Assembly: GCA_947588995.1 (NCBI GenBank)
Contig: CANPZI010000012.1
Location: forward strand, 1-64,000
Length of the DNA: 64,000 nucleotides
Direction: 5' to 3'
Source: an uncultured Lachnospiraceae bacterium
Lineage (GTDB): Bacteria; Bacillota; Clostridia; Lachnospirales; Lachnospiraceae
The notes under the pieces were generated by a model. The model worked only from the letters and a program-made list of their open reading frames with translations, was not told where the DNA came from and did no database searches. Position numbers and translations under genes: made by a program. Each line of letters begins with the position of its first letter. Position 1 is the stretch's first letter. Of this stretch, positions 1 to 64,000 are shown piece after piece.

Positions 1-92
1 AAGAAAGCAGGTCTAAGATCATTTTTCTTTAGGAACAATCTTTTTCATGTCAACTGACAATTCGTTTACTTCATCTAAACTTCAGGTAATAT

Positions 93-121
93 TTGTAAGA
101 AGAGCGATAATCTATTATAAT
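93..121 (+). promoter_or_regulatory. Sigma-A-type promoter of the hydrolase gene
   Basis: TTGTAA at 93-98, a 17-base spacer and a perfect TATAAT at 116-121 lie just upstream of the hydrolase gene. An AGGAGAG ribosome site follows at about 136. Bases 1-92 show no recognisable gene. Confidence 0.65.
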
Positions 122-147
122 AGAGATAAGTTAAAGGAGAGGGTACT

Positions 148-1098
148 ATGAATAAAAAACTGACGACTGTTGTTTTATTATCAGGATCTTCTGTCGCGGC
201 GATGCACGCGATCAATCGGGTACATGCGTCCCTTTGCACTGCCAAGAGTCTTCTGAACAATTCCGAAAACCGCTACTATGAGTGGCGTTTTGGCAAAGTG
301 AGATATCAGAAAAAGGGAAACGGCAGCCCGCTGCTCTTCATCCATGATCTGACGCTGGGAAGTTCCAACTATGAATATCACCGGCTGATCAACAATCTGA
401 CTGAAAAACATGAAATCTATTCCATGGATCTGCTCGGCTATGGCCTGTCAGACAAGCCCTCGATGACTTATACGGGAAATCTGTACGAACAGCTTGTCAG
501 CGACTTCATCATGAATGTCATTAAAAGAAAAACATCTGTAGTTGTATCGGGGGAATCCGTACCGTTTGTGCTGGCGGCCTGCCACAATAACCCTGACTGC
601 ATGAACAGGATCATCTGCATCAATCCGCAAAACCTGTATCTGCAGAACCAGATTCCGTCCAATCAGACCAAGCTGATGAAGCTCTGCCTCGAAGTGCCCG
701 TGCTGGGGACATTTGTCTATCATGTGCTTGCCAACAAGACCATGCTTGAAAAAAATTTTCAGAACCAATACTTCTGTGATCCGGAGGAAATCAGGGAAAA
801 CTATATCGCAAACTATCTGGAAGCCGCGCACGCCGGCGGCTACAACGCCAAGTATGCCTTTGCGAGTTATGTCGGAAAATATATGAATCTGCACATTCTG
901 CGTGAACTGAAAGAGATCGACAACAGTATTCTGATGATCGGCGGGGAGAAAGAGCCGGATATCCACACAACCATTGAAAATTATAAATACTACAATCCGG
1001 CCATCGAGGAAGTCTATATCCCCGACACGAAACATCTGCCGCAGATCGAAGCGCCGGATGAGATATTGGAACAGATCAGGATCTTCCTCGGAGAATAG
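148..1098 (+). CDS. alpha/beta hydrolase family protein
   Basis: A 316-residue protein with the alpha/beta hydrolase fold pattern. It has the strand with IHDLTLGS where most members have HG, then DLLGYGLSDKP, a nucleophile elbow GESVP with Ser137, an acidic region GGEKEPD and a late DTKHLPQ that supplies the likely catalytic His near residue 295. The first 25 residues include a hydrophobic stretch, so it may be membrane-attached or exported. The start ATG follows AGGAGAG by a normal distance and sits behind a good promoter. It appears to be a single-gene unit. The substrate cannot be told from sequence; esterase, lipase-like or haloperoxidase-like roles are all possible. Confidence 0.85.
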   Translation: MNKKLTTVVLLSGSSVAAMHAINRVHASLCTAKSLLNNSENRYYEWRFGKVRYQKKGNGSPLLFIHDLTLGSSNYEYHRLINNLTEKHEIYSMDLLGYGLSDKPSMTYTGNLYEQLVSDFIMNVIKRKTSVVVSGESVPFVLAACHNNPDCMNRIICINPQNLYLQNQIPSNQTKLMKLCLEVPVLGTFVYHVLANKTMLEKNFQNQYFCDPEEIRENYIANYLEAAHAGGYNAKYAFASYVGKYMNLHILRELKEIDNSILMIGGEKEPDIHTTIENYKYYNPAIEEVYIPDTKHLPQIEAPDEILEQIRIFLGE

Positions 1099-1152
1099 AG
1101 ACAGCGCCCCATAAATAAGGGCGCGCCAAATCGTCTCCAATTTTATAAAAGA

Positions 1153-1198
1153 GCCACCGCCCGGTCAAATATCTGACCGCTGCGATGGCCTTTTCTTT
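1153..1198. terminator. Bidirectional rho-independent terminator
   Basis: An imperfect hairpin with arms around GCCACCGCCCGGTCA and TGACCGCTGCGATGGC (1153-1189) is followed by TTTTCTTTT on the plus strand and by TCTTTT on the minus strand. It lies between two converging genes and can serve both. A second hairpin (GCGCCC/GGGCGC, 1104-1124) precedes it on the hydrolase side. Confidence 0.75.
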
Positions 1199-1224
1199 TG
1201 TCTTGTACAAACATTCAAATTTTA

Positions 1225-2133
1225 TCAGATCGTAAAATCATATCTGCCGCCGCTCTCCGGCATTTTCTCCGGCTTAACGGCATCCCAGTCGATCCCGTTC
1301 ATCTTCTTAAGAAGCTCCTCTAAGCTGTCCGCCTCCACCTCGGCGCGCTTTGTGTCCGGCCTGTTCTCGGCATACCTGTCAATCTCTTTCTCCGCTTTCT
1401 TCTCCTCTTCTCTTCTCTCGGAGCGCTTATTCTCAAGGCGCTCCCGCTGCTTCGCACTTGATTTTTCCAGTTCCGCGAAGAAAGAAGTCGTACCGTCGTC
1501 GTTGAAGACGATGCCTACCTTGCTGATCTCTGCTCCGTTTCTCTTCTGGCCGAACTGCTCGCAGATCTGCTTGGACATATCTACGGCATGTTCCATAGAC
1601 TGCAGCTTCTCTTTGGCATAATCCGCGTCGTTCGCCATCTTTTCCAGTTCTTCATTGGAGAAGATGATCGAAAACTCCTTACTGCCGCTCTTTGCCAGCC
1701 CTTTCAGGTCGTCGCCGCTGTTGCCGACGAAGAAATCATAATCGCCGTACTGCTTCCGCAGATTTTTCAGAAAATCCTGTGCCTTTGCCGAAAGCCTGGA
1801 CTCATTCGACCCGAATGTATGATTGACACCATCGGAAGAAATGGTACCGTCCTTTAGACCTTTTTTGATCTTATCCTCCCATTTTGACATAAAACGTAAT
1901 CTGGAATAGCTGCCCGGACTTAAACTGTCCTGCTCTTTCAGTTTACTGTACTGTGCATATGCTTCCGGATCATATTTTTCCATCAGCTTTTCCATATCTG
2001 CCACTTCACAGGATTTGTTGGTGGTATCCCTGAGATCTTCCAGAGTTCTCGGCTTAAAAGTCCGCCCCTTGATCGAGGGTTTTGGCATGCCGTAAGCATT
2101 CTGATAACCGCCAGATGTGATATCCATACCCAT
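1225..2133 (-). CDS. DUF6033 family protein, function unknown
   Basis: A 302-residue soluble protein without signal peptide or membrane segment. Its N-terminal part is rich in short polar motifs (MGMDITSGGYQNAYG), the middle contains a KYDFFVGNSGDD-like conserved region (here YGDYDFFVGNSGDDLK), and the C-terminal third (about 220-275) is a highly charged predicted coiled coil rich in Lys, Arg and Glu. I recognise it as one of the DUF6033 hypothetical proteins common in Lachnospiraceae; no biochemical role is known to me. The start follows AAAGGAGGACGAATT. It sits downstream of the radical SAM gene but has its own upstream region with two tandem palindromes, so it may be independently regulated. 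Confidence 0.75.
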   Translation of the reverse strand: MGMDITSGGYQNAYGMPKPSIKGRTFKPRTLEDLRDTTNKSCEVADMEKLMEKYDPEAYAQYSKLKEQDSLSPGSYSRLRFMSKWEDKIKKGLKDGTISSDGVNHTFGSNESRLSAKAQDFLKNLRKQYGDYDFFVGNSGDDLKGLAKSGSKEFSIIFSNEELEKMANDADYAKEKLQSMEHAVDMSKQICEQFGQKRNGAEISKVGIVFNDDGTTSFFAELEKSSAKQRERLENKRSERREEEKKAEKEIDRYAENRPDTKRAEVEADSLEELLKKMNGIDWDAVKPEKMPESGGRYDFTI

Positions 2134-2155
2134 AATTCGTCCTCCTTTGACTAAA

Positions 2156-2200
2156 GTAAATTATTTCATAATTTACTTGTAAATTATTTCATAATCTACT
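2156..2200. repeat. Two tandem copies of a 21-bp palindrome, probable operator
   Basis: Two copies of GTAAATTAT-TTC-ATAATTTAC (second copy with one change, ATAATCTAC) start at 2156 and 2179, a 23-base period. They lie between a TTGCAG -35-like element and the start of the DUF6033 gene on the minus strand, overlapping the likely -10 region. Confidence 0.6.
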
Positions 2201-2254
2201 TTTCTGCAACTCCGTTTGCCATAGTGTATGCTTTATTATCATATCGACATCTTG

Positions 2255-3979
2255 TCAGGAAATATTAACCTCACGCCAACATTCTTTTTCTCCTTTTTCA
2301 GAATAAAATACACAGGCGGTAAGATGTCCGAAAATATATTCAAAAATCTCTATGTGCAGCGTTTTCATCAGCTCTCTGTAACTACGATCCGACAGAGCCG
2401 GAAATATTGCGTGGGTCTTTGACTCCTCATAGATCATATCATGTATCCGTTCTTTCCACCGGTCTATAGACGGACAGAAAGCGGGACGGCTTTTCATATT
2501 AGGTTCGCGCAGATAGAGATCAAAGGTAAGATATTCACGGTAAATCGATATCATGCGCTCAGTTGAGGGATCTTGTCTTACACGACGGCAGGAAAGGTCA
2601 TCTTCTGCACCGAAAGTGATCCGGCTGATCCCGCATTCCAGAAGTGTCTCGTACTTTTGCACCCGTGACAATCGAATCCCGAACAGTCCGTGTTTCTCAT
2701 ACCACGCGGCAATATATTCATACATATCAAAAGGCGTCTCAAAATATCCGCACAGATATTTCAGCGATGTCCGAAACTGCCCGCTGTTATAATAGATCTC
2801 AAGCACTTCCTCAATCTGCTTCAAATGGCAGACTGCTTCATAGGAAAGCCATTTGGTAAAGAGCACTTCATAAGGCGGGAGAGCACTATACTGTAATCCG
2901 TACTCCTGTGCGTGAAGTTCCATAGCGGAACCTTTCAACACTTTCAGAAAGCCCAGCTGGAGCTGGTGAGGGTACAAATCATACACGTCATTAAAAGATC
3001 GCCTGAAAGAATCCATGTCTTCATAGGGAAGTCCGGCGATCAGATCGAGATGTACATGAATGTTATCCTTTTTTAAGATTCTTGTGACCGCAGCGGCAAC
3101 TTTACCAAAATCCATCCTGCGGTTGATCTCGCGTATGGTCCGTTCATTGGTAGACTGCACGCCGATCTCCAACTGCACCGCGCCGGAGCGCATCGATTCC
3201 AATACGGTCAGATAATCTTCGTCCAGCAGATCCGCGGCCATCTCAAAATGAAAATTGGTCACGCCGTTGTCATGTTCCAGAATATGCTTCAGGATCGGAA
3301 GGGCATGTTCTTTCCTGCAGTTAAAGGTGCGGTCAACAAATTTTACTTGAGGGACTTTTCTCTCCAAGAAAAAATCCAGTTCCCGGCACACGCGCTCCAC
3401 GGAACGGAAATCCATCGTTTTATCAATAGAGGAGAGGCAGTAACTGCAGGAAAAGGGACAGCCGCGGCTGCTCTCATAATAGATGATACGATGTTCATCT
3501 TCCTGCACATCTTCATACCAAAAGGGAATCTCATCAAGCGAAAGTCTATGTTCATGATTTCCGTCAAGGACTGCGGGAAGTTCGTCAGATGCATTCGCAG
3601 CATAAGAAGCTGCCAGACGCCGGAACACGCTTTCCCCCGGCCCCGTCATGATACCGCGGAGCTGCCACTTCCGTATCGTCTCCTCAGCATTGTAGGTGAT
3701 TTCGGGGCCGCCCGCCCAGATATCTGCATCGGGCAGCACTTTGTGCAGATCGAAGATAATGCTGTCAATCAGCCGATAATTCCAGATATAACAGGAAAAA
3801 GCAACGACATCAGGAGCTTTCTTATAGATTTCCTGCAGAATATAAGCGGGCTGTTGGTTGATCGTAAATTCAACGATATCGACAAGTGAGCCGTATTCGC
3901 TCGCACACGCTTTCAGAGAAAAGACTGCTGGATTGGAATGTATATACTTTGCATTGATCGCCACAAGTAATATTTTCAT
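2255..3979 (-). CDS. Cobalamin-binding radical SAM protein (DUF4080 type)
   Basis: A 574-residue protein with the order B12-binding domain (about 1-135), radical SAM core (about 160-370) and DUF4080-like C-terminal domain. The [4Fe-4S] ligands are Cys174, Cys178 and Cys181 in RGCPFSCSYC. The core contains FVDRTFN and the EIGVQSTN strand typical of this class. B12-dependent radical SAM enzymes methylate or rearrange unactivated carbons; the substrate here is unknown. It begins 10 bases after rsmG with AAAGGG as ribosome site, so it is the probable last-but-one gene of the mnmE-mnmG-rsmG transcript. That linkage hints at, but does not show, a role with RNA. Confidence 0.85.
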   Translation of the reverse strand: MKILLVAINAKYIHSNPAVFSLKACASEYGSLVDIVEFTINQQPAYILQEIYKKAPDVVAFSCYIWNYRLIDSIIFDLHKVLPDADIWAGGPEITYNAEETIRKWQLRGIMTGPGESVFRRLAASYAANASDELPAVLDGNHEHRLSLDEIPFWYEDVQEDEHRIIYYESSRGCPFSCSYCLSSIDKTMDFRSVERVCRELDFFLERKVPQVKFVDRTFNCRKEHALPILKHILEHDNGVTNFHFEMAADLLDEDYLTVLESMRSGAVQLEIGVQSTNERTIREINRRMDFGKVAAAVTRILKKDNIHVHLDLIAGLPYEDMDSFRRSFNDVYDLYPHQLQLGFLKVLKGSAMELHAQEYGLQYSALPPYEVLFTKWLSYEAVCHLKQIEEVLEIYYNSGQFRTSLKYLCGYFETPFDMYEYIAAWYEKHGLFGIRLSRVQKYETLLECGISRITFGAEDDLSCRRVRQDPSTERMISIYREYLTFDLYLREPNMKSRPAFCPSIDRWKERIHDMIYEESKTHAIFPALSDRSYRELMKTLHIEIFEYIFGHLTACVFYSEKGEKECWREVNIS

Positions 3980-3989
3980 ACCGGACCCT

Positions 3990-4766
3990 TTACTGCAACG
4001 GCTTTCTGCCCGCCGTTCCCGCTTTTCGGGGATATTTTGCGGGCGTTGTGCTCACTTTTGCGATCGTCACCAGACTGCGGTAAATGTCAGCATCGGGAAG
4101 TGTAAAGGAAATCTGTTCTGCCGCCCCGCCGCCTAAGATGCGGATCGCATTCTCGGCTTCTCTCATCTCTTCCGCCGCTTTTTCCGATTTATAGGCGATA
4201 AAGCTGCCGCCCACTTTCACATAGGGAAGACAATATTCCGACAGAACGGCCAGATTGGCCACCGCCCGCGACACACACAGATCATACTGTTCCCGAAGCT
4301 GTCCCGGCACGGCATAATCCTCCGCACGCCCGTGAATCGCCTCGATTTTTTCCAGTTCTAACTCAGCGATCACTTCACGGAGAAAATCAACCCTTTTATT
4401 GAGAGAATCCAAGAGCGTAACGCGCAGATCCGGAAAGGCAATCTTCAGGGGAATCCCCGGAAAACCAGCCCCTGTGCCGACATCGATCAATGTAAGTTCC
4501 GGATGGTCAGAGGAAGAGCCGGACTCCTGCCGGCGGCCGGACAAATCTATGGCTTTCACCAGAGAGAGACTGTCAATAAAATGTTTCTTGCAGACTTCCT
4601 CAAAATCCGTAATTGCCGTAAGATTGACAGATTCGTTGCGCGCAATCATCATCTCATAGTATACAACAAATTGTTGTATCTGTTTTTCAGACAAGGTGAT
4701 GTGAAACGCATCAAGATCTTTCTGAAACTGCTGCAGATCACATTGTTTCTGATAATCGAAACCCAT
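3990..4766 (-). CDS. rsmG: 16S rRNA (guanine527-N7)-methyltransferase RsmG
   Basis: A 258-residue class I SAM-dependent methyltransferase. It carries the family N-terminus FHITLSEKQIQQFVVYYEMM, the SAM-binding motif LIDVGTGAGFPGIPLKI and the VSRAVANL motif. RsmG methylates G527 of 16S rRNA; its loss gives low-level streptomycin resistance in many bacteria. The open frame extends 24 codons upstream and overlaps mnmG, but the ATG at 4766 has GAGGG seven bases ahead and gives the usual family length, so I chose it. It is in the conserved mnmE-mnmG-rsmG order. The C-terminus (about 20 residues, PRKAGTAGRKPLQ) is a basic tail as in other clostridial members. Confidence 0.95.
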   Translation of the reverse strand: MGFDYQKQCDLQQFQKDLDAFHITLSEKQIQQFVVYYEMMIARNESVNLTAITDFEEVCKKHFIDSLSLVKAIDLSGRRQESGSSSDHPELTLIDVGTGAGFPGIPLKIAFPDLRVTLLDSLNKRVDFLREVIAELELEKIEAIHGRAEDYAVPGQLREQYDLCVSRAVANLAVLSEYCLPYVKVGGSFIAYKSEKAAEEMREAENAIRILGGGAAEQISFTLPDADIYRSLVTIAKVSTTPAKYPRKAGTAGRKPLQ

Positions 4767-4821
4767 TTTTACCCTCATTTCAGAATGTTTATATGGCAGG
4801 ATTGAAGTAAATTCCAGCTGA

Positions 4822-6756
4822 TTACTCTTTGCTGCCATTACTCTCTTGCCTGCCGTACTTCTCCAAATACACCAGCAGTACCGAGATATCCGCGGGTGAA
4901 ACGCCGGAAATCCGGGATGCCTGTCCCACCGACACGGGCCGGTAAGCGATCAGTTTCTGTCTCGCCTCCAGGCGCAGGGATGCCACATCGTTATAATCAA
5001 TATCCGGCGGAATGCGTTTTCGCTCCATTTTCTTAAACTGCTCGACCTGACGCTGCTGCCTGACGAGATATCCCTCATATTTAATTTCAATCTCCACCTG
5101 TTCGATCACATCGGCAGGAAGCGGCTTGCGATCCCGGTCAATTTCGGAGAGTATTTCATAGGAAAGTTCCGGCCTGCACATAAGATCCGCCAGACTCATA
5201 CCCGTTTTCAGTTCCGCGCTGCCGTGAGAGATCAGGAAATCCTGATTTTCTCTCGCCGCACCGACAATCGTATGTTTCAGACGCGTGATCTCATCCTCGA
5301 TCAGCTCTTTTTTGTGAAGCGTGGCTTCATAGACTTCCCTGGACACAAGCCCTGTCCGGCAGCCGATCTCACGCAGCCGCAGATCAGCGTTATCCTGTCT
5401 GAGTAACAGCCGGTACTCCGCCCGGGAAGTCATCATACGATACGGCTCCAGACTTTTCTTTGTCACCAGATCATCAATCAATACGCCGATATACGCCTGA
5501 GATCTGTCCAGAATAACAGGTTCTCTTCCCAGAATCATCATGGCCGCATTGATGCCGGCGATCAATCCCTGTGCGGCAGCTTCCTCGTAACCGCTGCTGC
5601 CGTTAAACTGTCCGCCGCTGAACAGACCCGCAATATCCTTAAATTCCAGAGACGGATAGAGCTGTCTGGCATCGATACAGTCATATTCGATGGCATAGGC
5701 GTTCCGCACAATCCTGCAGTTTTCCAGCCCCGGCACAGTGCGGTACATGGCGATCTGCACATCCTCCGGCAGGGAGGAAGACATACCTCCCACATACATC
5801 TCATTCGTGTGCAGTCCTTCAGGTTCGATAAAAACCTGATGCCTGTCCTTGTCCGCAAATTTTACTACTTTATCCTCAATGGAGGGACAGTATCTTGGTC
5901 CCGTCCCCTCTATGATACCCGCATAGATCGGGGAGCGGTCAAGGTTTGCCCTGATGATCTCATGGGTCTTCTCATTCGTGTAAGTCAGCCAGCACGACAC
6001 CTGATCGATCTGCACATCTTCAGGATCGGTAGAAAAAGAGAAAGGAACTACTCTCTCATCCCCGAATTGTTCCTCCATCCTGCTGTAATCGATTGTCCTG
6101 CCATCCATCCTGGCGGGCGTACCTGTCTTAAATCTCCGAAGTTCGATGCCGAGACTTCGCAGGGAATCCGACAGATGATTGGCGGCCTGCAGTCCGTTCG
6201 GTCCGGTGTAGGTGATCGCTTCCCCGCACAGACATCTGGCTTTCAGATAAGTGCCCGTACACAGAATCACTGCCTTACATTCATAGACAGCGCCCGTATA
6301 GGTTTTGACGCCGACAATTCTCTTTGTCGCCGTGCAATTTTCCGGTTTGTTTTCACAGGACTCTGTCAGAAGCTCACACACCTCGGCCTGTCTGATCGTC
6401 AGATGCTCCTGATTCTCCAGAACTTTACGCATCTGTCTCGAATATTCCGCCTTGTCTGCCTGCGCGCGCAGAGAGTGAACCGCGGGACCCTTGGACTTGT
6501 TTAACATTTTGGACTGAATAAAAGTCTTGTCGATATTTTTGCCCATCTCGCCGCCGAGCGCATCGATCTCGCGCACAAGGTGACCCTTTGAAGTGCCGCC
6601 CACGTTCGGATTGCAGGGCATCAAAGCGATACTGTCCACACTGACCGTAAAGATTACCGTATCAAGACCAAGCCGCGCGCACGCCAGCGCAGCCTCGCAG
6701 CCCGCGTGTCCGGCGCCGACCACACACACGTCCGTCTGAATTTTATTCTGCAGCAT
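4822..6756 (-). CDS. mnmG: tRNA uridine-5-carboxymethylaminomethyl synthase subunit MnmG
   Basis: A 644-residue FAD-dependent protein that, with MnmE, installs the cmnm5 group on wobble U34 of certain tRNAs. The N-terminus has the FAD dinucleotide fold [12 protein letters not shown], followed by the family blocks [23 protein letters not shown] (given in part) and ILCTGTYL; the C-terminus has the helical MnmE/tRNA-binding region ([20 protein letters not shown]). Length is typical for the short-linker Firmicutes type. It lies between mnmE (72 bases upstream) and rsmG, the standard arrangement beside oriC. No missing motif was noticed. Confidence 0.97.
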
Positions 6757-6828
6757 AGTTTACCTTTCCGTATTTTCCGTTCTGTTAATCATCATACAAT
6801 ACTTCCGTCTTCTTAAATCATTTTCACT

Positions 6829-8244
6829 CTACTTGCCCATACAGAATTTACCGAAAATCTCATTCACCAGATCTTCGCCGACTTCCTCACCGATGATTCT
6901 GCCAAGAGAGGCATAGGCGCTCATCATATCAATGGTATAGAAATCTTCCGGCATCCGATTCTCTATGCTCTGCCTGACCTGCATCAGACTTTCATGCGCC
7001 TCCTGAAGCGCTTCCTTGTGACGGGCATTTGTGATATAGACTTCGTCGTTATAGGCAATATCCCCGCGGAAGAAGATTTCTCTGACGGTATCAAGAAATA
7101 AGTCGATGCCCATCTTGTCTTTCGTGGAAGTTTTAATGATGGTATTGACGTTCAAGTCCTTGATGCCGGACAAAAAAGAGCGAATCATATCCTGCGACAC
7201 AACGGCAGAGAGATCCGATTTGTTCAGAAGCACAATCGTATTTTTTTCCTTGATCATCTCCAGGATCTTTTTGTCATTTTCGTCAAAAGGGACGGAAGAA
7301 TCGATGACATACAAAACCAGATCGGCTTCCGAGACGGCTTTCGCCGCCCGCTCCACACCGATCTTCTCCACCACGTCTTTTGTGGAGCGAATGCCCGCAG
7401 TATCCAGAATGCGAAACAGAATACCGCCGATGTTTACCGTCTCCTCCAGAATATCTCTTGTTGTGCCGGCGACGTCCGTGACGATTGCTCTCTCCTCCCC
7501 GACCAGCACATTCAGAAGAGAAGATTTTCCAGCGTTGGGTTTTCCGACAATCACCGTGTTTATTCCCTCAGTCAGTATCCTGCCGTCGTCCGCGGAATGA
7601 ATCAAACGTTGAATCTGTCTGTCGATTTTTTCTATTTTCCTGAGAAGCATTTCGTCATAGCCCTCTGATTCCAGGTCGAAATGTTCCGGATCATCCAACG
7701 CGGCTTCAATAAAAGCAATTTCATGTATAAGATCCGCTCTGATCTCTTTTACTGTGTCGGAGACGGAACCTTTTAACTGCCTGACGGAAGATTTCAGGGC
7801 AAATTCATTCTTTGCGTGAATGATATCCATAACCGCTTCCGCCTCGGACAGATCAATCCTGCCGTTTAAGAAAGCGCGCTTTGTGAATTCCCCTGGCTCA
7901 GCAGCTCTCGCGCCGGATCTGATCACCAGGTCAAGAATCTTTCTCATCATCAGAATACCGCCGTGACAGTTGATCTCAACGGTGTCCTCCGCAGTATAGC
8001 TTTTCGGCGCTTTCATGACGGAAAGCATGACTTCATCTATGACAGAACCATCTTCCTCCACGATAAAACCATAGTGGATCGTGTGAGAATCATATTGCTT
8101 TAAGGCTTTCTCTCCTCTGGCATTTCTGTATATCCTATCCGCAACCGGAATTGCCTCGTCACCGCTGATTCGCACGATCCCGATGCCGGAATCGGATACG
8201 GCCGTCGCAATCGCCGCGATCGTCTCTCTCTTTTCAGCATACAT
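6829..8244 (-). CDS. mnmE: tRNA modification GTPase MnmE
   Basis: A 471-residue GTPase and partner of MnmG. The N-terminal formyl-THF-binding domain starts with ETIAAIATA, the G domain has GKPNAGKSSL, the DTAGIR switch and NKSD, and the protein ends in FCMGK with the conserved C-terminal Cys. An in-frame ATG lies 11 codons upstream (8277), but AGAGGTG six bases before the ATG at 8244 and the family N-terminus favour the shorter form. A terminator lies just upstream, so mnmE probably starts its own transcript rather than being read from rpmH. Confidence 0.96.
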   Translation of the reverse strand: MYAEKRETIAAIATAVSDSGIGIVRISGDEAIPVADRIYRNARGEKALKQYDSHTIHYGFIVEEDGSVIDEVMLSVMKAPKSYTAEDTVEINCHGGILMMRKILDLVIRSGARAAEPGEFTKRAFLNGRIDLSEAEAVMDIIHAKNEFALKSSVRQLKGSVSDTVKEIRADLIHEIAFIEAALDDPEHFDLESEGYDEMLLRKIEKIDRQIQRLIHSADDGRILTEGINTVIVGKPNAGKSSLLNVLVGEERAIVTDVAGTTRDILEETVNIGGILFRILDTAGIRSTKDVVEKIGVERAAKAVSEADLVLYVIDSSVPFDENDKKILEMIKEKNTIVLLNKSDLSAVVSQDMIRSFLSGIKDLNVNTIIKTSTKDKMGIDLFLDTVREIFFRGDIAYNDEVYITNARHKEALQEAHESLMQVRQSIENRMPEDFYTIDMMSAYASLGRIIGEEVGEDLVNEIFGKFCMGK

Positions 8245-8263
8245 ATAAACACCTCTGATGATG

Positions 8264-8302
8264 AAAAAGTCCCGCAAGCCGTAAAATGACTTACAGGACT
8301 TT
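8264..8302 (-). terminator. Rho-independent terminator between jag and mnmE
   Basis: On the minus strand AAAGTCCTGTAAG (8302-8290) pairs with CTTGCGGGACTTT (8278-8266), a 13-bp stem with two G-U pairs, an 11-base loop and a run of five U. It separates the rpmH-jag transcript from mnmE. Confidence 0.85.
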
Positions 8303-8318
8303 ATCCTACCCTTGCTTC

Positions 8319-8954
8319 TCAGCTTCTCTCATACTTCTTCAAAACCACAACGACATGGCGGAACGGTTCTTCCCCTTCGCTGTGCGTCGTGACATACTTA
8401 TCATTCTGAAGCGCGGAGTGAATGATTCTTCTCTCATAAGGATTCATAGGTTCCAAAGATACGGGCCGCTTTGTTCTCTTTACCTTATAGGAAATATTTT
8501 TAGCCAGATTTTCAAGCGTCTCTTTTCTTCTCTGACGATAATTCTCCGTATCTACCTTGACTCTGATATAATTTTCAACATCCTTGTTGACAACGAGAGA
8601 GACAAGATACTGAAGCGAATCAAGCGTCTGTCCTCTCTTGCCGATCAGAACGCCCATATCATCGCCGTTTAAGTCGATATCCATGGCATTCTCCGCTTCG
8701 TCATACTTGACATTGACAACGACAGTCATTCCCATAGCGGCAAACACATCTTTCAGAAAATCTCTGGCCGTGTCCTCCACGGAATTTTTCACTTTCGCCT
8801 TGATCACGGCAGGTTTGGAACCAATACCAAAAAGTCCCGAAGAACCCTCGTTTACCACTTCATATTCCAGTTTATCGCTCGTGACACCCAGCTTCTGACA
8901 TGCTTCCGTAATCGCGTCGCTGACTGTCTTTGCGGACACCTCTATCATTTCCAT
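8319..8954 (-). CDS. jag: RNA-binding protein Jag/KhpB
   Basis: A 211-residue protein with the three expected parts: an N-terminal Jag_N domain (EMIEVSAKTVSDAI, and GSSGLFGIGSKPA), a central KH domain with the GDDMGVLIGKRGQTLDSLQYL loop (GxxG as GKRG), and a C-terminal R3H domain ending ERRIIHSALQ...VTTHSEGEEP. Jag/KhpB binds RNA and affects cell elongation in Firmicutes. It follows yidC by 18 bases, the normal order, and is the last gene before the terminator. Confidence 0.95.
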   Translation of the reverse strand: MEMIEVSAKTVSDAITEACQKLGVTSDKLEYEVVNEGSSGLFGIGSKPAVIKAKVKNSVEDTARDFLKDVFAAMGMTVVVNVKYDEAENAMDIDLNGDDMGVLIGKRGQTLDSLQYLVSLVVNKDVENYIRVKVDTENYRQRRKETLENLAKNISYKVKRTKRPVSLEPMNPYERRIIHSALQNDKYVTTHSEGEEPFRHVVVVLKKYERS

Positions 8955-8972
8955 AACCGTTCCTCCATTCTG

Positions 8973-10289
8973 TTATTTATTGTTTTTTTCGTTATACTGC
9001 TTCACCATATTCGCCTTGGACATCATGCTTCCCGGTTTGGCATTTTTGTTGTAATATTCCGTAGACTTTCTGACTGCCTCTTCTCTCTCCTCCTGCGTCA
9101 TATTCGGTTTGGACTGCGCTTTCGGAATACCGCTCACGTTCTTGGTATTCATATTGGCATAAGCCGCCATCTGCTGTGCCTTGATACCGGCCTTTTCCAT
9201 CTTCTTCTTGGCTTTTCCTTCATTCTTTTTGATGATTTCATCCAGATCCATCTTATCAATATGCTTATTGATCACAACCTGCTGAATACTTCTCACCACA
9301 GAACCGGCTACCCAGTACAGACCCATACCCGCGGGAAGCGTGTAGCAGAAAATGGCAGACATGATCGGCATCATCATATTCATGGTCTTCATGGACTGCA
9401 TCATGGCATTCTGCTGATCGCTTGCATTCCTGTTGTTCTGTTCCGTATCCTGCTGCGGCATCAGCTTGACATTGATCCACTGTGTCACCGCGGACAGGAC
9501 GGGGATTGACAGAGCCGCAATCACGAGCAGAAAGGAACGGGAAGCGATAGCCTCTTTCATCACATAGGAAGGAGAGTTGCCGATATTCAGTCCCAGAAAG
9601 CTGTTGTACTGATCGAGCAGGGAAAGCGTGTGGTCCACATCTGCCGACAGAGACGGAAATTTATCTTTGATGCTGAGCCATTCCGCGGTCGACGCCTTAT
9701 TGAGCACGTCGATAAACGTATTCTGTACATAAGAGGTTACGCCGCTTGTAAAAGACTCATTTGTAAACTGCCTGGCATACATGCGTGCCTGTGAAAAAGT
9801 CTGCACAAAGTCGGCGCTTCCCGCCTGTGCGATCAAATTGTCTACCAGAGGAAAAAAAGCTTCCTTAATCTTTGTCACATAGGCAGGCATACTGTAGATG
9901 ACACGATACAGGGCAAACAAAATCGGCATCTGAATCAACAGCTGCACACAGCTGCCGGAAGGAGACACGCCGTACTTTGCATAGACCGCTTTCGTCTCCA
10001 TATTCATAGCCATCATGGATTCATTGTCATTCTTGCCTTTATACTTTGCCTGAATCGCCTGCAGCTCCGGATTCATTTTGACGGACAGCTTGGAAAATTT
10101 CTGCTGCTTAATCGTCAGGGGCATCAGCAGAAGATAAATGACAATTGTAAATAAAATAATGGAAAGACCGATATTCGGAATGCCTATCTTGTCCAGCAAA
10201 ACGAATATACCTTCCATAATATAACCCAGAATCCTGGCAATAGGACCCACAATCCTGCCGGAATACTGAGTCAGTAGAATATCTGTCAC
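8973..10289 (-). CDS. yidC: Membrane protein insertase YidC/Oxa1
   Basis: A 438-residue polytopic membrane protein. It has an N-terminal membrane segment, the conserved MPLTIKQQKFSKLSVKMNPELQ coupling helix (shown in part), the QLLIQMPILFALYRVIY segment, a long extracytoplasmic loop, and a cytosolic basic tail rich in Lys and Asn. YidC inserts membrane proteins with or without SecYEG. There is no lipobox, unlike the Bacillus SpoIIIJ form, which is usual for clostridia. The basic tail may contact the ribosome. Confidence 0.95.
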   Translation of the reverse strand: MTDILLTQYSGRIVGPIARILGYIMEGIFVLLDKIGIPNIGLSIILFTIVIYLLLMPLTIKQQKFSKLSVKMNPELQAIQAKYKGKNDNESMMAMNMETKAVYAKYGVSPSGSCVQLLIQMPILFALYRVIYSMPAYVTKIKEAFFPLVDNLIAQAGSADFVQTFSQARMYARQFTNESFTSGVTSYVQNTFIDVLNKASTAEWLSIKDKFPSLSADVDHTLSLLDQYNSFLGLNIGNSPSYVMKEAIASRSFLLVIAALSIPVLSAVTQWINVKLMPQQDTEQNNRNASDQQNAMMQSMKTMNMMMPIMSAIFCYTLPAGMGLYWVAGSVVRSIQQVVINKHIDKMDLDEIIKKNEGKAKKKMEKAGIKAQQMAAYANMNTKNVSGIPKAQSKPNMTQEEREEAVRKSTEYYNKNAKPGSMMSKANMVKQYNEKNNK

Positions 10290-10321
10290 TAAGACTACCT
10301 CCTTAAACTTATATCCTGTCT

Positions 10322-10531
10322 TTACGGAACAGGATCATAACCGCCTTTTGAAAAAGGATTACATCTGCATATCCTCCACAAAGCCATAAGACCGCCCTTG
10401 AAAGCGCCATATTTTTCGACCGCTTCCAGTCCATACTCCGAACAGGTCGGAAAATAAGGACACTTTGTACGCTTCATCGGAGAGATATACTTTCTGTAAC
10501 ATTTAATCAGAAAAATCAATAATTTTTTCAT
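10322..10531 (-). CDS. yidD: Membrane protein insertion efficiency factor YidD
   Basis: A 69-residue protein with the full family signature: [31 protein letters not shown] and [13 protein letters not shown] with its conserved Cys residues. It lies between rnpA and yidC, the usual place, and is thought to help YidC-dependent insertion. Confidence 0.95.
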
Positions 10532-10539
10532 ATCAATTT

Positions 10540-10899
10540 CTAATTGTCCTCATCATAGAAATAAATCTTAATCATATGATGAAGCTTTGAAAGATGTAAC
10601 AGCGCGCGCTCAATCTCCGCGTATCCGGCCGAAGCGGCGCTCTTTCTCGCAACGACTACTATATCTAAACCACTATTAAATATATTTTCATGTAGCCGGT
10701 AACTCTCTCTCACCAGCCTGGCGAACTTGTGTCTCACAACACTGTTGCCCACCTTTTTGCTGGCGGAAATTCCCAGTCTGTTTACGTTCATGTTGTTTTT
10801 CCACACATACATTACCAGATACTTATCGGCAAAACTTCTGCCGTTCTCATAAACATTCCGGAAATCGCTGTTCTTCTTCAGGGACTCTGAAAATAGCAT
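10540..10899 (-). CDS. rnpA: Ribonuclease P protein component
   Basis: A 119-residue basic protein. RnpA binds the RNase P RNA and helps 5' processing of tRNA precursors. It begins [19 protein letters not shown] and contains the RNR-like motif region [28 protein letters not shown] (shown in parts), with the family pattern at [13 protein letters not shown]. The frame opens 13 codons earlier, but AAAGGTG about ten bases before the ATG at 10899 and the family length decide this start. It follows rpmH after a short hairpin. Confidence 0.95.
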
Positions 10900-10922
10900 T
10901 TTCAAACGCACCTTTCCGTAGA

Positions 10923-10947
10923 GAAAAATAGACCACAAAAATGCGGT
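10923..10947 (-). terminator. Hairpin with U-run between rpmH and rnpA, likely attenuator
   Basis: Directly after the rpmH stop the minus strand reads GACCGC-ATTTTT-GTGGTC, a 6-bp stem with one G-U pair, followed by TATTTTT. Being weak, it would lower rather than stop read-through into rnpA, matching the excess of L34 needed over RNase P protein. Confidence 0.55.
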
Positions 10948-11082
10948 CTATGCTGATAATCTCTTTCTTCCCTTTGCGCGTCTTGCCTTGAGCACTTTTC
11001 TTCCGCCCGCGGTACTCATTCTCTTTCTGAATCCGTGTACTTTGGATCTCTGCCTTTTCTTAGGCTGAAAAGTCATTTTCAT
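10948..11082 (-). CDS. rpmH: 50S ribosomal protein L34
   Basis: A 44-residue, strongly basic protein that reads [20 protein letters not shown] at its start and ends GRKRLSA, a full-length L34. AGGAGGTG lies eight bases before the ATG at 11082. It is the first gene of the leftward operon from oriC. It is short and easily missed, but the identity is clear. Confidence 0.98.
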
Positions 11083-11099
11083 ATCGATGCACCTCCTTC

Positions 11100-11420
11100 T
11101 GCAAACCTTACATATATATAAGGTAGATATTTTACTGTCATATTAGGAAAAACAACATGTTGATTATATATAATTTGCGAAGAAACGTCAAGTAAAACCG
11201 TACATTTTTTCTATCCACTTTACATAAATATATCCACAAAATGTGCATAAGATGTGAATAACTTGAAATTCATCTGTTAATAACTTTATTTTTCCCATAA
11301 AAACAGATAAGAAAAAGCGTTGATAATCATTTTTAAAGTTATACACAAGGGTTTCACAGATGATAAAAAATATGTAAACCTGTTGATAAAAATGAATCTA
11401 TATATGTGGACAACTATCAT
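11100..11420. other. oriC part 1: DnaA-box cluster between rpmH and dnaA
   Basis: This AT-rich non-coding stretch holds several DnaA-box-like 9-mers: CTATCCACT (11212), ATATCCACA (11230), the reverse of TTATGCACA (11242), the reverse of TTATTCACA (11253), TTATACACA (11339) and the reverse of TTGTCCACA (11405). Gene direction flips here (minus to the left, plus to the right), as expected at a bidirectional origin. The rpmH promoter should also lie here. Confidence 0.75.
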
Positions 11421-11449
11421 TTGAATTTTTGAGATATTTATATTATTAT
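11421..11449 (+). promoter_or_regulatory. Probable dnaA promoter
   Basis: TTGAAT at 11421-11426 and TATTAT at 11444-11449 with a 17-base spacer. A DnaA-box-like site (11405-11413) abuts the -35, consistent with autoregulation by DnaA. The leader to the dnaA ATG is about 70 bases. Confidence 0.55.
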
Positions 11450-11526
11450 ATATGGTAGGATATTTTCGATGTGGTATATCTGCATGGAAAGACAGCGCAA
11501 TGTTATTTATTGTATGAGGTTTCGAT

Positions 11527-12888
11527 ATGGATACAATCAAGGAAAACTGGGATTTAATCAAACAGACGCTGCGGAAAGAATATGAGCTCTCCGATATCTC
11601 TTATTCTACCTGGATCGAGCCTCTCAATTTTCACGAAGTTAAGGATAACGTAGTCACAATCATGATTCCGTCTGACCAGGCACATGCCCTGAATTATATT
11701 TCTTCCAAATATAAGATTTTTTTTCAGGTGACCATCGCGGAGATGATGAATCATACCTACGATATTGACTTTATCCTGGAATCCGATGCCATAAATGAGT
11801 CTTCAAGCGACGTTCTTCCGTCCAAAAAGACTATTTACAATATCAACTATGAGAACGCAAACTTAAATCCTAAATATAAATTTGACACTTTTGTGGTGGG
11901 AAGCAACAACAGATTCGCACACTCCGCCTGTCTGGCAGTGGCGGAATCTCCCGGAAATGTATATAATCCTCTCTATATATACGGAGGGGCCGGTCTGGGC
12001 AAAACGCACCTGATCCACTCCATAGGCCACTTTATTTTGGGACAGAACCCGAATATGAAAATCCTGTACGTCACTTCAGAAGCTTTTACCAACGAAGTGA
12101 TTGACAGCATCAGAAGCGGCGATGCCAAGAAAATGAGCAAATTCCGCGAAAAATACAGAAATGTGGATGTCCTCATGATCGACGATATCCAATTTATCAT
12201 CGGTAAGGAGAGTACCCAGGAAGAATTCTTCCACACTTTCAATACGCTGCACGCGGCAGGCAAACAGGTTATCTTATCCTCCGATAAACCGCCGAAAGAC
12301 ATGGATACGCTGGAAGAACGAATCCGTTCCCGGTTTGAATGGGGACTGGTGGCCGATATTCAGCCGCCTGACTATGAGACAAGAATGGCAATTCTCAGAA
12401 AAAACGCAGACATATATAATAAGAAGATAGACGATGAAGTTTTCCAGTATATTGCCAACAATATCAAATCCAACATCAGAGAGCTGGAGGGGGCTTTCAA
12501 CAAAATCATCGCTTTCTCAAAATTGAATAAAGTGGATATCAACATGGCTTACGCGGAGGAAGCGCTGAAAGATGTGATCTATCCAAATCAGCCGAAAGTA
12601 GTTACTCCCTCTCTCATCATAGAAGTGGTGGCGGAACATTTCGGCGTCAATCCGCAGGATATCACTTCCCAGAAGAGAAATTCCGAGTTTGTGCTGCCCA
12701 GACAGATTGTGATGTATCTGTGCAGAAATATCATTGGCATGTCTCTCGCGGATATCGCCAAACTCCTCGGCAAAAAAGATCACACGACAGTTATCCACGG
12801 TATCAAAAAGATAACCTCAGAAGTTGAGACAGATGAAGAGATAAAAAATAAAATAGATATCATCAGAAAGAAAATTAATCCCTCCTGA
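11527..12888 (+). CDS. dnaA: Chromosomal replication initiator protein DnaA
   Basis: A 453-residue initiator. Domain I is at 1-85, domain II is short, the AAA+ domain starts near KYKFDTFVVGSNNRFAHSA with Walker A GGAGLGKTHL and Walker B VLMIDDIQF, and domain IV ends with the DnaA signature LADIAKLLGKKDHTTVIHG that binds DnaA boxes. It lies between the two box clusters, the usual clostridial arrangement. An internal TTATCCACG near 12790 is part of the signature codons and need not act as a box. Confidence 0.98.
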   Translation: MDTIKENWDLIKQTLRKEYELSDISYSTWIEPLNFHEVKDNVVTIMIPSDQAHALNYISSKYKIFFQVTIAEMMNHTYDIDFILESDAINESSSDVLPSKKTIYNINYENANLNPKYKFDTFVVGSNNRFAHSACLAVAESPGNVYNPLYIYGGAGLGKTHLIHSIGHFILGQNPNMKILYVTSEAFTNEVIDSIRSGDAKKMSKFREKYRNVDVLMIDDIQFIIGKESTQEEFFHTFNTLHAAGKQVILSSDKPPKDMDTLEERIRSRFEWGLVADIQPPDYETRMAILRKNADIYNKKIDDEVFQYIANNIKSNIRELEGAFNKIIAFSKLNKVDINMAYAEEALKDVIYPNQPKVVTPSLIIEVVAEHFGVNPQDITSQKRNSEFVLPRQIVMYLCRNIIGMSLADIAKLLGKKDHTTVIHGIKKITSEVETDEEIKNKIDIIRKKINPS

Positions 12889-13084
12889 TATCCACAGAAA
12901 TTTCTGAGGTATTTGAAGTTTTTCACAACTTAATCGTTTTCATTTTCATTGAAAAATAGTATAATAGATAAGGTTATACACATATCAACACCTATTATGA
13001 TTAAGATTACGAAATACTTTATCAATAATATACCTCGCGGCGGTCAAAAAATCATTCACGGATAAGAAAGGAAGTTATACACGA
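12889..13084. other. oriC part 2: boxes, candidate unwinding region and dnaN promoter
   Basis: The dnaA-dnaN spacer has box-like sites at 12889 (ATATCCACA), 12974 (TTATACACA) and 13075 (TTATACACG). Next to the 12974 box, the minus strand reads CTTATCTATTATACTATTTT, which resembles the DnaA-trio array of the Bacillus unwinding region. A TTTTCA-17-TATAAT promoter (12937-12965) can serve dnaN, so promoter and unwinding element overlap. The trio reading is tentative. Confidence 0.55.
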
Positions 13085-14194
13085 ATGAAAATCATATGCA
13101 CGAAATCAAATCTTTTAAGTGGTGTACAGACAGTATCCAAAGCTGTTCCGAGCAAGACGACCATGTCTATTCTGGAATGTATTCTGGTTGACACGAGAAA
13201 CGGAGAAATTAAACTGACGGCAAACGACATGGAACTGGGCATAGAGACGGTGATAGACGGTGAGATTGTCGAAAAGGGTATGATTGCACTCGATGCAAAG
13301 ATATTCTTTGAGATTGTCAGAAAGCTTCCCGACAATGATATCACGATCACAACAAATGATTCTTATATGACGACGATTACCTGTGAAAAGGCCAAGTTCA
13401 ATATTATCGGAAAATCAGGAGAAGATTTTTCTTTTCTGCCTGAGATTGAAAGAAATGACAGTATTATAATATCGCAGTTTACCCTGAAAGAGGTTGTGAG
13501 GCAGACGATCTTCTCCATTGCGGACAATGACAATAACAGGCTGATGACGGGAGAACTCTTTGAGATCAACAATGATATTTTGAGGGTGGTGTCTCTGGAC
13601 GGGCATCGTATTTCCATCAGAAAGATTGCTCTCAAGAATTTTTACGCGGACAAGAAAGTCATTGTGCCGGGTAAAACGCTCAGTGAAGTGAGCAAGATTG
13701 TCTCCGGCGATATGGACAAAGATGTCAATATTTACTTTACGGACAGACATATTCTGTTTGAGTTTGACAGGACAATCGTCGTATCAAGGCTGATCGAAGG
13801 AGAATATTTCAATATCAACCAGATGCTCTCCAGCGATTATGAGACGAAAGTGAAAATTAACAAAAAAGAACTTCTCGACTGTATCGACAGAGCGACTCTT
13901 TTGGTAAAAGAGGGAGATAAAAAACCGATTATTATCAATATCACGGACGGTTCCATGGAACTTAAGATGAACTCTACGGTGGGAAGTATGGATGAAGAGA
14001 TCGATATCGCCAAGGAAGGCAAGGACTTGATGATTGGTTTTAATCCCAAATTTTTGATCGATTCTCTCCGTGTGATCGACGATGAAGAAGTTGATCTGTA
14101 TATGGTAAATCCGAAAGCTCCCTGCTTTATCAGAAACGCGGAGGAATCTTATATCTATGTGATTCTTCCGGTGAACTTCACGACGGTGAGCTGA
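13085..14194 (+). CDS. dnaN: DNA polymerase III sliding clamp, beta subunit
   Basis: A 369-residue protein with the three-domain clamp layout. The start MKIICTKSNLLSGVQTVSKAV and the LLAE-like VSRLIEGEYF block, the SLDGHRISIR motif in domain 2 and the C-terminal YIYVILPVNF are all family features. It forms the ring that holds polymerase on DNA. AAGGAAG precedes the ATG. It is the second gene of the rightward operon and continues into the S4 gene after 8 bases. Confidence 0.97.
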   Translation: MKIICTKSNLLSGVQTVSKAVPSKTTMSILECILVDTRNGEIKLTANDMELGIETVIDGEIVEKGMIALDAKIFFEIVRKLPDNDITITTNDSYMTTITCEKAKFNIIGKSGEDFSFLPEIERNDSIIISQFTLKEVVRQTIFSIADNDNNRLMTGELFEINNDILRVVSLDGHRISIRKIALKNFYADKKVIVPGKTLSEVSKIVSGDMDKDVNIYFTDRHILFEFDRTIVVSRLIEGEYFNINQMLSSDYETKVKINKKELLDCIDRATLLVKEGDKKPIIINITDGSMELKMNSTVGSMDEEIDIAKEGKDLMIGFNPKFLIDSLRVIDDEEVDLYMVNPKAPCFIRNAEESYIYVILPVNFTTVS

Positions 14195-14202
14195 GCATAA
14201 CA

Positions 14203-14421
14203 ATGAAAAATATGGAAATAATCAGGATTAGAGATGATTATATTAAACTTGGCCAGGTCTTGAAACTGGCCGGGCTGGTCGATTCCGGCGTAGATGCCAA
14301 AATAGAGATACAGGAAGGCTTCGTCAAGGTGAACGGTGAAGTGGAACTGCAGCGCGGCAGAAAGATACATGTCGGAGATATCATAGAATTTGACGGAAAA
14401 CTGGTTAAGGTAGAAAACTGA
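14203..14421 (+). CDS. yaaA: S4-domain RNA-binding protein (YaaA/RlbA type)
   Basis: A 72-residue single S4 domain: LGQVLKLAGLVDSGVDAKI, then the VKVNGEVELQRGRKIHVGD turn. This small protein sits between dnaN and recF in most Firmicutes and is thought to act in ribosome assembly. Its TGA stop overlaps the recF ATG by one base, so the two are translationally coupled. Confidence 0.92.
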   Translation: MKNMEIIRIRDDYIKLGQVLKLAGLVDSGVDAKIEIQEGFVKVNGEVELQRGRKIHVGDIIEFDGKLVKVEN

Positions 14422-15509
14422 TGATTATAAAATCATTGGAGTTGGCTGATTTCAGAAATTACGACTCTCTACATATCGATTTCAGCAGCGGCACCAATAT
14501 TCTGTACGGAGATAATGCGCAGGGCAAGACAAACATCCTGGAAGCAATCTATCTGTCCGCTACCACGAAATCTCATAAGGGAAGTAAAGATAAAGATATC
14601 GTAAATTTCCACAAAGAGGAATCCCATATCAGAACTTATCTTGAAAAAGAAGATGTCGAGATCAGGGTGGATATGCATCTTCGCAAGAATAAGTCAAAGG
14701 GAATTGCGATAGACGGACAGAAAATCAAAAAAGCGGCGGAGTTATTAGGTTTGCTGAATGTAGTTTTCTTTTCTCCTGAGGACCTGAGTATTATCAAGAA
14801 CGGTCCGGCAGAGAGAAGAAGATTTGCGGATATGGAATTATGCCAGCTGGATCAGTTTTATCTCTATAATCTGAATCACTATAACAGGATTGTAAATCAG
14901 CGCAACAAGCTTCTCAAAGATATGTATTTTAATCCGTCTCTCAGGGATACGTTGACAATCTGGGATTCTCAGTTGATCTCTTTTGGGAGTAAAATTATTG
15001 AGAGAAGAAAGCTCTTTGCGGAACAGTTAAATGAGATTATTCTGGATATTCACAAAAAATTGTCGGGCGGAAAAGAAGAGCTTGTGATCTGTTATGAACC
15101 TGATGTTCTGATCGAAGATTATGAGAAGAGTCTTTTGGAAAATCAGGAGAGAGATATCAAGTTAAAACAGACTGCGACAGGTCCTCACAGAGATGATTTT
15201 TCTTTTATTGTAAACGGTATTGATATTCGGAAATTCGGCTCTCAGGGGCAGCAGCGCACGGCTGCGTTATCCTTGAAGTTGTCGGAGATTGAGCTGGTCA
15301 GAAAAATGACGAAAGACAATCCCGTGCTTCTTCTGGATGACGTGCTGTCGGAACTTGACAGCAGCAGGCAGAATTATCTGCTGAGCACAATCGGCGACAT
15401 CCAGACAATCATCACCTGTACAGGTCTGGACGAATTTGTAAATAACAGGTTTGAGATTGACCGGGTTTTTCATATTGAGAACGGAAAAATAGTTGACAGA
15501 GATATTTAG
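14421..15509 (+). CDS. recF: DNA replication and repair protein RecF
   Basis: A 362-residue SMC-like ATPase. Walker A is GDNAQGKTNILEAIY, the signature region is FGSQGQQRTAALSLKLSE and Walker B is VLLLDDVLSELD. RecF helps load RecA at gaps by antagonising SSB with RecO and RecR. Length and gene order are standard. Confidence 0.97.
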   Translation: MIIKSLELADFRNYDSLHIDFSSGTNILYGDNAQGKTNILEAIYLSATTKSHKGSKDKDIVNFHKEESHIRTYLEKEDVEIRVDMHLRKNKSKGIAIDGQKIKKAAELLGLLNVVFFSPEDLSIIKNGPAERRRFADMELCQLDQFYLYNLNHYNRIVNQRNKLLKDMYFNPSLRDTLTIWDSQLISFGSKIIERRKLFAEQLNEIILDIHKKLSGGKEELVICYEPDVLIEDYEKSLLENQERDIKLKQTATGPHRDDFSFIVNGIDIRKFGSQGQQRTAALSLKLSEIELVRKMTKDNPVLLLDDVLSELDSSRQNYLLSTIGDIQTIITCTGLDEFVNNRFEIDRVFHIENGKIVDRDI

Positions 15510-15517
15510 GTCCTTAG

Positions 15518-17452
<1,935 letters not shown>

Positions 17453-17527
17453 TGAAAAACACTCCGAGACGGGGATAAGTGTGAAAAATCACATGAATTG
17501 GATGATTTTTCGGGATGAGGATGAATA

Positions 17528-20095
<2,568 letters not shown>

Positions 20096-20123
20096 CAGAC
20101 CTTGTTTGGCTGCGCCGCCTATC

Positions 20124-20180
20124 TATGAGCAGAGATCAAGATTTGCCCTTGCGGGCTCAGACAGTTGATCTCTGCTCATA
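20124..20180. repeat. Perfect 16-bp inverted repeat after gyrA
   Basis: TATGAGCAGAGATCAA (20124-20139) is exactly mirrored at 20165-20180. The 25-base loop contains a second small hairpin GCCC-TTGC-GGGC. No U-run follows, so it is not a classical terminator. The rest of the 20096-20399 gap holds only a promoter; an open frame at 20125-20370 lacks a ribosome site and is not called. Confidence 0.7.
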
Positions 20181-20316
20181 CTATGCTCGCAAAACTACGG
20201 AAATCTGCCAAATGTCTGCTTGTGAGAACTGCCACCGAAAAGAATATTGTTCAATCAAATTGATTAGATTTTGGTATTTCATTCTAAGTTGGAGTAAAGA
20301 TATTGACATTGGACTC

Positions 20317-20345
20317 TTGACAATACCGTTTAGAAGTGGTATAAA
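20317..20345 (+). promoter_or_regulatory. Strong promoter of the peroxide-response operon
   Basis: A consensus TTGACA (20317-20322), 17-base spacer and TATAAA (20340-20345). A second TTGACA lies 14 bases upstream. No classical OhrR operator was recognised, so how the local OhrR binds is open. Confidence 0.75.
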
Positions 20346-20399
20346 AATCTTATCAATAGCGCGAGATTAAATCTTGTATAAATGATAGGAGGTTATGGT

Positions 20400-20939
20400 A
20401 TGGGGATTTATGATTTCAAAATCAAAGCGCAGGACGGCAGCGAAGTTGCCCTGTCGGATTATCAGGGAAAGGTGCTGCTGATCGTCAACACGGCGACCGG
20501 CTGCGGATTTACGCCGCAGTACGACGAACTGCAGGATCTATATGAACTGCACCAGAAAGACGGGCTCGAAATCCTGGATTTTCCCTGCAACCAGTTTGCC
20601 GGACAGGCGCCGGGCAGCGACGAGGAGATCCACAGCTTCTGCACCGGGCGTTACGGCATCACTTTTCCGCAGTTCGCCAAGATCGACGTCAACGGGGAAA
20701 ATGCGATTCCGCTTTACAAATATCTCACAGAGAATACTACGTTTGGAGGGTTTAGCGGCCCGATGGGATTGATGTTGAAGGGTGTCGTCAAGAAGATGGA
20801 CAAGGATTACAAAAACAACGGCAATATCAAGTGGAATTTTACGAAATTCCTGATTGACAGAAACGGTGAGATTGTCGCCCGCTTCGAGCCGACCGAATCG
20901 CTTGATACGGTTAAAGAGAAAGTAGAGGAGATTTTGTAA
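20400..20939 (+). CDS. Glutathione peroxidase family thiol peroxidase (Cys type)
   Basis: A 179-residue GPx-fold peroxidase. The active site reads NTATGCGFTPQY with Cys encoded by TGC, not selenocysteine; the second motif LDFPCNQFAGQ provides the Gln and a likely resolving Cys, and WNFTKFLID supplies the catalytic Trp and Asn. Bacterial Cys-GPx enzymes usually use thioredoxin rather than glutathione to reduce peroxides. The longest frame starts at 20382, but AGGAGG seven bases before the ATG at 20400 decides the start. It leads an operon with flavodoxin and OhrR. Confidence 0.93.
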   Translation: MGIYDFKIKAQDGSEVALSDYQGKVLLIVNTATGCGFTPQYDELQDLYELHQKDGLEILDFPCNQFAGQAPGSDEEIHSFCTGRYGITFPQFAKIDVNGENAIPLYKYLTENTTFGGFSGPMGLMLKGVVKKMDKDYKNNGNIKWNFTKFLIDRNGEIVARFEPTESLDTVKEKVEEIL

Positions 20940-20968
20940 TTTTTTTGCAGACAAGGAGGAAGTTTCAT

Positions 20969-21376
20969 ATGAATATAGCAGTGCGGTACTATTCAAGAGG
21001 CGGCAACACGGCGAAGATTGCAAAGGCGATCGCGGAGGCTGTCGGCGTGGAGGCAAAAACGGTGTCTGAGCCGTTGAGCGGGGATGTGGATATCCTGTTT
21101 CTCGGCAGCGCGCCCTATGCTTTCGATGTTGACGACGAGGTAAAGAAATTTATCCAAGGCATTGAGGTATCTGTCGGTAAGGTCGTGAATTTCAGTACTT
21201 CCGCCGCCGTCAAATCCACCCGCAAATATGTGGAGAAACTGTTTGCGGAGAAAAAGATTCCCGTCGCCGAAGAAGAGTTTTCCTGCAGGGGCGCTTTTGC
21301 GATGCTCCACAAAGGCAAACCGGATGAGAGCGATCAAAAGGCTGCCGCTGACTTTGCCAGGAAAGTTATATCATAG
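20969..21376 (+). CDS. Flavodoxin-like protein
   Basis: A 135-residue small FMN-binding-type protein. The N-terminal loop YYSRGGNTAKIAKAIAE matches the phosphate-binding loop of flavodoxins (T/S-x-T/G-x-N-T), and LFLGSAPYAFD and FSTSAAVKSTRKYV follow as in the flavodoxin_4-like group. It may pass electrons for thiol reduction or act as a small oxidoreductase. The ATG at 20969 follows AGGAGGAAG. It lies 29 bases after the peroxidase and 15 before ohrR, clearly one transcript. Confidence 0.85.
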   Translation: MNIAVRYYSRGGNTAKIAKAIAEAVGVEAKTVSEPLSGDVDILFLGSAPYAFDVDDEVKKFIQGIEVSVGKVVNFSTSAAVKSTRKYVEKLFAEKKIPVAEEEFSCRGAFAMLHKGKPDESDQKAAADFARKVIS

Positions 21377-21391
21377 GGAGAAACGAGTGTG

Positions 21392-21841
21392 ATGGCGGAT
21401 CAATTCGATTCTCTGAAACTGAAAAACCAGATCTGTTTTCCTCTCTATGCCTGTGCAAAAGAGATTGTGAAAGCGTATAAGCCCTATCTGGACGAACTTG
21501 ATCTCACCTACACGCAGTATATCACCATGATGGTGATGTGGGAACATAAGGAATTGCGGGTAAAAGAGGTCGGCAGATACTTGTATCTCGATTCCAGCAC
21601 GCTGACACCGCTTTTGAAGCGTCTGGAGGAAAAGGGATATGTGGCGAGACGCCGCTCGACGGAGGATGAGCGGGACCTGATTGTTTCTGTCACGGAGCGC
21701 GGTGAAGCGCTGCGCGAAAGGGCGCTGACCGTGCCGGAGCGCCTTGCGGCCTGTGTGAAGATCGAGCCCGAGAAAGCGCAGACACTCTATGAGATTCTGT
21801 ATGAACTGCTTGATAAGCTGGGTGCGGGAGACGGAACATAA
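21392..21841 (+). CDS. ohrR: MarR-family organic peroxide sensor OhrR
   Basis: A 149-residue winged-helix regulator. The N-terminus has LKNQICFPLYACAKEIV with the reactive Cys at position 15, exactly as in Bacillus OhrR, then AYKPYLDELDLTYTQYITMMV, and a recognition-helix/wing region LYLDSSTLTPLLKRLEEKGYV-RRRSTEDERD. Oxidation of that Cys releases the repressor from DNA. A GTG three bases earlier could also start it, but the ATG puts Cys at 15. It probably represses its own operon, which encodes a peroxidase. Confidence 0.92.
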   Translation: MADQFDSLKLKNQICFPLYACAKEIVKAYKPYLDELDLTYTQYITMMVMWEHKELRVKEVGRYLYLDSSTLTPLLKRLEEKGYVARRRSTEDERDLIVSVTERGEALRERALTVPERLAACVKIEPEKAQTLYEILYELLDKLGAGDGT

Positions 21842-21846
21842 TTTCT

Positions 21847-21920
21847 TTTTTTGTTGTGACGGCAGACCGACGCACAATACAAGCGGGAAATTATTTTTCC
21901 TTTTTTATTGTGACGGCAGA
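21847..21920 (+). repeat. 20-bp direct repeat between ohrR and the phosphoesterase gene
   Basis: TTTTTTGTTGTGACGGCAGA (21847-21866) recurs at 21901-21920 with one change (A for G at position 7), 54 bases later. Each copy places a T-run before TTGTGACGGCAGA. Role unknown. Confidence 0.55.
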
Positions 21921-21960
21921 GCGGATTATGGTAAGAGAAAATAATAATTGAGGGAGCACT

Positions 21961-22824
21961 ATGTTTCATCTGGCAGTTATGGGGGATATTCACGGCAATC
22001 ATATCGCGTTGGAGACTTGTATTCGTCACGCGCTCGCACAAGGCGCGGACGAATTTCTTTTTCTGGGGGATTATATCAGCGACTGTCCTTATCCGCAGAG
22101 AACCATGCGGGTGATCTACGAGATGCGGCGGCGCTTTCCCTGTCATTTTATCCGCGGAAACCGGGAAGACTATATGCTGCGGCACAAGGCGAACCCCGCG
22201 GAGCGGTGGACATACTCTTCCGCCAGCGGCAATCTGCGCTACACCTATGAGAATCTGACGGACGAAGACTTGGATTTCTACGCGGGGCTGGAGATTCAGG
22301 GTGTCTACGCGCGGGAGGGATATCCGTCTTTCCGCTACTGCCACGGCTCGCTGGCCTCTTCCAGTGAACTGCTGATCCCGGAAAATGAGAAAACGCCGCA
22401 GCACATGGCCGCGCTGGATACGACACTGCTTGTCAGCGGGCATACGCATATCCAGGAGAGCAGGAAATATGGAGAGAAAAAACTCATCCATCCCGGCGCA
22501 GTCGGACTTCCGTGGTATCACGGCGGCAGGACACAGTATATGATGCTGCACGGCACAGCGCAGGGCTGGGAGGAAGAATTTTTTCAGCTTCCCTATGACG
22601 TGGAGGCGGTAAAGAGGGAGTTCGAGGCATCAGGTATCTATGAGAAAGCACACTTCTGGGCCAGACTCGCCGTGCACACGCTGGAGACGGGGGACGACTA
22701 TTCCACGCCCTGCCTGCAGCTTGCCATGAAGCTGTGCGAGGAGGCAGAGGGGAGTGTCGGCTGGCCGGATATCGATGAGCGGTACTGGCAGCAGGCGGCG
22801 GAGAGGTTCGGGATTTTTGCCTGA
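21961..22824 (+). CDS. Calcineurin-like metallophosphoesterase
   Basis: A 287-residue protein with all metal-binding motifs of the metallophosphoesterase fold: GDIHGNH (Asp, His), FLGDYISD, IRGNREDYML and the late VSGHTHIQ, then HPGAVGLPW. It resembles the YfcE/ApaH-like group and could act on phosphodiesters or nucleotides. GAGGG precedes the ATG by eight bases. A C-terminal extension of about 70 residues (FEASGIYEKAHFWARLAVHT) is predicted helical. Confidence 0.9.
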   Translation: MFHLAVMGDIHGNHIALETCIRHALAQGADEFLFLGDYISDCPYPQRTMRVIYEMRRRFPCHFIRGNREDYMLRHKANPAERWTYSSASGNLRYTYENLTDEDLDFYAGLEIQGVYAREGYPSFRYCHGSLASSSELLIPENEKTPQHMAALDTTLLVSGHTHIQESRKYGEKKLIHPGAVGLPWYHGGRTQYMMLHGTAQGWEEEFFQLPYDVEAVKREFEASGIYEKAHFWARLAVHTLETGDDYSTPCLQLAMKLCEEAEGSVGWPDIDERYWQQAAERFGIFA

Positions 22825-22944
22825 TATGCGGATCACTATATTGTACCGGTATGGATGATGGGACTTCCCGAAATCGCCTGATTACGCGGCATGCAACCTG
22901 TACTTTACATGAAAAAACCGAAAAGCAACAGAAAATGTATAGCC

Positions 22945-22973
22945 TTTACCTGTGTGCGCGGCTATGATAAAAG
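22945..22973 (+). promoter_or_regulatory. Possible promoter of the leader peptide and membrane regulator
   Basis: TTTACC (22945-22950) and TAAAAG (22968-22973) with a 17-base spacer and a TG extension before the -10. The transcript would begin about 45 bases before the leader peptide. Confidence 0.4.
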
Positions 22974-23022
22974 CATCATTTGACTGCGCGGGAAAGTGAG
23001 AACACAGAAAAAAGGAGAGCAA

Positions 23023-23079
23023 TATGTCCGCATATAATATGGCGTCATCTCTGTGGTGTACCTAAAATATGCGGACATA
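23023..23079. repeat. 12-bp perfect inverted repeat spanning a leader peptide
   Basis: TATGTCCGCATA (23023-23034) is mirrored exactly by TATGCGGACATA (23068-23079), with 33 bases between. The left arm contains the start codon of a 13-codon peptide. It may be an operator for the Xre regulator just downstream or an RNA stem that controls its translation. Confidence 0.6.
23024..23065 (+). CDS. Putative 13-residue leader peptide
   Basis: ATG at 23024 follows AAAGGAGAGCAAT, a good ribosome site, and the frame reads MSAYNMASSLWCT then TAA. It ends 46 bases before the regulator start, and its start codon is inside an inverted-repeat arm. No known leader family was recognised; it could be chance, but the ribosome site is notable. 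Confidence 0.4.
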   Translation: MSAYNMASSLWCT

Positions 23080-23111
23080 AGACAGAAAAGGCAAAAGGAG
23101 GCTATCATATC

Positions 23112-24143
23112 GTGAGTTTAGGGGAGAATCTGCAGTTTTTGCGGAAAAAAGAAAATATCACACAGGAGCAGTTCGCGGAGCGGCTGGAAGTGTCCCGCCA
23201 GTCCGTCTCCAAGTGGGAGTCGGATACCGCCTATCCAGAGATGGAAAAGATCCTGCAGATGTGCGAGTTGTTCCACGTCAGCATGGATGATCTGGTGCGG
23301 AACGACGTGAGCGCGCTCTATGTGGAGGATTCGACAGAATATGAGGCGCACATGAACAGTTACAGCAGGATGATCACGGCAGGCGTGGGGCTGATCCTGT
23401 TCGGACTGAGCATGATGTTCTTTCTGGAGGGGCTGAACGCCAGATTTCTCTGGTTTTGGGAGGAGTATTATGACGACGTCCTAGGGAAGTCTATCAGAGA
23501 GGGGCGGGAAGGCATCTTTGCGTTTGTACTTTTGATTTTCGTGGCGGTGGCAGTCGCTCTGTTTATCGTGGCGGGTTTACGGCACGGCAATTTCTGGGAG
23601 GAGCATCCGTATCTGCCGCAGTTGTACCGCAGGGAAGAGATAAAGGCATTCCGAAACCGCTTTACCGCAATGATCGCGGCAGGCGTTACCTTGATTCTGA
23701 TCGACGTCATCATTAATGTGGGTTTGGGCTCTTTTTTCCCGGGGATAGATGACAGCCCTGCCGGAGAAAACCTGATGGCTGCTTTCTTCTTCCTGCTGCT
23801 TACCGTGGCGGTTTCTCTGTTCGTCTATGCGGGCACACAGAGTGCAAAGTACGATATCGATCACTGGAACGTGATGCACGACAAGACCTCGGAGGCCTAC
23901 AGGAAAGATAAGCTGACAGGCATGTTGTGTGGCTGCATCATGATCGTCGCCACCGGCATCTATCTGATTGAGGGATTTTGTTTCGGAGAGTGGGGAATCG
24001 GTGCGGCGGTCACCTATTCCGTGGGCGGGCTGCTGTGCGGGATCGCGGCGATTGTCGTAGACCACTGTAACTTAGATAAAGAGAAGAAAAAAAGTGAGGA
24101 AAAAGACGCGGCCGGGGAGACGGAGAGCGTGGAGGAGAAGTAG
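23112..24143 (+). CDS. Membrane-anchored Xre-type HTH regulator
   Basis: A 343-residue protein starting at GTG 23112 after AGGAGG. Residues 1-65 form an Xre helix-turn-helix (LRKKENITQEQFAERLEVSRQSVSKWE, in part). The rest has about six membrane segments arranged in repeated pairs (GVGLILFGLSMMFFLEG, FAFVLLIFVAVAVALFIVAGL, and others). The tail is charged, rich in Glu and Lys. Such proteins couple a membrane signal to DNA binding; the ligand is unknown. A longer in-frame reading from 22980 has no ribosome site and is not supported. Confidence 0.85.
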   Translation: MSLGENLQFLRKKENITQEQFAERLEVSRQSVSKWESDTAYPEMEKILQMCELFHVSMDDLVRNDVSALYVEDSTEYEAHMNSYSRMITAGVGLILFGLSMMFFLEGLNARFLWFWEEYYDDVLGKSIREGREGIFAFVLLIFVAVAVALFIVAGLRHGNFWEEHPYLPQLYRREEIKAFRNRFTAMIAAGVTLILIDVIINVGLGSFFPGIDDSPAGENLMAAFFFLLLTVAVSLFVYAGTQSAKYDIDHWNVMHDKTSEAYRKDKLTGMLCGCIMIVATGIYLIEGFCFGEWGIGAAVTYSVGGLLCGIAAIVVDHCNLDKEKKKSEEKDAAGETESVEEK

Positions 24144-24183
24144 AGAATCTGATGTGCGATTAACTCACACGATGCGTTGCACT

Positions 24184-24209
24184 CAGGGGCTATGGCAGCA
24201 TAGCCCCTG
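24184..24209. terminator. Perfect 11-bp hairpin after the membrane regulator
   Basis: CAGGGGCTATG-GCAG-CATAGCCCCTG forms a perfect stem with a tetraloop 40 bases after the gene. The following bases (TCGTATTTG) are not a strong U-run, so termination is likely but may be weak. Confidence 0.55.
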
Positions 24210-24331
24210 TCGTATTTGACAGAATTATATGGTTTTCAGAAAAAACGGAATTTGCTTGACGCATCACCGATTTGCGGCTAAAATAGAGGCAAACCCAAAA
24301 TTAGCCGCAATTCATGATAAGGTGGTGTCTT

Positions 24332-25561
24332 ATGGAATATATCAGTCGTCACATGGAGAACCGTATTCTGGAATTGAGTCAATCTTATTCCGCGATTTTG
24401 CTTACCGGCCCCAGACAGGCCGGTAAGACGACCATGCTGCGGGAGCTGATGAAAAAAGAGAACAACGAGCGGCAGTATGTGACGCTGGACGATTTGACGG
24501 AGCGCGATATGGCGAAGAACGATCCGGAAATGTTTCTGCAGCTTCACAGGCCGCCTGTGCTGATTGACGAAGTACAATATGCGCCGGAATTGTTTACCTA
24601 TGTCAAGATTCACATTGACCGTTACCACAATCCCGGTGATTTTTGGATGACCGGTTCACAGATTTTTCGGTTGATGCGGGGCGTGCAGGAATCTCTGGCC
24701 GGACGTGTGGCGCTGCTTCATATGTCGCCGTTGTCGCAGCGGGAGATCACAGGTGCGCCATGCGTACCGTTTACGACAGATTTGGAACATTTTCTCGCCG
24801 AACAGCGGCAGATTAGGCCGGTCAGTACGCCGGAGTTGTTTGCCAGATTGTGGCGGGGTTCGATGCCGGAACTTGTCAGCGGGCGGATATCGGATCGCAA
24901 TATCTTTTATTCGTCCTATCTTTCCACTTATATAGAACGGGATGTCCGGGAGCTTTCCGGCACCGTGGATGCGCTGAAATTCAACCGTTTCGTCACAGCG
25001 GCTGCCGCCCGCTGCGCGCAGCTTCTGAACTATAAGGCAATGGCCGACGACGCGGATATCGACATACAGACGGCGAAAGCGTGGCTCAATATCCTGGAAA
25101 CGCTGGGAATTGTTTTTCTGCTGCATCCTTATTCCAATAACGTGTTGAAGCGTACCGTCAAGACACCGAAGCTGTACTTTTATGATACGGGACTGGTTTG
25201 TTATCTGACCCGATGGTCCTCGCCGGAAGTAGCGGAGAGCGGTGCCATGAACGGTGCGCTGTTAGAGAATTTTGCCGTGTCAGAAATGATGAAAGGCTAT
25301 CAGAATGCGGGGCTTGAACCGTATCTCTATTTTTACCGAGACCGTGATGCCAAGGAGATTGACCTTATTCTGGAGGGCGACGGCAAACTCTGCCCGTTGG
25401 AGATCAAGAAGACGGCCACGCCGGATAAGCGGCTGATCCGAGTTTTTGACGTCATTGACAGAGCCCCGCTTCAAATCGGAACGGGCGCGATCCTCTGTAT
25501 GGCGGAAAAATTCAGCGCCTTTGACAGAGAGCATTTGATTGTTCCGATCTGGATGATATAA
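24332..25561 (+). CDS. AAA ATPase with DUF4143 domain
   Basis: A 409-residue AAA_14/DUF4143 protein. Walker A is LLTGPRQAGKTTMLREL, Walker B is PPVLIDEVQYAP, sensor-like WMTGSQIFRL follows, and the C-terminal DUF4143 region (DTGLVCYLTRW, EIDLILEGDGKLCPLEIK) contains a PD-(D/E)XK-like pattern. Members are widespread, often in defence or mobile regions, with no settled function. The ATG at 24332 follows GGTGG. It converges on the sirtuin remnant, 14 bases away. Confidence 0.88.
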   Translation: MEYISRHMENRILELSQSYSAILLTGPRQAGKTTMLRELMKKENNERQYVTLDDLTERDMAKNDPEMFLQLHRPPVLIDEVQYAPELFTYVKIHIDRYHNPGDFWMTGSQIFRLMRGVQESLAGRVALLHMSPLSQREITGAPCVPFTTDLEHFLAEQRQIRPVSTPELFARLWRGSMPELVSGRISDRNIFYSSYLSTYIERDVRELSGTVDALKFNRFVTAAAARCAQLLNYKAMADDADIDIQTAKAWLNILETLGIVFLLHPYSNNVLKRTVKTPKLYFYDTGLVCYLTRWSSPEVAESGAMNGALLENFAVSEMMKGYQNAGLEPYLYFYRDRDAKEIDLILEGDGKLCPLEIKKTATPDKRLIRVFDVIDRAPLQIGTGAILCMAEKFSAFDREHLIVPIWMI

Positions 25562-25574
25562 ATGGTTTTCGGCC

Positions 25575-25760
25575 CTATTTCAAATCCTTTACGGCCTGTG
25601 CAATATCCGCATCGATACAGACAGACCGCTCTGCGATTTCTGTCGGGCAGACAGCTTCACCGTAGTTGATACACGCATACATTGCCCGCGGATTTTCCGC
25701 CGTCATGCGCCAGAACGGATATTTGATGATGGCCGGGGTATTGTAGCTATTGCGCACCAC
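25575..25760 (-). pseudogene. Remnant 3' end of a class-M-like sirtuin gene
   Basis: This 61-codon open frame reads YNTPAIIKYPFWRMTAENPR and continues to SVCIDADIAQAVKDLK. It matches the last third of the complete sirtuin at 27732-28679 almost perfectly over 145 bases, then diverges into a different but homologous C-terminus. It has no ribosome site and no catalytic part. I read it as what is left of the original sirtuin locus after the AbiE module arrived. Confidence 0.8.
25601..25745. repeat. 145-bp direct repeat, copy 1
   Basis: Matches 27785-27929 at 143 of 145 positions (the differences are CAGAACGG/CAAAACGG and GGGGTA/GGCGTA). The two copies flank the AbiE genes. Weaker homology continues for about 15 bases on the low-coordinate side. 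Confidence 0.9.
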
Positions 25761-25769
25761 TTTATGTAA

Positions 25770-26768
25770 TTAAAGTTCATTGATCTGCTGTTCTAGCACC
25801 TTGATACCGTACATAACAGAATCAAAAGACGGGATATCGCCGTATAACATATCCTTCATTACATTATAATCTGCGGTCAGCGCATTCAGCCGGGACTCCG
25901 GCGGCGTTAGCTTTAGGGTGCCGGGAACAGCCTCGGCATATTTGGCCCATGCCCTCGGATAGAATTTCATTTTGAAATTCACCACCTTTTTCAGCAGGTC
26001 AAGCTTGGCAAAAGCAATGTCCTTTACGGGCGTCTGTGCCATGCGGTACAGGTCATAATAATGTCTGGAATACCGGCTTGGCATTGCCAGACGTTCCGGC
26101 CGATTGGCCTCATGGTGAAGGATCGTGGCCTTTTCCCAAAACGTCCGCTCCGGTGTCACAGTCAGAACCTGCGTAGACGGCTGCCCGAAAACAGCCGGGT
26201 ATTGCTCGGCGGCATAGGGCGTGATTTCTGCGGTCGTAGTCGGCGTCCATGCGGCCAGTGCGCCAATCTCCAAACGGATCACCTGCAGCGTGGCCTGATT
26301 CGTGAACAGTTTGGGATAAGCAAAAATGACGGTTTGTTTTTCTTCTCCATCCATGTAGATGTTGGCCTCGCGGCCGATTGCTTCAGATAACCCTTCTTTG
26401 ATGACAGGGCAGAAAGTTTCCGCCAGAAAGACCTCCGCACGGGCATTGGCCTCTTTATTGAAGACGTCTTGCTTCGTGTTAGAGCGTTTCTTCCAGGGCT
26501 CGTCTTTGTCATACCCTAACACCCGCCAGTCCAGAATCAGGTCGATGTCCTCAGAAAATCGGCTGATCAGATGAAAGGCTTTTGAGAGGCTGGTGCCACC
26601 CTTAAAGGTAATCGCCTCTTTCCAGGGCGAACAGTGAAACAGGTAATCCAGAGTAAAGCACACCCAAAAATCCTTTTCCACAATGGCGTCATTCATACCC
26701 ATCTTATCGGCCGCATTCCTGAACAACTCCAATCGGTCATTATCAGGAAGTTTCGCTGTATTTCTCAT
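25770..26768 (-). CDS. abiEii: AbiEii/AbiGii-type nucleotidyltransferase toxin
   Basis: A 332-residue member of the AbiEii toxin family. The nucleotidyltransferase core reads FKGGTSLSKAFHLISRFSED-D with the G-G-T-S and S-E-D-I-D motif pair, and TFWEKATILHHEA-NRPERL is the conserved C-terminal block. In the studied Streptococcus AbiE system this protein modifies targets as a bacteriostatic toxin and gives phage defence. The ATG at 26768 overlaps the TGA of the antitoxin gene (ATGA) and follows GGAGGTG, so the pair is co-translated. A TTG-started longer form (26789) is less likely. Confidence 0.9.
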   Translation of the reverse strand: MRNTAKLPDNDRLELFRNAADKMGMNDAIVEKDFWVCFTLDYLFHCSPWKEAITFKGGTSLSKAFHLISRFSEDIDLILDWRVLGYDKDEPWKKRSNTKQDVFNKEANARAEVFLAETFCPVIKEGLSEAIGREANIYMDGEEKQTVIFAYPKLFTNQATLQVIRLEIGALAAWTPTTTAEITPYAAEQYPAVFGQPSTQVLTVTPERTFWEKATILHHEANRPERLAMPSRYSRHYYDLYRMAQTPVKDIAFAKLDLLKKVVNFKMKFYPRAWAKYAEAVPGTLKLTPPESRLNALTADYNVMKDMLYGDIPSFDSVMYGIKVLEQQINEL

Positions 26769-27382
26769 TTTCTTTTCACACCTCCGCAAATTTGGCGTAT
26801 TGTATCATAGACCCAGTCCGTGCTTTCTGCCGCTTCGATCAGCATGGCTGCTTTATCGTCCTCACTTAACCGTGAACGGAGAACCCTGATCGTCTTGGAA
26901 GTGACATTTTCCTTTCCCAAGGTTTTCAATGCCTGAATGACAAGGATCGTCATGTAGGAAAGCCCTGTGATCTCCTTATTGGTTCGGTGTTTGAACTCCA
27001 GTTTTGTGTTGTTCCAGCGATACGTCTTATAAGGACCGTCACTGATGTAGGACCACACTGCCGTGACCTGCGTGGACAAGCCTAACAAATTTAAAGCAGT
27101 ATTGCCGCAAGGAGCAATCGTCCAATGATAGCTTCGTGCCAATGCCTTTGCGACAGCATCAGGATCCACCGCAACGTATTCATTCAAGAGCCTGCTGAAT
27201 TTTGGCTTTTCAAAAATCCCATTTAAGATCCGCCGCAGACTTCCATTTTGAACGAGTCGATATAAAGCAGATCGCACGGTGCCTGTATCCGCAATGTCTG
27301 CAAAATCAGAAGCAATAAAAAGAGTTCCATCTTCTGCAGTTAAAACACGCTTCCGAATCTCCTGCATATATCCTTTTGCCAT
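26765..27382 (-). CDS. abiEi: AbiEi-like antitoxin (DUF6088)
   Basis: A 205-residue DUF6088/AbiEi-type protein. The N-terminal winged helix (DFADIADTGTVRSALYRLVQNGSLRRILNG, in parts) should bind DNA; the rest (APCGNTALNLLGLSTQV, YRWNNTKLEFKHRTNKE) is the antitoxin body. In the studied system AbiEi represses the operon through inverted repeats and counteracts the toxin. A 24-bp palindrome overlaps its promoter -10, as expected for such control. AAAGGAGG precedes the ATG. Confidence 0.88.
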   Translation of the reverse strand: MAKGYMQEIRKRVLTAEDGTLFIASDFADIADTGTVRSALYRLVQNGSLRRILNGIFEKPKFSRLLNEYVAVDPDAVAKALARSYHWTIAPCGNTALNLLGLSTQVTAVWSYISDGPYKTYRWNNTKLEFKHRTNKEITGLSYMTILVIQALKTLGKENVTSKTIRVLRSRLSEDDKAAMLIEAAESTDWVYDTIRQICGGVKRK

Positions 27383-27401
27383 TGTCCTGCGCCTCCTTTG
27401 T

Positions 27402-27437
27402 AACGAATATTATATAATATTCGTTGCATTTTTTCAA
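27402..27437 (-). promoter_or_regulatory. AbiEi promoter overlapped by a 24-bp palindrome
   Basis: On the minus strand TTGAAA (27437-27432) and TATAAT (27414-27409) are 17 bases apart. A perfect palindrome with arm AACGAATATTAT (27402-27425) covers the -10. A repressor bound there would block RNA polymerase. Confidence 0.75.
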
Positions 27438-27731
27438 GTAACCCAAAGAATATCATTTCTGTTGTTTTCTAAAAAGTTCTCTACTATACACAGGACGAAG
27501 TCCTTTTATTTTTAGAAACGCATAAAACAATAGTCATAGCATCTGTTTTGTGTGAATTAAAAAACGTTATAATCCAAGGTAAATATTACCTTAATCACTG
27601 ATAAAATCATGTCCCGAATTTTATATAAAATTCGGGACAATTCACCTACCTTGCCCAAACAAGGTCTTATGTTTGCAACGAATTTTATGTATTTTCCGTT
27701 GCATTTTACTTTCAGTAGAGAGATTCTGATA
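27438..27731. other. Palindrome-rich non-coding spacer between AbiE and the sirtuin gene
   Basis: No gene was found. The spacer holds a small plus-strand hairpin with T-run (27492-27512), AAGGTAA-ATA-TTACCTT (27576-27592), a perfect 30-bp palindrome (27610-27639), ACCTTG/CAAGGT (27649-27666) and a GCAACG/CGTTGC pair (27675-27702). The last resembles a degenerate copy of the AbiE operator-promoter. Confidence 0.6.
27610..27639. repeat. Perfect 30-bp palindrome
   Basis: Left arm TGTCCCGAATTTTAT, right arm ATAAAATTCGGGACA, with no loop. It lies 93 bases after the sirtuin stop. As RNA it would form a long stem; without a U-run it may be a protein site, an atypical terminator or a trace of insertion. 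Confidence 0.75.
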
Positions 27732-28679
27732 TTACAACCCATCCGGACAGTCTGCTTCATCAAGCAATGCGCTTACGACCTCCCCAATATCCGCATCGAT
27801 ACAGACAGACCGCTCTGCGATTTCTGTCGGGCAGACAGCTTCACCGTAGTTGATACACGCATACATTGCCCGCGGATTTTCCGCCGTCATGCGCCAAAAC
27901 GGATATTTGATGATGGCCGGCGTATTGTAACCGACGCCCAGCTCCAAAAACAGGATACGTTTATTTTCCCGTGTATGCAGAAAATTCTCATAGCGTTCGG
28001 CCGCACGGTGCCAGCCCTCATCTTCCACAAATTTGTCATCGGCGCGGAGATTCATTGTCATTGGCCTGCCGCAATGCGGACAGCGCGGAATAAGCCCGGA
28101 CGAAACCGCCATCCCGGGAACATTTCCCTGCGGCAGGAAGAGCGTCCCGTCCCCGCCGACAGTATATCCCTGCGCCTGAATCATGGTGAAAATACAGTCT
28201 GCATTGTTATATGTTTCCTGACGGCACGGTTCGGAACACTGGAACAGTCCATAATCCCCCTGCGTGTAAAAAAGACGGTTTTCGTCAAATCCGGTTTTCA
28301 GAAAGCAGTGATCGACATTTGTCGTGATTACAAAATAATCTTTGCCTTTGACCAGTGTCAGCAGATCGTCATAGACTGGCTTCGGCGCATCCATATAGCG
28401 GTTGATAAAAATATATCGGCTCCAGTAAGCCCAAAACTCCCTGGGCTCAGAAAACGGATAAAAGCCGCCGGAATACATATCACGGAAACCGTATTTATCG
28501 GCGAAGTCTGAGAAATAGCGTTCAAATCGCTCTCCGGTGTAGGTAAATCCCGCTGATGTGGACAGTCCGGCGCCCGCGCCGACCACAACGGCATCCGCTG
28601 TGTCCAGTGCTTTCCGCAGCCACTTTATATGATCCGAGTAATTTCCGGTAGATTCGCTCATCGGTAGCCTTGAAAACAT
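27732..28679 (-). CDS. Sir2-family protein, class M (SirTM)-like
   Basis: A 315-residue sirtuin of the macrodomain-linked type. It has the NAD-binding GAGAGLSTSAGFTYTGERFE, TTNVD, a TQGDYG motif where canonical sirtuins carry the catalytic HG, and zinc ligands in CSEPC and CPHC. SirTM enzymes are known as ADP-ribosyltransferases acting on lipoylated GcvH-like proteins, usually beside a macrodomain gene. No macrodomain, lipoate ligase or GcvH-like gene is visible here, which is unusual. GGAGGTGAT lies five bases before the ATG. The last 18 codons differ from the remnant copy at 25575-25760. Confidence 0.85.
   Translation of the reverse strand: MFSRLPMSESTGNYSDHIKWLRKALDTADAVVVGAGAGLSTSAGFTYTGERFERYFSDFADKYGFRDMYSGGFYPFSEPREFWAYWSRYIFINRYMDAPKPVYDDLLTLVKGKDYFVITTNVDHCFLKTGFDENRLFYTQGDYGLFQCSEPCRQETYNNADCIFTMIQAQGYTVGGDGTLFLPQGNVPGMAVSSGLIPRCPHCGRPMTMNLRADDKFVEDEGWHRAAERYENFLHTRENKRILFLELGVGYNTPAIIKYPFWRMTAENPRAMYACINYGEAVCPTEIAERSVCIDADIGEVVSALLDEADCPDGL
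27785..27929. repeat. 145-bp direct repeat, copy 2 (inside the intact sirtuin gene)
   Basis: Second copy of the repeat at 25601-25745, located within the sirtuin coding sequence near its 3' end. Recombination between the copies would remove 2,184 bp carrying the AbiE pair. Confidence 0.9.
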
Positions 28680-28759
28680 TGAATATCACCTCCGTGTCGC
28701 CTCTGTGCTGCCGCACGGTGCCCACGGCAATTTAATCTTTATTTTTTTCTGTTCGGGTT

Positions 28760-29371
28760 TTACTCAATCTTCTCAAAATCCTCCGGCCCGTGCTTGCAGA
28801 GCGGGCACACGAAGTCGGCGGGAAGTTCCTCGCCCTCATAGACATAGCCGCAGATCTTGCAGCGCCAGCCTTTCTTTGGCGCGTCGGCGTTGTCCTGCGG
28901 TTTCGGCTTTACGTTGGCGTGATAGTAGGCGTAGGTCATGGGCGCGTCGTTTGAGAGCACATCGGCATCCACCACCTCGGCGATGAACATGATGTGTGTT
29001 CCCACATCGATGGTATTTACCACTTTGCAGTCCAGATATGCGGTTGTGTTTTCTTTCAGATAGGGAAGTTCCTGTTTCGTCAGGCCAAAAGGTACGCCAA
29101 CGAATTTATCCGTGTCCCGGCCGCTCTGGAAGCCGAAGTGCCGGAACAGGGAAAAAGGCGCTTTTTCGGAGAGAATCGAAACCGAGACGATGCCGGATTC
29201 TTTGATCAGGTCACAGGTCAGATTCTGCTTGTTGACTGTCATGGCGACCTGCAGGGGATTGCTGGTGATCTGCGTCACCGTGTTGATGATGCAGCCGTTC
29301 ATCTTGGCGCCCGCCTTGGAAGCGGCTACATACAGTCCGTAGGACAACTGAAAGATAGCTTTTTGATTCAT
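28760..29371 (-). CDS. High-molecular-weight rubredoxin (flavin reductase-rubredoxin fusion)
   Basis: A 203-residue fusion. Residues 1-150 are an FMN-binding flavin-reductase domain (SYGLYVAASKAGAKMNGCII, VGTHIMFIAEV); the C-terminal 45 are a rubredoxin with CKICGYVYEG and CPLCKHGPEDF, the four iron ligands. Such proteins pass electrons from NADH oxidoreductases to flavodiiron proteins, removing oxygen or NO in anaerobes. The ATG at 29371 follows AAAGGAA; the longer frame to 29470 has no support. It appears monocistronic. Confidence 0.93.
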   Translation of the reverse strand: MNQKAIFQLSYGLYVAASKAGAKMNGCIINTVTQITSNPLQVAMTVNKQNLTCDLIKESGIVSVSILSEKAPFSLFRHFGFQSGRDTDKFVGVPFGLTKQELPYLKENTTAYLDCKVVNTIDVGTHIMFIAEVVDADVLSNDAPMTYAYYHANVKPKPQDNADAPKKGWRCKICGYVYEGEELPADFVCPLCKHGPEDFEKIE

Positions 29372-29453
29372 GGAAGATTCCTTTCCGCCTGTGGGCTTTT
29401 TCTTTATATCATACCGCCTTGTCGCTGAAAATAAAAGGGGTTTCTGACTTTTG

Positions 29454-31421
29454 TTATTCGGGAAGTACATTCCGCTTCACACTGATATAGGCGACAACCG
29501 TATAAACCAGATATATCAGGAAAAACAATCCCAAAGAAACTGTCAGGATCACCGCAGGACTGTTACCTCCCGTCAGAGTTCCCGGTTCTACGAGGTGGCA
29601 CATATTCAGAATAATCGGAACTGCGATCAGCACCGGAGGAACGACCGGCATGATATAATAAATCGCAAGCTGCCAGAACAGCGCCCGCCTCATTTCCGAA
29701 CGATCCATGCCCAGCTTGCAAAGCAGTGCAAACTGGCGGTGATAGTGTCCGCTTTCGCTGAGCTGCTGGACCGTCAGAATCGTTGCCGCGGTCATGGCGA
29801 GCGTCAAGGCCAGATAGAAAAACGGGAAAACTGTCATTGCGGACCATGCGGCAGTGTCAGCAACATTTACGTCTCTGGAATACAAAAGGTCCCATCCACT
29901 GACGGCGCTTTGGACGCCATCTACGGTTCGTTCAGAGAGGGACAGCTGAAGCGTCTCCATCTGCTCCGGCGTAATGCTGTACTCGGTCATAGCCGCCACA
30001 CAAAAGCGCAGCACCGGGCGATTCGCACAGAGGGCGTCCGGAATCACCAGGAGGACTTGATGGCCGTTACCGTTCCAGAGATTCTGTGCAAACTGTTCTG
30101 TATAGATCTGGCCGGGAGACAGGGTCTTCCCGTCTATCGTAAGAGTTTTTCCCCATTGCCGCAGTGCTTCTTCCAGATACGGCATACAGTGGATGATATA
30201 GTGGTCCGGTGTCCATTCCGCCGCCGGCAGTCCCAGCATATCCCGCAAGGCGGCGTAATCACTGTATGCCATGAATACCATGCCGTTATAATCGTGTTCA
30301 TAGCTGTATCGGTAATAGCCGGCGGTGTTCTCCAAATAGGCAGTCATGGACTCGTCAACGCCTTGGTAGAGCCTGTACTGCCGGTATGCGGCCAGCGGGA
30401 GTTGTGCGGCCATATTTTCCCGGCATAAATCCGTATGGCTCTCCTGATCGGAAACAAAGAGCAAATCAAAAGCATTCCGCTCCAGCCGCCCCTGAAAAAT
30501 GCTGTTGAATACCATGCCGCTTCCCTCCGTGAGCAGGGTGGCGGTAAAGAGCAGGGAAACCGTCGCCATAACGATCCCCATTGTCGCCAGCTTGCCGGTC
30601 AGTGTGCGGAAGATGATCAGATTCTGCCCACGGTATTTTCGTTCCGGATTACGCTCAAAATATGCCGGAACGCCGGAGGAAAAGCTGATAAAGAAACCGT
30701 AGATGAACACGATGATACATCCGGCGCCGATGACACCAATCAGCAGGGTTAGCGCTGCCATCGAAAGAAGCGTCCCCGCCGCGCCAAACGCGATGGAGGC
30801 AGCAAACAGGGTCCTGCGTGTTTTGCTTTTTTTCACAAGCTCCGTCTCATTTTGCCGTTCAAAGTAAATGAGGTCATAGATTCTCATATGACGGATTTTC
30901 TTCCGGCTCCTGATAAGCGCGAAAAGATAGATGGCGGCAAAATAAAGCAGCGTCAGCCCGATGGCTTCCGGCGAAAAATCATAGCGAAAGGCATACGGTG
31001 TGCTGAACATGGTCAGCAGAATGGCGCGGAGCGCCTGATAAACCAGATTGCCCAGCGGAATGCCAAACAGCAGTGCGACACTGCCCACCGACAGGTTCTC
31101 CAGGAAGAACAGGCGGGCCACCTGTCTGTTTTCAAGCCCGATGAGCAGATAGATTCCCAGTTCCCGGCTGCGGCGGGAGAGCATAAATCCGGTCATGTAT
31201 GACACCAGCCAGCCGATGATGAAAATGACCGCAATACTGGCAAGCACAATCGTAAATGTCATGTTATCCATCAAGCCGGACAGGTCATGAATTTCTCTGG
31301 AAACTGCCAGAGAGTTGAAAGCATAGAGCAGCGCACACGCCATCACAATCGTGACGAAGTAAATCAGATAATCATCGGTCTGCCGCTTGGCATTGCGCAG
31401 GGAGAGTTTAGATAACGTCAC
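29454..31421 (-). CDS. BceB-type ABC transporter permease
   Basis: A 655-residue FtsX-fold permease with about ten membrane segments and a large extracellular domain after segment 7, the mark of peptide-sensing and detoxification transporters such as BceB. The N-terminus TLSKLSLRNAKRQTDDYLIYF is typical. GTG at 31421 follows GGAGGTGAT, inside the end of the ATPase gene, so the two are coupled. With the ATPase, kinase and regulator it forms a resistance module to cell-wall-active peptides. The exact peptide is not predictable. Confidence 0.9.
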   Translation of the reverse strand: MTLSKLSLRNAKRQTDDYLIYFVTIVMACALLYAFNSLAVSREIHDLSGLMDNMTFTIVLASIAVIFIIGWLVSYMTGFMLSRRSRELGIYLLIGLENRQVARLFFLENLSVGSVALLFGIPLGNLVYQALRAILLTMFSTPYAFRYDFSPEAIGLTLLYFAAIYLFALIRSRKKIRHMRIYDLIYFERQNETELVKKSKTRRTLFAASIAFGAAGTLLSMAALTLLIGVIGAGCIIVFIYGFFISFSSGVPAYFERNPERKYRGQNLIIFRTLTGKLATMGIVMATVSLLFTATLLTEGSGMVFNSIFQGRLERNAFDLLFVSDQESHTDLCRENMAAQLPLAAYRQYRLYQGVDESMTAYLENTAGYYRYSYEHDYNGMVFMAYSDYAALRDMLGLPAAEWTPDHYIIHCMPYLEEALRQWGKTLTIDGKTLSPGQIYTEQFAQNLWNGNGHQVLLVIPDALCANRPVLRFCVAAMTEYSITPEQMETLQLSLSERTVDGVQSAVSGWDLLYSRDVNVADTAAWSAMTVFPFFYLALTLAMTAATILTVQQLSESGHYHRQFALLCKLGMDRSEMRRALFWQLAIYYIMPVVPPVLIAVPIILNMCHLVEPGTLTGGNSPAVILTVSLGLFFLIYLVYTVVAYISVKRNVLPE

Positions 31422-32166
31422 TGATATCACCTCCCAGTGCGGCCAGCACATCCAATATTTCGTGATAGAATTCGCTGCGGCTGCGCCCGCCCCGGAGCAA
31501 TTCGTTGAACAGGCGTCCGTCTTTCAAAAAAAGAATTCGTTTGGCATAGCTGGCGCTGTATGCGTCATGCGTCACCATGAGGATGGTGGTGTGCATATCC
31601 CGGTTCATCTGCGTCATGATTTCCAGCAGATTTTTGGACGCTCTGGAATCCAGCGCCCCGGTCGGTTCATCCGCCAGCAGGAGGGACTGGCCGGCGACGA
31701 TGGCTCTGGCGCAGGCGGCGCGCTGTTTCTGTCCGCCGGAAACCTGATAGGGGAATTTGGCAAGAATATCAGCAATGCCAAGTTTTCCGGCTGTTTCTTT
31801 CACCCTATCCTGCACTGTATTCGCATCTGTGTGATTGAGAGACAGCGCCAGACCTATGTTTTCCTCAATCGTCAGGGTGTCCAGCAGATTAAAATCCTGA
31901 AATACAAATCCCAGCCGTTCGCGGCGAAAGCGCGCCAGTTCGCCGGCGGGAAGCTTTGCAACGCTTTCTCCGTTCAGCAGAATATCTCCGGCACTTACGG
32001 TGTCGATGGTGGCAATGCAGTTCAATAAGGTTGTCTTCCCGCTGCCCGATGCGCCCATGATGGTGATAAATTCTCCGTCTTCCACCGTAAAGCTCACCCG
32101 GTCAAGCGCCTTTGTAACATTATTTTTGCTTCCATAGTATTTCTCAATGTTCTGTACCTGCAGCAT
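31408..32166 (-). CDS. BceA-type ABC transporter ATP-binding protein
   Basis: A 252-residue ABC ATPase with Walker A MGASGSGKTTLLN, Q-loop FVFQDFNLLDTLT, signature VSGGQKQRAACARA and Walker B LLLADEPTGALD, followed by the switch His in VTHD. It belongs to the MacB/LolD-BceA group. GGAAGGAGG precedes the ATG. A BceR-type operator lies about 75 bases upstream. Confidence 0.93.
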   Translation of the reverse strand: MLQVQNIEKYYGSKNNVTKALDRVSFTVEDGEFITIMGASGSGKTTLLNCIATIDTVSAGDILLNGESVAKLPAGELARFRRERLGFVFQDFNLLDTLTIEENIGLALSLNHTDANTVQDRVKETAGKLGIADILAKFPYQVSGGQKQRAACARAIVAGQSLLLADEPTGALDSRASKNLLEIMTQMNRDMHTTILMVTHDAYSASYAKRILFLKDGRLFNELLRGGRSRSEFYHEILDVLAALGGDISDVI

Positions 32167-32241
32167 GAAGCTTCCTCCTTCCGACGGTACTATGGTACAG
32201 CAAAAAAAGCGGTGTTAGTATCGGGTTGATATGGTTTTTCC

Positions 32242-32255
32242 TTACATTTTTGTAA
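32242..32255 (-). promoter_or_regulatory. BceR-type operator of the transporter genes
   Basis: TTACA-TTTT-TGTAA (within palindrome CCTTACATTTTTGTAAGG, 32240-32257) fits the BceR-family pattern TNACA-N4-TGTAA. It is at the very end of the kinase gene, upstream of the ATPase gene, where regulator binding would activate the transporter. Confidence 0.7.
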
Positions 32256-33252
32256 GGTTTTCTTTGACTGGGAATGTGAGTGTCGCGCAGGTCCATGCCC
32301 CCTCTTTTGAAGTCATGCGGATGTCCAGCGCCAAAAAGCCGGAGAGTTTTTTGCACAGGTACAGTCCCATTCCTGTGGAGCCGCCCCGCGACCTGCCGTT
32401 TGACCCGGTGAAGCCCCGGTCAAAGATCCGGGGCAGCTCATGAGCCGGAATGCCGATGCCATTATCCTGAATGATAAGCTGGACCTGTTTCCCGAGCGGC
32501 TTGGCGGAAATGGTGATGACAGGGTCTGTGCCCCGATAACGGGCGGAATTCTGGAGCAGCTGGCCCAGGATAAAAACAACCCATATTTTGTCGGTATAGA
32601 CTTGATAATCCAGATTTTGAGTTTCGATGCGGACGCCGTTTTGTATCAGTAAAGTTCGATGGTTTTCTATCGCCTGAAAAACAATCTCGGACAGAGCGGC
32701 CTGCCGGATTACACAGTCGCGGTCCGGGGTTTCCGTGCGGGCGTAGAACAGGGCGCGCTCGATATGGGCTTCGATACGTGCCAGCTCATAGTCCATTTTT
32801 CTCCGTATATTTCCATCCAGCTGACGGCAGAGCAGGCGGGCGGCGGTGAGAGGCGCTTTGATTTCATGCACCCAGCTCTCTACATATTCCCGATACTCCC
32901 TCTGCGCCGATTCCGCATCAGATACCGCACTGATCATCGCCTGGCCCGCGCGGCGCGTCAGGTCAAAAAGACGGCGTTCATAAATCCCGCCGGATGAAGA
33001 GATGCATTCAGTAAACAGGTATTTTTGCTCCAGATTCTCCAGAATGCTTTCCAGTTCCGCGATACGGGAGCGCTGACGCAGGAAATCAACCGTCTGCACC
33101 ACAGAACCAATCAGCAGTAAGAACAGAAGCAGGATCACAATGACGCCGTCCTGCGTTCCGGTCGCGGCGAGAAAAAGAGCCGCCGCTCCGGTACCGGCCA
33201 GCCAGAGCATGATCCTGCCGATTTTGTCGGAGAGAAATTCGCGGAATGTCAT
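32242..33252 (-). CDS. BceS-type intramembrane-sensing histidine kinase
   Basis: A 336-residue kinase with two closely spaced N-terminal membrane segments and almost no extracellular loop, as in BceS, which senses through the transporter rather than directly. The phospho-acceptor box is SWVHEIKAPLTAARLL, and the ATP domain has N box QNSARYRGTD, G1 DNGIGIP and GGSTGMGLYLCKKL. Its ATG overlaps the regulator stop (ATGA). Confidence 0.92.
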   Translation of the reverse strand: MTFREFLSDKIGRIMLWLAGTGAAALFLAATGTQDGVIVILLLFLLLIGSVVQTVDFLRQRSRIAELESILENLEQKYLFTECISSSGGIYERRLFDLTRRAGQAMISAVSDAESAQREYREYVESWVHEIKAPLTAARLLCRQLDGNIRRKMDYELARIEAHIERALFYARTETPDRDCVIRQAALSEIVFQAIENHRTLLIQNGVRIETQNLDYQVYTDKIWVVFILGQLLQNSARYRGTDPVITISAKPLGKQVQLIIQDNGIGIPAHELPRIFDRGFTGSNGRSRGGSTGMGLYLCKKLSGFLALDIRMTSKEGAWTCATLTFPVKENLTKM

Positions 33253-33926
33253 AGCTGATACCCCATTCCGCGGCGCGTCCTGATGATGTCGGGCAGCCCC
33301 AGCGCTGCCAGTTTTCCACGGATGCGCGTCATGTTTACGCTGAGCGTGTTGTCGTCAATATAAATTTGGTTGTCCCACAGCGTGTCGATCAGATCGGCGC
33401 GGGAAACGATCTTTCCGGCATTTTTCATCAGACAGTCCAAAATCTGCATCTCGTTTCGCGTCAGTTCCACCGTTTTTTCTGCAAACATCAGCGTCCCATT
33501 CAGAACATTCAGGCGAAGACCTGCCGCTTCCAATATACCCGTTCTTTCTGCCGTGTCATCGCTCCGGCGCAGTGCGGCTTTAATTCTGGCGAGCAGGACA
33601 GGAACGCTGTAGGGTTTCGTGATGTAATCGTCACCGCCCAAACTCAGCGCCCGCACTTCATCTGTCCCGGCGTCCCGGCTTGTGACAAAAATGATCGGGG
33701 CGGAAATTGTCCTGCGCAGGGCCGTACAAAGAGAGAAACCATCCTGCCCGGGCAGATTGATGTCTAAGAGAATCAGGCTGGGACATATCTGTTTTGCCTG
33801 TTCCGGTATGTTTCTAAAGTCTGTGACAGGAAACGGATGATACATCTCATTTTCCAATAATAGGGACAGTTCGGACCGAATTTCCGGATCATCCTCGACA
33901 ATCATGATTTTGTATGTCGCCATCAT
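33249..33926 (-). CDS. OmpR-family response regulator (BceR type)
   Basis: A 225-residue regulator: receiver domain with MIVEDDPEIR acid pocket, phospho-acceptor Asp in LILLDINLPGQDGF and the Lys in ITKPY, then a winged-helix DNA-binding domain (TRNEMQILDCLMKNAGKIVSR, DDNTLSVNMTRIRGKL). The ATG at 33926 follows AGGGAG; the longer frame runs back into galK and is not supported. It should bind the TTACA-N4-TGTAA site before the transporter genes. Confidence 0.92.
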   Translation of the reverse strand: MMATYKIMIVEDDPEIRSELSLLLENEMYHPFPVTDFRNIPEQAKQICPSLILLDINLPGQDGFSLCTALRRTISAPIIFVTSRDAGTDEVRALSLGGDDYITKPYSVPVLLARIKAALRRSDDTAERTGILEAAGLRLNVLNGTLMFAEKTVELTRNEMQILDCLMKNAGKIVSRADLIDTLWDNQIYIDDNTLSVNMTRIRGKLAALGLPDIIRTRRGMGYQL

Positions 33927-33972
33927 TTTTTCTCCCTGCCGCTGGCTGGTCAACAGTTTCCCGGCGCTTGCC

Positions 33973-35256
33973 TCACAGCACCTTGATCCCTCCCTGTTTG
34001 CGGATGGAGAGCACATGGCACGCGCCTTCCCCAAGGATATTTTCAATAAATGCCTTATAGCCCGCAACGGCCTCTTCTTTGACAAAAGCCTGGATCGTTC
34101 CCGCAAAACCGCCGCCGTGCACGCGGCAGACGCCGTTGTCTTTCAGGTAATATTCGCTGAGCATCAGCGTGGCGGGGACAGGCTGTGTCTGCTCGTATTT
34201 GTTGGAGTAGACGTTCTGCAGATATTTATAGGAGGAATTGCCCGATTCCCGGATCACTTCCAGAAAATCCGCGAAGCGTTTTTCTTTCAGTGCGGCCGAT
34301 GCGCGGCTGACGCGCTCTACCTCTGTCAGGTAGTGGAAGGCGCGGAGGAGGCTGCGGTCGCCCACCTTGCCGTAGAGCTTTGGCAGGGCGGTAATCAGTT
34401 CGTCGAGGGTGATTTCCTGCAGATATTCCTTGCCGAAGAAGGCGCAGACTTCTTTCATCTCCGCAGGGATCGCGGCGTAGTCGTCCGTCAGGTTGGCGTG
34501 AGAGCCTTTCGTGTCCACGATGCACAGGCGGTAGCCCTCCGCGGTGATGTCGAAGTTGATCTTCGTGACGACAGGCTTTGCAGGATCGGCGAAGTCGATA
34601 TGTACGAAATCGCCTACGCTGCACGCAATCTGATCCATCAGGCCGCTGGGCTTGCCGAAGTAGACATTCTCCGCGTATTGGCCGATAATCGCGATGTCTA
34701 TGGGGGAGACGTTCATGTCGTTGTACAGTCCGGACAGGATCGTGCCAATGATGGATTCCAGCGCGGCGGAGGAGGAGAGGCCGGAGCCGCTCAAGACGTC
34801 GCTGGTGACATAAGCCTTAAAAGCACCCGTCTTATAGTTGTGGTCCTGCATTCCTTTGATGACGCCTTTTAGCAGAGCCGTGGTCGTGCCTTTGGCTTCC
34901 TCGGTGATCTCCAGATCATTGACAGGAAAGCGGATCGGGTCGTAGCCCTCGGACACAAATTCTATCGTATCGTTATCCGCCATACCGACGACGGCTATGG
35001 CATCCAGGTTGATGGAGGCCGCCAGCACCGTGCCGTGCTGATGATCCGTGTGGTTGCCGCAGATTTCGGTTCTGCCGGGCGCGCTGTAGATCTCCACATC
35101 TCCTGCGCCAAAGAGTTCCTCATATTTTGCGACGGCTTTTCGATATCTGCCACGCTGCGCGGTGAGAACATCTGCCTCGCTGCCGTAGATCTCTTTTAAT
35201 TTTGCGTCAAATGTCCCGTCTGCGATTTGTTTTTGTAAAGTTTGGGAAGAAATCAT
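33973..35256 (-). CDS. galK: Galactokinase
   Basis: A 427-residue GHMP kinase that phosphorylates galactose at C1 in the Leloir pathway. The substrate motif is PGRTEICGNHTDHQHG, the ATP motif VLSGSGLSSSAALE and motif 3 VHGGGFAGTIQAFV. The ATG at 35256 follows CGGAGG; the upstream in-frame ATG (35328) lacks one. No galT or galE neighbour is present, so it seems to be a single gene here. Confidence 0.95.
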   Translation of the reverse strand: MISSQTLQKQIADGTFDAKLKEIYGSEADVLTAQRGRYRKAVAKYEELFGAGDVEIYSAPGRTEICGNHTDHQHGTVLAASINLDAIAVVGMADNDTIEFVSEGYDPIRFPVNDLEITEEAKGTTTALLKGVIKGMQDHNYKTGAFKAYVTSDVLSGSGLSSSAALESIIGTILSGLYNDMNVSPIDIAIIGQYAENVYFGKPSGLMDQIACSVGDFVHIDFADPAKPVVTKINFDITAEGYRLCIVDTKGSHANLTDDYAAIPAEMKEVCAFFGKEYLQEITLDELITALPKLYGKVGDRSLLRAFHYLTEVERVSRASAALKEKRFADFLEVIRESGNSSYKYLQNVYSNKYEQTQPVPATLMLSEYYLKDNGVCRVHGGGFAGTIQAFVKEEAVAGYKAFIENILGEGACHVLSIRKQGGIKVL

Positions 35257-35420
35257 AAAAACCTCCGATATTCGATAAGACAAAATTGATTGCAACACCT
35301 CTATTTTATCTGATTTTTGGGAAAACATAAAGAGGGTAAGGGAAATTTTTGGTTATCCTGACGGGTTCATCCTAATCGGAGAGAGGACGGTGTTTTACCT
35401 GTCGACATGCAGAGCTCCTC

Positions 35421-35449
35421 TTTTCATGGATGGAAACTTATGCTAAAAT
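35421..35449 (+). promoter_or_regulatory. Possible extended -10 promoter of the acyltransferase
   Basis: TTTTCA (35421-35426) and TGC-TAAAAT (35444-35449) with a 17-base spacer. The 273-base gap between galK and the acyltransferase otherwise holds only the G9 tract and no further gene. Confidence 0.4.
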
Positions 35450-35512
35450 AAAAATTGTGCTTAAAGATAAGATATTGCGCCATAGGCAGGTTTCGCAGGC
35501 GGCAGCTGATAA

Positions 35513-35521
35513 GGGGGGGGG
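35513..35521 (+). repeat. G9 homopolymer at the acyltransferase ribosome site
   Basis: Nine G in a row end nine bases before the GTG start at 35530 and directly touch AAAGGG, the ribosome site. Slippage would change spacing or structure of the initiation region. Confidence 0.7.
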
Positions 35522-35529
35522 AAAGGGCA

Positions 35530-36574
35530 GTGCAGAAAGATGTGAAGTATGATAACAAGAATAAAAAAAGCTGGCTGATTGGTAAAAGCCGGCGGGAACT
35601 TTTTGGCATAGCGACGGTGCTTGTGTTGATCTCACATTCCGGTCCCAGTAATTGGGCCGGATACCCGAGATTTCTGGTGAAATTAAGTACCTTGAGCAGC
35701 ATTGGCGTGGATGTATTTCTGTTGTTGTCGGGAATGGGGTTGTATTATTCCATGAAAAAGTGCGGCGACGATGTGATGACGTTTTACAGGCATAGGATAC
35801 GGCGTATCATCCCCTCCTTTTTGTTAATAACCGGCATATTATATGGGTTTATGGTTTTGAATCATCAACTTTCTTTTGGCAGTTATTTACTGCATATAAG
35901 CACTCTGTATTGGTGGACGGGGGGGCACGCTGGAATGGTATGTTTCATTTATCATGCTGTGTTATCTCATCTATCCCATTCTCTATAGAATTTTAAATGG
36001 CAGACATGGCGTCAAAATAATTATATGTATTATAGGGATATGGGCAATATTGGAGATGTATTTCTTTTCCAGGTTTCCGGTTGTCCTTATGCGGTATGAA
36101 GGCGGATTTACAAGACTATATATTTTCCTGATAGGGACGATTGTAGGAAAAAGAGAATATGAGGGCAAAGGCTACCGGCTATGGAATGTTTTTGCGTATG
36201 CGGCGTTGTTTGTGCTTATCAGAGCAGCACTTATTGTTTATGTAGATCCACAGGGTGATTTGTATACCATCCTCCATCATGTATCATATGTTCCGGGGGC
36301 GTTATTCATTGCGGGGACCTTTCCGCCGCTCAGAAGTATGATACCCGGCAATCCCGTCAGGCGCGCATTGGAAGTGTTGGGAGATGTGTCGTTGGAAGTA
36401 TATCTGGTTCATGGCATATACGCGGGAATATACAGGACATTCCCCATATATCAGCGATATGACTCTCCGGGAGCGTATCTGCTGTTTGTGGCATTGCCGT
36501 CGGTATTCGTGGTGTTGTTGGTAAAATATGGCTGTATCTATTTACGAAAAAGAAAAAAGATTCGTTCGGCATGA
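35530..36574 (+). pseudogene. Acyltransferase family 3 gene split by a frameshift at a G7 tract
   Basis: The first frame (35530-35988) gives the N-terminal half of an OafA/WecH-type membrane acyltransferase: RRELFGIATVLVLISHSG with the catalytic-type His, SIGVDVFLLLSGMGLYYS, FYRHRIRRIIPSFLL. The second frame (35954-36574) gives the rest (MLCYLIYPILYRI to LEVYLVHG). At 35919-35925 there are seven G; with six, the frame reads through as TGGTLEWYVSFIMLCYLIYP, the family sequence. So the gene is either off by slippage (phase variation), a pseudogene, or a sequencing error. It would acylate an envelope sugar. Confidence 0.75.
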
Positions 36575-36631
36575 GGTTTTAGATGAGAAAACAGATAGAC
36601 GGACAGACCGCCGCGTCATAGGGGTATTCGT

Positions 36632-38404
36632 ATGAATATACAATCCGACAGAAAAACATATAAGGCCGGAGAGCTGTTAAAACGCTTTCTCCCCTATTAC
36701 AAAAAGTATCTGCACATTGTGTTGATCGACTTATTCTGCGCGGGACTGACGACGATCTGTGAGCTGGTGCTGCCGATGATCATCCGCTATATCACCAACA
36801 CCGGCATGAACGATCTGGCGTCTCTCACCGTGGCGGTGATCCTGCGGCTGGGTGTGCTGTATTTGTGTCTGCGCATCATAGACACGCTGGCGAATTTCTA
36901 CATGGCGTACACCGGCCATGTGATGGGCACGCGCATCGAGACGGATATGCGGCGCGACGCTTATGCCCATCTGCAGAAACTGTCGGATACATATTACAAC
37001 AATACCAAAGTCGGGCAGATCATGGGGCGGATCACCAATGATCTGTTCGATGTGACGGAATTCTCTCATCACTGCCCGGAGGAGTTTTTTATCGCGGGGA
37101 TCAAGGCGCTTATTTCCTTTATCATTCTGGCGAGGATCAGTCTTGCCCTGACACTGATTCTCTTTGCGGTTGTGCCGGTGATGGCGGTGACCTGCATCAT
37201 CATCAATCTGCGGATGCGCGAGGCGTTCCGCAGGCAGCGCGTTCAGATCGGCGAACTGAACGCCCGCATCGAGGACAGTCTTCTGGGGCAGAAGGTCGTG
37301 AAAGCGTTCACGAACGAGGAGAAAGAGAAAGAAAAGTTCGAGAAAGACAATCAGGACTTTTTTCATATTAAAAAAGAGACGTATAAGTTCATGGCATTCT
37401 TCCAGACTACGACGAGAGCATTCGATGGTCTGATGTATCTTGTCCTGTTGGTGGCGGGCGGGATTTTTATGATACGGAGAAAGATCATGCCGGGTGATCT
37501 GGTGGCCTATGTGATGTATGTGAATACGCTGATTGCCACGATCCGCAGGATTATCGAATTCGCGGAGCAGTTTCAGCGCGGTATGACGGGGATTGAACGG
37601 TTCGTGCAGATCATGGACAGCGATATCGAGATTTTTGACGAGCCGGATGCCGTGCCCTGCGTGAATCCGCGCGGCGACATCGAGTTTTGCCATGTGAGTT
37701 TCGAGTATCCCGATGATCACAACGCGGTGTTCCGCGGGCTGAACTTACGGATCCGCCAGGGAGAGAAAGTCGCCATCGTAGGTCCCTCCGGCGGCGGCAA
37801 GACGACGCTGTGCAATCTGATTCCGCGTTTCTACGACATCAATGAGGGCGAGATTCTGCTGGACGGTGAGAATATCAGGCATTATACGCTAAAAAGTCTA
37901 CGGCAGAATATCGGTATGGTACAGCAGGATGTATATCTGTTTTCCGGCACAGTATATGAGAATATTGCATACGGTAAAGAAAATGTGACGAGGGAAGAAG
38001 TGATACAGGCGGCAAAACAGGCCGGCGCGCACGAGTTTATCACCGGGCTTAAGGACGGTTACGATACTTATGTGGGAGAGCGCGGTGTGAAGCTGTCCGG
38101 CGGGCAGAAGCAGAGAATCAGCATCGCGCGGGTCTTTCTGAAAAATCCGCCTATCCTGATTATGGATGAGGCGACTTCCGCACTGGACAATGAGAGCGAG
38201 TTTCAGGTGGCGCGGTCGCTTGCTGCGCTGGCGCAGGGGAGGACGACGATTACGATCGCGCACAGATTGTCCAGTATCCGCAATTCGGACAGGATTCTGG
38301 TGCTGACCGAGGACGGTATCGCGGAGGAGGGCACGCACGAGACGCTGCTGGCGCAGGGCGGCATCTACCATAAGTTCTATGTGACGGCTAATGAATTAAA
38401 ATAA
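36632..38404 (+). CDS. ABC exporter, fused membrane and ATPase domains
   Basis: A 590-residue half-transporter. Residues 1-320 hold six membrane helices of the MsbA/LmrA fold; the ATPase has Walker A GPSGGGKTTLCNL, Q-loop VQQDVYLF, signature KLSGGQKQRISIA and Walker B ILIMDEATSALD with switch His in IAHRLSS. It should work as a homodimer exporting lipid or drug. GGGG precedes the start. It runs 11 bases before the MATE gene, likely one transcript. Confidence 0.93.
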   Translation: MNIQSDRKTYKAGELLKRFLPYYKKYLHIVLIDLFCAGLTTICELVLPMIIRYITNTGMNDLASLTVAVILRLGVLYLCLRIIDTLANFYMAYTGHVMGTRIETDMRRDAYAHLQKLSDTYYNNTKVGQIMGRITNDLFDVTEFSHHCPEEFFIAGIKALISFIILARISLALTLILFAVVPVMAVTCIIINLRMREAFRRQRVQIGELNARIEDSLLGQKVVKAFTNEEKEKEKFEKDNQDFFHIKKETYKFMAFFQTTTRAFDGLMYLVLLVAGGIFMIRRKIMPGDLVAYVMYVNTLIATIRRIIEFAEQFQRGMTGIERFVQIMDSDIEIFDEPDAVPCVNPRGDIEFCHVSFEYPDDHNAVFRGLNLRIRQGEKVAIVGPSGGGKTTLCNLIPRFYDINEGEILLDGENIRHYTLKSLRQNIGMVQQDVYLFSGTVYENIAYGKENVTREEVIQAAKQAGAHEFITGLKDGYDTYVGERGVKLSGGQKQRISIARVFLKNPPILIMDEATSALDNESEFQVARSLAALAQGRTTITIAHRLSSIRNSDRILVLTEDGIAEEGTHETLLAQGGIYHKFYVTANELK

Positions 38405-38415
38405 AGAAAGAAGCG

Positions 38416-39783
38416 ATGAATATGAAGTTTCAGAGTGTGGAAGAAAAGAGAATCTATATGACCGAACAGCCCGTGGAAAAGCTGGTGTGCCGGCTGGCGG
38501 TTCCCACGATCATGAGTATGCTGGTGACGTCTTTCTACAATATGGCGGACACTTTCTTTGTGGGAAAACTGAATACGCAGTCCACGGCGGCAGTGGGTGT
38601 CGTATTCTCGCTGATGGCGATCCTGCAGGCGGTGGGTTTCTTCTTCGGCCACGGTTCGGGCAACTATATCTCCAGACAGCTCGGCGCGGGCAATACGGAG
38701 GAGGCGGAGAAGATGTCCGCCGTGGGCTTTTTTTCTTCTTTCTGCGCAGGCGTTGTCATCATGGTGGTGTGCCTCCTGTGCATCAGACCGCTCGCCTATG
38801 CGTTGGGCTCCACGCCGACGATTCTGCCATACACGGTTTCCTACCTCAGAATTATTCTGCTCGGCGCGCCGGCGATGACGGCGTCGCTGGTACTCAACAA
38901 CCAGATGCGGTTTCAGGGGAGCGCGTTCTATGCGATGATCGGTATCGTGTCCGGCGCGGTCATCAACATCGCCCTTGACCCGTTCCTGATCTTCACTTGC
39001 GGCATGGGTGTCGCGGGCGCGGCGTTAGCCACCACGGTCAGCCAGTATCTGAGCTTTTGTTTTCTGCTGATTATGGTCAGAAAGGGCGGCAATATTCAGA
39101 TCCGCTTCCGCAACTTTAAGCCCAGCCTGCATTTCTATCAGGAGATTATCAGAGGCGGGAGTCCGTCGCTGTTCAGACAGGGTCTTGCCAGTGTGGCGAC
39201 AATCTGCCTGAATCACGCGGCGGGTGTATACGGAGATGCCGCCATCGCGGGTATGTCCATCGTGAACCGCATCATGATGTTTGCCAACTCCGCGCTGATC
39301 GGATTCGGGCAGGGATTTCAGCCTGTGTGCGGCTTTAACTATGGAGCCGGTAAATATAAGAGGGTGCTTGACGCGTTTTGGTTCTGTGTGCGGATGTCTC
39401 TGGTCGTTCTGCTGGGGCTGGCAGTGCTCGTCTATGTCTTTGCGCCGGAGCTCGTCACGGTATTCAGAAAGGACGATCCGGAGGTTATCGCGGTGGGGAC
39501 GGCAGCGCTGCGCTATACGGTCATCGCGTTCCCTTTAAGTTCATGGATGGTGATGTGCAACATGATGCTGCAGTCTATCGGCAAGGGTCTGAAAGCATCC
39601 ATCGTGGCCTCCGCCAGACAGGGGATCTTCTTCCTGCCGCTGATTGCGATCCTGCCGTATTTCTTCGGACTGACGGGCGTGGAGATCTGTCAGGCCGTGT
39701 CGGATGTCTGTGCGCTCTCCGTGTCGATTCCCATTGGCGCCAGCGTGATCCGCGAGATGCGCGCGGCGGACAGCGGAGACTGA
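38416..39783 (+). CDS. MATE family efflux transporter
   Basis: A 455-residue protein with twelve predicted membrane segments. Two matching halves begin at about CRLAVPTIMSMLVTSFYNMADTFFVG and IRGGSPSLFRQGLASVATICLN (in part), the MATE pattern. These export cationic drugs or metabolites against Na+ or H+. The ribosome site is weak (AAAGAAAG). It ends at a strong terminator. Confidence 0.92.
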   Translation: MNMKFQSVEEKRIYMTEQPVEKLVCRLAVPTIMSMLVTSFYNMADTFFVGKLNTQSTAAVGVVFSLMAILQAVGFFFGHGSGNYISRQLGAGNTEEAEKMSAVGFFSSFCAGVVIMVVCLLCIRPLAYALGSTPTILPYTVSYLRIILLGAPAMTASLVLNNQMRFQGSAFYAMIGIVSGAVINIALDPFLIFTCGMGVAGAALATTVSQYLSFCFLLIMVRKGGNIQIRFRNFKPSLHFYQEIIRGGSPSLFRQGLASVATICLNHAAGVYGDAAIAGMSIVNRIMMFANSALIGFGQGFQPVCGFNYGAGKYKRVLDAFWFCVRMSLVVLLGLAVLVYVFAPELVTVFRKDDPEVIAVGTAALRYTVIAFPLSSWMVMCNMMLQSIGKGLKASIVASARQGIFFLPLIAILPYFFGLTGVEICQAVSDVCALSVSIPIGASVIREMRAADSGD

Positions 39784-39816
39784 CCCCGCGGTCCGTCACA
39801 GAGGAGCAAAAGGGCC

Positions 39817-39848
39817 ATACCCCGCAGATTACTGCGGGGTATTTTTCT
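39817..39848. terminator. Shared bidirectional terminator
   Basis: ATACCCCGCAG (39817-39827), loop ATTA, CTGCGGGGTAT (39832-39842), then TTTTT. It ends the MATE transcript on the plus strand, and the minus-strand flank carries TTTT as well. The TAA stop of the converging DUF4173 gene (39829-39831) is inside the loop. Confidence 0.9.
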
Positions 39849-41520
39849 GTGATATTGCGGGAGATTGCTCGAGATATCTGCCTGCGGTATAGACAGAGAA
39901 ATTAAAGCTTCGCAGGTGCATATCTGCGCACAGGGCGTCTGTCTTGTCATAGTAGCGCTGCAGCCAGCGCAATTCTTCGGTGACATCCTGATTTTCATAC
40001 CGCGCCGCATCATCCAAAATCCGAAGCGTAACCGCGATGTCACCCTCACCGATCGTCTCCGTGCGCAGATAGGGATTCGTCCGTTCGTTCAACAGGATCG
40101 GCGCGGCATCTGCGGACAGTCCGCAGAGATATCGCTTGCTGTCAAAGATATCGTAGTCATCCAGATCTTCCCAATGTGCCGGGTTCAGGTTATATTTCGC
40201 GATCCAATAGTCGGGATGGGCGAAAGACAGGCCGATGTAAAAGACGGTCACGACAGCCATACTGTAGGTAAAAAGCGGGAAACCGTTCCTGTAGATGAAC
40301 ACGGTAACGCCTGCCATGAGAAAGAAGATAACTGCCAGCGCCCAGAGGACAAAGATCCGCAGGAACGTGAGATTGTAGCGGTCGATATACATGAGCATCC
40401 GCAGGGCGCTTGAGAGAATCATAATATAAGTACAGCCGCTGATCACCGTCAGAATAACCTTGAGCACAATATTTTCCCGGAAGAGGTACAGACAGAGCAG
40501 CACGATCAGCAGATTTAAGATACATACCGCAAGCAGCTGAAAGAAACCCTCCCTCGCATAGGCAGAGTAGGAATAACCCTCCGGGAGCTGCATTTTCCGC
40601 AGGAAAAGGTACAGAATCTGGACAACGCTGAATGCCAGATAGAGGATGGAGAGCGCCGCCGTGACGATAATGGCGCTGATCGGTTCCAGGGTGCGCATGT
40701 CACGGACATCCTCTTTGATATTCTTGCGGGCGAGCGCGGCGCAGACCGCGTAGGAGGCGAAGAATACCGCGACGGTCATAAAGCAGATGCCGACGATCGT
40801 GGCAAAATCAATATTGCCAAACATGTCAAGGAGCAGTTCGCTGAACACGGAGTCCGCGCTGGCGAGTAACAGCGTCACGATAAAAAGAACGGGAATTGTG
40901 ACGGCGACACCCGCGAGTGCGGGCAGAAAATAGCTCTTTTTTCCCTTTTTGGCCTGTTTTTGGGCATCAAAATAAGAAGTCATGTCGTCAAAGGGACGCA
41001 AAAGGCAGGAAAAGGCAGTCCCGATTGTGGCAAAAAGCGCGCTGAGATACTTCGGGAAATTCCAGTTTTGGTCCGCATAGACCGTGTGGATCATCAGGCA
41101 GAAAGCCAGCAGGAAGATACCGCACTTATTCATCGAAAGTAACGGTCCCGAGGCGGTGAGACAATTTGAGACGCCGAGCAGGACGATGCTGACGATATAG
41201 AAGATGCTGTTTTTTTTGCAGGGAACCCCGAACTTTTTCATAGAGCAGAAGAAATAGCAGAGGGTTCCTGCGACGAAAAAAGGGTAGGTGATTCCCGATG
41301 CGTTCTTATACAGGCAAAAGGTGTAAAAGAGCGCGTAGAGGAGGCTGCCGATGCCGAAGAACGGGAAGTCGCTCTTCATTTTTTTTGTAAAAAGGCTCTC
41401 TTCCGGTTTTGCCGTCTGTGCGGAGACCGGCATCTGCTGTGGCAGAGGACCGGGAACGGGAGTATTCGGATATATATTTGGGTTGTTTGGATAAGGGTTG
41501 TTGAGATTGCCTGTGGTCAT
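39829..41520 (-). CDS. DUF4173 multi-pass membrane protein
   Basis: A 563-residue protein with a proline-rich cytosolic start (NPYPNNPNIYPNTPVPGP), then about twelve membrane segments and a soluble C-terminus (WIAKYNLNPAHWEDLDDYDIF, LRWLQRYYDKTDALCADMHLR). It belongs to DUF4153/DUF4173; no biochemical function is known to me. ATG at 41520 follows AAAGGAG. It lies 26 bases after the small Xre gene and is probably controlled by it. Confidence 0.85.
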   Translation of the reverse strand: MTTGNLNNPYPNNPNIYPNTPVPGPLPQQMPVSAQTAKPEESLFTKKMKSDFPFFGIGSLLYALFYTFCLYKNASGITYPFFVAGTLCYFFCSMKKFGVPCKKNSIFYIVSIVLLGVSNCLTASGPLLSMNKCGIFLLAFCLMIHTVYADQNWNFPKYLSALFATIGTAFSCLLRPFDDMTSYFDAQKQAKKGKKSYFLPALAGVAVTIPVLFIVTLLLASADSVFSELLLDMFGNIDFATIVGICFMTVAVFFASYAVCAALARKNIKEDVRDMRTLEPISAIIVTAALSILYLAFSVVQILYLFLRKMQLPEGYSYSAYAREGFFQLLAVCILNLLIVLLCLYLFRENIVLKVILTVISGCTYIMILSSALRMLMYIDRYNLTFLRIFVLWALAVIFFLMAGVTVFIYRNGFPLFTYSMAVVTVFYIGLSFAHPDYWIAKYNLNPAHWEDLDDYDIFDSKRYLCGLSADAAPILLNERTNPYLRTETIGEGDIAVTLRILDDAARYENQDVTEELRWLQRYYDKTDALCADMHLRSFNFSVYTAGRYLEQSPAISQKNTPQ

Positions 41521-41546
41521 GATAAACTCCTTTCTGCCGTAAGTCT

Positions 41547-41795
41547 TCACGGCTGCGGGGCATCGTCGTCTGTCCCCACGTTTTCTTCCTCGCCCTCCAC
41601 ATATTCCAGAATATCGCCGGGCTGACATTCCAGAGCCTTGCAGATCTCGTTCAATGTGGAGAGACGGAGCGCTTTTGCCTTGTTATTCTTCAGGATGGAG
41701 AGATTCGCAAGGGTAATGTCGATTTCGCCTGCCAGTTCGGTCAGTCCTTTCTTGCGCATCGCCATCATAACGTCCAGATTGATAATGATTGCCAT
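41547..41795 (-). CDS. Small Xre-type HTH regulator (YozG-like)
   Basis: An 82-residue Cro/CI-like protein, INLDVMMAMRKKGLTELAGE to LNEICKALECQPGDILEYV, with a short acidic tail. These small regulators are typically paired with DUF2975 membrane proteins. It lies 13 bases after that gene and likely binds the palindrome before the operon. Confidence 0.9.
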   Translation of the reverse strand: MAIIINLDVMMAMRKKGLTELAGEIDITLANLSILKNNKAKALRLSTLNEICKALECQPGDILEYVEGEEENVGTDDDAPQP

Positions 41796-41808
41796 GTGTG
41801 CCTCCTCG

Positions 41809-42255
41809 TCAGATTGTCAGATCGTTTTCCAGCTTGTAGGCGACCGCCTTGTCGAACACGCCAGCGAGCACCTTGCTGAACAGACCCGCGATCACAAATA
41901 CCAGTATGATGATGAACACGGCGGGTGTCATGTAGATGAACAGCCGGCAAGCCGTGATCACTGCGATAAAGAAGCTGTAGATACTCATCCGCTCAAGGCA
42001 TGTGACATTCTCCCGCACAAAACAGTCCCCCGCGATCACGGTGGAGAACATCCTGCGGAGTTCCCGTATGATCAGGATCGCGAAAATGCCCGACAGGAAG
42101 AAAATCACACAGAGAGAATAATAATTGTTCGCGAAGTAGGAATTGTACCTGCCGTAGAAGCCGATGCTCGCGGGAAGCGTCAGCGTCACGAGGATTCCGC
42201 CGAAAAACATTACATCAAGTAAGAATTTGGTAAACAGCGTCAATCTGTCTTTCAT
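41809..42255 (-). CDS. DUF2975 membrane protein
   Basis: A 148-residue protein with four membrane segments (FTKFLLDVMFFGGILVTL, YSLCVIFFLSGIFAILII, YSFFIAVITACRLFIYM, AVFIIILVFVIAGLFSKVL) and the family motif in the loop FSTVIAGDCFVRENV. AAAGG lies nine bases before the ATG at 42255; the longer frame includes promoter sequence. Its partner is the Xre gene downstream. Function unknown, perhaps sensing the membrane. Confidence 0.88.
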   Translation of the reverse strand: MKDRLTLFTKFLLDVMFFGGILVTLTLPASIGFYGRYNSYFANNYYSLCVIFFLSGIFAILIIRELRRMFSTVIAGDCFVRENVTCLERMSIYSFFIAVITACRLFIYMTPAVFIIILVFVIAGLFSKVLAGVFDKAVAYKLENDLTI

Positions 42256-42313
42256 AGATACCATCCTTTCTGCATTCCGGGGCGCAGAATGTATCTGCCC
42301 GCCTGATAAGCAT

Positions 42314-42367
42314 ACCATAGCACAGCGGAAAATGAATGTCAATAAAAATTTATCGAATTTCAATAAA
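42314..42367 (-). promoter_or_regulatory. Promoter and 19-bp palindromic operator of the DUF2975-Xre operon
   Basis: On the minus strand TTGACA (42342-42337) and TATGGT (42319-42314) are 17 bases apart. Seven bases upstream of the -35 is TTTATTGAAATTCGATAAA (42367-42349), a near-perfect palindrome (8 of 9 pairs), the probable Xre site. Confidence 0.7.
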
Positions 42368-42403
42368 TAATTATTTTGGCGCGATAAGATAAGGGGGGAG
42401 GAT

Positions 42404-44221
42404 TTACTTTAGAACGGCATGAAAAGACATATCTTGGCGGACCGGCGCGGAGAAGTCCGGCACAGAGCCGTCTTCCGTCACCCAGCCCTCAAAGTCGGCA
42501 TAGGACAGAACCGGCGTCGGCAGTTTAGGCAGGGTCTCTCCCTGAAAGACGGTGAAGACATCATATAGTACTTCATTGACATAAAGGCTTATCTGGTGTG
42601 TCGGACGCTCATCGATCCAGACCTGATCCAGAAAATCTTTGCGGGCAATGATATAGTCTGAGAGAAAGGCCAGAGATTCCTCCAGAGATTTTCCGCCGTC
42701 GTTTTTCCTGTATTGTTCCTGCCAGCGGAGCCTGTCCATCTGTGCGGAGGCAGCGGTGGTTTCGGCAAGTTCCGGCAGGGTCTGCTTGGCGAGACGTGTC
42801 AGATAGGAGCTGATTTCGCGTGCGTAGCAGTCTGTGACGAGCGCGTGGAAGTCCGGTTTCTCATAGAGGGCGGAAAACCACGAAGAAGCGTCCTGATGTG
42901 CCGCCAGCCTGGTGAGGGTGTCCGGCCTGTCAGACAGGTAGCCCAGATAGGCGGGCGTGTTGCCGAAGCTCACGTCATAGTCCCAGACCGGGCCGGCGCA
43001 CAGCCTGCCGTCTGCCGCGTCACTGTCTTTATAAAAAAAGGAACTGGCTACGCCGCCGTCGTAGTTGGCGGTGACTTCTTCCAGCAGATATTTGCGCGCA
43101 AAAGAATCCGCGTCGATCAGCTCCGTATAGCGGCGGCCCGTGGATAGATCGACGCCGTCCGGCGAGAGAATCGCATTCTCCGCGCTCTGCACGTAATCGC
43201 TGATGTAGGCCAGCTGTTTTTCGGAAGCGCAGGAGGGAGAGCGCAGGATGAAGCATTCTCCGGCAGCGGTGAGGAAATAACTGTCATTGTCCTGGACTTC
43301 TCTCAGGAAGCGGTCTTCAAAATCCCGCTCGATCAGATAGCCGCCGGTGATGTCCGTGGGATCGTTGGGGATGTCCGCGGCCTTGCCCGTCTCCGTCTGC
43401 ACGAACCCATAAACGCTCAAATCCTGGTGGGTATTGACGTTCCTTGTGGCCGTTTCCAGATCGGTGATGTCGAGACGGTTTTCCTTTACTTCTACTTTTT
43501 CCGTCACATAGTAATTGCCCGCGTAGGAACCGTTCAGGTACAGATCGATGAAGACGCCGTCGTCTGACTGTGCCAGTCCCAGATGTTGTGCCAGATCGCG
43601 CGCGAGGGCATTGCGCAGAAGTGTGGGATCGGCGGCATTGGCGAGCAGAATCCAGGTTTTGCCCTCCTCCATGCCAAGCAGGGGAACCGCGTCTGCGAAT
43701 TTGATTTGATAGGGTTTTTTGTCGAATTCCAGATAAGATTTGTTTCCCCGGCTTTTGATATATTCTAATGGCTGATACAGGCTGACTTCGCCGTCCGCGG
43801 TGAGTACGGTGAGCGTAGCCGGTTCCCGATATTCTTTGTCATGGTCTATAGTCTCAAATGTTTCGGATGTAGTGTCGATAAAGACGGCGGGGAGATGCGC
43901 GGAACAGAGGCGGACGACGGGAATCCCGTCGATCTCCTCCGGCAGATCGTCGGCAAGCGTCATATCGCTGCGGCAGGCAGCAGGCAGAAAAGCGTAATAG
44001 GAACCGCCCTGCCGCCACAGGGCGACGGGATGTCCGGCTACATTGACAACAGGGCCGTCCTGCCGCATGCGGCCGGCGGCATATTCCTGAAAGGAAGTGG
44101 GGGGGGGTACATTGATCTTCCGGGCGTCGTCGTATCGGACAAGACTGTTTCCCAGAAGCAGGAGAATCAGAGCAGCGAATAATATAAAAATAAAGCGGAG
44201 ATTGCGCGTTCTTTTCATCAT
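42404..44221 (-). CDS. CotH-like kinase family protein
   Basis: A 605-residue protein with an N-terminal membrane anchor (FIFILFAALILLLLGNSLV) and a large outer domain with the CotH pattern: KSRGNKSYLEFDKKPYQIKF, LLANAADPTLLRNALARDLA, DLYLNGSYAGNYYVTEKVEV, LIERDFEDRF, then GPVWDYDVSFG with the metal Asp. CotH proteins phosphorylate surface proteins. The end carries a listeria-like beta repeat (FTVFQGETLPKLPTPV). A C9 run encodes three Pro after the anchor. The start is uncertain: no ribosome site, and ATG 44221 or 44218 is preferred over GTG 44254, which would leave only 14 bases of leader. Confidence 0.85.
   Translation of the reverse strand: MMKRTRNLRFIFILFAALILLLLGNSLVRYDDARKINVPPPTSFQEYAAGRMRQDGPVVNVAGHPVALWRQGGSYYAFLPAACRSDMTLADDLPEEIDGIPVVRLCSAHLPAVFIDTTSETFETIDHDKEYREPATLTVLTADGEVSLYQPLEYIKSRGNKSYLEFDKKPYQIKFADAVPLLGMEEGKTWILLANAADPTLLRNALARDLAQHLGLAQSDDGVFIDLYLNGSYAGNYYVTEKVEVKENRLDITDLETATRNVNTHQDLSVYGFVQTETGKAADIPNDPTDITGGYLIERDFEDRFLREVQDNDSYFLTAAGECFILRSPSCASEKQLAYISDYVQSAENAILSPDGVDLSTGRRYTELIDADSFARKYLLEEVTANYDGGVASSFFYKDSDAADGRLCAGPVWDYDVSFGNTPAYLGYLSDRPDTLTRLAAHQDASSWFSALYEKPDFHALVTDCYAREISSYLTRLAKQTLPELAETTAASAQMDRLRWQEQYRKNDGGKSLEESLAFLSDYIIARKDFLDQVWIDERPTHQISLYVNEVLYDVFTVFQGETLPKLPTPVLSYADFEGWVTEDGSVPDFSAPVRQDMSFHAVLK
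44099..44107 (-). repeat. C9 (G9) tract inside the CotH-like gene
   Basis: Nine G on the plus strand, read as CCC-CCC-CCC (Pro-Pro-Pro, in NVPPPTSF) just after the membrane anchor. A change of one base would cut the protein to a short anchor. Confidence 0.7.
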
Positions 44222-44274
44222 GGTATTTCGGAGGCAGGTCTGTGCAGGCTTCACGGATTGATATTGACAGGTTT

Positions 44275-44303
44275 ATTATAGTACAGGGATCGAATGTTTG
44301 CAA
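44275..44303 (-). promoter_or_regulatory. Promoter of the CotH-like gene
   Basis: TTGCAA (44303-44298) and TATAAT (44280-44275) on the minus strand, 17-base spacer. Confidence 0.7.
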
Positions 44304-44348
44304 ACCGCAGATCCCGCGGAGAGTAACCGGCTGGCCGAAGCTAATTTC

Positions 44349-44377
44349 TGGACAAGCATATACGAAGCAAGTATAAT
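44349..44377 (+). promoter_or_regulatory. Promoter of the GT87 gene
   Basis: TGGACA (44349-44354) and TATAAT (44372-44377), 17-base spacer, about 80 bases before the start codon; divergent from the CotH promoter. Confidence 0.7.
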
Positions 44378-44455
44378 ATTACATAATCGGCGGGCGTGAT
44401 AAGCGAATACCTGCATTATGTATTTTCGCATTATGCGGAAAAGAACGGAGAACGT

Positions 44456-45685
44456 ATGGAACAAAAAGAGAAAAAGCAGTGGATCTTTTTGGGCGCTGCG
44501 GCGATTGGATTATTGCTTACCTATGCTGCGCTGATGGTAACGCGGGGAACTTTTGTAGATCAGCTGACTTACAGCGAGAGTATTTTTGCGGATTTTTGGT
44601 CTCATATAGACAGATTGATGCGCGGTGGAAATATCTATGGGGCTGATGCCGATGCGGTCTTTCCTCCGCTTGCGTATCTATTTCTCAAAATATTTGCCTG
44701 CCCGCTCCAATACAAAGCCAATGCCGGACAAAATGCCGCGGAAATATCGATTACGGGTTTTGGCATTTTGACGATAGCCATGTATCTGCTTCTGTTTGGT
44801 TATCTCTTCTGCATTGCTGTCCGTATGCTTTCCCGGGATCATGCAAAAGAGAGAGTCTCCACAATGGTTTCAGGCGTTTTGCTGTTTTCTTATGCCGTTT
44901 GGGGGTTTGCGTTTGAGCGTGGGAATCTGACAATGTACGCGATGCTGTTTTTGATGTTTGGCATGGCGCTGCGAAACTCATCCAGCCGGGTGCTGAGAGA
45001 ACTTTCCCTTCTTTGTGTCGCCATATCGGCCGGATTTAAGCTGTATCCTGCGCTGTTCGGTTTTTTGTGGCTGGCAGAGCGCCGCTATAAGGAAGCGGTC
45101 AGACTGGTTATCTACGGGCTGCTGATGTTTCTGCTGCCGTTTCTTTTTGTGGGCGGCTTTTCCGATTATCTGCAGACTTTTCAGTTGTATTTGGATAAGA
45201 GAATCTATTCCCACGCTTCTGTGTGGGGACTCGTCATGAATCATTTTCCGGGCATGGCTGAAAGCCATAAGAGATTTCTTTGCGAGGGCATTGTGCTTCT
45301 GATTGTTTTATGGGCGTTATTTGCCCTGTTTACCGATGGCGTCAACTGGAAAACCATAACGCTTCTGACGGCTACCCAGACAGTGATTATTCCCGAACAG
45401 TATGTATACACATATGTGTTTATTGCCATTCCGCTGGTCTTATTCCTCGACGAAAACGTGAAATCTCAGTGGGAATATATTTATGCGGTGCTGTTTGCCG
45501 CCTTGTTTACGCTGCCCCCTGTTGTCAGCAGGGGCGGGCGAGGCAGGCAGATGTGTTTTATCTGGGTGGTTATTCTGATACTCGTCTCGATCGATGAGAT
45601 ATATACTCTCGCGGCGCGCCGCCGCTCCCGTTATTCCAAAAACAGGCCCACAGGACAGTGGTCAGAACCGAATACGTTCGTGTAG
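44456..45685 (+). CDS. GT87-like (DUF2029) polytopic glycosyltransferase
   Basis: A 409-residue protein with about ten membrane segments. The first outer loop has [21 protein letters not shown] and [14 protein letters not shown] with the acidic residue expected in this GT-C family; [18 protein letters not shown] follows. It probably transfers a mannose-like sugar from a lipid carrier. ATG at 44456 follows ACGGAG. Its last 55 bases overlap the converging exonuclease gene. Confidence 0.8.
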
Positions 45686-46383
45686 ATCACCGCGTCCCGC
45701 AGTCTGTCCCGCAGACATGCCGATACGAGAAAATAGTCGATACGCCATCCACTGTTGTTCTCTCTGGCGTGAAAACGGTAGGACCACCAGGAGTAGATAT
45801 TTTCCAGATTCGGATAGAAATACCGGAACGTATCAATGAATCCCGCGTCTGTCAGGGCAGTAAATTTTGCGCGTTCCTCGTCGGTAAAACCGGCGTTTTT
45901 GTGGTTGCTCCTGGGATTTTTCAGGTCGATTTCCCGATGCGCCACATTCAGGTCGCCGCAGAAGACGACGGGTTTTGTCTCCTCCAGTTTCTTCAGATAG
46001 GCCCGGAAGTCGTCCTCCCATCTCATGCGGTAGTCCAGCCTCGTCAGGCCGTCCTGGGAGTTGGGCGTGTAGACCGTGATCATATAAAAATCCGAGTATT
46101 CCAGCGTGATGACGCGACCCTCGTGGTCATGTTCCTCAACGCCGATGCCGCAGGATACGCTGAGAGGTTCCTTTTTGGTGAAGATCGCGGTGCCGGAGTA
46201 ACCTTTTTTCTCCGCGTAATTCCAGTATTGATGATAGCCGGACAGTTCCAGGTCGATCTGGCCCGCCTGCAGCTTCGTCTCCTGCAGACAGAAGATATCC
46301 GCGTCCGCCTCCCTGAAGAAATCCATAAAGCCCTTGCCCACGCAGGCGCGGAGGCCGTTTACATTCCATGAAATCAGTTTCAT
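45631..46383 (-). CDS. xth: Exodeoxyribonuclease III
   Basis: A 250-residue AP endonuclease/exonuclease: [42 protein letters not shown], and the final RIDYFLVS and GSDHCPVGL. It cuts at abasic sites in base excision repair. The family is unmistakable and length is standard. Confidence 0.95.
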
Positions 46384-46610
46384 TGCTACACTCCTTGTGT
46401 CAGTATGCGGATGCCTGATCGGTCATGTCGTCTCCGAAATCTCCGATTCACCCGATCGCGTCTCCATTATATTACAGAATGTCTTTCTTCGCAAATCTTA
46501 AGAATGTTTAGAGAATTTTTCCAGAATGAAATGATACGCTGAAATACGGACAGACAATACTTTTCCGAAAAAGTCCCGGTGGAAAACCGCGGGGCGGAGA
46601 ACATAGGTGT

Positions 46611-47600
46611 ATGGGCAGCGGCGGAAGAAATGTGCGTTCGAGAAAGCAGCAGGCACAGCAGAGAAGAAAAAACCGAGTAAAGAGAAAAATATTTCAGTTG
46701 TCAGTCGTTTTGATTATCGCGATACTCCTGTTGTGTGTCGGGAATATCTACGCCCGCATAGCCGAGCTGCAGAGAGAGCTAAAACGGCTGGAGGATCAGG
46801 TGCGCGGCGCGGAAAAGACCTATGCGCGGGAAGCGGAAGCGTTATCGGATGACAGTCGGACGGGTTATGCGGACAGTATCGCGGCCGCGGCTGTGGGTGA
46901 ACCTGTGGAGCGCAGCGAGGAGGAGGTGCTCGCAAGACTTGACGAGCTGGGAGCGGACGATCCCGTCATAGCGGATATCCGGCAGCACTGTGAAGATTAT
47001 CCGGAAGAACTGCTGGCCGCACTGGCAAACAATCCGGAGATGAGAGATTTTGCCGCGGGTTATCACAGCGGAAAGGAAAACAGTTCCGGGGCGCTGACCG
47101 AGGCAGAGGCGGAACAGGAATTTCCGCTTTTTCTGCAGTGGGATCCCAGATGGGGTTATCGGTCTTACGGAGGAAGCTGCATTGGTCTGGCGGGCTGCGG
47201 GCCGACCTGTCTGTCTATGGCGCTTTTCTACCTGACGAGAGACAGTGCGCTCACGCCCGCCAAGATCGCTGATTACAGTATGGAGAACGGTTATTATATG
47301 GAGGGAACGGGCACGGCGTGGGCGCTGATGGAGGATGTGCCGAAGCAGTACGGACTCAGTGTTGCGAAACTGAGCACGCGGGCGGAAGAACTGATTGCGG
47401 CGCTGGATCACGGCGGCGTCATCGTATGTTCCGTTGGCAGAGGAGACTTCACGACGCAGGGCCATTATATCGTCATCTACGGTTACGAGAGCGACGGCTT
47501 TCTGGTAAACGATCCGAACTGTGTGGCGAGAAGCCGCAAGTGGGCATTCAGTACACTCAAATCGCAGATCAAGAATATCTGGGCGTATCTGCCGTCATAA
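46611..47600 (+). CDS. C39-family-like cysteine peptidase, membrane anchored
   Basis: A 329-residue protein. A basic N-terminus (RKQQAQQRRKNRVKRK) precedes a single membrane anchor (LSVVLIIAILLLCVGNIY) and a short coiled coil (IAELQRELKRLEDQVRGAEK). The outer domain is a papain-like C39_2 fold with GLAGCGPTCLSMALFYL (catalytic Cys), QGHYIVIYGYE (His) and LVNDPN. It may cut peptides at the cell surface; there is no export partner. The 227-base gap before it shows no gene. Its end overlaps the converging nucleotidyltransferase by 32 bases. Confidence 0.85.
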   Translation: MGSGGRNVRSRKQQAQQRRKNRVKRKIFQLSVVLIIAILLLCVGNIYARIAELQRELKRLEDQVRGAEKTYAREAEALSDDSRTGYADSIAAAAVGEPVERSEEEVLARLDELGADDPVIADIRQHCEDYPEELLAALANNPEMRDFAAGYHSGKENSSGALTEAEAEQEFPLFLQWDPRWGYRSYGGSCIGLAGCGPTCLSMALFYLTRDSALTPAKIADYSMENGYYMEGTGTAWALMEDVPKQYGLSVAKLSTRAEELIAALDHGGVIVCSVGRGDFTTQGHYIVIYGYESDGFLVNDPNCVARSRKWAFSTLKSQIKNIWAYLPS

Positions 47601-49239
47601 ATCCCTTAAAATACCGCCATGTCCTCTGATATTTCTCATAGTCTGCCGGCGTGCCCCAGCCTACATAGCGGTCGATGTCAAAGATTTTGGCCCTGCAGCC
47701 CAGATCCAGCACGTGCTTCACCACCTGATCGACGTAGAACTCACCGTTGACGCGGTCGTCTTCCGCGATCATCTTCTTCGTCGCCTCCGTGAAAATCTTT
47801 GCCTGCCGAAACCAGAATGTTGCGACCACGGCGGGATCTTCCATGGGGGTGTCGGAGATGGCTTTCTTGATGGATGTGCCGGTGATATTGCCGTCCGCGT
47901 CCGCGATCATCCAGCCGTAGGCGTCGGGGTTTGCCAGGACGGACTCGTTGTGCCGGTAAGTGAACACGATACAGTCACATTCTTTTGTCAGTGCCGCAAA
48001 GGCCGCTTCGTCGATATCCATGCCGTTGTCACAGCCCGCGATCAACAGCGGTGCTTCAGGATTTAATTTATCCTCCGCCAGCATACAGGTGCAGGCCTGC
48101 CCTTCCGTCAGGTGATCCACCGTGATAAACTCCGCTTTTGGATAATAGGCGCGGATTGCGTCCTCCACCCCGTCCGTCCTGTGAAATGTCCGGTCTACAT
48201 AGACGACATTGCTGCCGTCCGCCGCCACACCGGGCAGATCGGCCGTGGCGCATACCACCATCGGCTTCTCCTCGCCGGTACGTCTGTCCACTGTCATAAT
48301 CGCCGGTTTATGTACTTTATAGCCTGCGTCCGCAAAGCGCTGTCCCGCGCCTGCCATGGGAATCAAAATTTTGCCGACAGGAGTTTCGCTCTGCCGTGCC
48401 GCCGCGCGGTCCGTATCGGGCACGGCATCTTTTTTTGCCGCCTGCCGGAGCAGATCCGTCCAGTACACGAACTCCCGCATATCCTCCGGTGTCCCCCACT
48501 GGCAGAAATAGCTGACATCTGCGGGCACCCATACTTTCAGGCCGTCGCGCACCATAAAGTTATACGGCAGGGACGCGTAAAATTCTCCGTTAATCGCGCA
48601 TTCCTCATGTTCTGTCAGGACGCGGCAGTATTTTTCCAGCATGGCGCCGTCTCTGAAATAGTATACGCCCGGTGAGTGTTTGGCTTTTGTCTTATCCTCC
48701 TCGAAAGAATACTTCTCCCGGATCTCGATCAGATTGTCTTCCGCGTCCGTCAGGCAGGAGGCATAATAATTCTTCTCAGGCAGCAGGTTCGGATGAAAAC
48801 CCGTGTAGCACGGCACGGCGCCGTCACAGCTCCGCCGTTTCGCCTCTTTGACAAAGGCGGCGTAGTCCCAGACCATGTAGAAATCGCAGTAGTTGATGAT
48901 AAAACCGTCCGAAAAGTCAATACCGCCCGTATTTTCCTGTCCGCGCAGCATCTTGCAGGCGCGCAGAACGTCATAGACGGGGCCCTTTTTCACCCAGTCT
49001 TCGATCGATACCACCGTCGTTTTGGGCGCAAGCTGCAGCAGACGCTTTCGCATGGACGGATCCCGGCGCAGATGTTCGCCGCGGCAGACGAAGATGAACT
49101 GCACGTCCGCGGGATACATGCCGGTCACGATCCACTCTATGATTGGCTTATCCATGATTCGGATAAAAGGTTTCAGTTCCTGATAGCCGGCCGCCACAAA
49201 GCGGGAGCCGTAGCCTGTCATGGGAATGATTACGTTCAT
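47569..49239 (-). CDS. Tandem two-domain sugar nucleotidyltransferase
   Basis: A 556-residue protein made of two homologous NTP-transferase domains. The first (about 1-270) starts IIPMTGYGSRFVAAGYQELK and ends NGEFY...QWGTPED; the second (about 290-545) starts ILIPMAGAGQRFADAGYKVHK and ends NGEFYVDQVV...GWGTPAD. The G-x-G-x-R-F loop and Lys are the nucleotide-binding signature. It probably activates a sugar or polyol phosphate for the nearby glycan genes; one domain may be regulatory. It follows the aldolase gene by 7 bases, so they share a transcript. Confidence 0.85.
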   Translation of the reverse strand: MNVIIPMTGYGSRFVAAGYQELKPFIRIMDKPIIEWIVTGMYPADVQFIFVCRGEHLRRDPSMRKRLLQLAPKTTVVSIEDWVKKGPVYDVLRACKMLRGQENTGGIDFSDGFIINYCDFYMVWDYAAFVKEAKRRSCDGAVPCYTGFHPNLLPEKNYYASCLTDAEDNLIEIREKYSFEEDKTKAKHSPGVYYFRDGAMLEKYCRVLTEHEECAINGEFYASLPYNFMVRDGLKVWVPADVSYFCQWGTPEDMREFVYWTDLLRQAAKKDAVPDTDRAAARQSETPVGKILIPMAGAGQRFADAGYKVHKPAIMTVDRRTGEEKPMVVCATADLPGVAADGSNVVYVDRTFHRTDGVEDAIRAYYPKAEFITVDHLTEGQACTCMLAEDKLNPEAPLLIAGCDNGMDIDEAAFAALTKECDCIVFTYRHNESVLANPDAYGWMIADADGNITGTSIKKAISDTPMEDPAVVATFWFRQAKIFTEATKKMIAEDDRVNGEFYVDQVVKHVLDLGCRAKIFDIDRYVGWGTPADYEKYQRTWRYFKGFMTADTPRYS

Positions 49240-49246
49240 ATCCGTT

Positions 49247-50317
49247 CTATCCTTTCTGCCTGCGAAACTTCTCCGCGTCCCAGTTTAGCAGTTCGTCCGC
49301 CTGCGCTTCGCTCAGACAGTTTATTTTCTGTCCGAGGTTTCCGCGCTGTACTCTTGCCGCGAAACTCATCACATTCTCAATCTCCTGCGCCTTGCGCACG
49401 CTCTCCGCCAGAATATAGAAACTGCCCTCGTGATAGATCAGCGCGGGCTCGCCGTACCGCTCCATAAAATCCGTTATATCCGCCGCCTTATATTCTTTTT
49501 CGAGCCGCAGCAGCTTCTTGTTCGCATAGACCACGCAGTCCGGGCAGAAAGTATGCTCCCACACCCCCGGCTCCGCCAGCGGTTCACCCGCATATTCCCG
49601 CGACAGATAGCGGTTTTCCGAGAGGTAGACGATATTGCCGGCCAGCGCGTCGATCTGACCGAGCGTCTGCCAAAGCTTTGTCGCCTCACGGTAAGCGCGG
49701 TCGTCGATCTTAAGATACGCCGCGATCTTCTGCAGAACGTCTTCTGTCCGCGCGATCACTTCGCCGCCGTCGCCGCCGCTCACCACCAGTCCGTGATTTG
49801 CCAGGAAGACGACCTGGCCGTCCGCGCCCTGCGCCTGCTGTTCTCTGTACAATTTATAATAAGTCTCCGCCAGCGCCGCGCCCGGCTTGCGGTAAGGGAC
49901 GAACACCGCCTGTGGAAAAAGGCTGTGCAGAATGTCCATGCCGCCCTCTCTGGCGGTCAGGATATTCACCAGGGTCGGATGCGAATGCAGCGTATATTTT
50001 CCCGTGACGGCATGCAGGAATGTCTCGATAGAGGCGCGTCCGCCATCGATCTGTGCCTTGGCGAGAAGCGCCTTGCCGTTCTCTTCGGTCAGGACGTCCT
50101 CGCTATGCGTTCCCACATGGTCCCTGAAATAGTCGGTGATGGTTCGGTAATTTACTCTGGAATAGCCGGTCTGTTCGTTCACATCCGCCAGCTGAAATCC
50201 CGAACTTTTGACGAGCATGACATCTTCGTCAAGCTTGACGGAAGTGTTTCCGCCGCCCGCCTGCGCCAGGTCATTGCGCATACCGGCGTATCTGGATATT
50301 CTGATAAAATCCTGCAT
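49247..50317 (-). CDS. Class II aldolase/adducin family protein
   Basis: A 356-residue protein, longer than simple class II aldolases (about 220). The N-terminal aldolase domain has GGGNTSVK (phosphate loop), the zinc pair HSHPTL and the third His in ANHGLVVSGGDGGE. About 140 extra C-terminal residues hold a Cys pair (FCPDC) and a further domain. ATG at 50317 follows GAGAGG. Coupled to the tandem nucleotidyltransferase, it may make the three- or four-carbon-linked sugar that is activated next; this is inference. Confidence 0.85.
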   Translation of the reverse strand: MQDFIRISRYAGMRNDLAQAGGGNTSVKLDEDVMLVKSSGFQLADVNEQTGYSRVNYRTITDYFRDHVGTHSEDVLTEENGKALLAKAQIDGGRASIETFLHAVTGKYTLHSHPTLVNILTAREGGMDILHSLFPQAVFVPYRKPGAALAETYYKLYREQQAQGADGQVVFLANHGLVVSGGDGGEVIARTEDVLQKIAAYLKIDDRAYREATKLWQTLGQIDALAGNIVYLSENRYLSREYAGEPLAEPGVWEHTFCPDCVVYANKKLLRLEKEYKAADITDFMERYGEPALIYHEGSFYILAESVRKAQEIENVMSFAARVQRGNLGQKINCLSEAQADELLNWDAEKFRRQKG

Positions 50318-50409
50318 GATATGTAACCTCTCAAATAGTCCACACAATAGATGACCGCCTGCGAGATCCGCAGGAACAGATATAGTGTAGCATATTTTGA
50401 GGCATATTG

Positions 50410-51063
50410 CTATTCCAGGATTCCTTTTTCCAGAACATACAGAGCCCTTTCGTTCTCTTCCTGACAGTAGGCAATCATTTTTTCGTCGCCCTGATCCGCC
50501 ACGACCGTAGTGTCCGCCCCCAGCTGTACAAAACAGACGTAGTCGTCGATCGTCTCCATGCGGGAGGCCTCTGCCTTGCACAGATTCTGCGGATAGCGCC
50601 GGTTTTGCTCGATGACGGAGGCGCGGTACCGCTCCAGCGCCGCCTCTACATCTCCTACGCAGGCCTCCCTGGCATGGATAATAATCATGGTGTCGATATG
50701 GGAATCCATTCCCTGCCGCTCCGCCAGAAAATCCACATACATGTCGTCCGTGATGCCCGTGATCTGCGCCAGTTCTTCTTTGGACAGGCTGACATCCGGC
50801 CAATACTGTTCTCCCAGCAGTTCTTTGACAGCGTCTTTCAGTTCCGTCAATGTGAGGAAGCTGCTTTTTTGCGGAAAAGGGAAGCTGCTCGCCTGCAGGT
50901 CGCCGGAGAGCTTCCGCATCTCGAACGCCTGTCCGCTCTCTACAAGTTCATCCTCCGGCAGCTCGTCGCCGCAGCCTGTCAACAGCATCGCGCCGATCAG
51001 GATGAGCGCCGCGCCCTTTTTGATCCGTCCTGATCCGAGCCGCCATAATTTATCAGCCGTCAT
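50410..51063 (-). CDS. DUF4358-type lipoprotein
   Basis: A 217-residue lipoprotein: signal GAALILIGAMLLTGCG with lipobox LLTGC, then an outer domain with MIIIHAREACVGDVEAALERYRA typical of DUF4358. ATG at 51063 follows GGAGGG. It is divergent from the MBOAT operon across a palindrome-bearing intergenic region. Function unknown. Confidence 0.8.
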   Translation of the reverse strand: MTADKLWRLGSGRIKKGAALILIGAMLLTGCGDELPEDELVESGQAFEMRKLSGDLQASSFPFPQKSSFLTLTELKDAVKELLGEQYWPDVSLSKEELAQITGITDDMYVDFLAERQGMDSHIDTMIIIHAREACVGDVEAALERYRASVIEQNRRYPQNLCKAEASRMETIDDYVCFVQLGADTTVVADQGDEKMIAYCQEENERALYVLEKGILE

Positions 51064-51092
51064 AAGTCCGTGCCCTCCGTTTTCACATATTT

Positions 51093-51128
51093 GCCGCAAT
51101 TGTTAATTGCGGCGTTATTTGGTATAAT
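51093..51128 (+). promoter_or_regulatory. MBOAT operon promoter with overlapping palindrome
   Basis: TTGTTA (51100-51105), 17-base spacer and TATAAT (51123-51128). GCCGCAATT-GTT-AATTGCGGC (51093-51113) covers the -35 and could be an operator for both divergent genes. Confidence 0.7.
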
Positions 51129-51193
51129 AGATTTCGTTATAGTTTTTGCCTTTTTTAGAAAAATATGTATGCGAAAGGAAGTTTCCGCGAAAG

Positions 51194-52762
51194 ATGCTGT
51201 TCAACTCATACATTTTTATCTTTCTGTTTCTGCCGCTTGTGCTGATCGGCTGGTACGGATTGAATTACAGAGGAAAATATAAGGCTGCCAACGTCTTTCT
51301 GGCAGGCATGTCGCTGTGGTTCTATGCCTATTTCAACGTCCGCTATCTGGCGGTCATATTGGCCAGCATCGGCCTGAATTATCTGCTGAGCTTCCTGCTG
51401 ACCCTTATTCCCGCGGAAGATTCACACACAGAGCCCGCCGATGAAGCTGCTGCGGATGCGGGTCCGCGCACTTTTCATCTTCATACGGCGCTGTGGCGGC
51501 GTGTCGGGCTTTTGGCGGGCCTTGTCCTGAATCTCGGCATCCTGTTTTATTTTAAGTATTATGACTTTTTTATCGAAAATATCAATCTTGCGTTCCATAC
51601 AGACTTTACGCTTCGGCATGTTCTGCTGCCTCTGGGAATCAGTTTCTTCACGTTTCAGCAGCTGTCGTTTATCATCGACAGATGCCTGGGGCGGTGCGAA
51701 CATTATTCTCTGATCAACTATGTCACGTTTGTCACCTTTTTCCCCCAGCTGATTGCCGGGCCGATTGTTCTCTATAAAGAGATGATTCCGCAGTTTGAGG
51801 ATATTTCCAGGAGAAGATTTGAAGCGGCTTCTTTTTCCAGAGGCATCTATCTGTTTGTGCTGGGACTGTCGAAAAAGGTGCTTCTGGCGGACACTTTTGC
51901 GCTGATGGCAAATTATGGTTTTGCGCAGACTTTTTCTCTGGACACGCTCTCCACGATCGCCGTGATTCTGGCCTATACCTTTGAACTGTACTTTGATTTC
52001 AGCGGTTACTCCGATATGGCGATAGGACTGGGCAGGATGTTCAATATTGAGCTGCCCGTGAACTTCAATGCGCCTTACCGTGCCTGCAGCATTAAGGAGT
52101 TCTGGCAGAGATGGCACATTACGCTCTCCCGCTTTTTTGTCACCTATGTGTATATTCCGCTGGGCGGCAGCAGGAGAGGGCGCGTGCGGATGTTAGTCAA
52201 CACGTTTGTCATCTTCCTCTTAAGCGGCCTGTGGCACGGCGCGGCCTGGACTTATGTGGCGTGGGGCGCGATGCAGGGGCTTCTGGTGGTCTGGGACAAT
52301 CTGGGTGTCGTCGGTATCCGGGGACGGGAGGAAAAGAGGCCGTCCCGTTTTCACATTCCCGCGTGGCTGGGCTGGATTTTTACTTTCTCGCTGTTCAATC
52401 TCTCGCTCTTCTTTTTCAGAAGCGAAAGCATGATGGGCGCCATGCAGCTCTTTAAGAATCTTTTCGCGGGGAACTGGACAGGCAAAATTTATGAGATTGC
52501 CGCCCGCCTCGACCTGTCGGAAGTTTATATCTGTAAACAGGCGCTGGAACTGGCGGCCCCCGGTATGATGTCATATTTTTATCTGGCTGTCATGCTGCTG
52601 CTGTTTGCATTGGCATTTTTTCTGGTCTTTTGTCCCACCGCTTACGAGAGAAGTATGCGCGGAGAGCTGACGTCCGGCCGCTGTTGGGTGATCTGTATTT
52701 TGTTTGTGTGGTGTATCGTGTCGATGTCGGAAGTGAGCACGTTTTTGTATTTTAATTTTTAG
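51194..52762 (+). CDS. MBOAT-family O-acyltransferase (AlgI-like)
   Basis: A 522-residue polytopic enzyme. It has LPLGISFFTFQQLSFIID, FFPQLIAGPIV, DFSGYSDMAIGLGRMF, WQRWHITLSRFFVTYVYIPLGG and SGLWHGAAWTYVAWG with the catalytic His. MBOAT proteins of this type pass acyl groups across the membrane to envelope glycans. The ATG at 51194 (MLFNSYIFIFLF) is the family start. It leads the seven-gene operon and pairs with the SGNH-like gene next to it. Confidence 0.92.
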   Translation: MLFNSYIFIFLFLPLVLIGWYGLNYRGKYKAANVFLAGMSLWFYAYFNVRYLAVILASIGLNYLLSFLLTLIPAEDSHTEPADEAAADAGPRTFHLHTALWRRVGLLAGLVLNLGILFYFKYYDFFIENINLAFHTDFTLRHVLLPLGISFFTFQQLSFIIDRCLGRCEHYSLINYVTFVTFFPQLIAGPIVLYKEMIPQFEDISRRRFEAASFSRGIYLFVLGLSKKVLLADTFALMANYGFAQTFSLDTLSTIAVILAYTFELYFDFSGYSDMAIGLGRMFNIELPVNFNAPYRACSIKEFWQRWHITLSRFFVTYVYIPLGGSRRGRVRMLVNTFVIFLLSGLWHGAAWTYVAWGAMQGLLVVWDNLGVVGIRGREEKRPSRFHIPAWLGWIFTFSLFNLSLFFFRSESMMGAMQLFKNLFAGNWTGKIYEIAARLDLSEVYICKQALELAAPGMMSYFYLAVMLLLFALAFFLVFCPTAYERSMRGELTSGRCWVICILFVWCIVSMSEVSTFLYFNF

Positions 52763-52805
52763 GGCTGTGTATTATACTTTACGGGAAACAGGAGCGGTAT
52801 AAGTG

Positions 52806-53894
52806 ATGGACAGGAAGCAAAAAGAATCTGCGGTGTGCGATCAAAACATAAAATTTCTGCGGCAATTCGCCGTGCGGACAGCCGCGCTGCTTATTGTCGT
52901 TATCGGCGTTGTGGTGCTCTTCGATCCGTTCTATCAGTATCATGCGCCGCTGCCGGGCCTGAAAGCGATATTGACCGACAAAGAGTACCAGTGTGTCGGC
53001 ACACTGCGCAATTTCGACTATGACGCACTGATCGTCGGCTCATCGGTCTGTGAGAACTACAATAACCACTGGTTTGACGAGGGGTTTGACTGCACCGCCA
53101 TCAAGGCAATCCGCTCCTACGGCGCTACCGCCGATCTCTGCTATCTTCTGGATCAGGCTTACGCAACGCATGAACTGCGATATGTATTCTATAATATTGA
53201 CCCCTCCTCCCTGTCAGCGAGCACGGAGCCGACCTATGAGCTGACAAAGTGCCCGATGTATCTGTATGACCGACGCTTTTTGAACGATTATCCCTATTGG
53301 CTCAACAAGGGCGTGCTGTTGGAAAAGATTCCGTATATGCTCGCCTATTCTTTCATCGGGGAGTATGACGAGGGGAACTCTTACAATTGGGCGCAGTGGA
53401 AATATTTCGGTCAGGATCTGGCGATGGGCATGTACACCAGACTTCCCGACGTGAAACAGATGCAGCCGGAGACGGCAAACGCCGCCGAGCTTGCCGGCAA
53501 TATCGCGCTGCTCACGGCGCAGGTCGAGGCGCATCCCGAGACGACGTTCAAATTTTTCTTCTCGCCTTATTCCATGCTCTGGTGGGACAATGCCTGCCGG
53601 AGCGGAGAGCGCGACGCCGTGATCTACAATGAGAAGCAGGCTGTCGGCGCCCTGCTCGCCTATGACAATGTAGAGATCTACTTCTATCAGGACGATGAGG
53701 ACGTGATCACGAATCTGGATAACTACATGGATATGATTCATTTCTCCAAAGATATCAATTATGAGGTCTGCGACAAGCTGGTAAGGGGCGAAGAGCGGCT
53801 GACGGAAGACAATTACGAGGAACGCCTGGAACGGATGCGCGCCTTATCCGACCGGATTGTGCGGGAGGATATTCTGGCATATTATGCGGAGTAA
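52806..53894 (+). CDS. SGNH/AlgX-like partner of the MBOAT enzyme
   Basis: A 362-residue protein with one N-terminal membrane anchor (ALLIVVIGVVVLFDPFY) and an outer domain with the catalytic Ser in LIVGSSVCENYNN and the Asp-His in YMDMIHFSKDIN. This is the layout of AlgX/DltD-type proteins that complete O-acylation together with an MBOAT. The gene starts 43 bases after the MBOAT stop. ATG 52806 or GTG 52803 may start it. Confidence 0.85.
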   Translation: MDRKQKESAVCDQNIKFLRQFAVRTAALLIVVIGVVVLFDPFYQYHAPLPGLKAILTDKEYQCVGTLRNFDYDALIVGSSVCENYNNHWFDEGFDCTAIKAIRSYGATADLCYLLDQAYATHELRYVFYNIDPSSLSASTEPTYELTKCPMYLYDRRFLNDYPYWLNKGVLLEKIPYMLAYSFIGEYDEGNSYNWAQWKYFGQDLAMGMYTRLPDVKQMQPETANAAELAGNIALLTAQVEAHPETTFKFFFSPYSMLWWDNACRSGERDAVIYNEKQAVGALLAYDNVEIYFYQDDEDVITNLDNYMDMIHFSKDINYEVCDKLVRGEERLTEDNYEERLERMRALSDRIVREDILAYYAE

Positions 53895-53905
53895 AGACAA
53901 CCCTG

Positions 53906-56110
53906 ATGACTTTGACGGACAAATTTCAAACATGGCAAAGTGTATTCGGGTATGATAGAATGAGAGAAAAAGGAACAGGGATCTGTGATTTTATGTTAGG
54001 CAGGCTGCGCATATTGGACTGGGAAAAAAATTATTATAAGATGCTGACGGCAATCGTCGCGGGGACAGTTCTGTTCAAGCTGCTCCTGATGGGACTGTTC
54101 TCGTCGGATTATCAGGATCTGATGTTCATCCCTTTCGTACAGTGTTTTCTGGACGGGAAAAATCCCTACCAGTATTACTATGACAATCAGCTGTTGTCCT
54201 CATTCCCCTATCCGCCGGTGATGCTGTTCGTCGAGTGTATCGGGGGAGTTCTCGTGAGGGCGGGCGCGGGGCTCTCTGTCTTTGCGCGCAATCTGCTTTT
54301 CAAGCTGCCGCTCTTGCTGATGGATCTTCTGGGACTGTATTATCTGATGCGCATTTCGAAATCGCGGCGAAAATATATTCTTGCGCTGTACTTTCTGTCT
54401 CCGATTGTACTGTACGCCACCTACATGCACGGGCAGCTCGATATCATCCCGACGGTATTTCTGGTGGGCGCGATCTACTATCTGACAGAAACGGGTGTAT
54501 CCGCGGAGCAGGCAAGGCGCAACGACGGAAAGTTTGTGGCGTTTCTTGCCCTCTCCCTGGCGTCCAAATTTCACATTGCGGTGGTGCTGCCGCTGTTTTT
54601 CCTGTATCTCTATAAGAAAAAGGGGAGAAAGAAAGCGGTGGTTTTGACCGGTCTGCCGATTTTGTTTACGGCGATCATTGTCTCGCCTTTCTGGGGGAGC
54701 GGTTTTATGAATATGGTGCTCTTCAATAAAGAGCAGAGCGTGATTGGCGACGTCTATGTCGAATACGGAAGCGCGCACCTGCTTCTGTGTGTGCTGGTAC
54801 TGCTTTTGGTTTATTTTCAGGCGTTCCATATCAACCAGATGAACAGAGATCTGCTGATCAGTATGACAGGTCTTCTCTTCTCGGTATTTCTCGCGTTCGT
54901 ACCGGCCATGCCAGGGTGGTATATCTGGGTGGTGCCTTTTATCATGCTGTATCTGGCAGGGCTGTCGGTCAGCAGGAGCAAGATGGTTTTAGTCTACGGC
55001 GTTTTCAATCTGCTGTATCTTCTGTACTATATCTGTTTTCATGTGACGCGGTTTACGGATCTGTCGTTTCTGGGCAGGAATCTGGACGGATTGAAGTATA
55101 TAAACGAGGGCGCTAAAAATATTGTGTTTACACTGATGGTTGGCGTCTTTATGATTCTGGTCGTTTTTATGTATCTGTATGGCGTGAACAGCAATTCCTA
55201 CTACCGCAGGCGCAGCCGTCCTTTTACCATCGGTATTGCGGGGGACAGCGGAGCGGGTAAGAGCAGACTGCTCGTCATGCTGGACGAGCTGCTCTCCGAG
55301 GACAGTATTCTGAATATTGAGGGCGACGGCGATCACAGATGGGAGCGGAATGACGCGAACTGGAACGATATGACGCACTTAAATCCGCTCGCCAACTATC
55401 TGTACAGGCAGGCGGAGGATCTGCGCATCCTGCGCGGCAACAATGCGGTGAAGAGGGCGGACTACGATCACGGGACAGGGACGTTTACCGGAAAGAGACG
55501 GGTTGCGCCGAAGCCGTACATCGTCATGTGCGGGCTGCATTCACTCTATCTCCCGCAGATGCGGCAGGTGCTGGATCTGAAAATCTATCTGGACACGGAT
55601 GAGGAGCTGAGACGCCGCTGGAAACTGGCGAGAGATCAGGGCGACCGGGGACATACGGTCAGGGAGGCGGCGGCGCAGATAGAGAGACGGCGGGGCGACG
55701 CGGAGAAGTATATTTATCCCCAGAAGCAGTACGCCGACCTGGTGATCCGCTATTTTGACACCGCGCGGCCGGATGGCCGTACGGAGCCGGACGAGGGCGG
55801 CCGGGTCATTCTTGGTGTGGAATTTTTGATGGATGTCGGCATCAATATTGAGCCTATGCTGGGCCTTTTGCAGGAGCAGGGCATAAGCGGCAATCTCGTC
55901 TATGACAGGGATCTGCTGCATCAGAGAATGGTATTTGACGGGACGGATTTGAAGAAGATCGGCGGGAATATCTGGGAGAAGATTGCCCGCGCGGCGATTC
56001 CGCAGATGGAAGATCTGACCGGCGGGCGGATTGTCTGGGAGGACGGCACCAACGGTCTGGTGCAGGTGATCCTGCTGATGGTGATCGGTGAGATCATGAA
56101 GAGGGATTAG
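53906..56110 (+). CDS. GT87-like membrane protein fused to a uridine-kinase-like domain
   Basis: A 734-residue fusion. Residues about 45-420 are a GT-C type membrane enzyme with ten or so segments (FVQCFLDGKNPYQYYYDNQL, SSFPYPPVMLFVE, YMHGQLDIIPTVFLVG, LASKFHIAVVLPLFFLYLY). Residues about 435-734 are a PRK/uridine-kinase P-loop domain: Walker A GIAGDSGAGKSRLL near 445, EGDGDHRWERND, YDHGTGTF, GLHSLYLPQMRQVLDLKIYL, RRWKLARDQGDRGHT and YIYPQKQYADLVI. The kinase has all key elements. It may phosphorylate a polyol, nucleoside or lipid sugar that the membrane half uses. The start is weak: no clear ribosome site, and 53960 or 53993 are alternatives. Confidence 0.82.
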   Translation: MTLTDKFQTWQSVFGYDRMREKGTGICDFMLGRLRILDWEKNYYKMLTAIVAGTVLFKLLLMGLFSSDYQDLMFIPFVQCFLDGKNPYQYYYDNQLLSSFPYPPVMLFVECIGGVLVRAGAGLSVFARNLLFKLPLLLMDLLGLYYLMRISKSRRKYILALYFLSPIVLYATYMHGQLDIIPTVFLVGAIYYLTETGVSAEQARRNDGKFVAFLALSLASKFHIAVVLPLFFLYLYKKKGRKKAVVLTGLPILFTAIIVSPFWGSGFMNMVLFNKEQSVIGDVYVEYGSAHLLLCVLVLLLVYFQAFHINQMNRDLLISMTGLLFSVFLAFVPAMPGWYIWVVPFIMLYLAGLSVSRSKMVLVYGVFNLLYLLYYICFHVTRFTDLSFLGRNLDGLKYINEGAKNIVFTLMVGVFMILVVFMYLYGVNSNSYYRRRSRPFTIGIAGDSGAGKSRLLVMLDELLSEDSILNIEGDGDHRWERNDANWNDMTHLNPLANYLYRQAEDLRILRGNNAVKRADYDHGTGTFTGKRRVAPKPYIVMCGLHSLYLPQMRQVLDLKIYLDTDEELRRRWKLARDQGDRGHTVREAAAQIERRRGDAEKYIYPQKQYADLVIRYFDTARPDGRTEPDEGGRVILGVEFLMDVGINIEPMLGLLQEQGISGNLVYDRDLLHQRMVFDGTDLKKIGGNIWEKIARAAIPQMEDLTGGRIVWEDGTNGLVQVILLMVIGEIMKRD

Positions 56111-56114
56111 GGAC

Positions 56115-56780
56115 ATGATAAGAGCGGTGATAATCGATCTGGATGATACCTTGTATGCTTTTGCGCCGTTGGATGAGGAAGCGCGGCGGCTCGTGCGGGA
56201 ATATCTCTGCGGACAGCTGCCTGTCACGGCGCAGCGGTATGAGGAGGCATTTGCGGCAGGCAGGCGGGAGACGAAGCGTCGTTTGGGAGATGTGGCCGCA
56301 TCGCACAACAGAATGTTGTATTTTCAGAAGACGCTTGAGAATCTGGGTGTGAATCCCGTGCCGATGAGTCTGAAACTGTACGAGCTATACTGGGGGACAA
56401 TCCTGCACAGGATGAGGCTCAATGACGGCGCGCGGGAATTTCTCGACCGGATGCGTGAGCGCGGCGTACGGGTGATGATCTGTACGGATCTGACGGCGCA
56501 GATTCAGCATCGCAAGATCGAGGCGCTGGGGATAGCCGGAGATATCGCCGGACTGGTGACCAGCGAGGAGGCGGGCAGGGAGAAGCCGTCGCCGGAGATT
56601 TTCAGGTTATGCCTGGACAAGCTGGGACTGCCGGCGGAGGAAGTCTGCTGTATCGGCGACAGCCCGGCCAGGGATGTGGAGGGTGCGCACACAGCCGGCA
56701 TGCGGGCGATGCTCTTTCGGCCTGACCGGCCGAGTGCGCCGCAGTTTGCACGGATGGCGGAGATGATAGAAACGGATTGA
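56115..56780 (+). CDS. HAD-family hydrolase
   Basis: A 221-residue HAD phosphatase with C1 cap: motif I IIDLDDTLYAF, motif II ICTDLT, Lys in GREKPSPEIF and motif IV CCIGDSPARDVEGA. It follows the fusion gene by 4 bases. A phosphatase next to a kinase suggests processing of phosphorylated sugar or polyol. Confidence 0.9.
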   Translation: MIRAVIIDLDDTLYAFAPLDEEARRLVREYLCGQLPVTAQRYEEAFAAGRRETKRRLGDVAASHNRMLYFQKTLENLGVNPVPMSLKLYELYWGTILHRMRLNDGAREFLDRMRERGVRVMICTDLTAQIQHRKIEALGIAGDIAGLVTSEEAGREKPSPEIFRLCLDKLGLPAEEVCCIGDSPARDVEGAHTAGMRAMLFRPDRPSAPQFARMAEMIETD

Positions 56781-56792
56781 ACGGAGGAAATG

Positions 56793-57491
56793 ATGAAACT
56801 TTCGGTTGTAGTACCCTGTTATAATGAAGAACAGAATATTCCGCTGATGCTTTCGCGTTTCGGCGAGGTCATAGAGCGGGACGATATTGAGATTATTCTG
56901 GTGGACAATGGCTCTACGGACGACAGCGCGCGGGTACTCTCCGAGCTGCTGCCGGCCTATCCCTTTGCGAAAAGCGTGAAAGTGGAGGTCAATCAGGGCT
57001 ACGGCTACGGCATCCTGCAGGGACTTAAGGAATGCCGGGGCGAGTATGTCGGCTGGACCCATGCGGATATGCAGACCGATCCCGCGGATATCCTGAGAGC
57101 GCTTGCCGTCATAGAGGGGGAGAACGGCCTCGTGTTCGTCAAGGGAAACCGCAGGGGCCGGCCGCTTTTCGATGTGTTTTTCACGATGGGTATGAGTCTG
57201 TTCGAGACGTGCTATCTGCGGACGAAACTGTATGACATCAATGCACAGCCGAATCTTTTTCCCAGAGTATTCTATGATTCCTGGGAGAACCCGCCGCACG
57301 ATTTTGCCCTGGATCTCTACGCCCTGTACATGGCGCGCAGGAGAGGCCTTAAGGTGGTCAGGTTCCCGGTACTCTTCCCAAAGCGGATCTATGGCGAGTC
57401 CAAGTGGAATACCGGACTTAAGGCCAAGTGGAAATTTATCAAAAGAACGATAATGTTCAGTGTGAATCTCAGGAAAAACGGCAATGTATAA
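56793..57491 (+). CDS. GT2 family glycosyltransferase
   Basis: A 232-residue GT-A enzyme with KLSVVVPCYNEEQN, IILVDNGSTDDS and the metal motif GWTHADMQTDPAD. It resembles the polyprenyl-phosphate sugar synthases (DPM1/GtrB) but lacks membrane segments. It could make the lipid-linked donor used by the GT-C enzymes encoded beside it. The second of two ATG codons (56793) is spaced best from GGAGG. Confidence 0.9.
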   Translation: MKLSVVVPCYNEEQNIPLMLSRFGEVIERDDIEIILVDNGSTDDSARVLSELLPAYPFAKSVKVEVNQGYGYGILQGLKECRGEYVGWTHADMQTDPADILRALAVIEGENGLVFVKGNRRGRPLFDVFFTMGMSLFETCYLRTKLYDINAQPNLFPRVFYDSWENPPHDFALDLYALYMARRRGLKVVRFPVLFPKRIYGESKWNTGLKAKWKFIKRTIMFSVNLRKNGNV

Positions 57492-57522
57492 AAAGTGCCG
57501 CGGCAGACAGGAGGATGGGGAG

Positions 57523-58116
57523 ATGGAATATATCGCGCACAGAATCAACACGGTGGAGGAACTTAAGACGCTGCCTGCCGAGTACGGCGTGGAACTGGAT
57601 CTGCGGGATGATCTGAACGGCAGGATTTATATTTCGCACAATCCCTTTGAGGCGGGGGAGGATTTTGAGGACTACTGCAGAGCGTATCATCATGGGACAA
57701 TGATCCTGAATATCAAGAGTGAACGGATCGAGCACAAAGTGCTGGAGTACATGGGACAGTACCATATTGAGAAATATTTTTTTCTCGATTCTTCTTTTCC
57801 GATGATCAAGCTGCTCACTGATATGGGCGTCAGGGATATCGCACTGCGCTTCAGTGAGCTGGAGGGTATAGACACTCTCCGCAATATGGCGGGGCGCGCC
57901 GATTGGGTCTGGGTGGACTGCTTCACGAGGATTCCGCTTGACCGCGACAGCTGGCGGGAATTGCGGGAGCTGGGATATAAGCTGTGTTTTGTCTCCCCGG
58001 AGCTGGAGGCGCAGGAGGAGAAGCTTCCGGCCTATAAGAAGTATATAGAGGAGCAGGGGATCGTATTTGACGCGATCTGCACAAAGCGTTATCATATTGA
58101 TGACTGGAAAGCATAG
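57523..58116 (+). CDS. GDPD-like phosphodiesterase
   Basis: A 197-residue TIM-barrel-like protein. It begins EYIAHRINTVEEL (catalytic-type His-Arg), followed by YGVELDLRDD and ISHNPFEAGE, the metal and second His positions, as in glycerophosphodiesterases; DAICTKRYH is the end. The family is distant and shorter than usual GDPD (about 240). It may act on a glycerol- or sugar-phosphate link. AGGAGG precedes the ATG at 57523. Confidence 0.7.
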   Translation: MEYIAHRINTVEELKTLPAEYGVELDLRDDLNGRIYISHNPFEAGEDFEDYCRAYHHGTMILNIKSERIEHKVLEYMGQYHIEKYFFLDSSFPMIKLLTDMGVRDIALRFSELEGIDTLRNMAGRADWVWVDCFTRIPLDRDSWRELRELGYKLCFVSPELEAQEEKLPAYKKYIEEQGIVFDAICTKRYHIDDWKA

Positions 58117-58127
58117 GAGCGCGGTAT

Positions 58128-59714
58128 ATGAAGAAGATAAAGCAAAAGGCCGGCATGGCGGCGGCGATTCTGGCGACGCTGGCAGCGGGGATTCTCGTAT
58201 TTTACAGACATTGGCAGTTTGAACTGCCGTTGTGCCCGAATGTGGATGAGCAGATGTCCCTGGAGCAGATCGGGAATCTGCTGAATCAGCATATTTACGT
58301 GGGCGATGTCTATGTGCTGGACTTCTTCCGCTATCCGCATCTGACTTTTTATTACGCAGTGCTGGGCGTCCGGCTGCTCGGCAGACTTCTGGCCGTGGCG
58401 GACACTGCCATGCTGGCGCGCTATGTCGTCTGCGGTACGGCGCTCCTCTCCAATGTGTGCGTTTATTTCTCCGTGAAAAGGATGACGGGAGAGCGCGGCT
58501 TAAGTTTTATGGCATTTGTGCTGTCAGTCTTTTCTCTGTACGGCTACGCTTATTTGTACTACACGGGACCGGACACGATGATTTACGCCGTGGCGAATGT
58601 CATCCTGTTTCTCGGCTGCGTGATCTGGCAGGATAACTGCGAGGACAGGGTAGTCTATCTGTGGTATCCGCTTCTCGCTGTCTGCATCGGACTGGCCACA
58701 GCCGCGAAGTACCACGGGATTTTGTTCGGGCTTTTTTGGCTGGCGCTGCATGTGCGCAAGGGATTCTGGAAAAGCTACCGGGATAATTTTTTGTTCTTTC
58801 TCAACTGTATCATACTGGCGTTGGCGTTCTGCCTGTGCAATTATTCGCTGTTCTTTCATTTCAAGACTTTTGTCGGGGATAACCTGTACAATTTCAACCA
58901 TTACGCGTGGGGGCATCCCGGCATAGAGCACAATCTGCCGCTTCTGGGATATACGGAGGCGTATGCGCTCAGCGGTTACGGTATCGTGGGCGGCGTGCTG
59001 ATTCTTGTGGGAGTGGTCTGTCTGTTTCGCAGAAAAGATTGGAAACAGGCGGTCGTGTTTCTCCTGATGCCTGTCTTTGTGATTCTGTTTCTGTCGAGAT
59101 ATCAGATCATGCTCGGCCGTAATCTGGCGCTCGTGCTGCCGTTTTCCTATCTCTTTATGGCATACGGGCTGGCGGCGCTCAGGGCGGTTCTGCGCAGGAG
59201 AGAGCGACGTGGCGGTAAGGCTGTACTGCCGGTGCTTGTGGGGCTGATGGCGGTGTGCAATATCCTGACGGCGTGCGGCAGTTACCGCTATGACCTGACT
59301 TATGCGCAGGCGATGCGGTATATCGAGGAGCAGATTCCGGAGGGCGCGGTGATTTACTGCACTTCTTTCGCGCCGGCCATCGATCCGGAACGCTATGAGG
59401 TGATTGATATCGGAGAGGATATGAGGCGTCCGCCGGATATCCTTGGAGAGGGAGAATACTTTGTGGATGTGCAGTATGCCACGGGATATTTCAGCCAGCG
59501 AAAGGATTATCTGCTCTTTCAGGGCGGCGACATGTACCCTGACCTGAAGAGCCTGTACGAGCAGAAACTGGAGAATTACACGTGCCTGCAGTTTTATCGG
59601 GGCATCTCTTACGGCGGGGAGTGGAAGTATCGGATCGGCTATCTGGATTGGTTCCGATACAGTCCGAAAGAATATTATGTCGGGCCGAGCATCGGCATAT
59701 ACGGCGGCGGGTGA
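58128..59714 (+). CDS. GT39-like polytopic glycosyltransferase
   Basis: A 528-residue membrane protein with about eleven segments and a C-terminal outer domain. The first outer loop has CPNVDEQMSLEQ, an Asp-Glu pair as in PMT/ArnT enzymes, and LDFFRYPHLTFYYAVLG follows. It should transfer a sugar from polyprenyl phosphate at the outer face. Last gene of the operon, 11 bases after the phosphodiesterase. Confidence 0.82.
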   Translation: MKKIKQKAGMAAAILATLAAGILVFYRHWQFELPLCPNVDEQMSLEQIGNLLNQHIYVGDVYVLDFFRYPHLTFYYAVLGVRLLGRLLAVADTAMLARYVVCGTALLSNVCVYFSVKRMTGERGLSFMAFVLSVFSLYGYAYLYYTGPDTMIYAVANVILFLGCVIWQDNCEDRVVYLWYPLLAVCIGLATAAKYHGILFGLFWLALHVRKGFWKSYRDNFLFFLNCIILALAFCLCNYSLFFHFKTFVGDNLYNFNHYAWGHPGIEHNLPLLGYTEAYALSGYGIVGGVLILVGVVCLFRRKDWKQAVVFLLMPVFVILFLSRYQIMLGRNLALVLPFSYLFMAYGLAALRAVLRRRERRGGKAVLPVLVGLMAVCNILTACGSYRYDLTYAQAMRYIEEQIPEGAVIYCTSFAPAIDPERYEVIDIGEDMRRPPDILGEGEYFVDVQYATGYFSQRKDYLLFQGGDMYPDLKSLYEQKLENYTCLQFYRGISYGGEWKYRIGYLDWFRYSPKEYYVGPSIGIYGGG

Positions 59715-59751
59715 CGAAAGCTGCCGGGGAAACCGGCGATCGGCGCGGATC

Positions 59752-60420
59752 TTACGTCAGCAGCTCCTGCAGCAGCAGTTTCAGTTCCTCCATCTCCGGT
59801 TCGGAGAAAGCGGGGGAACTTTTTTTGTCGGCAGGCTGATCGGGGCCGTGCGCTTCGGCGGAGGCTGTTCGGCCGTGGCTGATTGACTGCATGTCCTGCT
59901 CGGCCTGTTCCAGGCGGTTCGCCAGATGATTCTCCAGGTAGTCTACCAGATTGATCCGCAGCGTATTGCGTTTGCCGGCGGCATCGACCAGGGAGGAGAC
60001 TGCGAAATAGCAGTACAGGCCCAGAAAGCTGACCACATAAAAAGGCGCAATACTGAAAAAATTTTCATTGTTGATGATGCCCCGGCAGGCGCCGATGCCC
60101 GCCACCAGAACGGCGAGCAGCACAAGCTGTCCCGACAGGTGCTGAATGAGGGAGAGCGGAACCTTGCCGAACCGGATGCCGCTCAGATACTTGTCCACAA
60201 AAATCGGCACGTTGGCTACTTTTTCATTGATCTTGCGGCAGCCTGTGAATTTGAGCTTCAGCTGCTGCAGAGATTTGTCGGCGGTGGCGGACATATGCTC
60301 CGTCTCCCAGATCAGGCGGCGGTATATCACCTCCATGAGGATCTGGCATATAATACTGGCAGACAGCAGTGCCAGGATGGCGATCATGAAAAATTTGTGT
60401 TGAAAAAAGATTGCGAACAT
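59752..60420 (-). CDS. Hypothetical membrane protein
   Basis: A 222-residue protein of a type I do not recognise. One membrane segment is at 10-32, two are at about 92-150 (LSGQLVLLAVLVAGIGAC, APFYVVSFLGLYCYFAVSSL), and the last 70 residues are charged and disordered, ending in an amphipathic helix (EMEELKLLLQELLT). GGAGGAA precedes the ATG. It converges with the GT39-like gene. Confidence 0.75.
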   Translation of the reverse strand: MFAIFFQHKFFMIAILALLSASIICQILMEVIYRRLIWETEHMSATADKSLQQLKLKFTGCRKINEKVANVPIFVDKYLSGIRFGKVPLSLIQHLSGQLVLLAVLVAGIGACRGIINNENFFSIAPFYVVSFLGLYCYFAVSSLVDAAGKRNTLRINLVDYLENHLANRLEQAEQDMQSISHGRTASAEAHGPDQPADKKSSPAFSEPEMEELKLLLQELLT

Positions 60421-60530
60421 AATTCTTCCTCCTGTGCGGCAGGCTTAAAATAATGTGTATACTTACATTATATTGCATTATTTCGGAGACGAAAGCTGTA
60501 AGCGATCGTCAAATTAGTCCATAAAATACA

Positions 60531-60559
60531 TGGAAACGTGCGTGAGAGTATGATACAAT
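60531..60559 (+). promoter_or_regulatory. Probable murG promoter
   Basis: TGGAAA (60531-60536) and TGA-TACAAT (60554-60559) with a 17-base spacer. Confidence 0.5.
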
Positions 60560-60598
60560 TCATATCGGAAGATTTTCGGTGAGGAGGTTTCTTTCATC

Positions 60599-61678
60599 AT
60601 GGGTAAGAAGATCGTGTTGACCGGCGGCGGGACTGCCGGACATGTGACGCCGAATATGGCGCTGCTCCCGAGACTCAGGGAGCTGCAGTATGAGATCGCA
60701 TATATGGGATCCTATGACGGGATCGAGAAGAAGCTGATAGAGGACTATGACATTCCCTATTATGGTATCTCTACCGGAAAGTTCCGAAGGTATTTTGATC
60801 CGAAGAATTTTTCCGACCCTTTCCGCGTCCTCAAGGGGATGCACGAGGCGAGAAAATATTTGAAAGAAATCAGACCGGATGTGGTGTTCTCCAAGGGCGG
60901 TTTTGTCAGCGTTCCCGTAGTACGCGCGGCCGCGTCTCTCAGGATCCCGTGTATCATACACGAATCCGATATGACGCCGGGGCTGGCGAATAAGCTCTGC
61001 ATACCGGTCGCGAAGAAAGTGTGCTGTAACTTTCCCGAGACTTTCAATATGCTGCCGGCCAACAAGGCGGTGCTGACCGGCTCTCCGATCAGGGAGGAAC
61101 TCACGACAGGGAACGCCGAGGCAGGTTATCGGCTATGCGGTTTTGATGTTTCCAAGCCGGTCATCATGGTGGTGGGCGGCAGTCAGGGGTCGGCCGCGGT
61201 CAATCAGGCGGTCAGGGACGTGCTGCCGGAACTTTTGAAAGATTTTCAGGTAGTACACCTGTGTGGCAAAGATAAGGTGGATAATCTTCTGCTCACCACG
61301 CCGGGATATAAACAATTCGAGTATATTACGTCGGAGATGAAAGATCTTTTCGCGATGGCGGATATTGTGATTTCCCGGGCGGGCGCCAACGCGATCAGCG
61401 AGATATTGACACTCAGAAAACCCAATATCCTGATCCCGCTTCCGGCGGGCAGCAGCAGAGGCGATCAGATTCTGAACGCAAGATCCTTTGAGGAGCAGGG
61501 TTTCAGCATCGTGATCGACGAGGATGATCTGACGAACAAACTGTTCCTTGAGAAGATCAGGGAGCTGTACGGCAGCAGGGACGCCTATGTCAGCGCGATG
61601 AGCAAGAGCAGTCAGCGCGACGCCATCGGCAAGATCATCGATCTGATTGAGGATGCGGCGAACGGGAAAATGTCTTGA
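60599..61678 (+). CDS. murG: UDP-GlcNAc:lipid I GlcNAc transferase MurG
   Basis: A 359-residue GT28 enzyme that makes lipid II. It has the glycine loops GGGTAGHVTPN, FSKGGFVSVPVV and VVGGSQGSAAVN, and the donor motif SRAGANAISEIL. It is away from the usual mur-fts cluster, as in several clostridia. The segment CNFPETFNMLP is conserved. GGAGG precedes the ATG. Confidence 0.93.
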   Translation: MGKKIVLTGGGTAGHVTPNMALLPRLRELQYEIAYMGSYDGIEKKLIEDYDIPYYGISTGKFRRYFDPKNFSDPFRVLKGMHEARKYLKEIRPDVVFSKGGFVSVPVVRAAASLRIPCIIHESDMTPGLANKLCIPVAKKVCCNFPETFNMLPANKAVLTGSPIREELTTGNAEAGYRLCGFDVSKPVIMVVGGSQGSAAVNQAVRDVLPELLKDFQVVHLCGKDKVDNLLLTTPGYKQFEYITSEMKDLFAMADIVISRAGANAISEILTLRKPNILIPLPAGSSRGDQILNARSFEEQGFSIVIDEDDLTNKLFLEKIRELYGSRDAYVSAMSKSSQRDAIGKIIDLIEDAANGKMS

Positions 61679-61769
61679 AAAACCCTGTGCGCAATGCTAC
61701 ACTTATCAGTGACAGCAGTCGATAACGGGCACGGAAGCGATGCCTGATAGAAAAGGAGAGAGGATAAAG

Positions 61770-63116
61770 ATGAGCAAAGTTACGTTTGATTATTCCAAGG
61801 CGGCTTCTTTCGTCAGGGACAATGAAGTGGAATCCATGAAAAAGCTGGCGCTGGACGCGAAAGAAGTGCTTGTGGGAAAGACGGGAGCAGGCAATGACTT
61901 TCTGGGCTGGATTGATCTGCCGGTTAATTATGACAAGGAAGAGTTTGCCAGGATTAAGAAAGCGGCGGCGAAGATCCAGAGCGATTCGGAAGTGCTGCTG
62001 GTGATCGGTATCGGCGGTTCCTATCTCGGCGCGAGGGCGGCGGTTGAATTCCTGCGCCACAGTTTCTATAATGTTGTGGACAAATCCGTCAGAAAGACGC
62101 CGGAGATTTATTTCGTGGGAAACTCGATCAGTTCTACCTATATCAAACATCTGATTGACGTGGTCGGCGACAGAGATTTTTCCATCAACATGATCTCCAA
62201 GTCCGGCACGACTACCGAACCGGCTATTGCGTTCCGTGTCTTCAAGGAGATGGCGGAGAAGAAGTACGGCAAAAAAGGCGCGGCGGAGAGAATCTATGCG
62301 ACCACCGACAAGGCGAGAGGATCTTTGAAGAATCTGGCGACCGAGGAGGGCTATGAGAGTTTTGTCGTTCCCGATGACGTGGGCGGCCGTTTCTCCGTGC
62401 TGACGGCCGTAGGGCTTTTGCCGATTGCGGTGTCCGGCGCGGACATCGACAAGCTGATGGAGGGTGCCGCGGACGGACGTAAGAGAGCGCTGGAAGCTCC
62501 TTTCGAGGAAAATGACGCGCTGCAGTACGCGGCGCTGCGCAATATCCTGCTGAGAAAAGGCAAGAACATAGAGATTCTGGCCAACTATGAGCCGAGCGTG
62601 CACTATGTCTCCGAGTGGTGGAAGCAGCTCTACGGCGAGTCCGAGGGCAAGGATCAGAAAGGTATCTTCCCGGCCAGTGTAGATCTGACGACCGATCTGC
62701 ACTCCATGGGACAGTTTATTCAGGACGGCTCGAGGAATCTGTTCGAGACGGTTATCAACATCGAGAAGAGCCGCGAGGAGATTATCATTGGCGAGGAGCC
62801 GGTGGATCTGGACGGCTTGAACTATCTGGCAGGCAAGAGCGTGGATTTTGTCAACAAGAGCGCGATGAACGGAACGATTCTCGCGCACACCGACGGGCAG
62901 GTGCCGAACCTGATGGTAAAAGTGCCCGAGGTGAGCGAGTTCTACCTCGGCCAGCTCTTCTACTTCTTCGAGTTTGCCTGCGGCGTCAGCGGTTATCTGC
63001 TGGGTGTGAACCCGTTCAACCAGCCGGGTGTGGAGAGCTACAAGAAGAACATGTTCGCGCTTCTCGGCAAGCCGGGTTATGAGGCGCAGAGAGAGGAACT
63101 GCTGAAGAGGCTGTAA
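61770..63116 (+). CDS. pgi: Glucose-6-phosphate isomerase
   Basis: A 448-residue enzyme of glycolysis converting glucose-6-phosphate and fructose-6-phosphate. Motifs: [50 protein letters not shown]-like DDVGGRFS, and [22 protein letters not shown] precedes the ATG at 61770; the longer frame (61740) lacks one. Length is that of the short bacterial type. Confidence 0.95.
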
Positions 63117-63163
63117 TTGAGAACCGGGAGTAACTTCGGACAGGGAAAATCAGAGAAGATAAA

Positions 63164-63198
63164 GAAATGCCGTTCCGCACAATGCGGGGCGGCATTTC
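63164..63198. terminator. Terminator between pgi and the Xre gene
   Basis: A 16-bp stem: GAAATGCCGTTCCGCA, loop CAA, TGCGGGGCGGCATTTC, with two G-U pairs. The minus-strand side ends in TTTCTTTAT, so it fits best for the Xre gene; it may also end pgi. Confidence 0.8.
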
Positions 63199-63203
63199 CT
63201 GTC

Positions 63204-63572
63204 TTAACGAGTGATTTCCGGATGATGGTTCAGGCGGCGGATCAATGTAAACAGCAGAATAATATCATCATCGGAAAGCGTCTTGATTTCGTCTGTCACT
63301 TTGTCCATCAGCACCGGATTTTCCTGCTGTATATCAAAGAAAGCTTTCGGGCTGATGCCGAAGTAGTCACAGATAGAGAAGAATTCTGACATGGAAGGCA
63401 GTGCTTTGCCGGAAGAAATGTTGTAGATATATCCCCGGCTATGGCCGAGTGCATAACTCATTTGATATTCGGACACCCCTTTGTTTAAGCGCAGCTGCGT
63501 AATACGGTTTCTTACAAACTCTTCCAATCTGTTTCCGTCCTTTCCTGATATTTCAAGCATCCGATTTGCCAT
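63204..63572 (-). CDS. Xre-type HTH regulator
   Basis: A 122-residue protein (from ATG 63572) with an Xre domain: VRNRITQLRLNKGVSEYQMSY, SRGYIYNISSGKALPS, FFSICDYFGISPKAFF, then a short C-terminal part ending RRLNHHPEITR. The ATG at 63560 is also possible; no good ribosome site was seen for either. It diverges from the polyphosphate polymerase gene. Confidence 0.8.
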   Translation of the reverse strand: MANRMLEISGKDGNRLEEFVRNRITQLRLNKGVSEYQMSYALGHSRGYIYNISSGKALPSMSEFFSICDYFGISPKAFFDIQQENPVLMDKVTDEIKTLSDDDIILLFTLIRRLNHHPEITR

Positions 63573-63664
63573 ATTGGTCGTGCATGGCAAATAGTTACAA
63601 AAGTTTATAACATATTTTAATAGACAAACCGGCGGGAATAGCATAATCATACATGACATATTTG

Positions 63665-63693
63665 TTGAAAAGACATATTATTTATGTTATAAT
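63665..63693 (+). promoter_or_regulatory. Promoter of the VTC-domain gene
   Basis: TTGAAA (63665-63670), 17-base spacer, and TGT-TATAAT (63688-63693), an extended -10. Confidence 0.75.
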
Positions 63694-63740
63694 TTCCCAG
63701 GCGTAGTTTACAGCACAAAAAGGGTCTGTTACAGAGAACG

Positions 63741-64000
63741 ATGGCACTGAGAAGAGAAATAAAGTATATTGTATCATTACAGACAGCGTATGCCATAGAA
63801 CAGACGTTAGATCGTCTGCTTGTAAGAGACTCACACGGTATGCACAGTGCGTACACAGTAAGGAGTCTTTATTTTGATACGGTGGATAATACGGATTACT
63901 GGGACAAAATCGCCGGTATAGAGCGGAGAAAAAAGATCCGGCTTCGAATCTATAATCAAGATTGTTCTCTGTGCAAGCTGGAAGTCAAACAGAAATTCGG
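63741..64000 (+). CDS. VTC-domain polyphosphate polymerase, partial
   Basis: The frame runs off the window end after 86 codons. It starts MALRREIKYIVSLQTAYAIE and has SLYFDTVDNTDYWDKIAG, RKKIRLRIYNQ and KLEVKQKF, the basic and acidic tunnel residues of VTC-type polyphosphate polymerases. These make polyphosphate from ATP; in this group the gene is often beside CotH-like and DUF4956 genes. The beginning is sure; the end is not seen. Confidence 0.88.
   Translation, partial: MALRREIKYIVSLQTAYAIEQTLDRLLVRDSHGMHSAYTVRSLYFDTVDNTDYWDKIAGIERRKKIRLRIYNQDCSLCKLEVKQKF

Follow-up and report, generated by a model that had tools for sequence, protein, structure and literature searches.

A phosphoribulokinase-type domain fused to a predicted GT-C glycosyltransferase in a conserved candidate cassette for surface glycosylation

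The locus described here raises the question of why a cytosolic kinase of small molecules should be built into the same polypeptide as a membrane transferase. The gene lies in a stretch of 64,000 nucleotides from an uncultured gut bacterium of the Lachnospiraceae (GenBank assembly GCA_947588995.1, contig CANPZI010000012.1, positions 1 to 64,000), which we call the window. A first-pass annotation had read it as a GT87-like membrane enzyme fused to a uridine-kinase-like domain, with the kinase supplying or priming a phosphorylated substrate at the membrane. Fold and sequence both bear out the union of a GT-C half and a P-loop kinase in one protein, and the kinase is apparently intact. In the predicted structure, residues 37 to 428 adopt a GT-C fold and residues 437 to 734 an ordinary phosphoribulokinase (PRK) fold (Table 1).

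Table 1. Coordinates of the fusion gene, its parts, and the neighboring genes in the window
Feature	Position	Strand	Remarks
GT-C/phosphoribulokinase fusion	53906..56110	+	Single uninterrupted frame, 734 codons (734 aa)
GT-C membrane half, residues 37-428	54014..55189	+	FSSDYQ first-loop motif at 65-70; HGQLD at 175-179
D68 of FSSDYQ, GT-C half	54107-54109	+	
Phosphoribulokinase-type P-loop core, residues 437-624	55214..55777	+	Walker A 446-453; D474, H477, R481, Y520, H522, K573, R576
PRK C-terminal lobe, residues 636-734	55811..56107	+	Structure alignment: 437-733 with 9qkp, 430-734 with 5b3f
HAD phosphatase	56115..56780	+	Best NCBIfam model RuBP 5-phosphatase, 180 bits (cut-off, 330)
GT2, ArnC/DPM-like polyprenyl-phosphate glycosyltransferase	56790..57491	+	33/33 loci
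Small GDPD-fold protein	57523..58116	+	Open reading frame opens at 57484, homology from 57523; 31/33 loci
Class II aldolase/adducin-family protein	49247..50317	-	Open reading frame listed to 50803, homology from about 50317; 30/33 loci
Double nucleotidyltransferase, 556 aa	47569..49239	-	32/33 loci; two separate genes in divergent loci
Second large protein, accessory	58128..59714	+	GT-C/PMT-like by look of the sequence and place only; homologs in 15/33 loci
MBOAT O-acyltransferase, accessory	51146..52762	+	13/33 loci
Possible DltD-like MBOAT partner, accessory	52803..53894	+	12/33 loci

The window genome is a draft of 71 contigs, which leaves some room for a sequencing or assembly artefact, or for two unrelated reading frames that adjoin by chance and are read as one. 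We give this explanation next to no probability and rejected it. Full-length fusions occur in many other assemblies, including those of Lachnoanaerobaculum orale DSM 24553 and Flavobacterium phragmitis CGMCC 1.10370, as well as on complete plasmids and as a paralog in the window genome itself. Altogether, a search of genome contigs found the fusion at 33 loci, mainly in Lachnospiraceae metagenome-assembled genomes (MAGs), although these loci are not all independent (L036, L037, L038, and L040 are near-identical, as are L051 and L052), the frame is broken in L057 and L067, and L061 ends at a contig edge. Three plasmids also carry it: Escherichia coli IncR p5-S1-CAM-01-A, Azospirillum brasilense p5, and Hirschia baltica pHbal01. 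The fusion thus spans three phyla in total, and the three plasmid copies are currently annotated as uridine kinase, phosphoribulokinase, or both.

The fusion was present in 4 of 299 genomes of the family sample (in G274 it is split into two pieces with stops), and the other 80 genomes with a match held mostly a short kinase of about 23 to 31% identity. The phylum sample yielded the fusion in 2 of 398 genomes and a stand-alone PRK in 5. Among 5,426 E. coli genomes, two were positive in a DNA search (megablast of the cassette and blastn of the fusion gene, which reach relatives above roughly 65 to 70% identity); both copies are plasmid borne and 100.0% identical over the cassette stretch. The same search revealed no characterized E. 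coli O-antigen locus that carries the cassette, and since both copies are plasmid borne and identical over that stretch, no known glycan structure could be linked with it. Phages gave no match to the E. coli copy of the fusion (tblastn, E ≤ 1e-10).

The identity of the kinase half was the first point on which we departed from the initial reading. Pfam places a PRK domain at residues 442 to 616 (E = 3.2e-31, 109 bits), together with a subthreshold Zeta_toxin P-loop match. The best curated model for the fusion is the phosphoribulokinase model NF005655, with 185 bits over residues 436 to 655, below its cut-off of 236; four fusions scored 185.4, 205.5, 182.7, and 192.8 bits, all likewise under the cut-off. 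Uridine kinase models gave 60.1 and 71.1 bits, and neither reached its cut-off (220.3 for TIGR00235 and 180 for NF004018). Searched against solved structures, the kinase half comes closest to class II phosphoribulokinases (E of about 1e-33 over residues 437 to 624), with uridine kinases at 1e-12. In the predicted structure, residues 437 to 734 match the complete class II fold, including its C-terminal lobe, although the lid around R481 is poorly modeled. In a tree of 58 kinase domains, built without L003 (no match in the search) and containing two long branches (L073 and L082) and four rows of unusual composition, 25 fusions and 7 stand-alone PRKs were separated from 26 udk sequences with a support of 100/100. 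Within the joint clade, the fusions formed one group (93/77) and the PRKs another (93/69), the latter including the two long branches. Sequence scores, fold, and tree grouping thus all led us to reject a uridine kinase or uridine-cytidine kinase identity.

The predicted active site agrees with this assignment. In the available text on the Methanospirillum enzyme, the phosphate of ribulose 5-phosphate (Ru5P) is held by Arg59, Arg62, Tyr98, and His100, with His55 and Lys151 as further Ru5P residues and Arg154 as an ATP residue (PMC5241800); for the Chlamydomonas enzyme, a catalytic dyad of Asp57 and His105 is given in the part available (PMC9978339). On this basis, sequence mapping places the PRK residues at D474, H477, R481, A484, Y520, H522, K573, and R576 of the fusion; D474, H477, R481, Y520, H522, and K573 would be the catalytic Asp/His and the Ru5P residues, and R576 the ATP residue. 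The mapping relies on phmmer ranges of equal length (434 to 620 on chain residues 32 to 218 of 5b3f), whose offset stays constant on the assumption of a 20-residue tag, and a gapless alignment with 6gve sets the PRK motifs opposite the same fusion residues. All mapped positions except 484 are invariant in 22 of 22 fusions of alignment A1 (20 of the 33 genome loci, the window protein, and its paralog; row L049 is cut at a non-start codon) and in 9 of 9 of alignment A2 (nine fusions, six of them also in A1). Position 484, which corresponds to Arg62 of the Methanospirillum enzyme, varies among fusions, and the available text of PMC5241800 likewise excepts Arg62. Conservation is highest in the kinase core and lowest in the C-lobe: mean pairwise identities for kinase core, GT-C half, and C-lobe were 63, 50, and 37% in A1 and 46, 30, and 22% in A2. 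Judged by sequence and modeled fold, the kinase half is of the class II phosphoribulokinase type with a predicted sugar-phosphate site.

PRK usually serves as a marker for the Calvin cycle and for the RuBisCO pathways of archaea. Of the five stand-alone PRKs in the phylum sample (L069 to L073), four (L069, L070, L071, and L073) adjoin apparent ribulose-phosphate epimerase, fructose-bisphosphate aldolase, RuBisCO, or transketolase pieces, as judged by eye from the first residues of the frames. On plasmids, an Allomeiothermus PRK lies within an annotated RuBisCO operon, and a Mycobacterium PRK lies beside transketolase and epimerase genes, with an HAD-IA gene adjacent. The draft window genome gave no match to RuBisCO (PF00016), which a control search found in 5 of 14 genomes. 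Compared with class II PRKs of the plant, cyanobacterial, and archaeal type (NF005655; 5B3F, 6GVE, and 9QKP), the fusion is alike in its whole fold, P-loop, catalytic Asp/His, Ru5P residues, and position in the tree, but differs in its GT-C partner, in lying in a glycan cassette instead of a Calvin operon, in the lack of a RuBisCO match in its genome, and in its score below the NF005655 cut-off.

The membrane half has a GT-C fold, and its nearest structures are ALG3, GPI mannosyltransferase I, and ALG6. The more specific label of GT87 found no support: the N-terminal half had no Pfam match at E ≤ 0.01, PF09594 included. The actual GT87 Pfam match of the region is a separate open reading frame at 44396-45685 (E = 1.1e-9), which has no homolog in the 33 cassette loci. 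In A1, D68 of the first loop is present in 21 of 22 fusions, and D140, H175, Q177, D179, K221, and H223 in all 22. The more divergent set A2 keeps H175 and Q177 in eight of nine and H223 in six; D68 is found in five, the Flavobacterium, Azospirillum, and Hirschia copies have a D or E at positions 69 to 71, and the E. coli copy has no first-loop acid. That copy (L074:9387-11435, on two E. coli plasmid records) also lacks the H and Q of HGQ and keeps the mapped kinase residues. With these residues missing, it may be altered in its transferase half. The GT-C half alone is weakly matched by other, unfused proteins of the same bacterial family in eight genomes (G157, G181, G192, G158, G074, G255, G270, and G129; E of 1e-7 to 6e-4), seven of them in frames of 1,033 to 1,101 aa.

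Next to the fusion we found a recurrent set of genes. Counting open reading frames of at least 80 aa with profile scores of at least 60 bits, the 33 loci contained, anywhere in the locus, the HAD phosphatase in 33, the GT2 in 33, the nucleotidyltransferase in 32, the GDPD-fold protein in 31, the class II aldolase in 30, and a GtrA-type protein in 9. On the strand of the fusion and within 8 kb of it, the counts were 33, 33, 31, 31, 28, and 9, respectively. These profiles were seeded from the window, L051, L055, L058, L062, L064, and the three plasmids, so that the seed loci match by construction; two of the loci without some cassette gene (L051 and L061) end at contig edges. The HAD gene starts between -120 and 400 nt from the fusion stop codon in 33 of 33 loci, i.e., directly downstream. 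The Azospirillum and E. coli plasmids carry the same genes around the fusion in a different order, Hirschia has a looser arrangement, and in the window the aldolase and nucleotidyltransferase genes lie on the minus strand, with the MBOAT gene and its possible partner between them and the fusion. Across the 64 kb of the window, the only profile matches at E ≤ 1e-8 besides the fusion were the five cassette genes.

To test the linkage, we searched both genome samples with the GDPD profile. Scores above 330 bits were obtained in G000, G060, G242, and G274 of the 299 genomes and in G000 and G611 of the 398, which are exactly the five fusion-bearing genomes of the two samples. Weaker homologs (48 to 74 bits) occur at five other places of the family sample, L088 to L092, in four other genomes and in the window's own (L092 = G000:C41), as part of a nucleotidyltransferase-HAD-GDPD triad with no kinase or GT-C gene within the 3.5 kb viewed. 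These homologs pointed to no substrate.

The RuBP 5-phosphatase model NF053830 was the best one for the HADs of all five cassettes scanned, at 168 to 187 bits, below its cut-off of 330. Curated models place the aldolase closer to the RhaD-type part of PRK08324, and among solved structures, 3m4r, an uncharacterized protein, comes nearest to the L058 aldolase. According to the available part of one report, haloarchaea use an RuBP 5-phosphatase to make ribulose 1-phosphate (Ru1P), and its gene shares an operon with that of a FucA-type Ru1P aldolase (PMC9700705). That pair, as far as the same text describes it, is an HAD and a class II aldolase, the same broad classes as in the cassette, but it is catabolic, and the low HAD scores and RhaD-type leaning of the aldolase set the cassette apart from it. 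Kinase, HAD, and aldolase could in principle form a noncarboxylating pentose bisphosphate shunt (Ru5P to RuBP to Ru1P to dihydroxyacetone phosphate and glycolaldehyde), with the GT-C half serving as a membrane anchor or as a noncatalytic relative. We regard such a shunt as quite improbable. The nucleotidyltransferases (32/33), the DPM-like GT2 (33/33), and GtrA (9/33) show the same tight linkage as the metabolic enzymes, and a GT-C half with 50% mean identity and six invariant residues in A1 exceeds what an anchor needs.

The remaining genes point toward glycan synthesis. By sequence, the nearest solved structures of the GT2 are ArnC (9hwj) and DPM synthase (5mlz). A GtrA gene is absent from the side of the window fusion; the window genome has three GtrA matches elsewhere, and all three plasmids carry one. 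In its sequence families, the cassette would thus resemble the GtrA/GtrB/GT-C three-component glycosylation systems, with a GT2 polyprenyl-phosphate sugar synthase, a GtrA flippase (9 of 33 loci), and a GT-C for the last step. A related three-component system for pentofuranose combines GT136 with a polyprenyl phosphoribose synthase and a MATE-family flippase, and in the available text of that report a kinase is mentioned once, in connection with a chain terminator (PMC11127046). On that text, the cassette differs in having nucleotidyltransferases, a GT2, and a kinase-bearing GT-C instead.

Our favored reading, held with modest confidence, is that the fusion is a bifunctional member of a cassette for sugar activation and extracytoplasmic glycosylation. 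In the cytosol, the PRK half would phosphorylate the C1 hydroxyl of a pentose 5-phosphate, either ribulose-5-phosphate-like or an aldopentose 5-phosphate such as ribose 5-phosphate. The HAD would strip the 5-phosphate from the kinase product to leave a 1-phosphate, which the nucleotidyltransferase would convert into a nucleotide sugar. We propose this relocation of the phosphate (X-5-P to X-1,5-bisphosphate to X-1-P to NDP-X) because a PRK site, an HAD of the RuBP 5-phosphatase kind, and nucleotidyltransferases share one cassette. The GT2 would then transfer the sugar onto polyprenyl phosphate, GtrA, local or encoded elsewhere in the genome, would flip the lipid-linked sugar, and the GT-C half would add it to a surface glycan on the outside. 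Three-component extracytoplasmic glycosylation is suggested because GT2, GtrA, and GT-C are the parts that it requires. The class II aldolase may build or epimerize the sugar, and the fusion may keep commitment of the precursor in step with the final transfer.

The logic of this route is familiar from the activation of D-glycero-D-manno-heptose, in which GmhA, HddA or HldE, GmhB, and HddC take a 7-phosphate through the 1,7-bisphosphate and the 1-phosphate to NDP-heptose. By analogy, the proposed route would share a C1 kinase and an HAD for removal of the terminal phosphate, followed by a nucleotidyltransferase. The heptose kinase, however, is of the GHMP or PfkB kind; that of the cassette is of the PRK type, probably has a C5 substrate, and is fused to the transferase. 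One point speaks against the proposed pathway: ribulose 1-phosphate is not anomeric. This leaves two options, an aldopentose 5-phosphate as the actual substrate or a donor of a different type, and for this reason the proposal keeps both aldose and ketose.

The conserved cassette also bears on the earlier suggestion that the kinase supplies or primes a phosphorylated substrate at the membrane. The supply part holds up, in that the kinase most likely feeds the pathway that supplies the transferase. The location probably does not, as the kinase would act several steps upstream, on a soluble sugar phosphate and not on a lipid at the membrane. Were it instead to phosphorylate a lipid-linked sugar or polyprenol at the inner leaflet, with its product as the donor, the fusion to a membrane protein and the retention of the kinase in both fusions of the window genome would be accounted for. 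We consider this very unlikely, a shade more so than the shunt: the Ru5P-binding residues of PRK are kept in the site, the model gives an ordinary PRK fold at 437 to 734, and a soluble 1-phosphate would be the starting point from which the nucleotidyltransferase and GT2 of the cassette produce the donor.

Some genomes carry more than one fusion. The window genome encodes a second full-length copy with 45% identity on a different contig, and L035 likewise contains two. About 7 kb ahead of the paralog of the window genome (L077:10507-12591, G000:C32) stand relatives of the heptose-7-phosphate kinase HddA, of a nucleotidyltransferase with a fused GmhB-like domain, and of GmhA (L077:370-3290); a YhgA-like transposase gene separates them from the paralog. 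These heptose-type genes score below the cut-offs of the HddA, HddC, GmhB, and GmhA models. Because relatives of a heptose activation set are so near, the gene content suggests that the paralog, too, sits in a glycan locus.

That the paralog retains its kinase half is a point for which the proposed pathway does not account. The PRK half could instead be mainly a sensor or gate that regulates the GT-C half through binding, or turnover, of a sugar phosphate and ATP, with other enzymes supplying the precursor. Retention of the kinase half both in the paralog, away from a complete cassette, and in the second fusion of L035, near one, fits such a role, and supply alone hardly explains why a cytosolic kinase is always fused to a transferase that should work outside. 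Nevertheless, a sensor seems unlikely, if the least so of the alternatives. Every aligned fusion retains the catalytic residues (22 of 22 and 9 of 9, the second copy of L035 not included), and an RuBP phosphatase-like HAD follows the fusion in every one of the 33 loci; together, these point to a kinase product that is used.

Both halves of the protein and the enzymes around it are of known kinds; what appears to be new is the joining of a PRK to a GT-C, and the cassette in which it lies. A literature search, with most subscription journals outside its scope, returned neither a PRK/GT-C fusion nor its cassette among the matches listed. A PRK half with conserved active-site residues in a glycan cassette, in a genome without a RuBisCO match, is a new candidate role for PRK. 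That the fusion recurs within a conserved set of genes in distant bacteria suggests that an unusual sugar is made and attached to the cell surface by a route not yet described. More tentatively, and with some doubt on our part, a PRK may have been recruited from carbon fixation as the C1 kinase of an undescribed lipid-linked C5-sugar route and fused to the GT-C that spends that donor, so that one protein would commit the precursor and finish the transfer, in a cassette that moves between phyla and also on plasmids. If the pathway is true, there should be a nucleotide sugar and a surface sugar that still lack assigned genes, the kinase-phosphatase pair would be open to direct assay, and the first committed and last steps of a glycosylation route would be physically joined.

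Several further genes accompany the cassette. The MBOAT protein and its possible partner may acylate the glycan of the cassette; the partner is labeled as possibly DltD-like from its place. Neither that partner (52803..53894) nor the second large protein (58128..59714) had a Pfam match, and in the Flavobacterium locus a PMT_2 protein immediately precedes the GT2. Outside the cassette, the window encodes a CotH kinase-family protein on the minus strand (42404-44254; PF08757, E = 7.9e-33). At L055, a second, inverted cassette stands beside the first (L055:16870-22025), comprising an aldolase, a GT2, an HAD, an unknown protein of 584 aa, and the end of another fusion.
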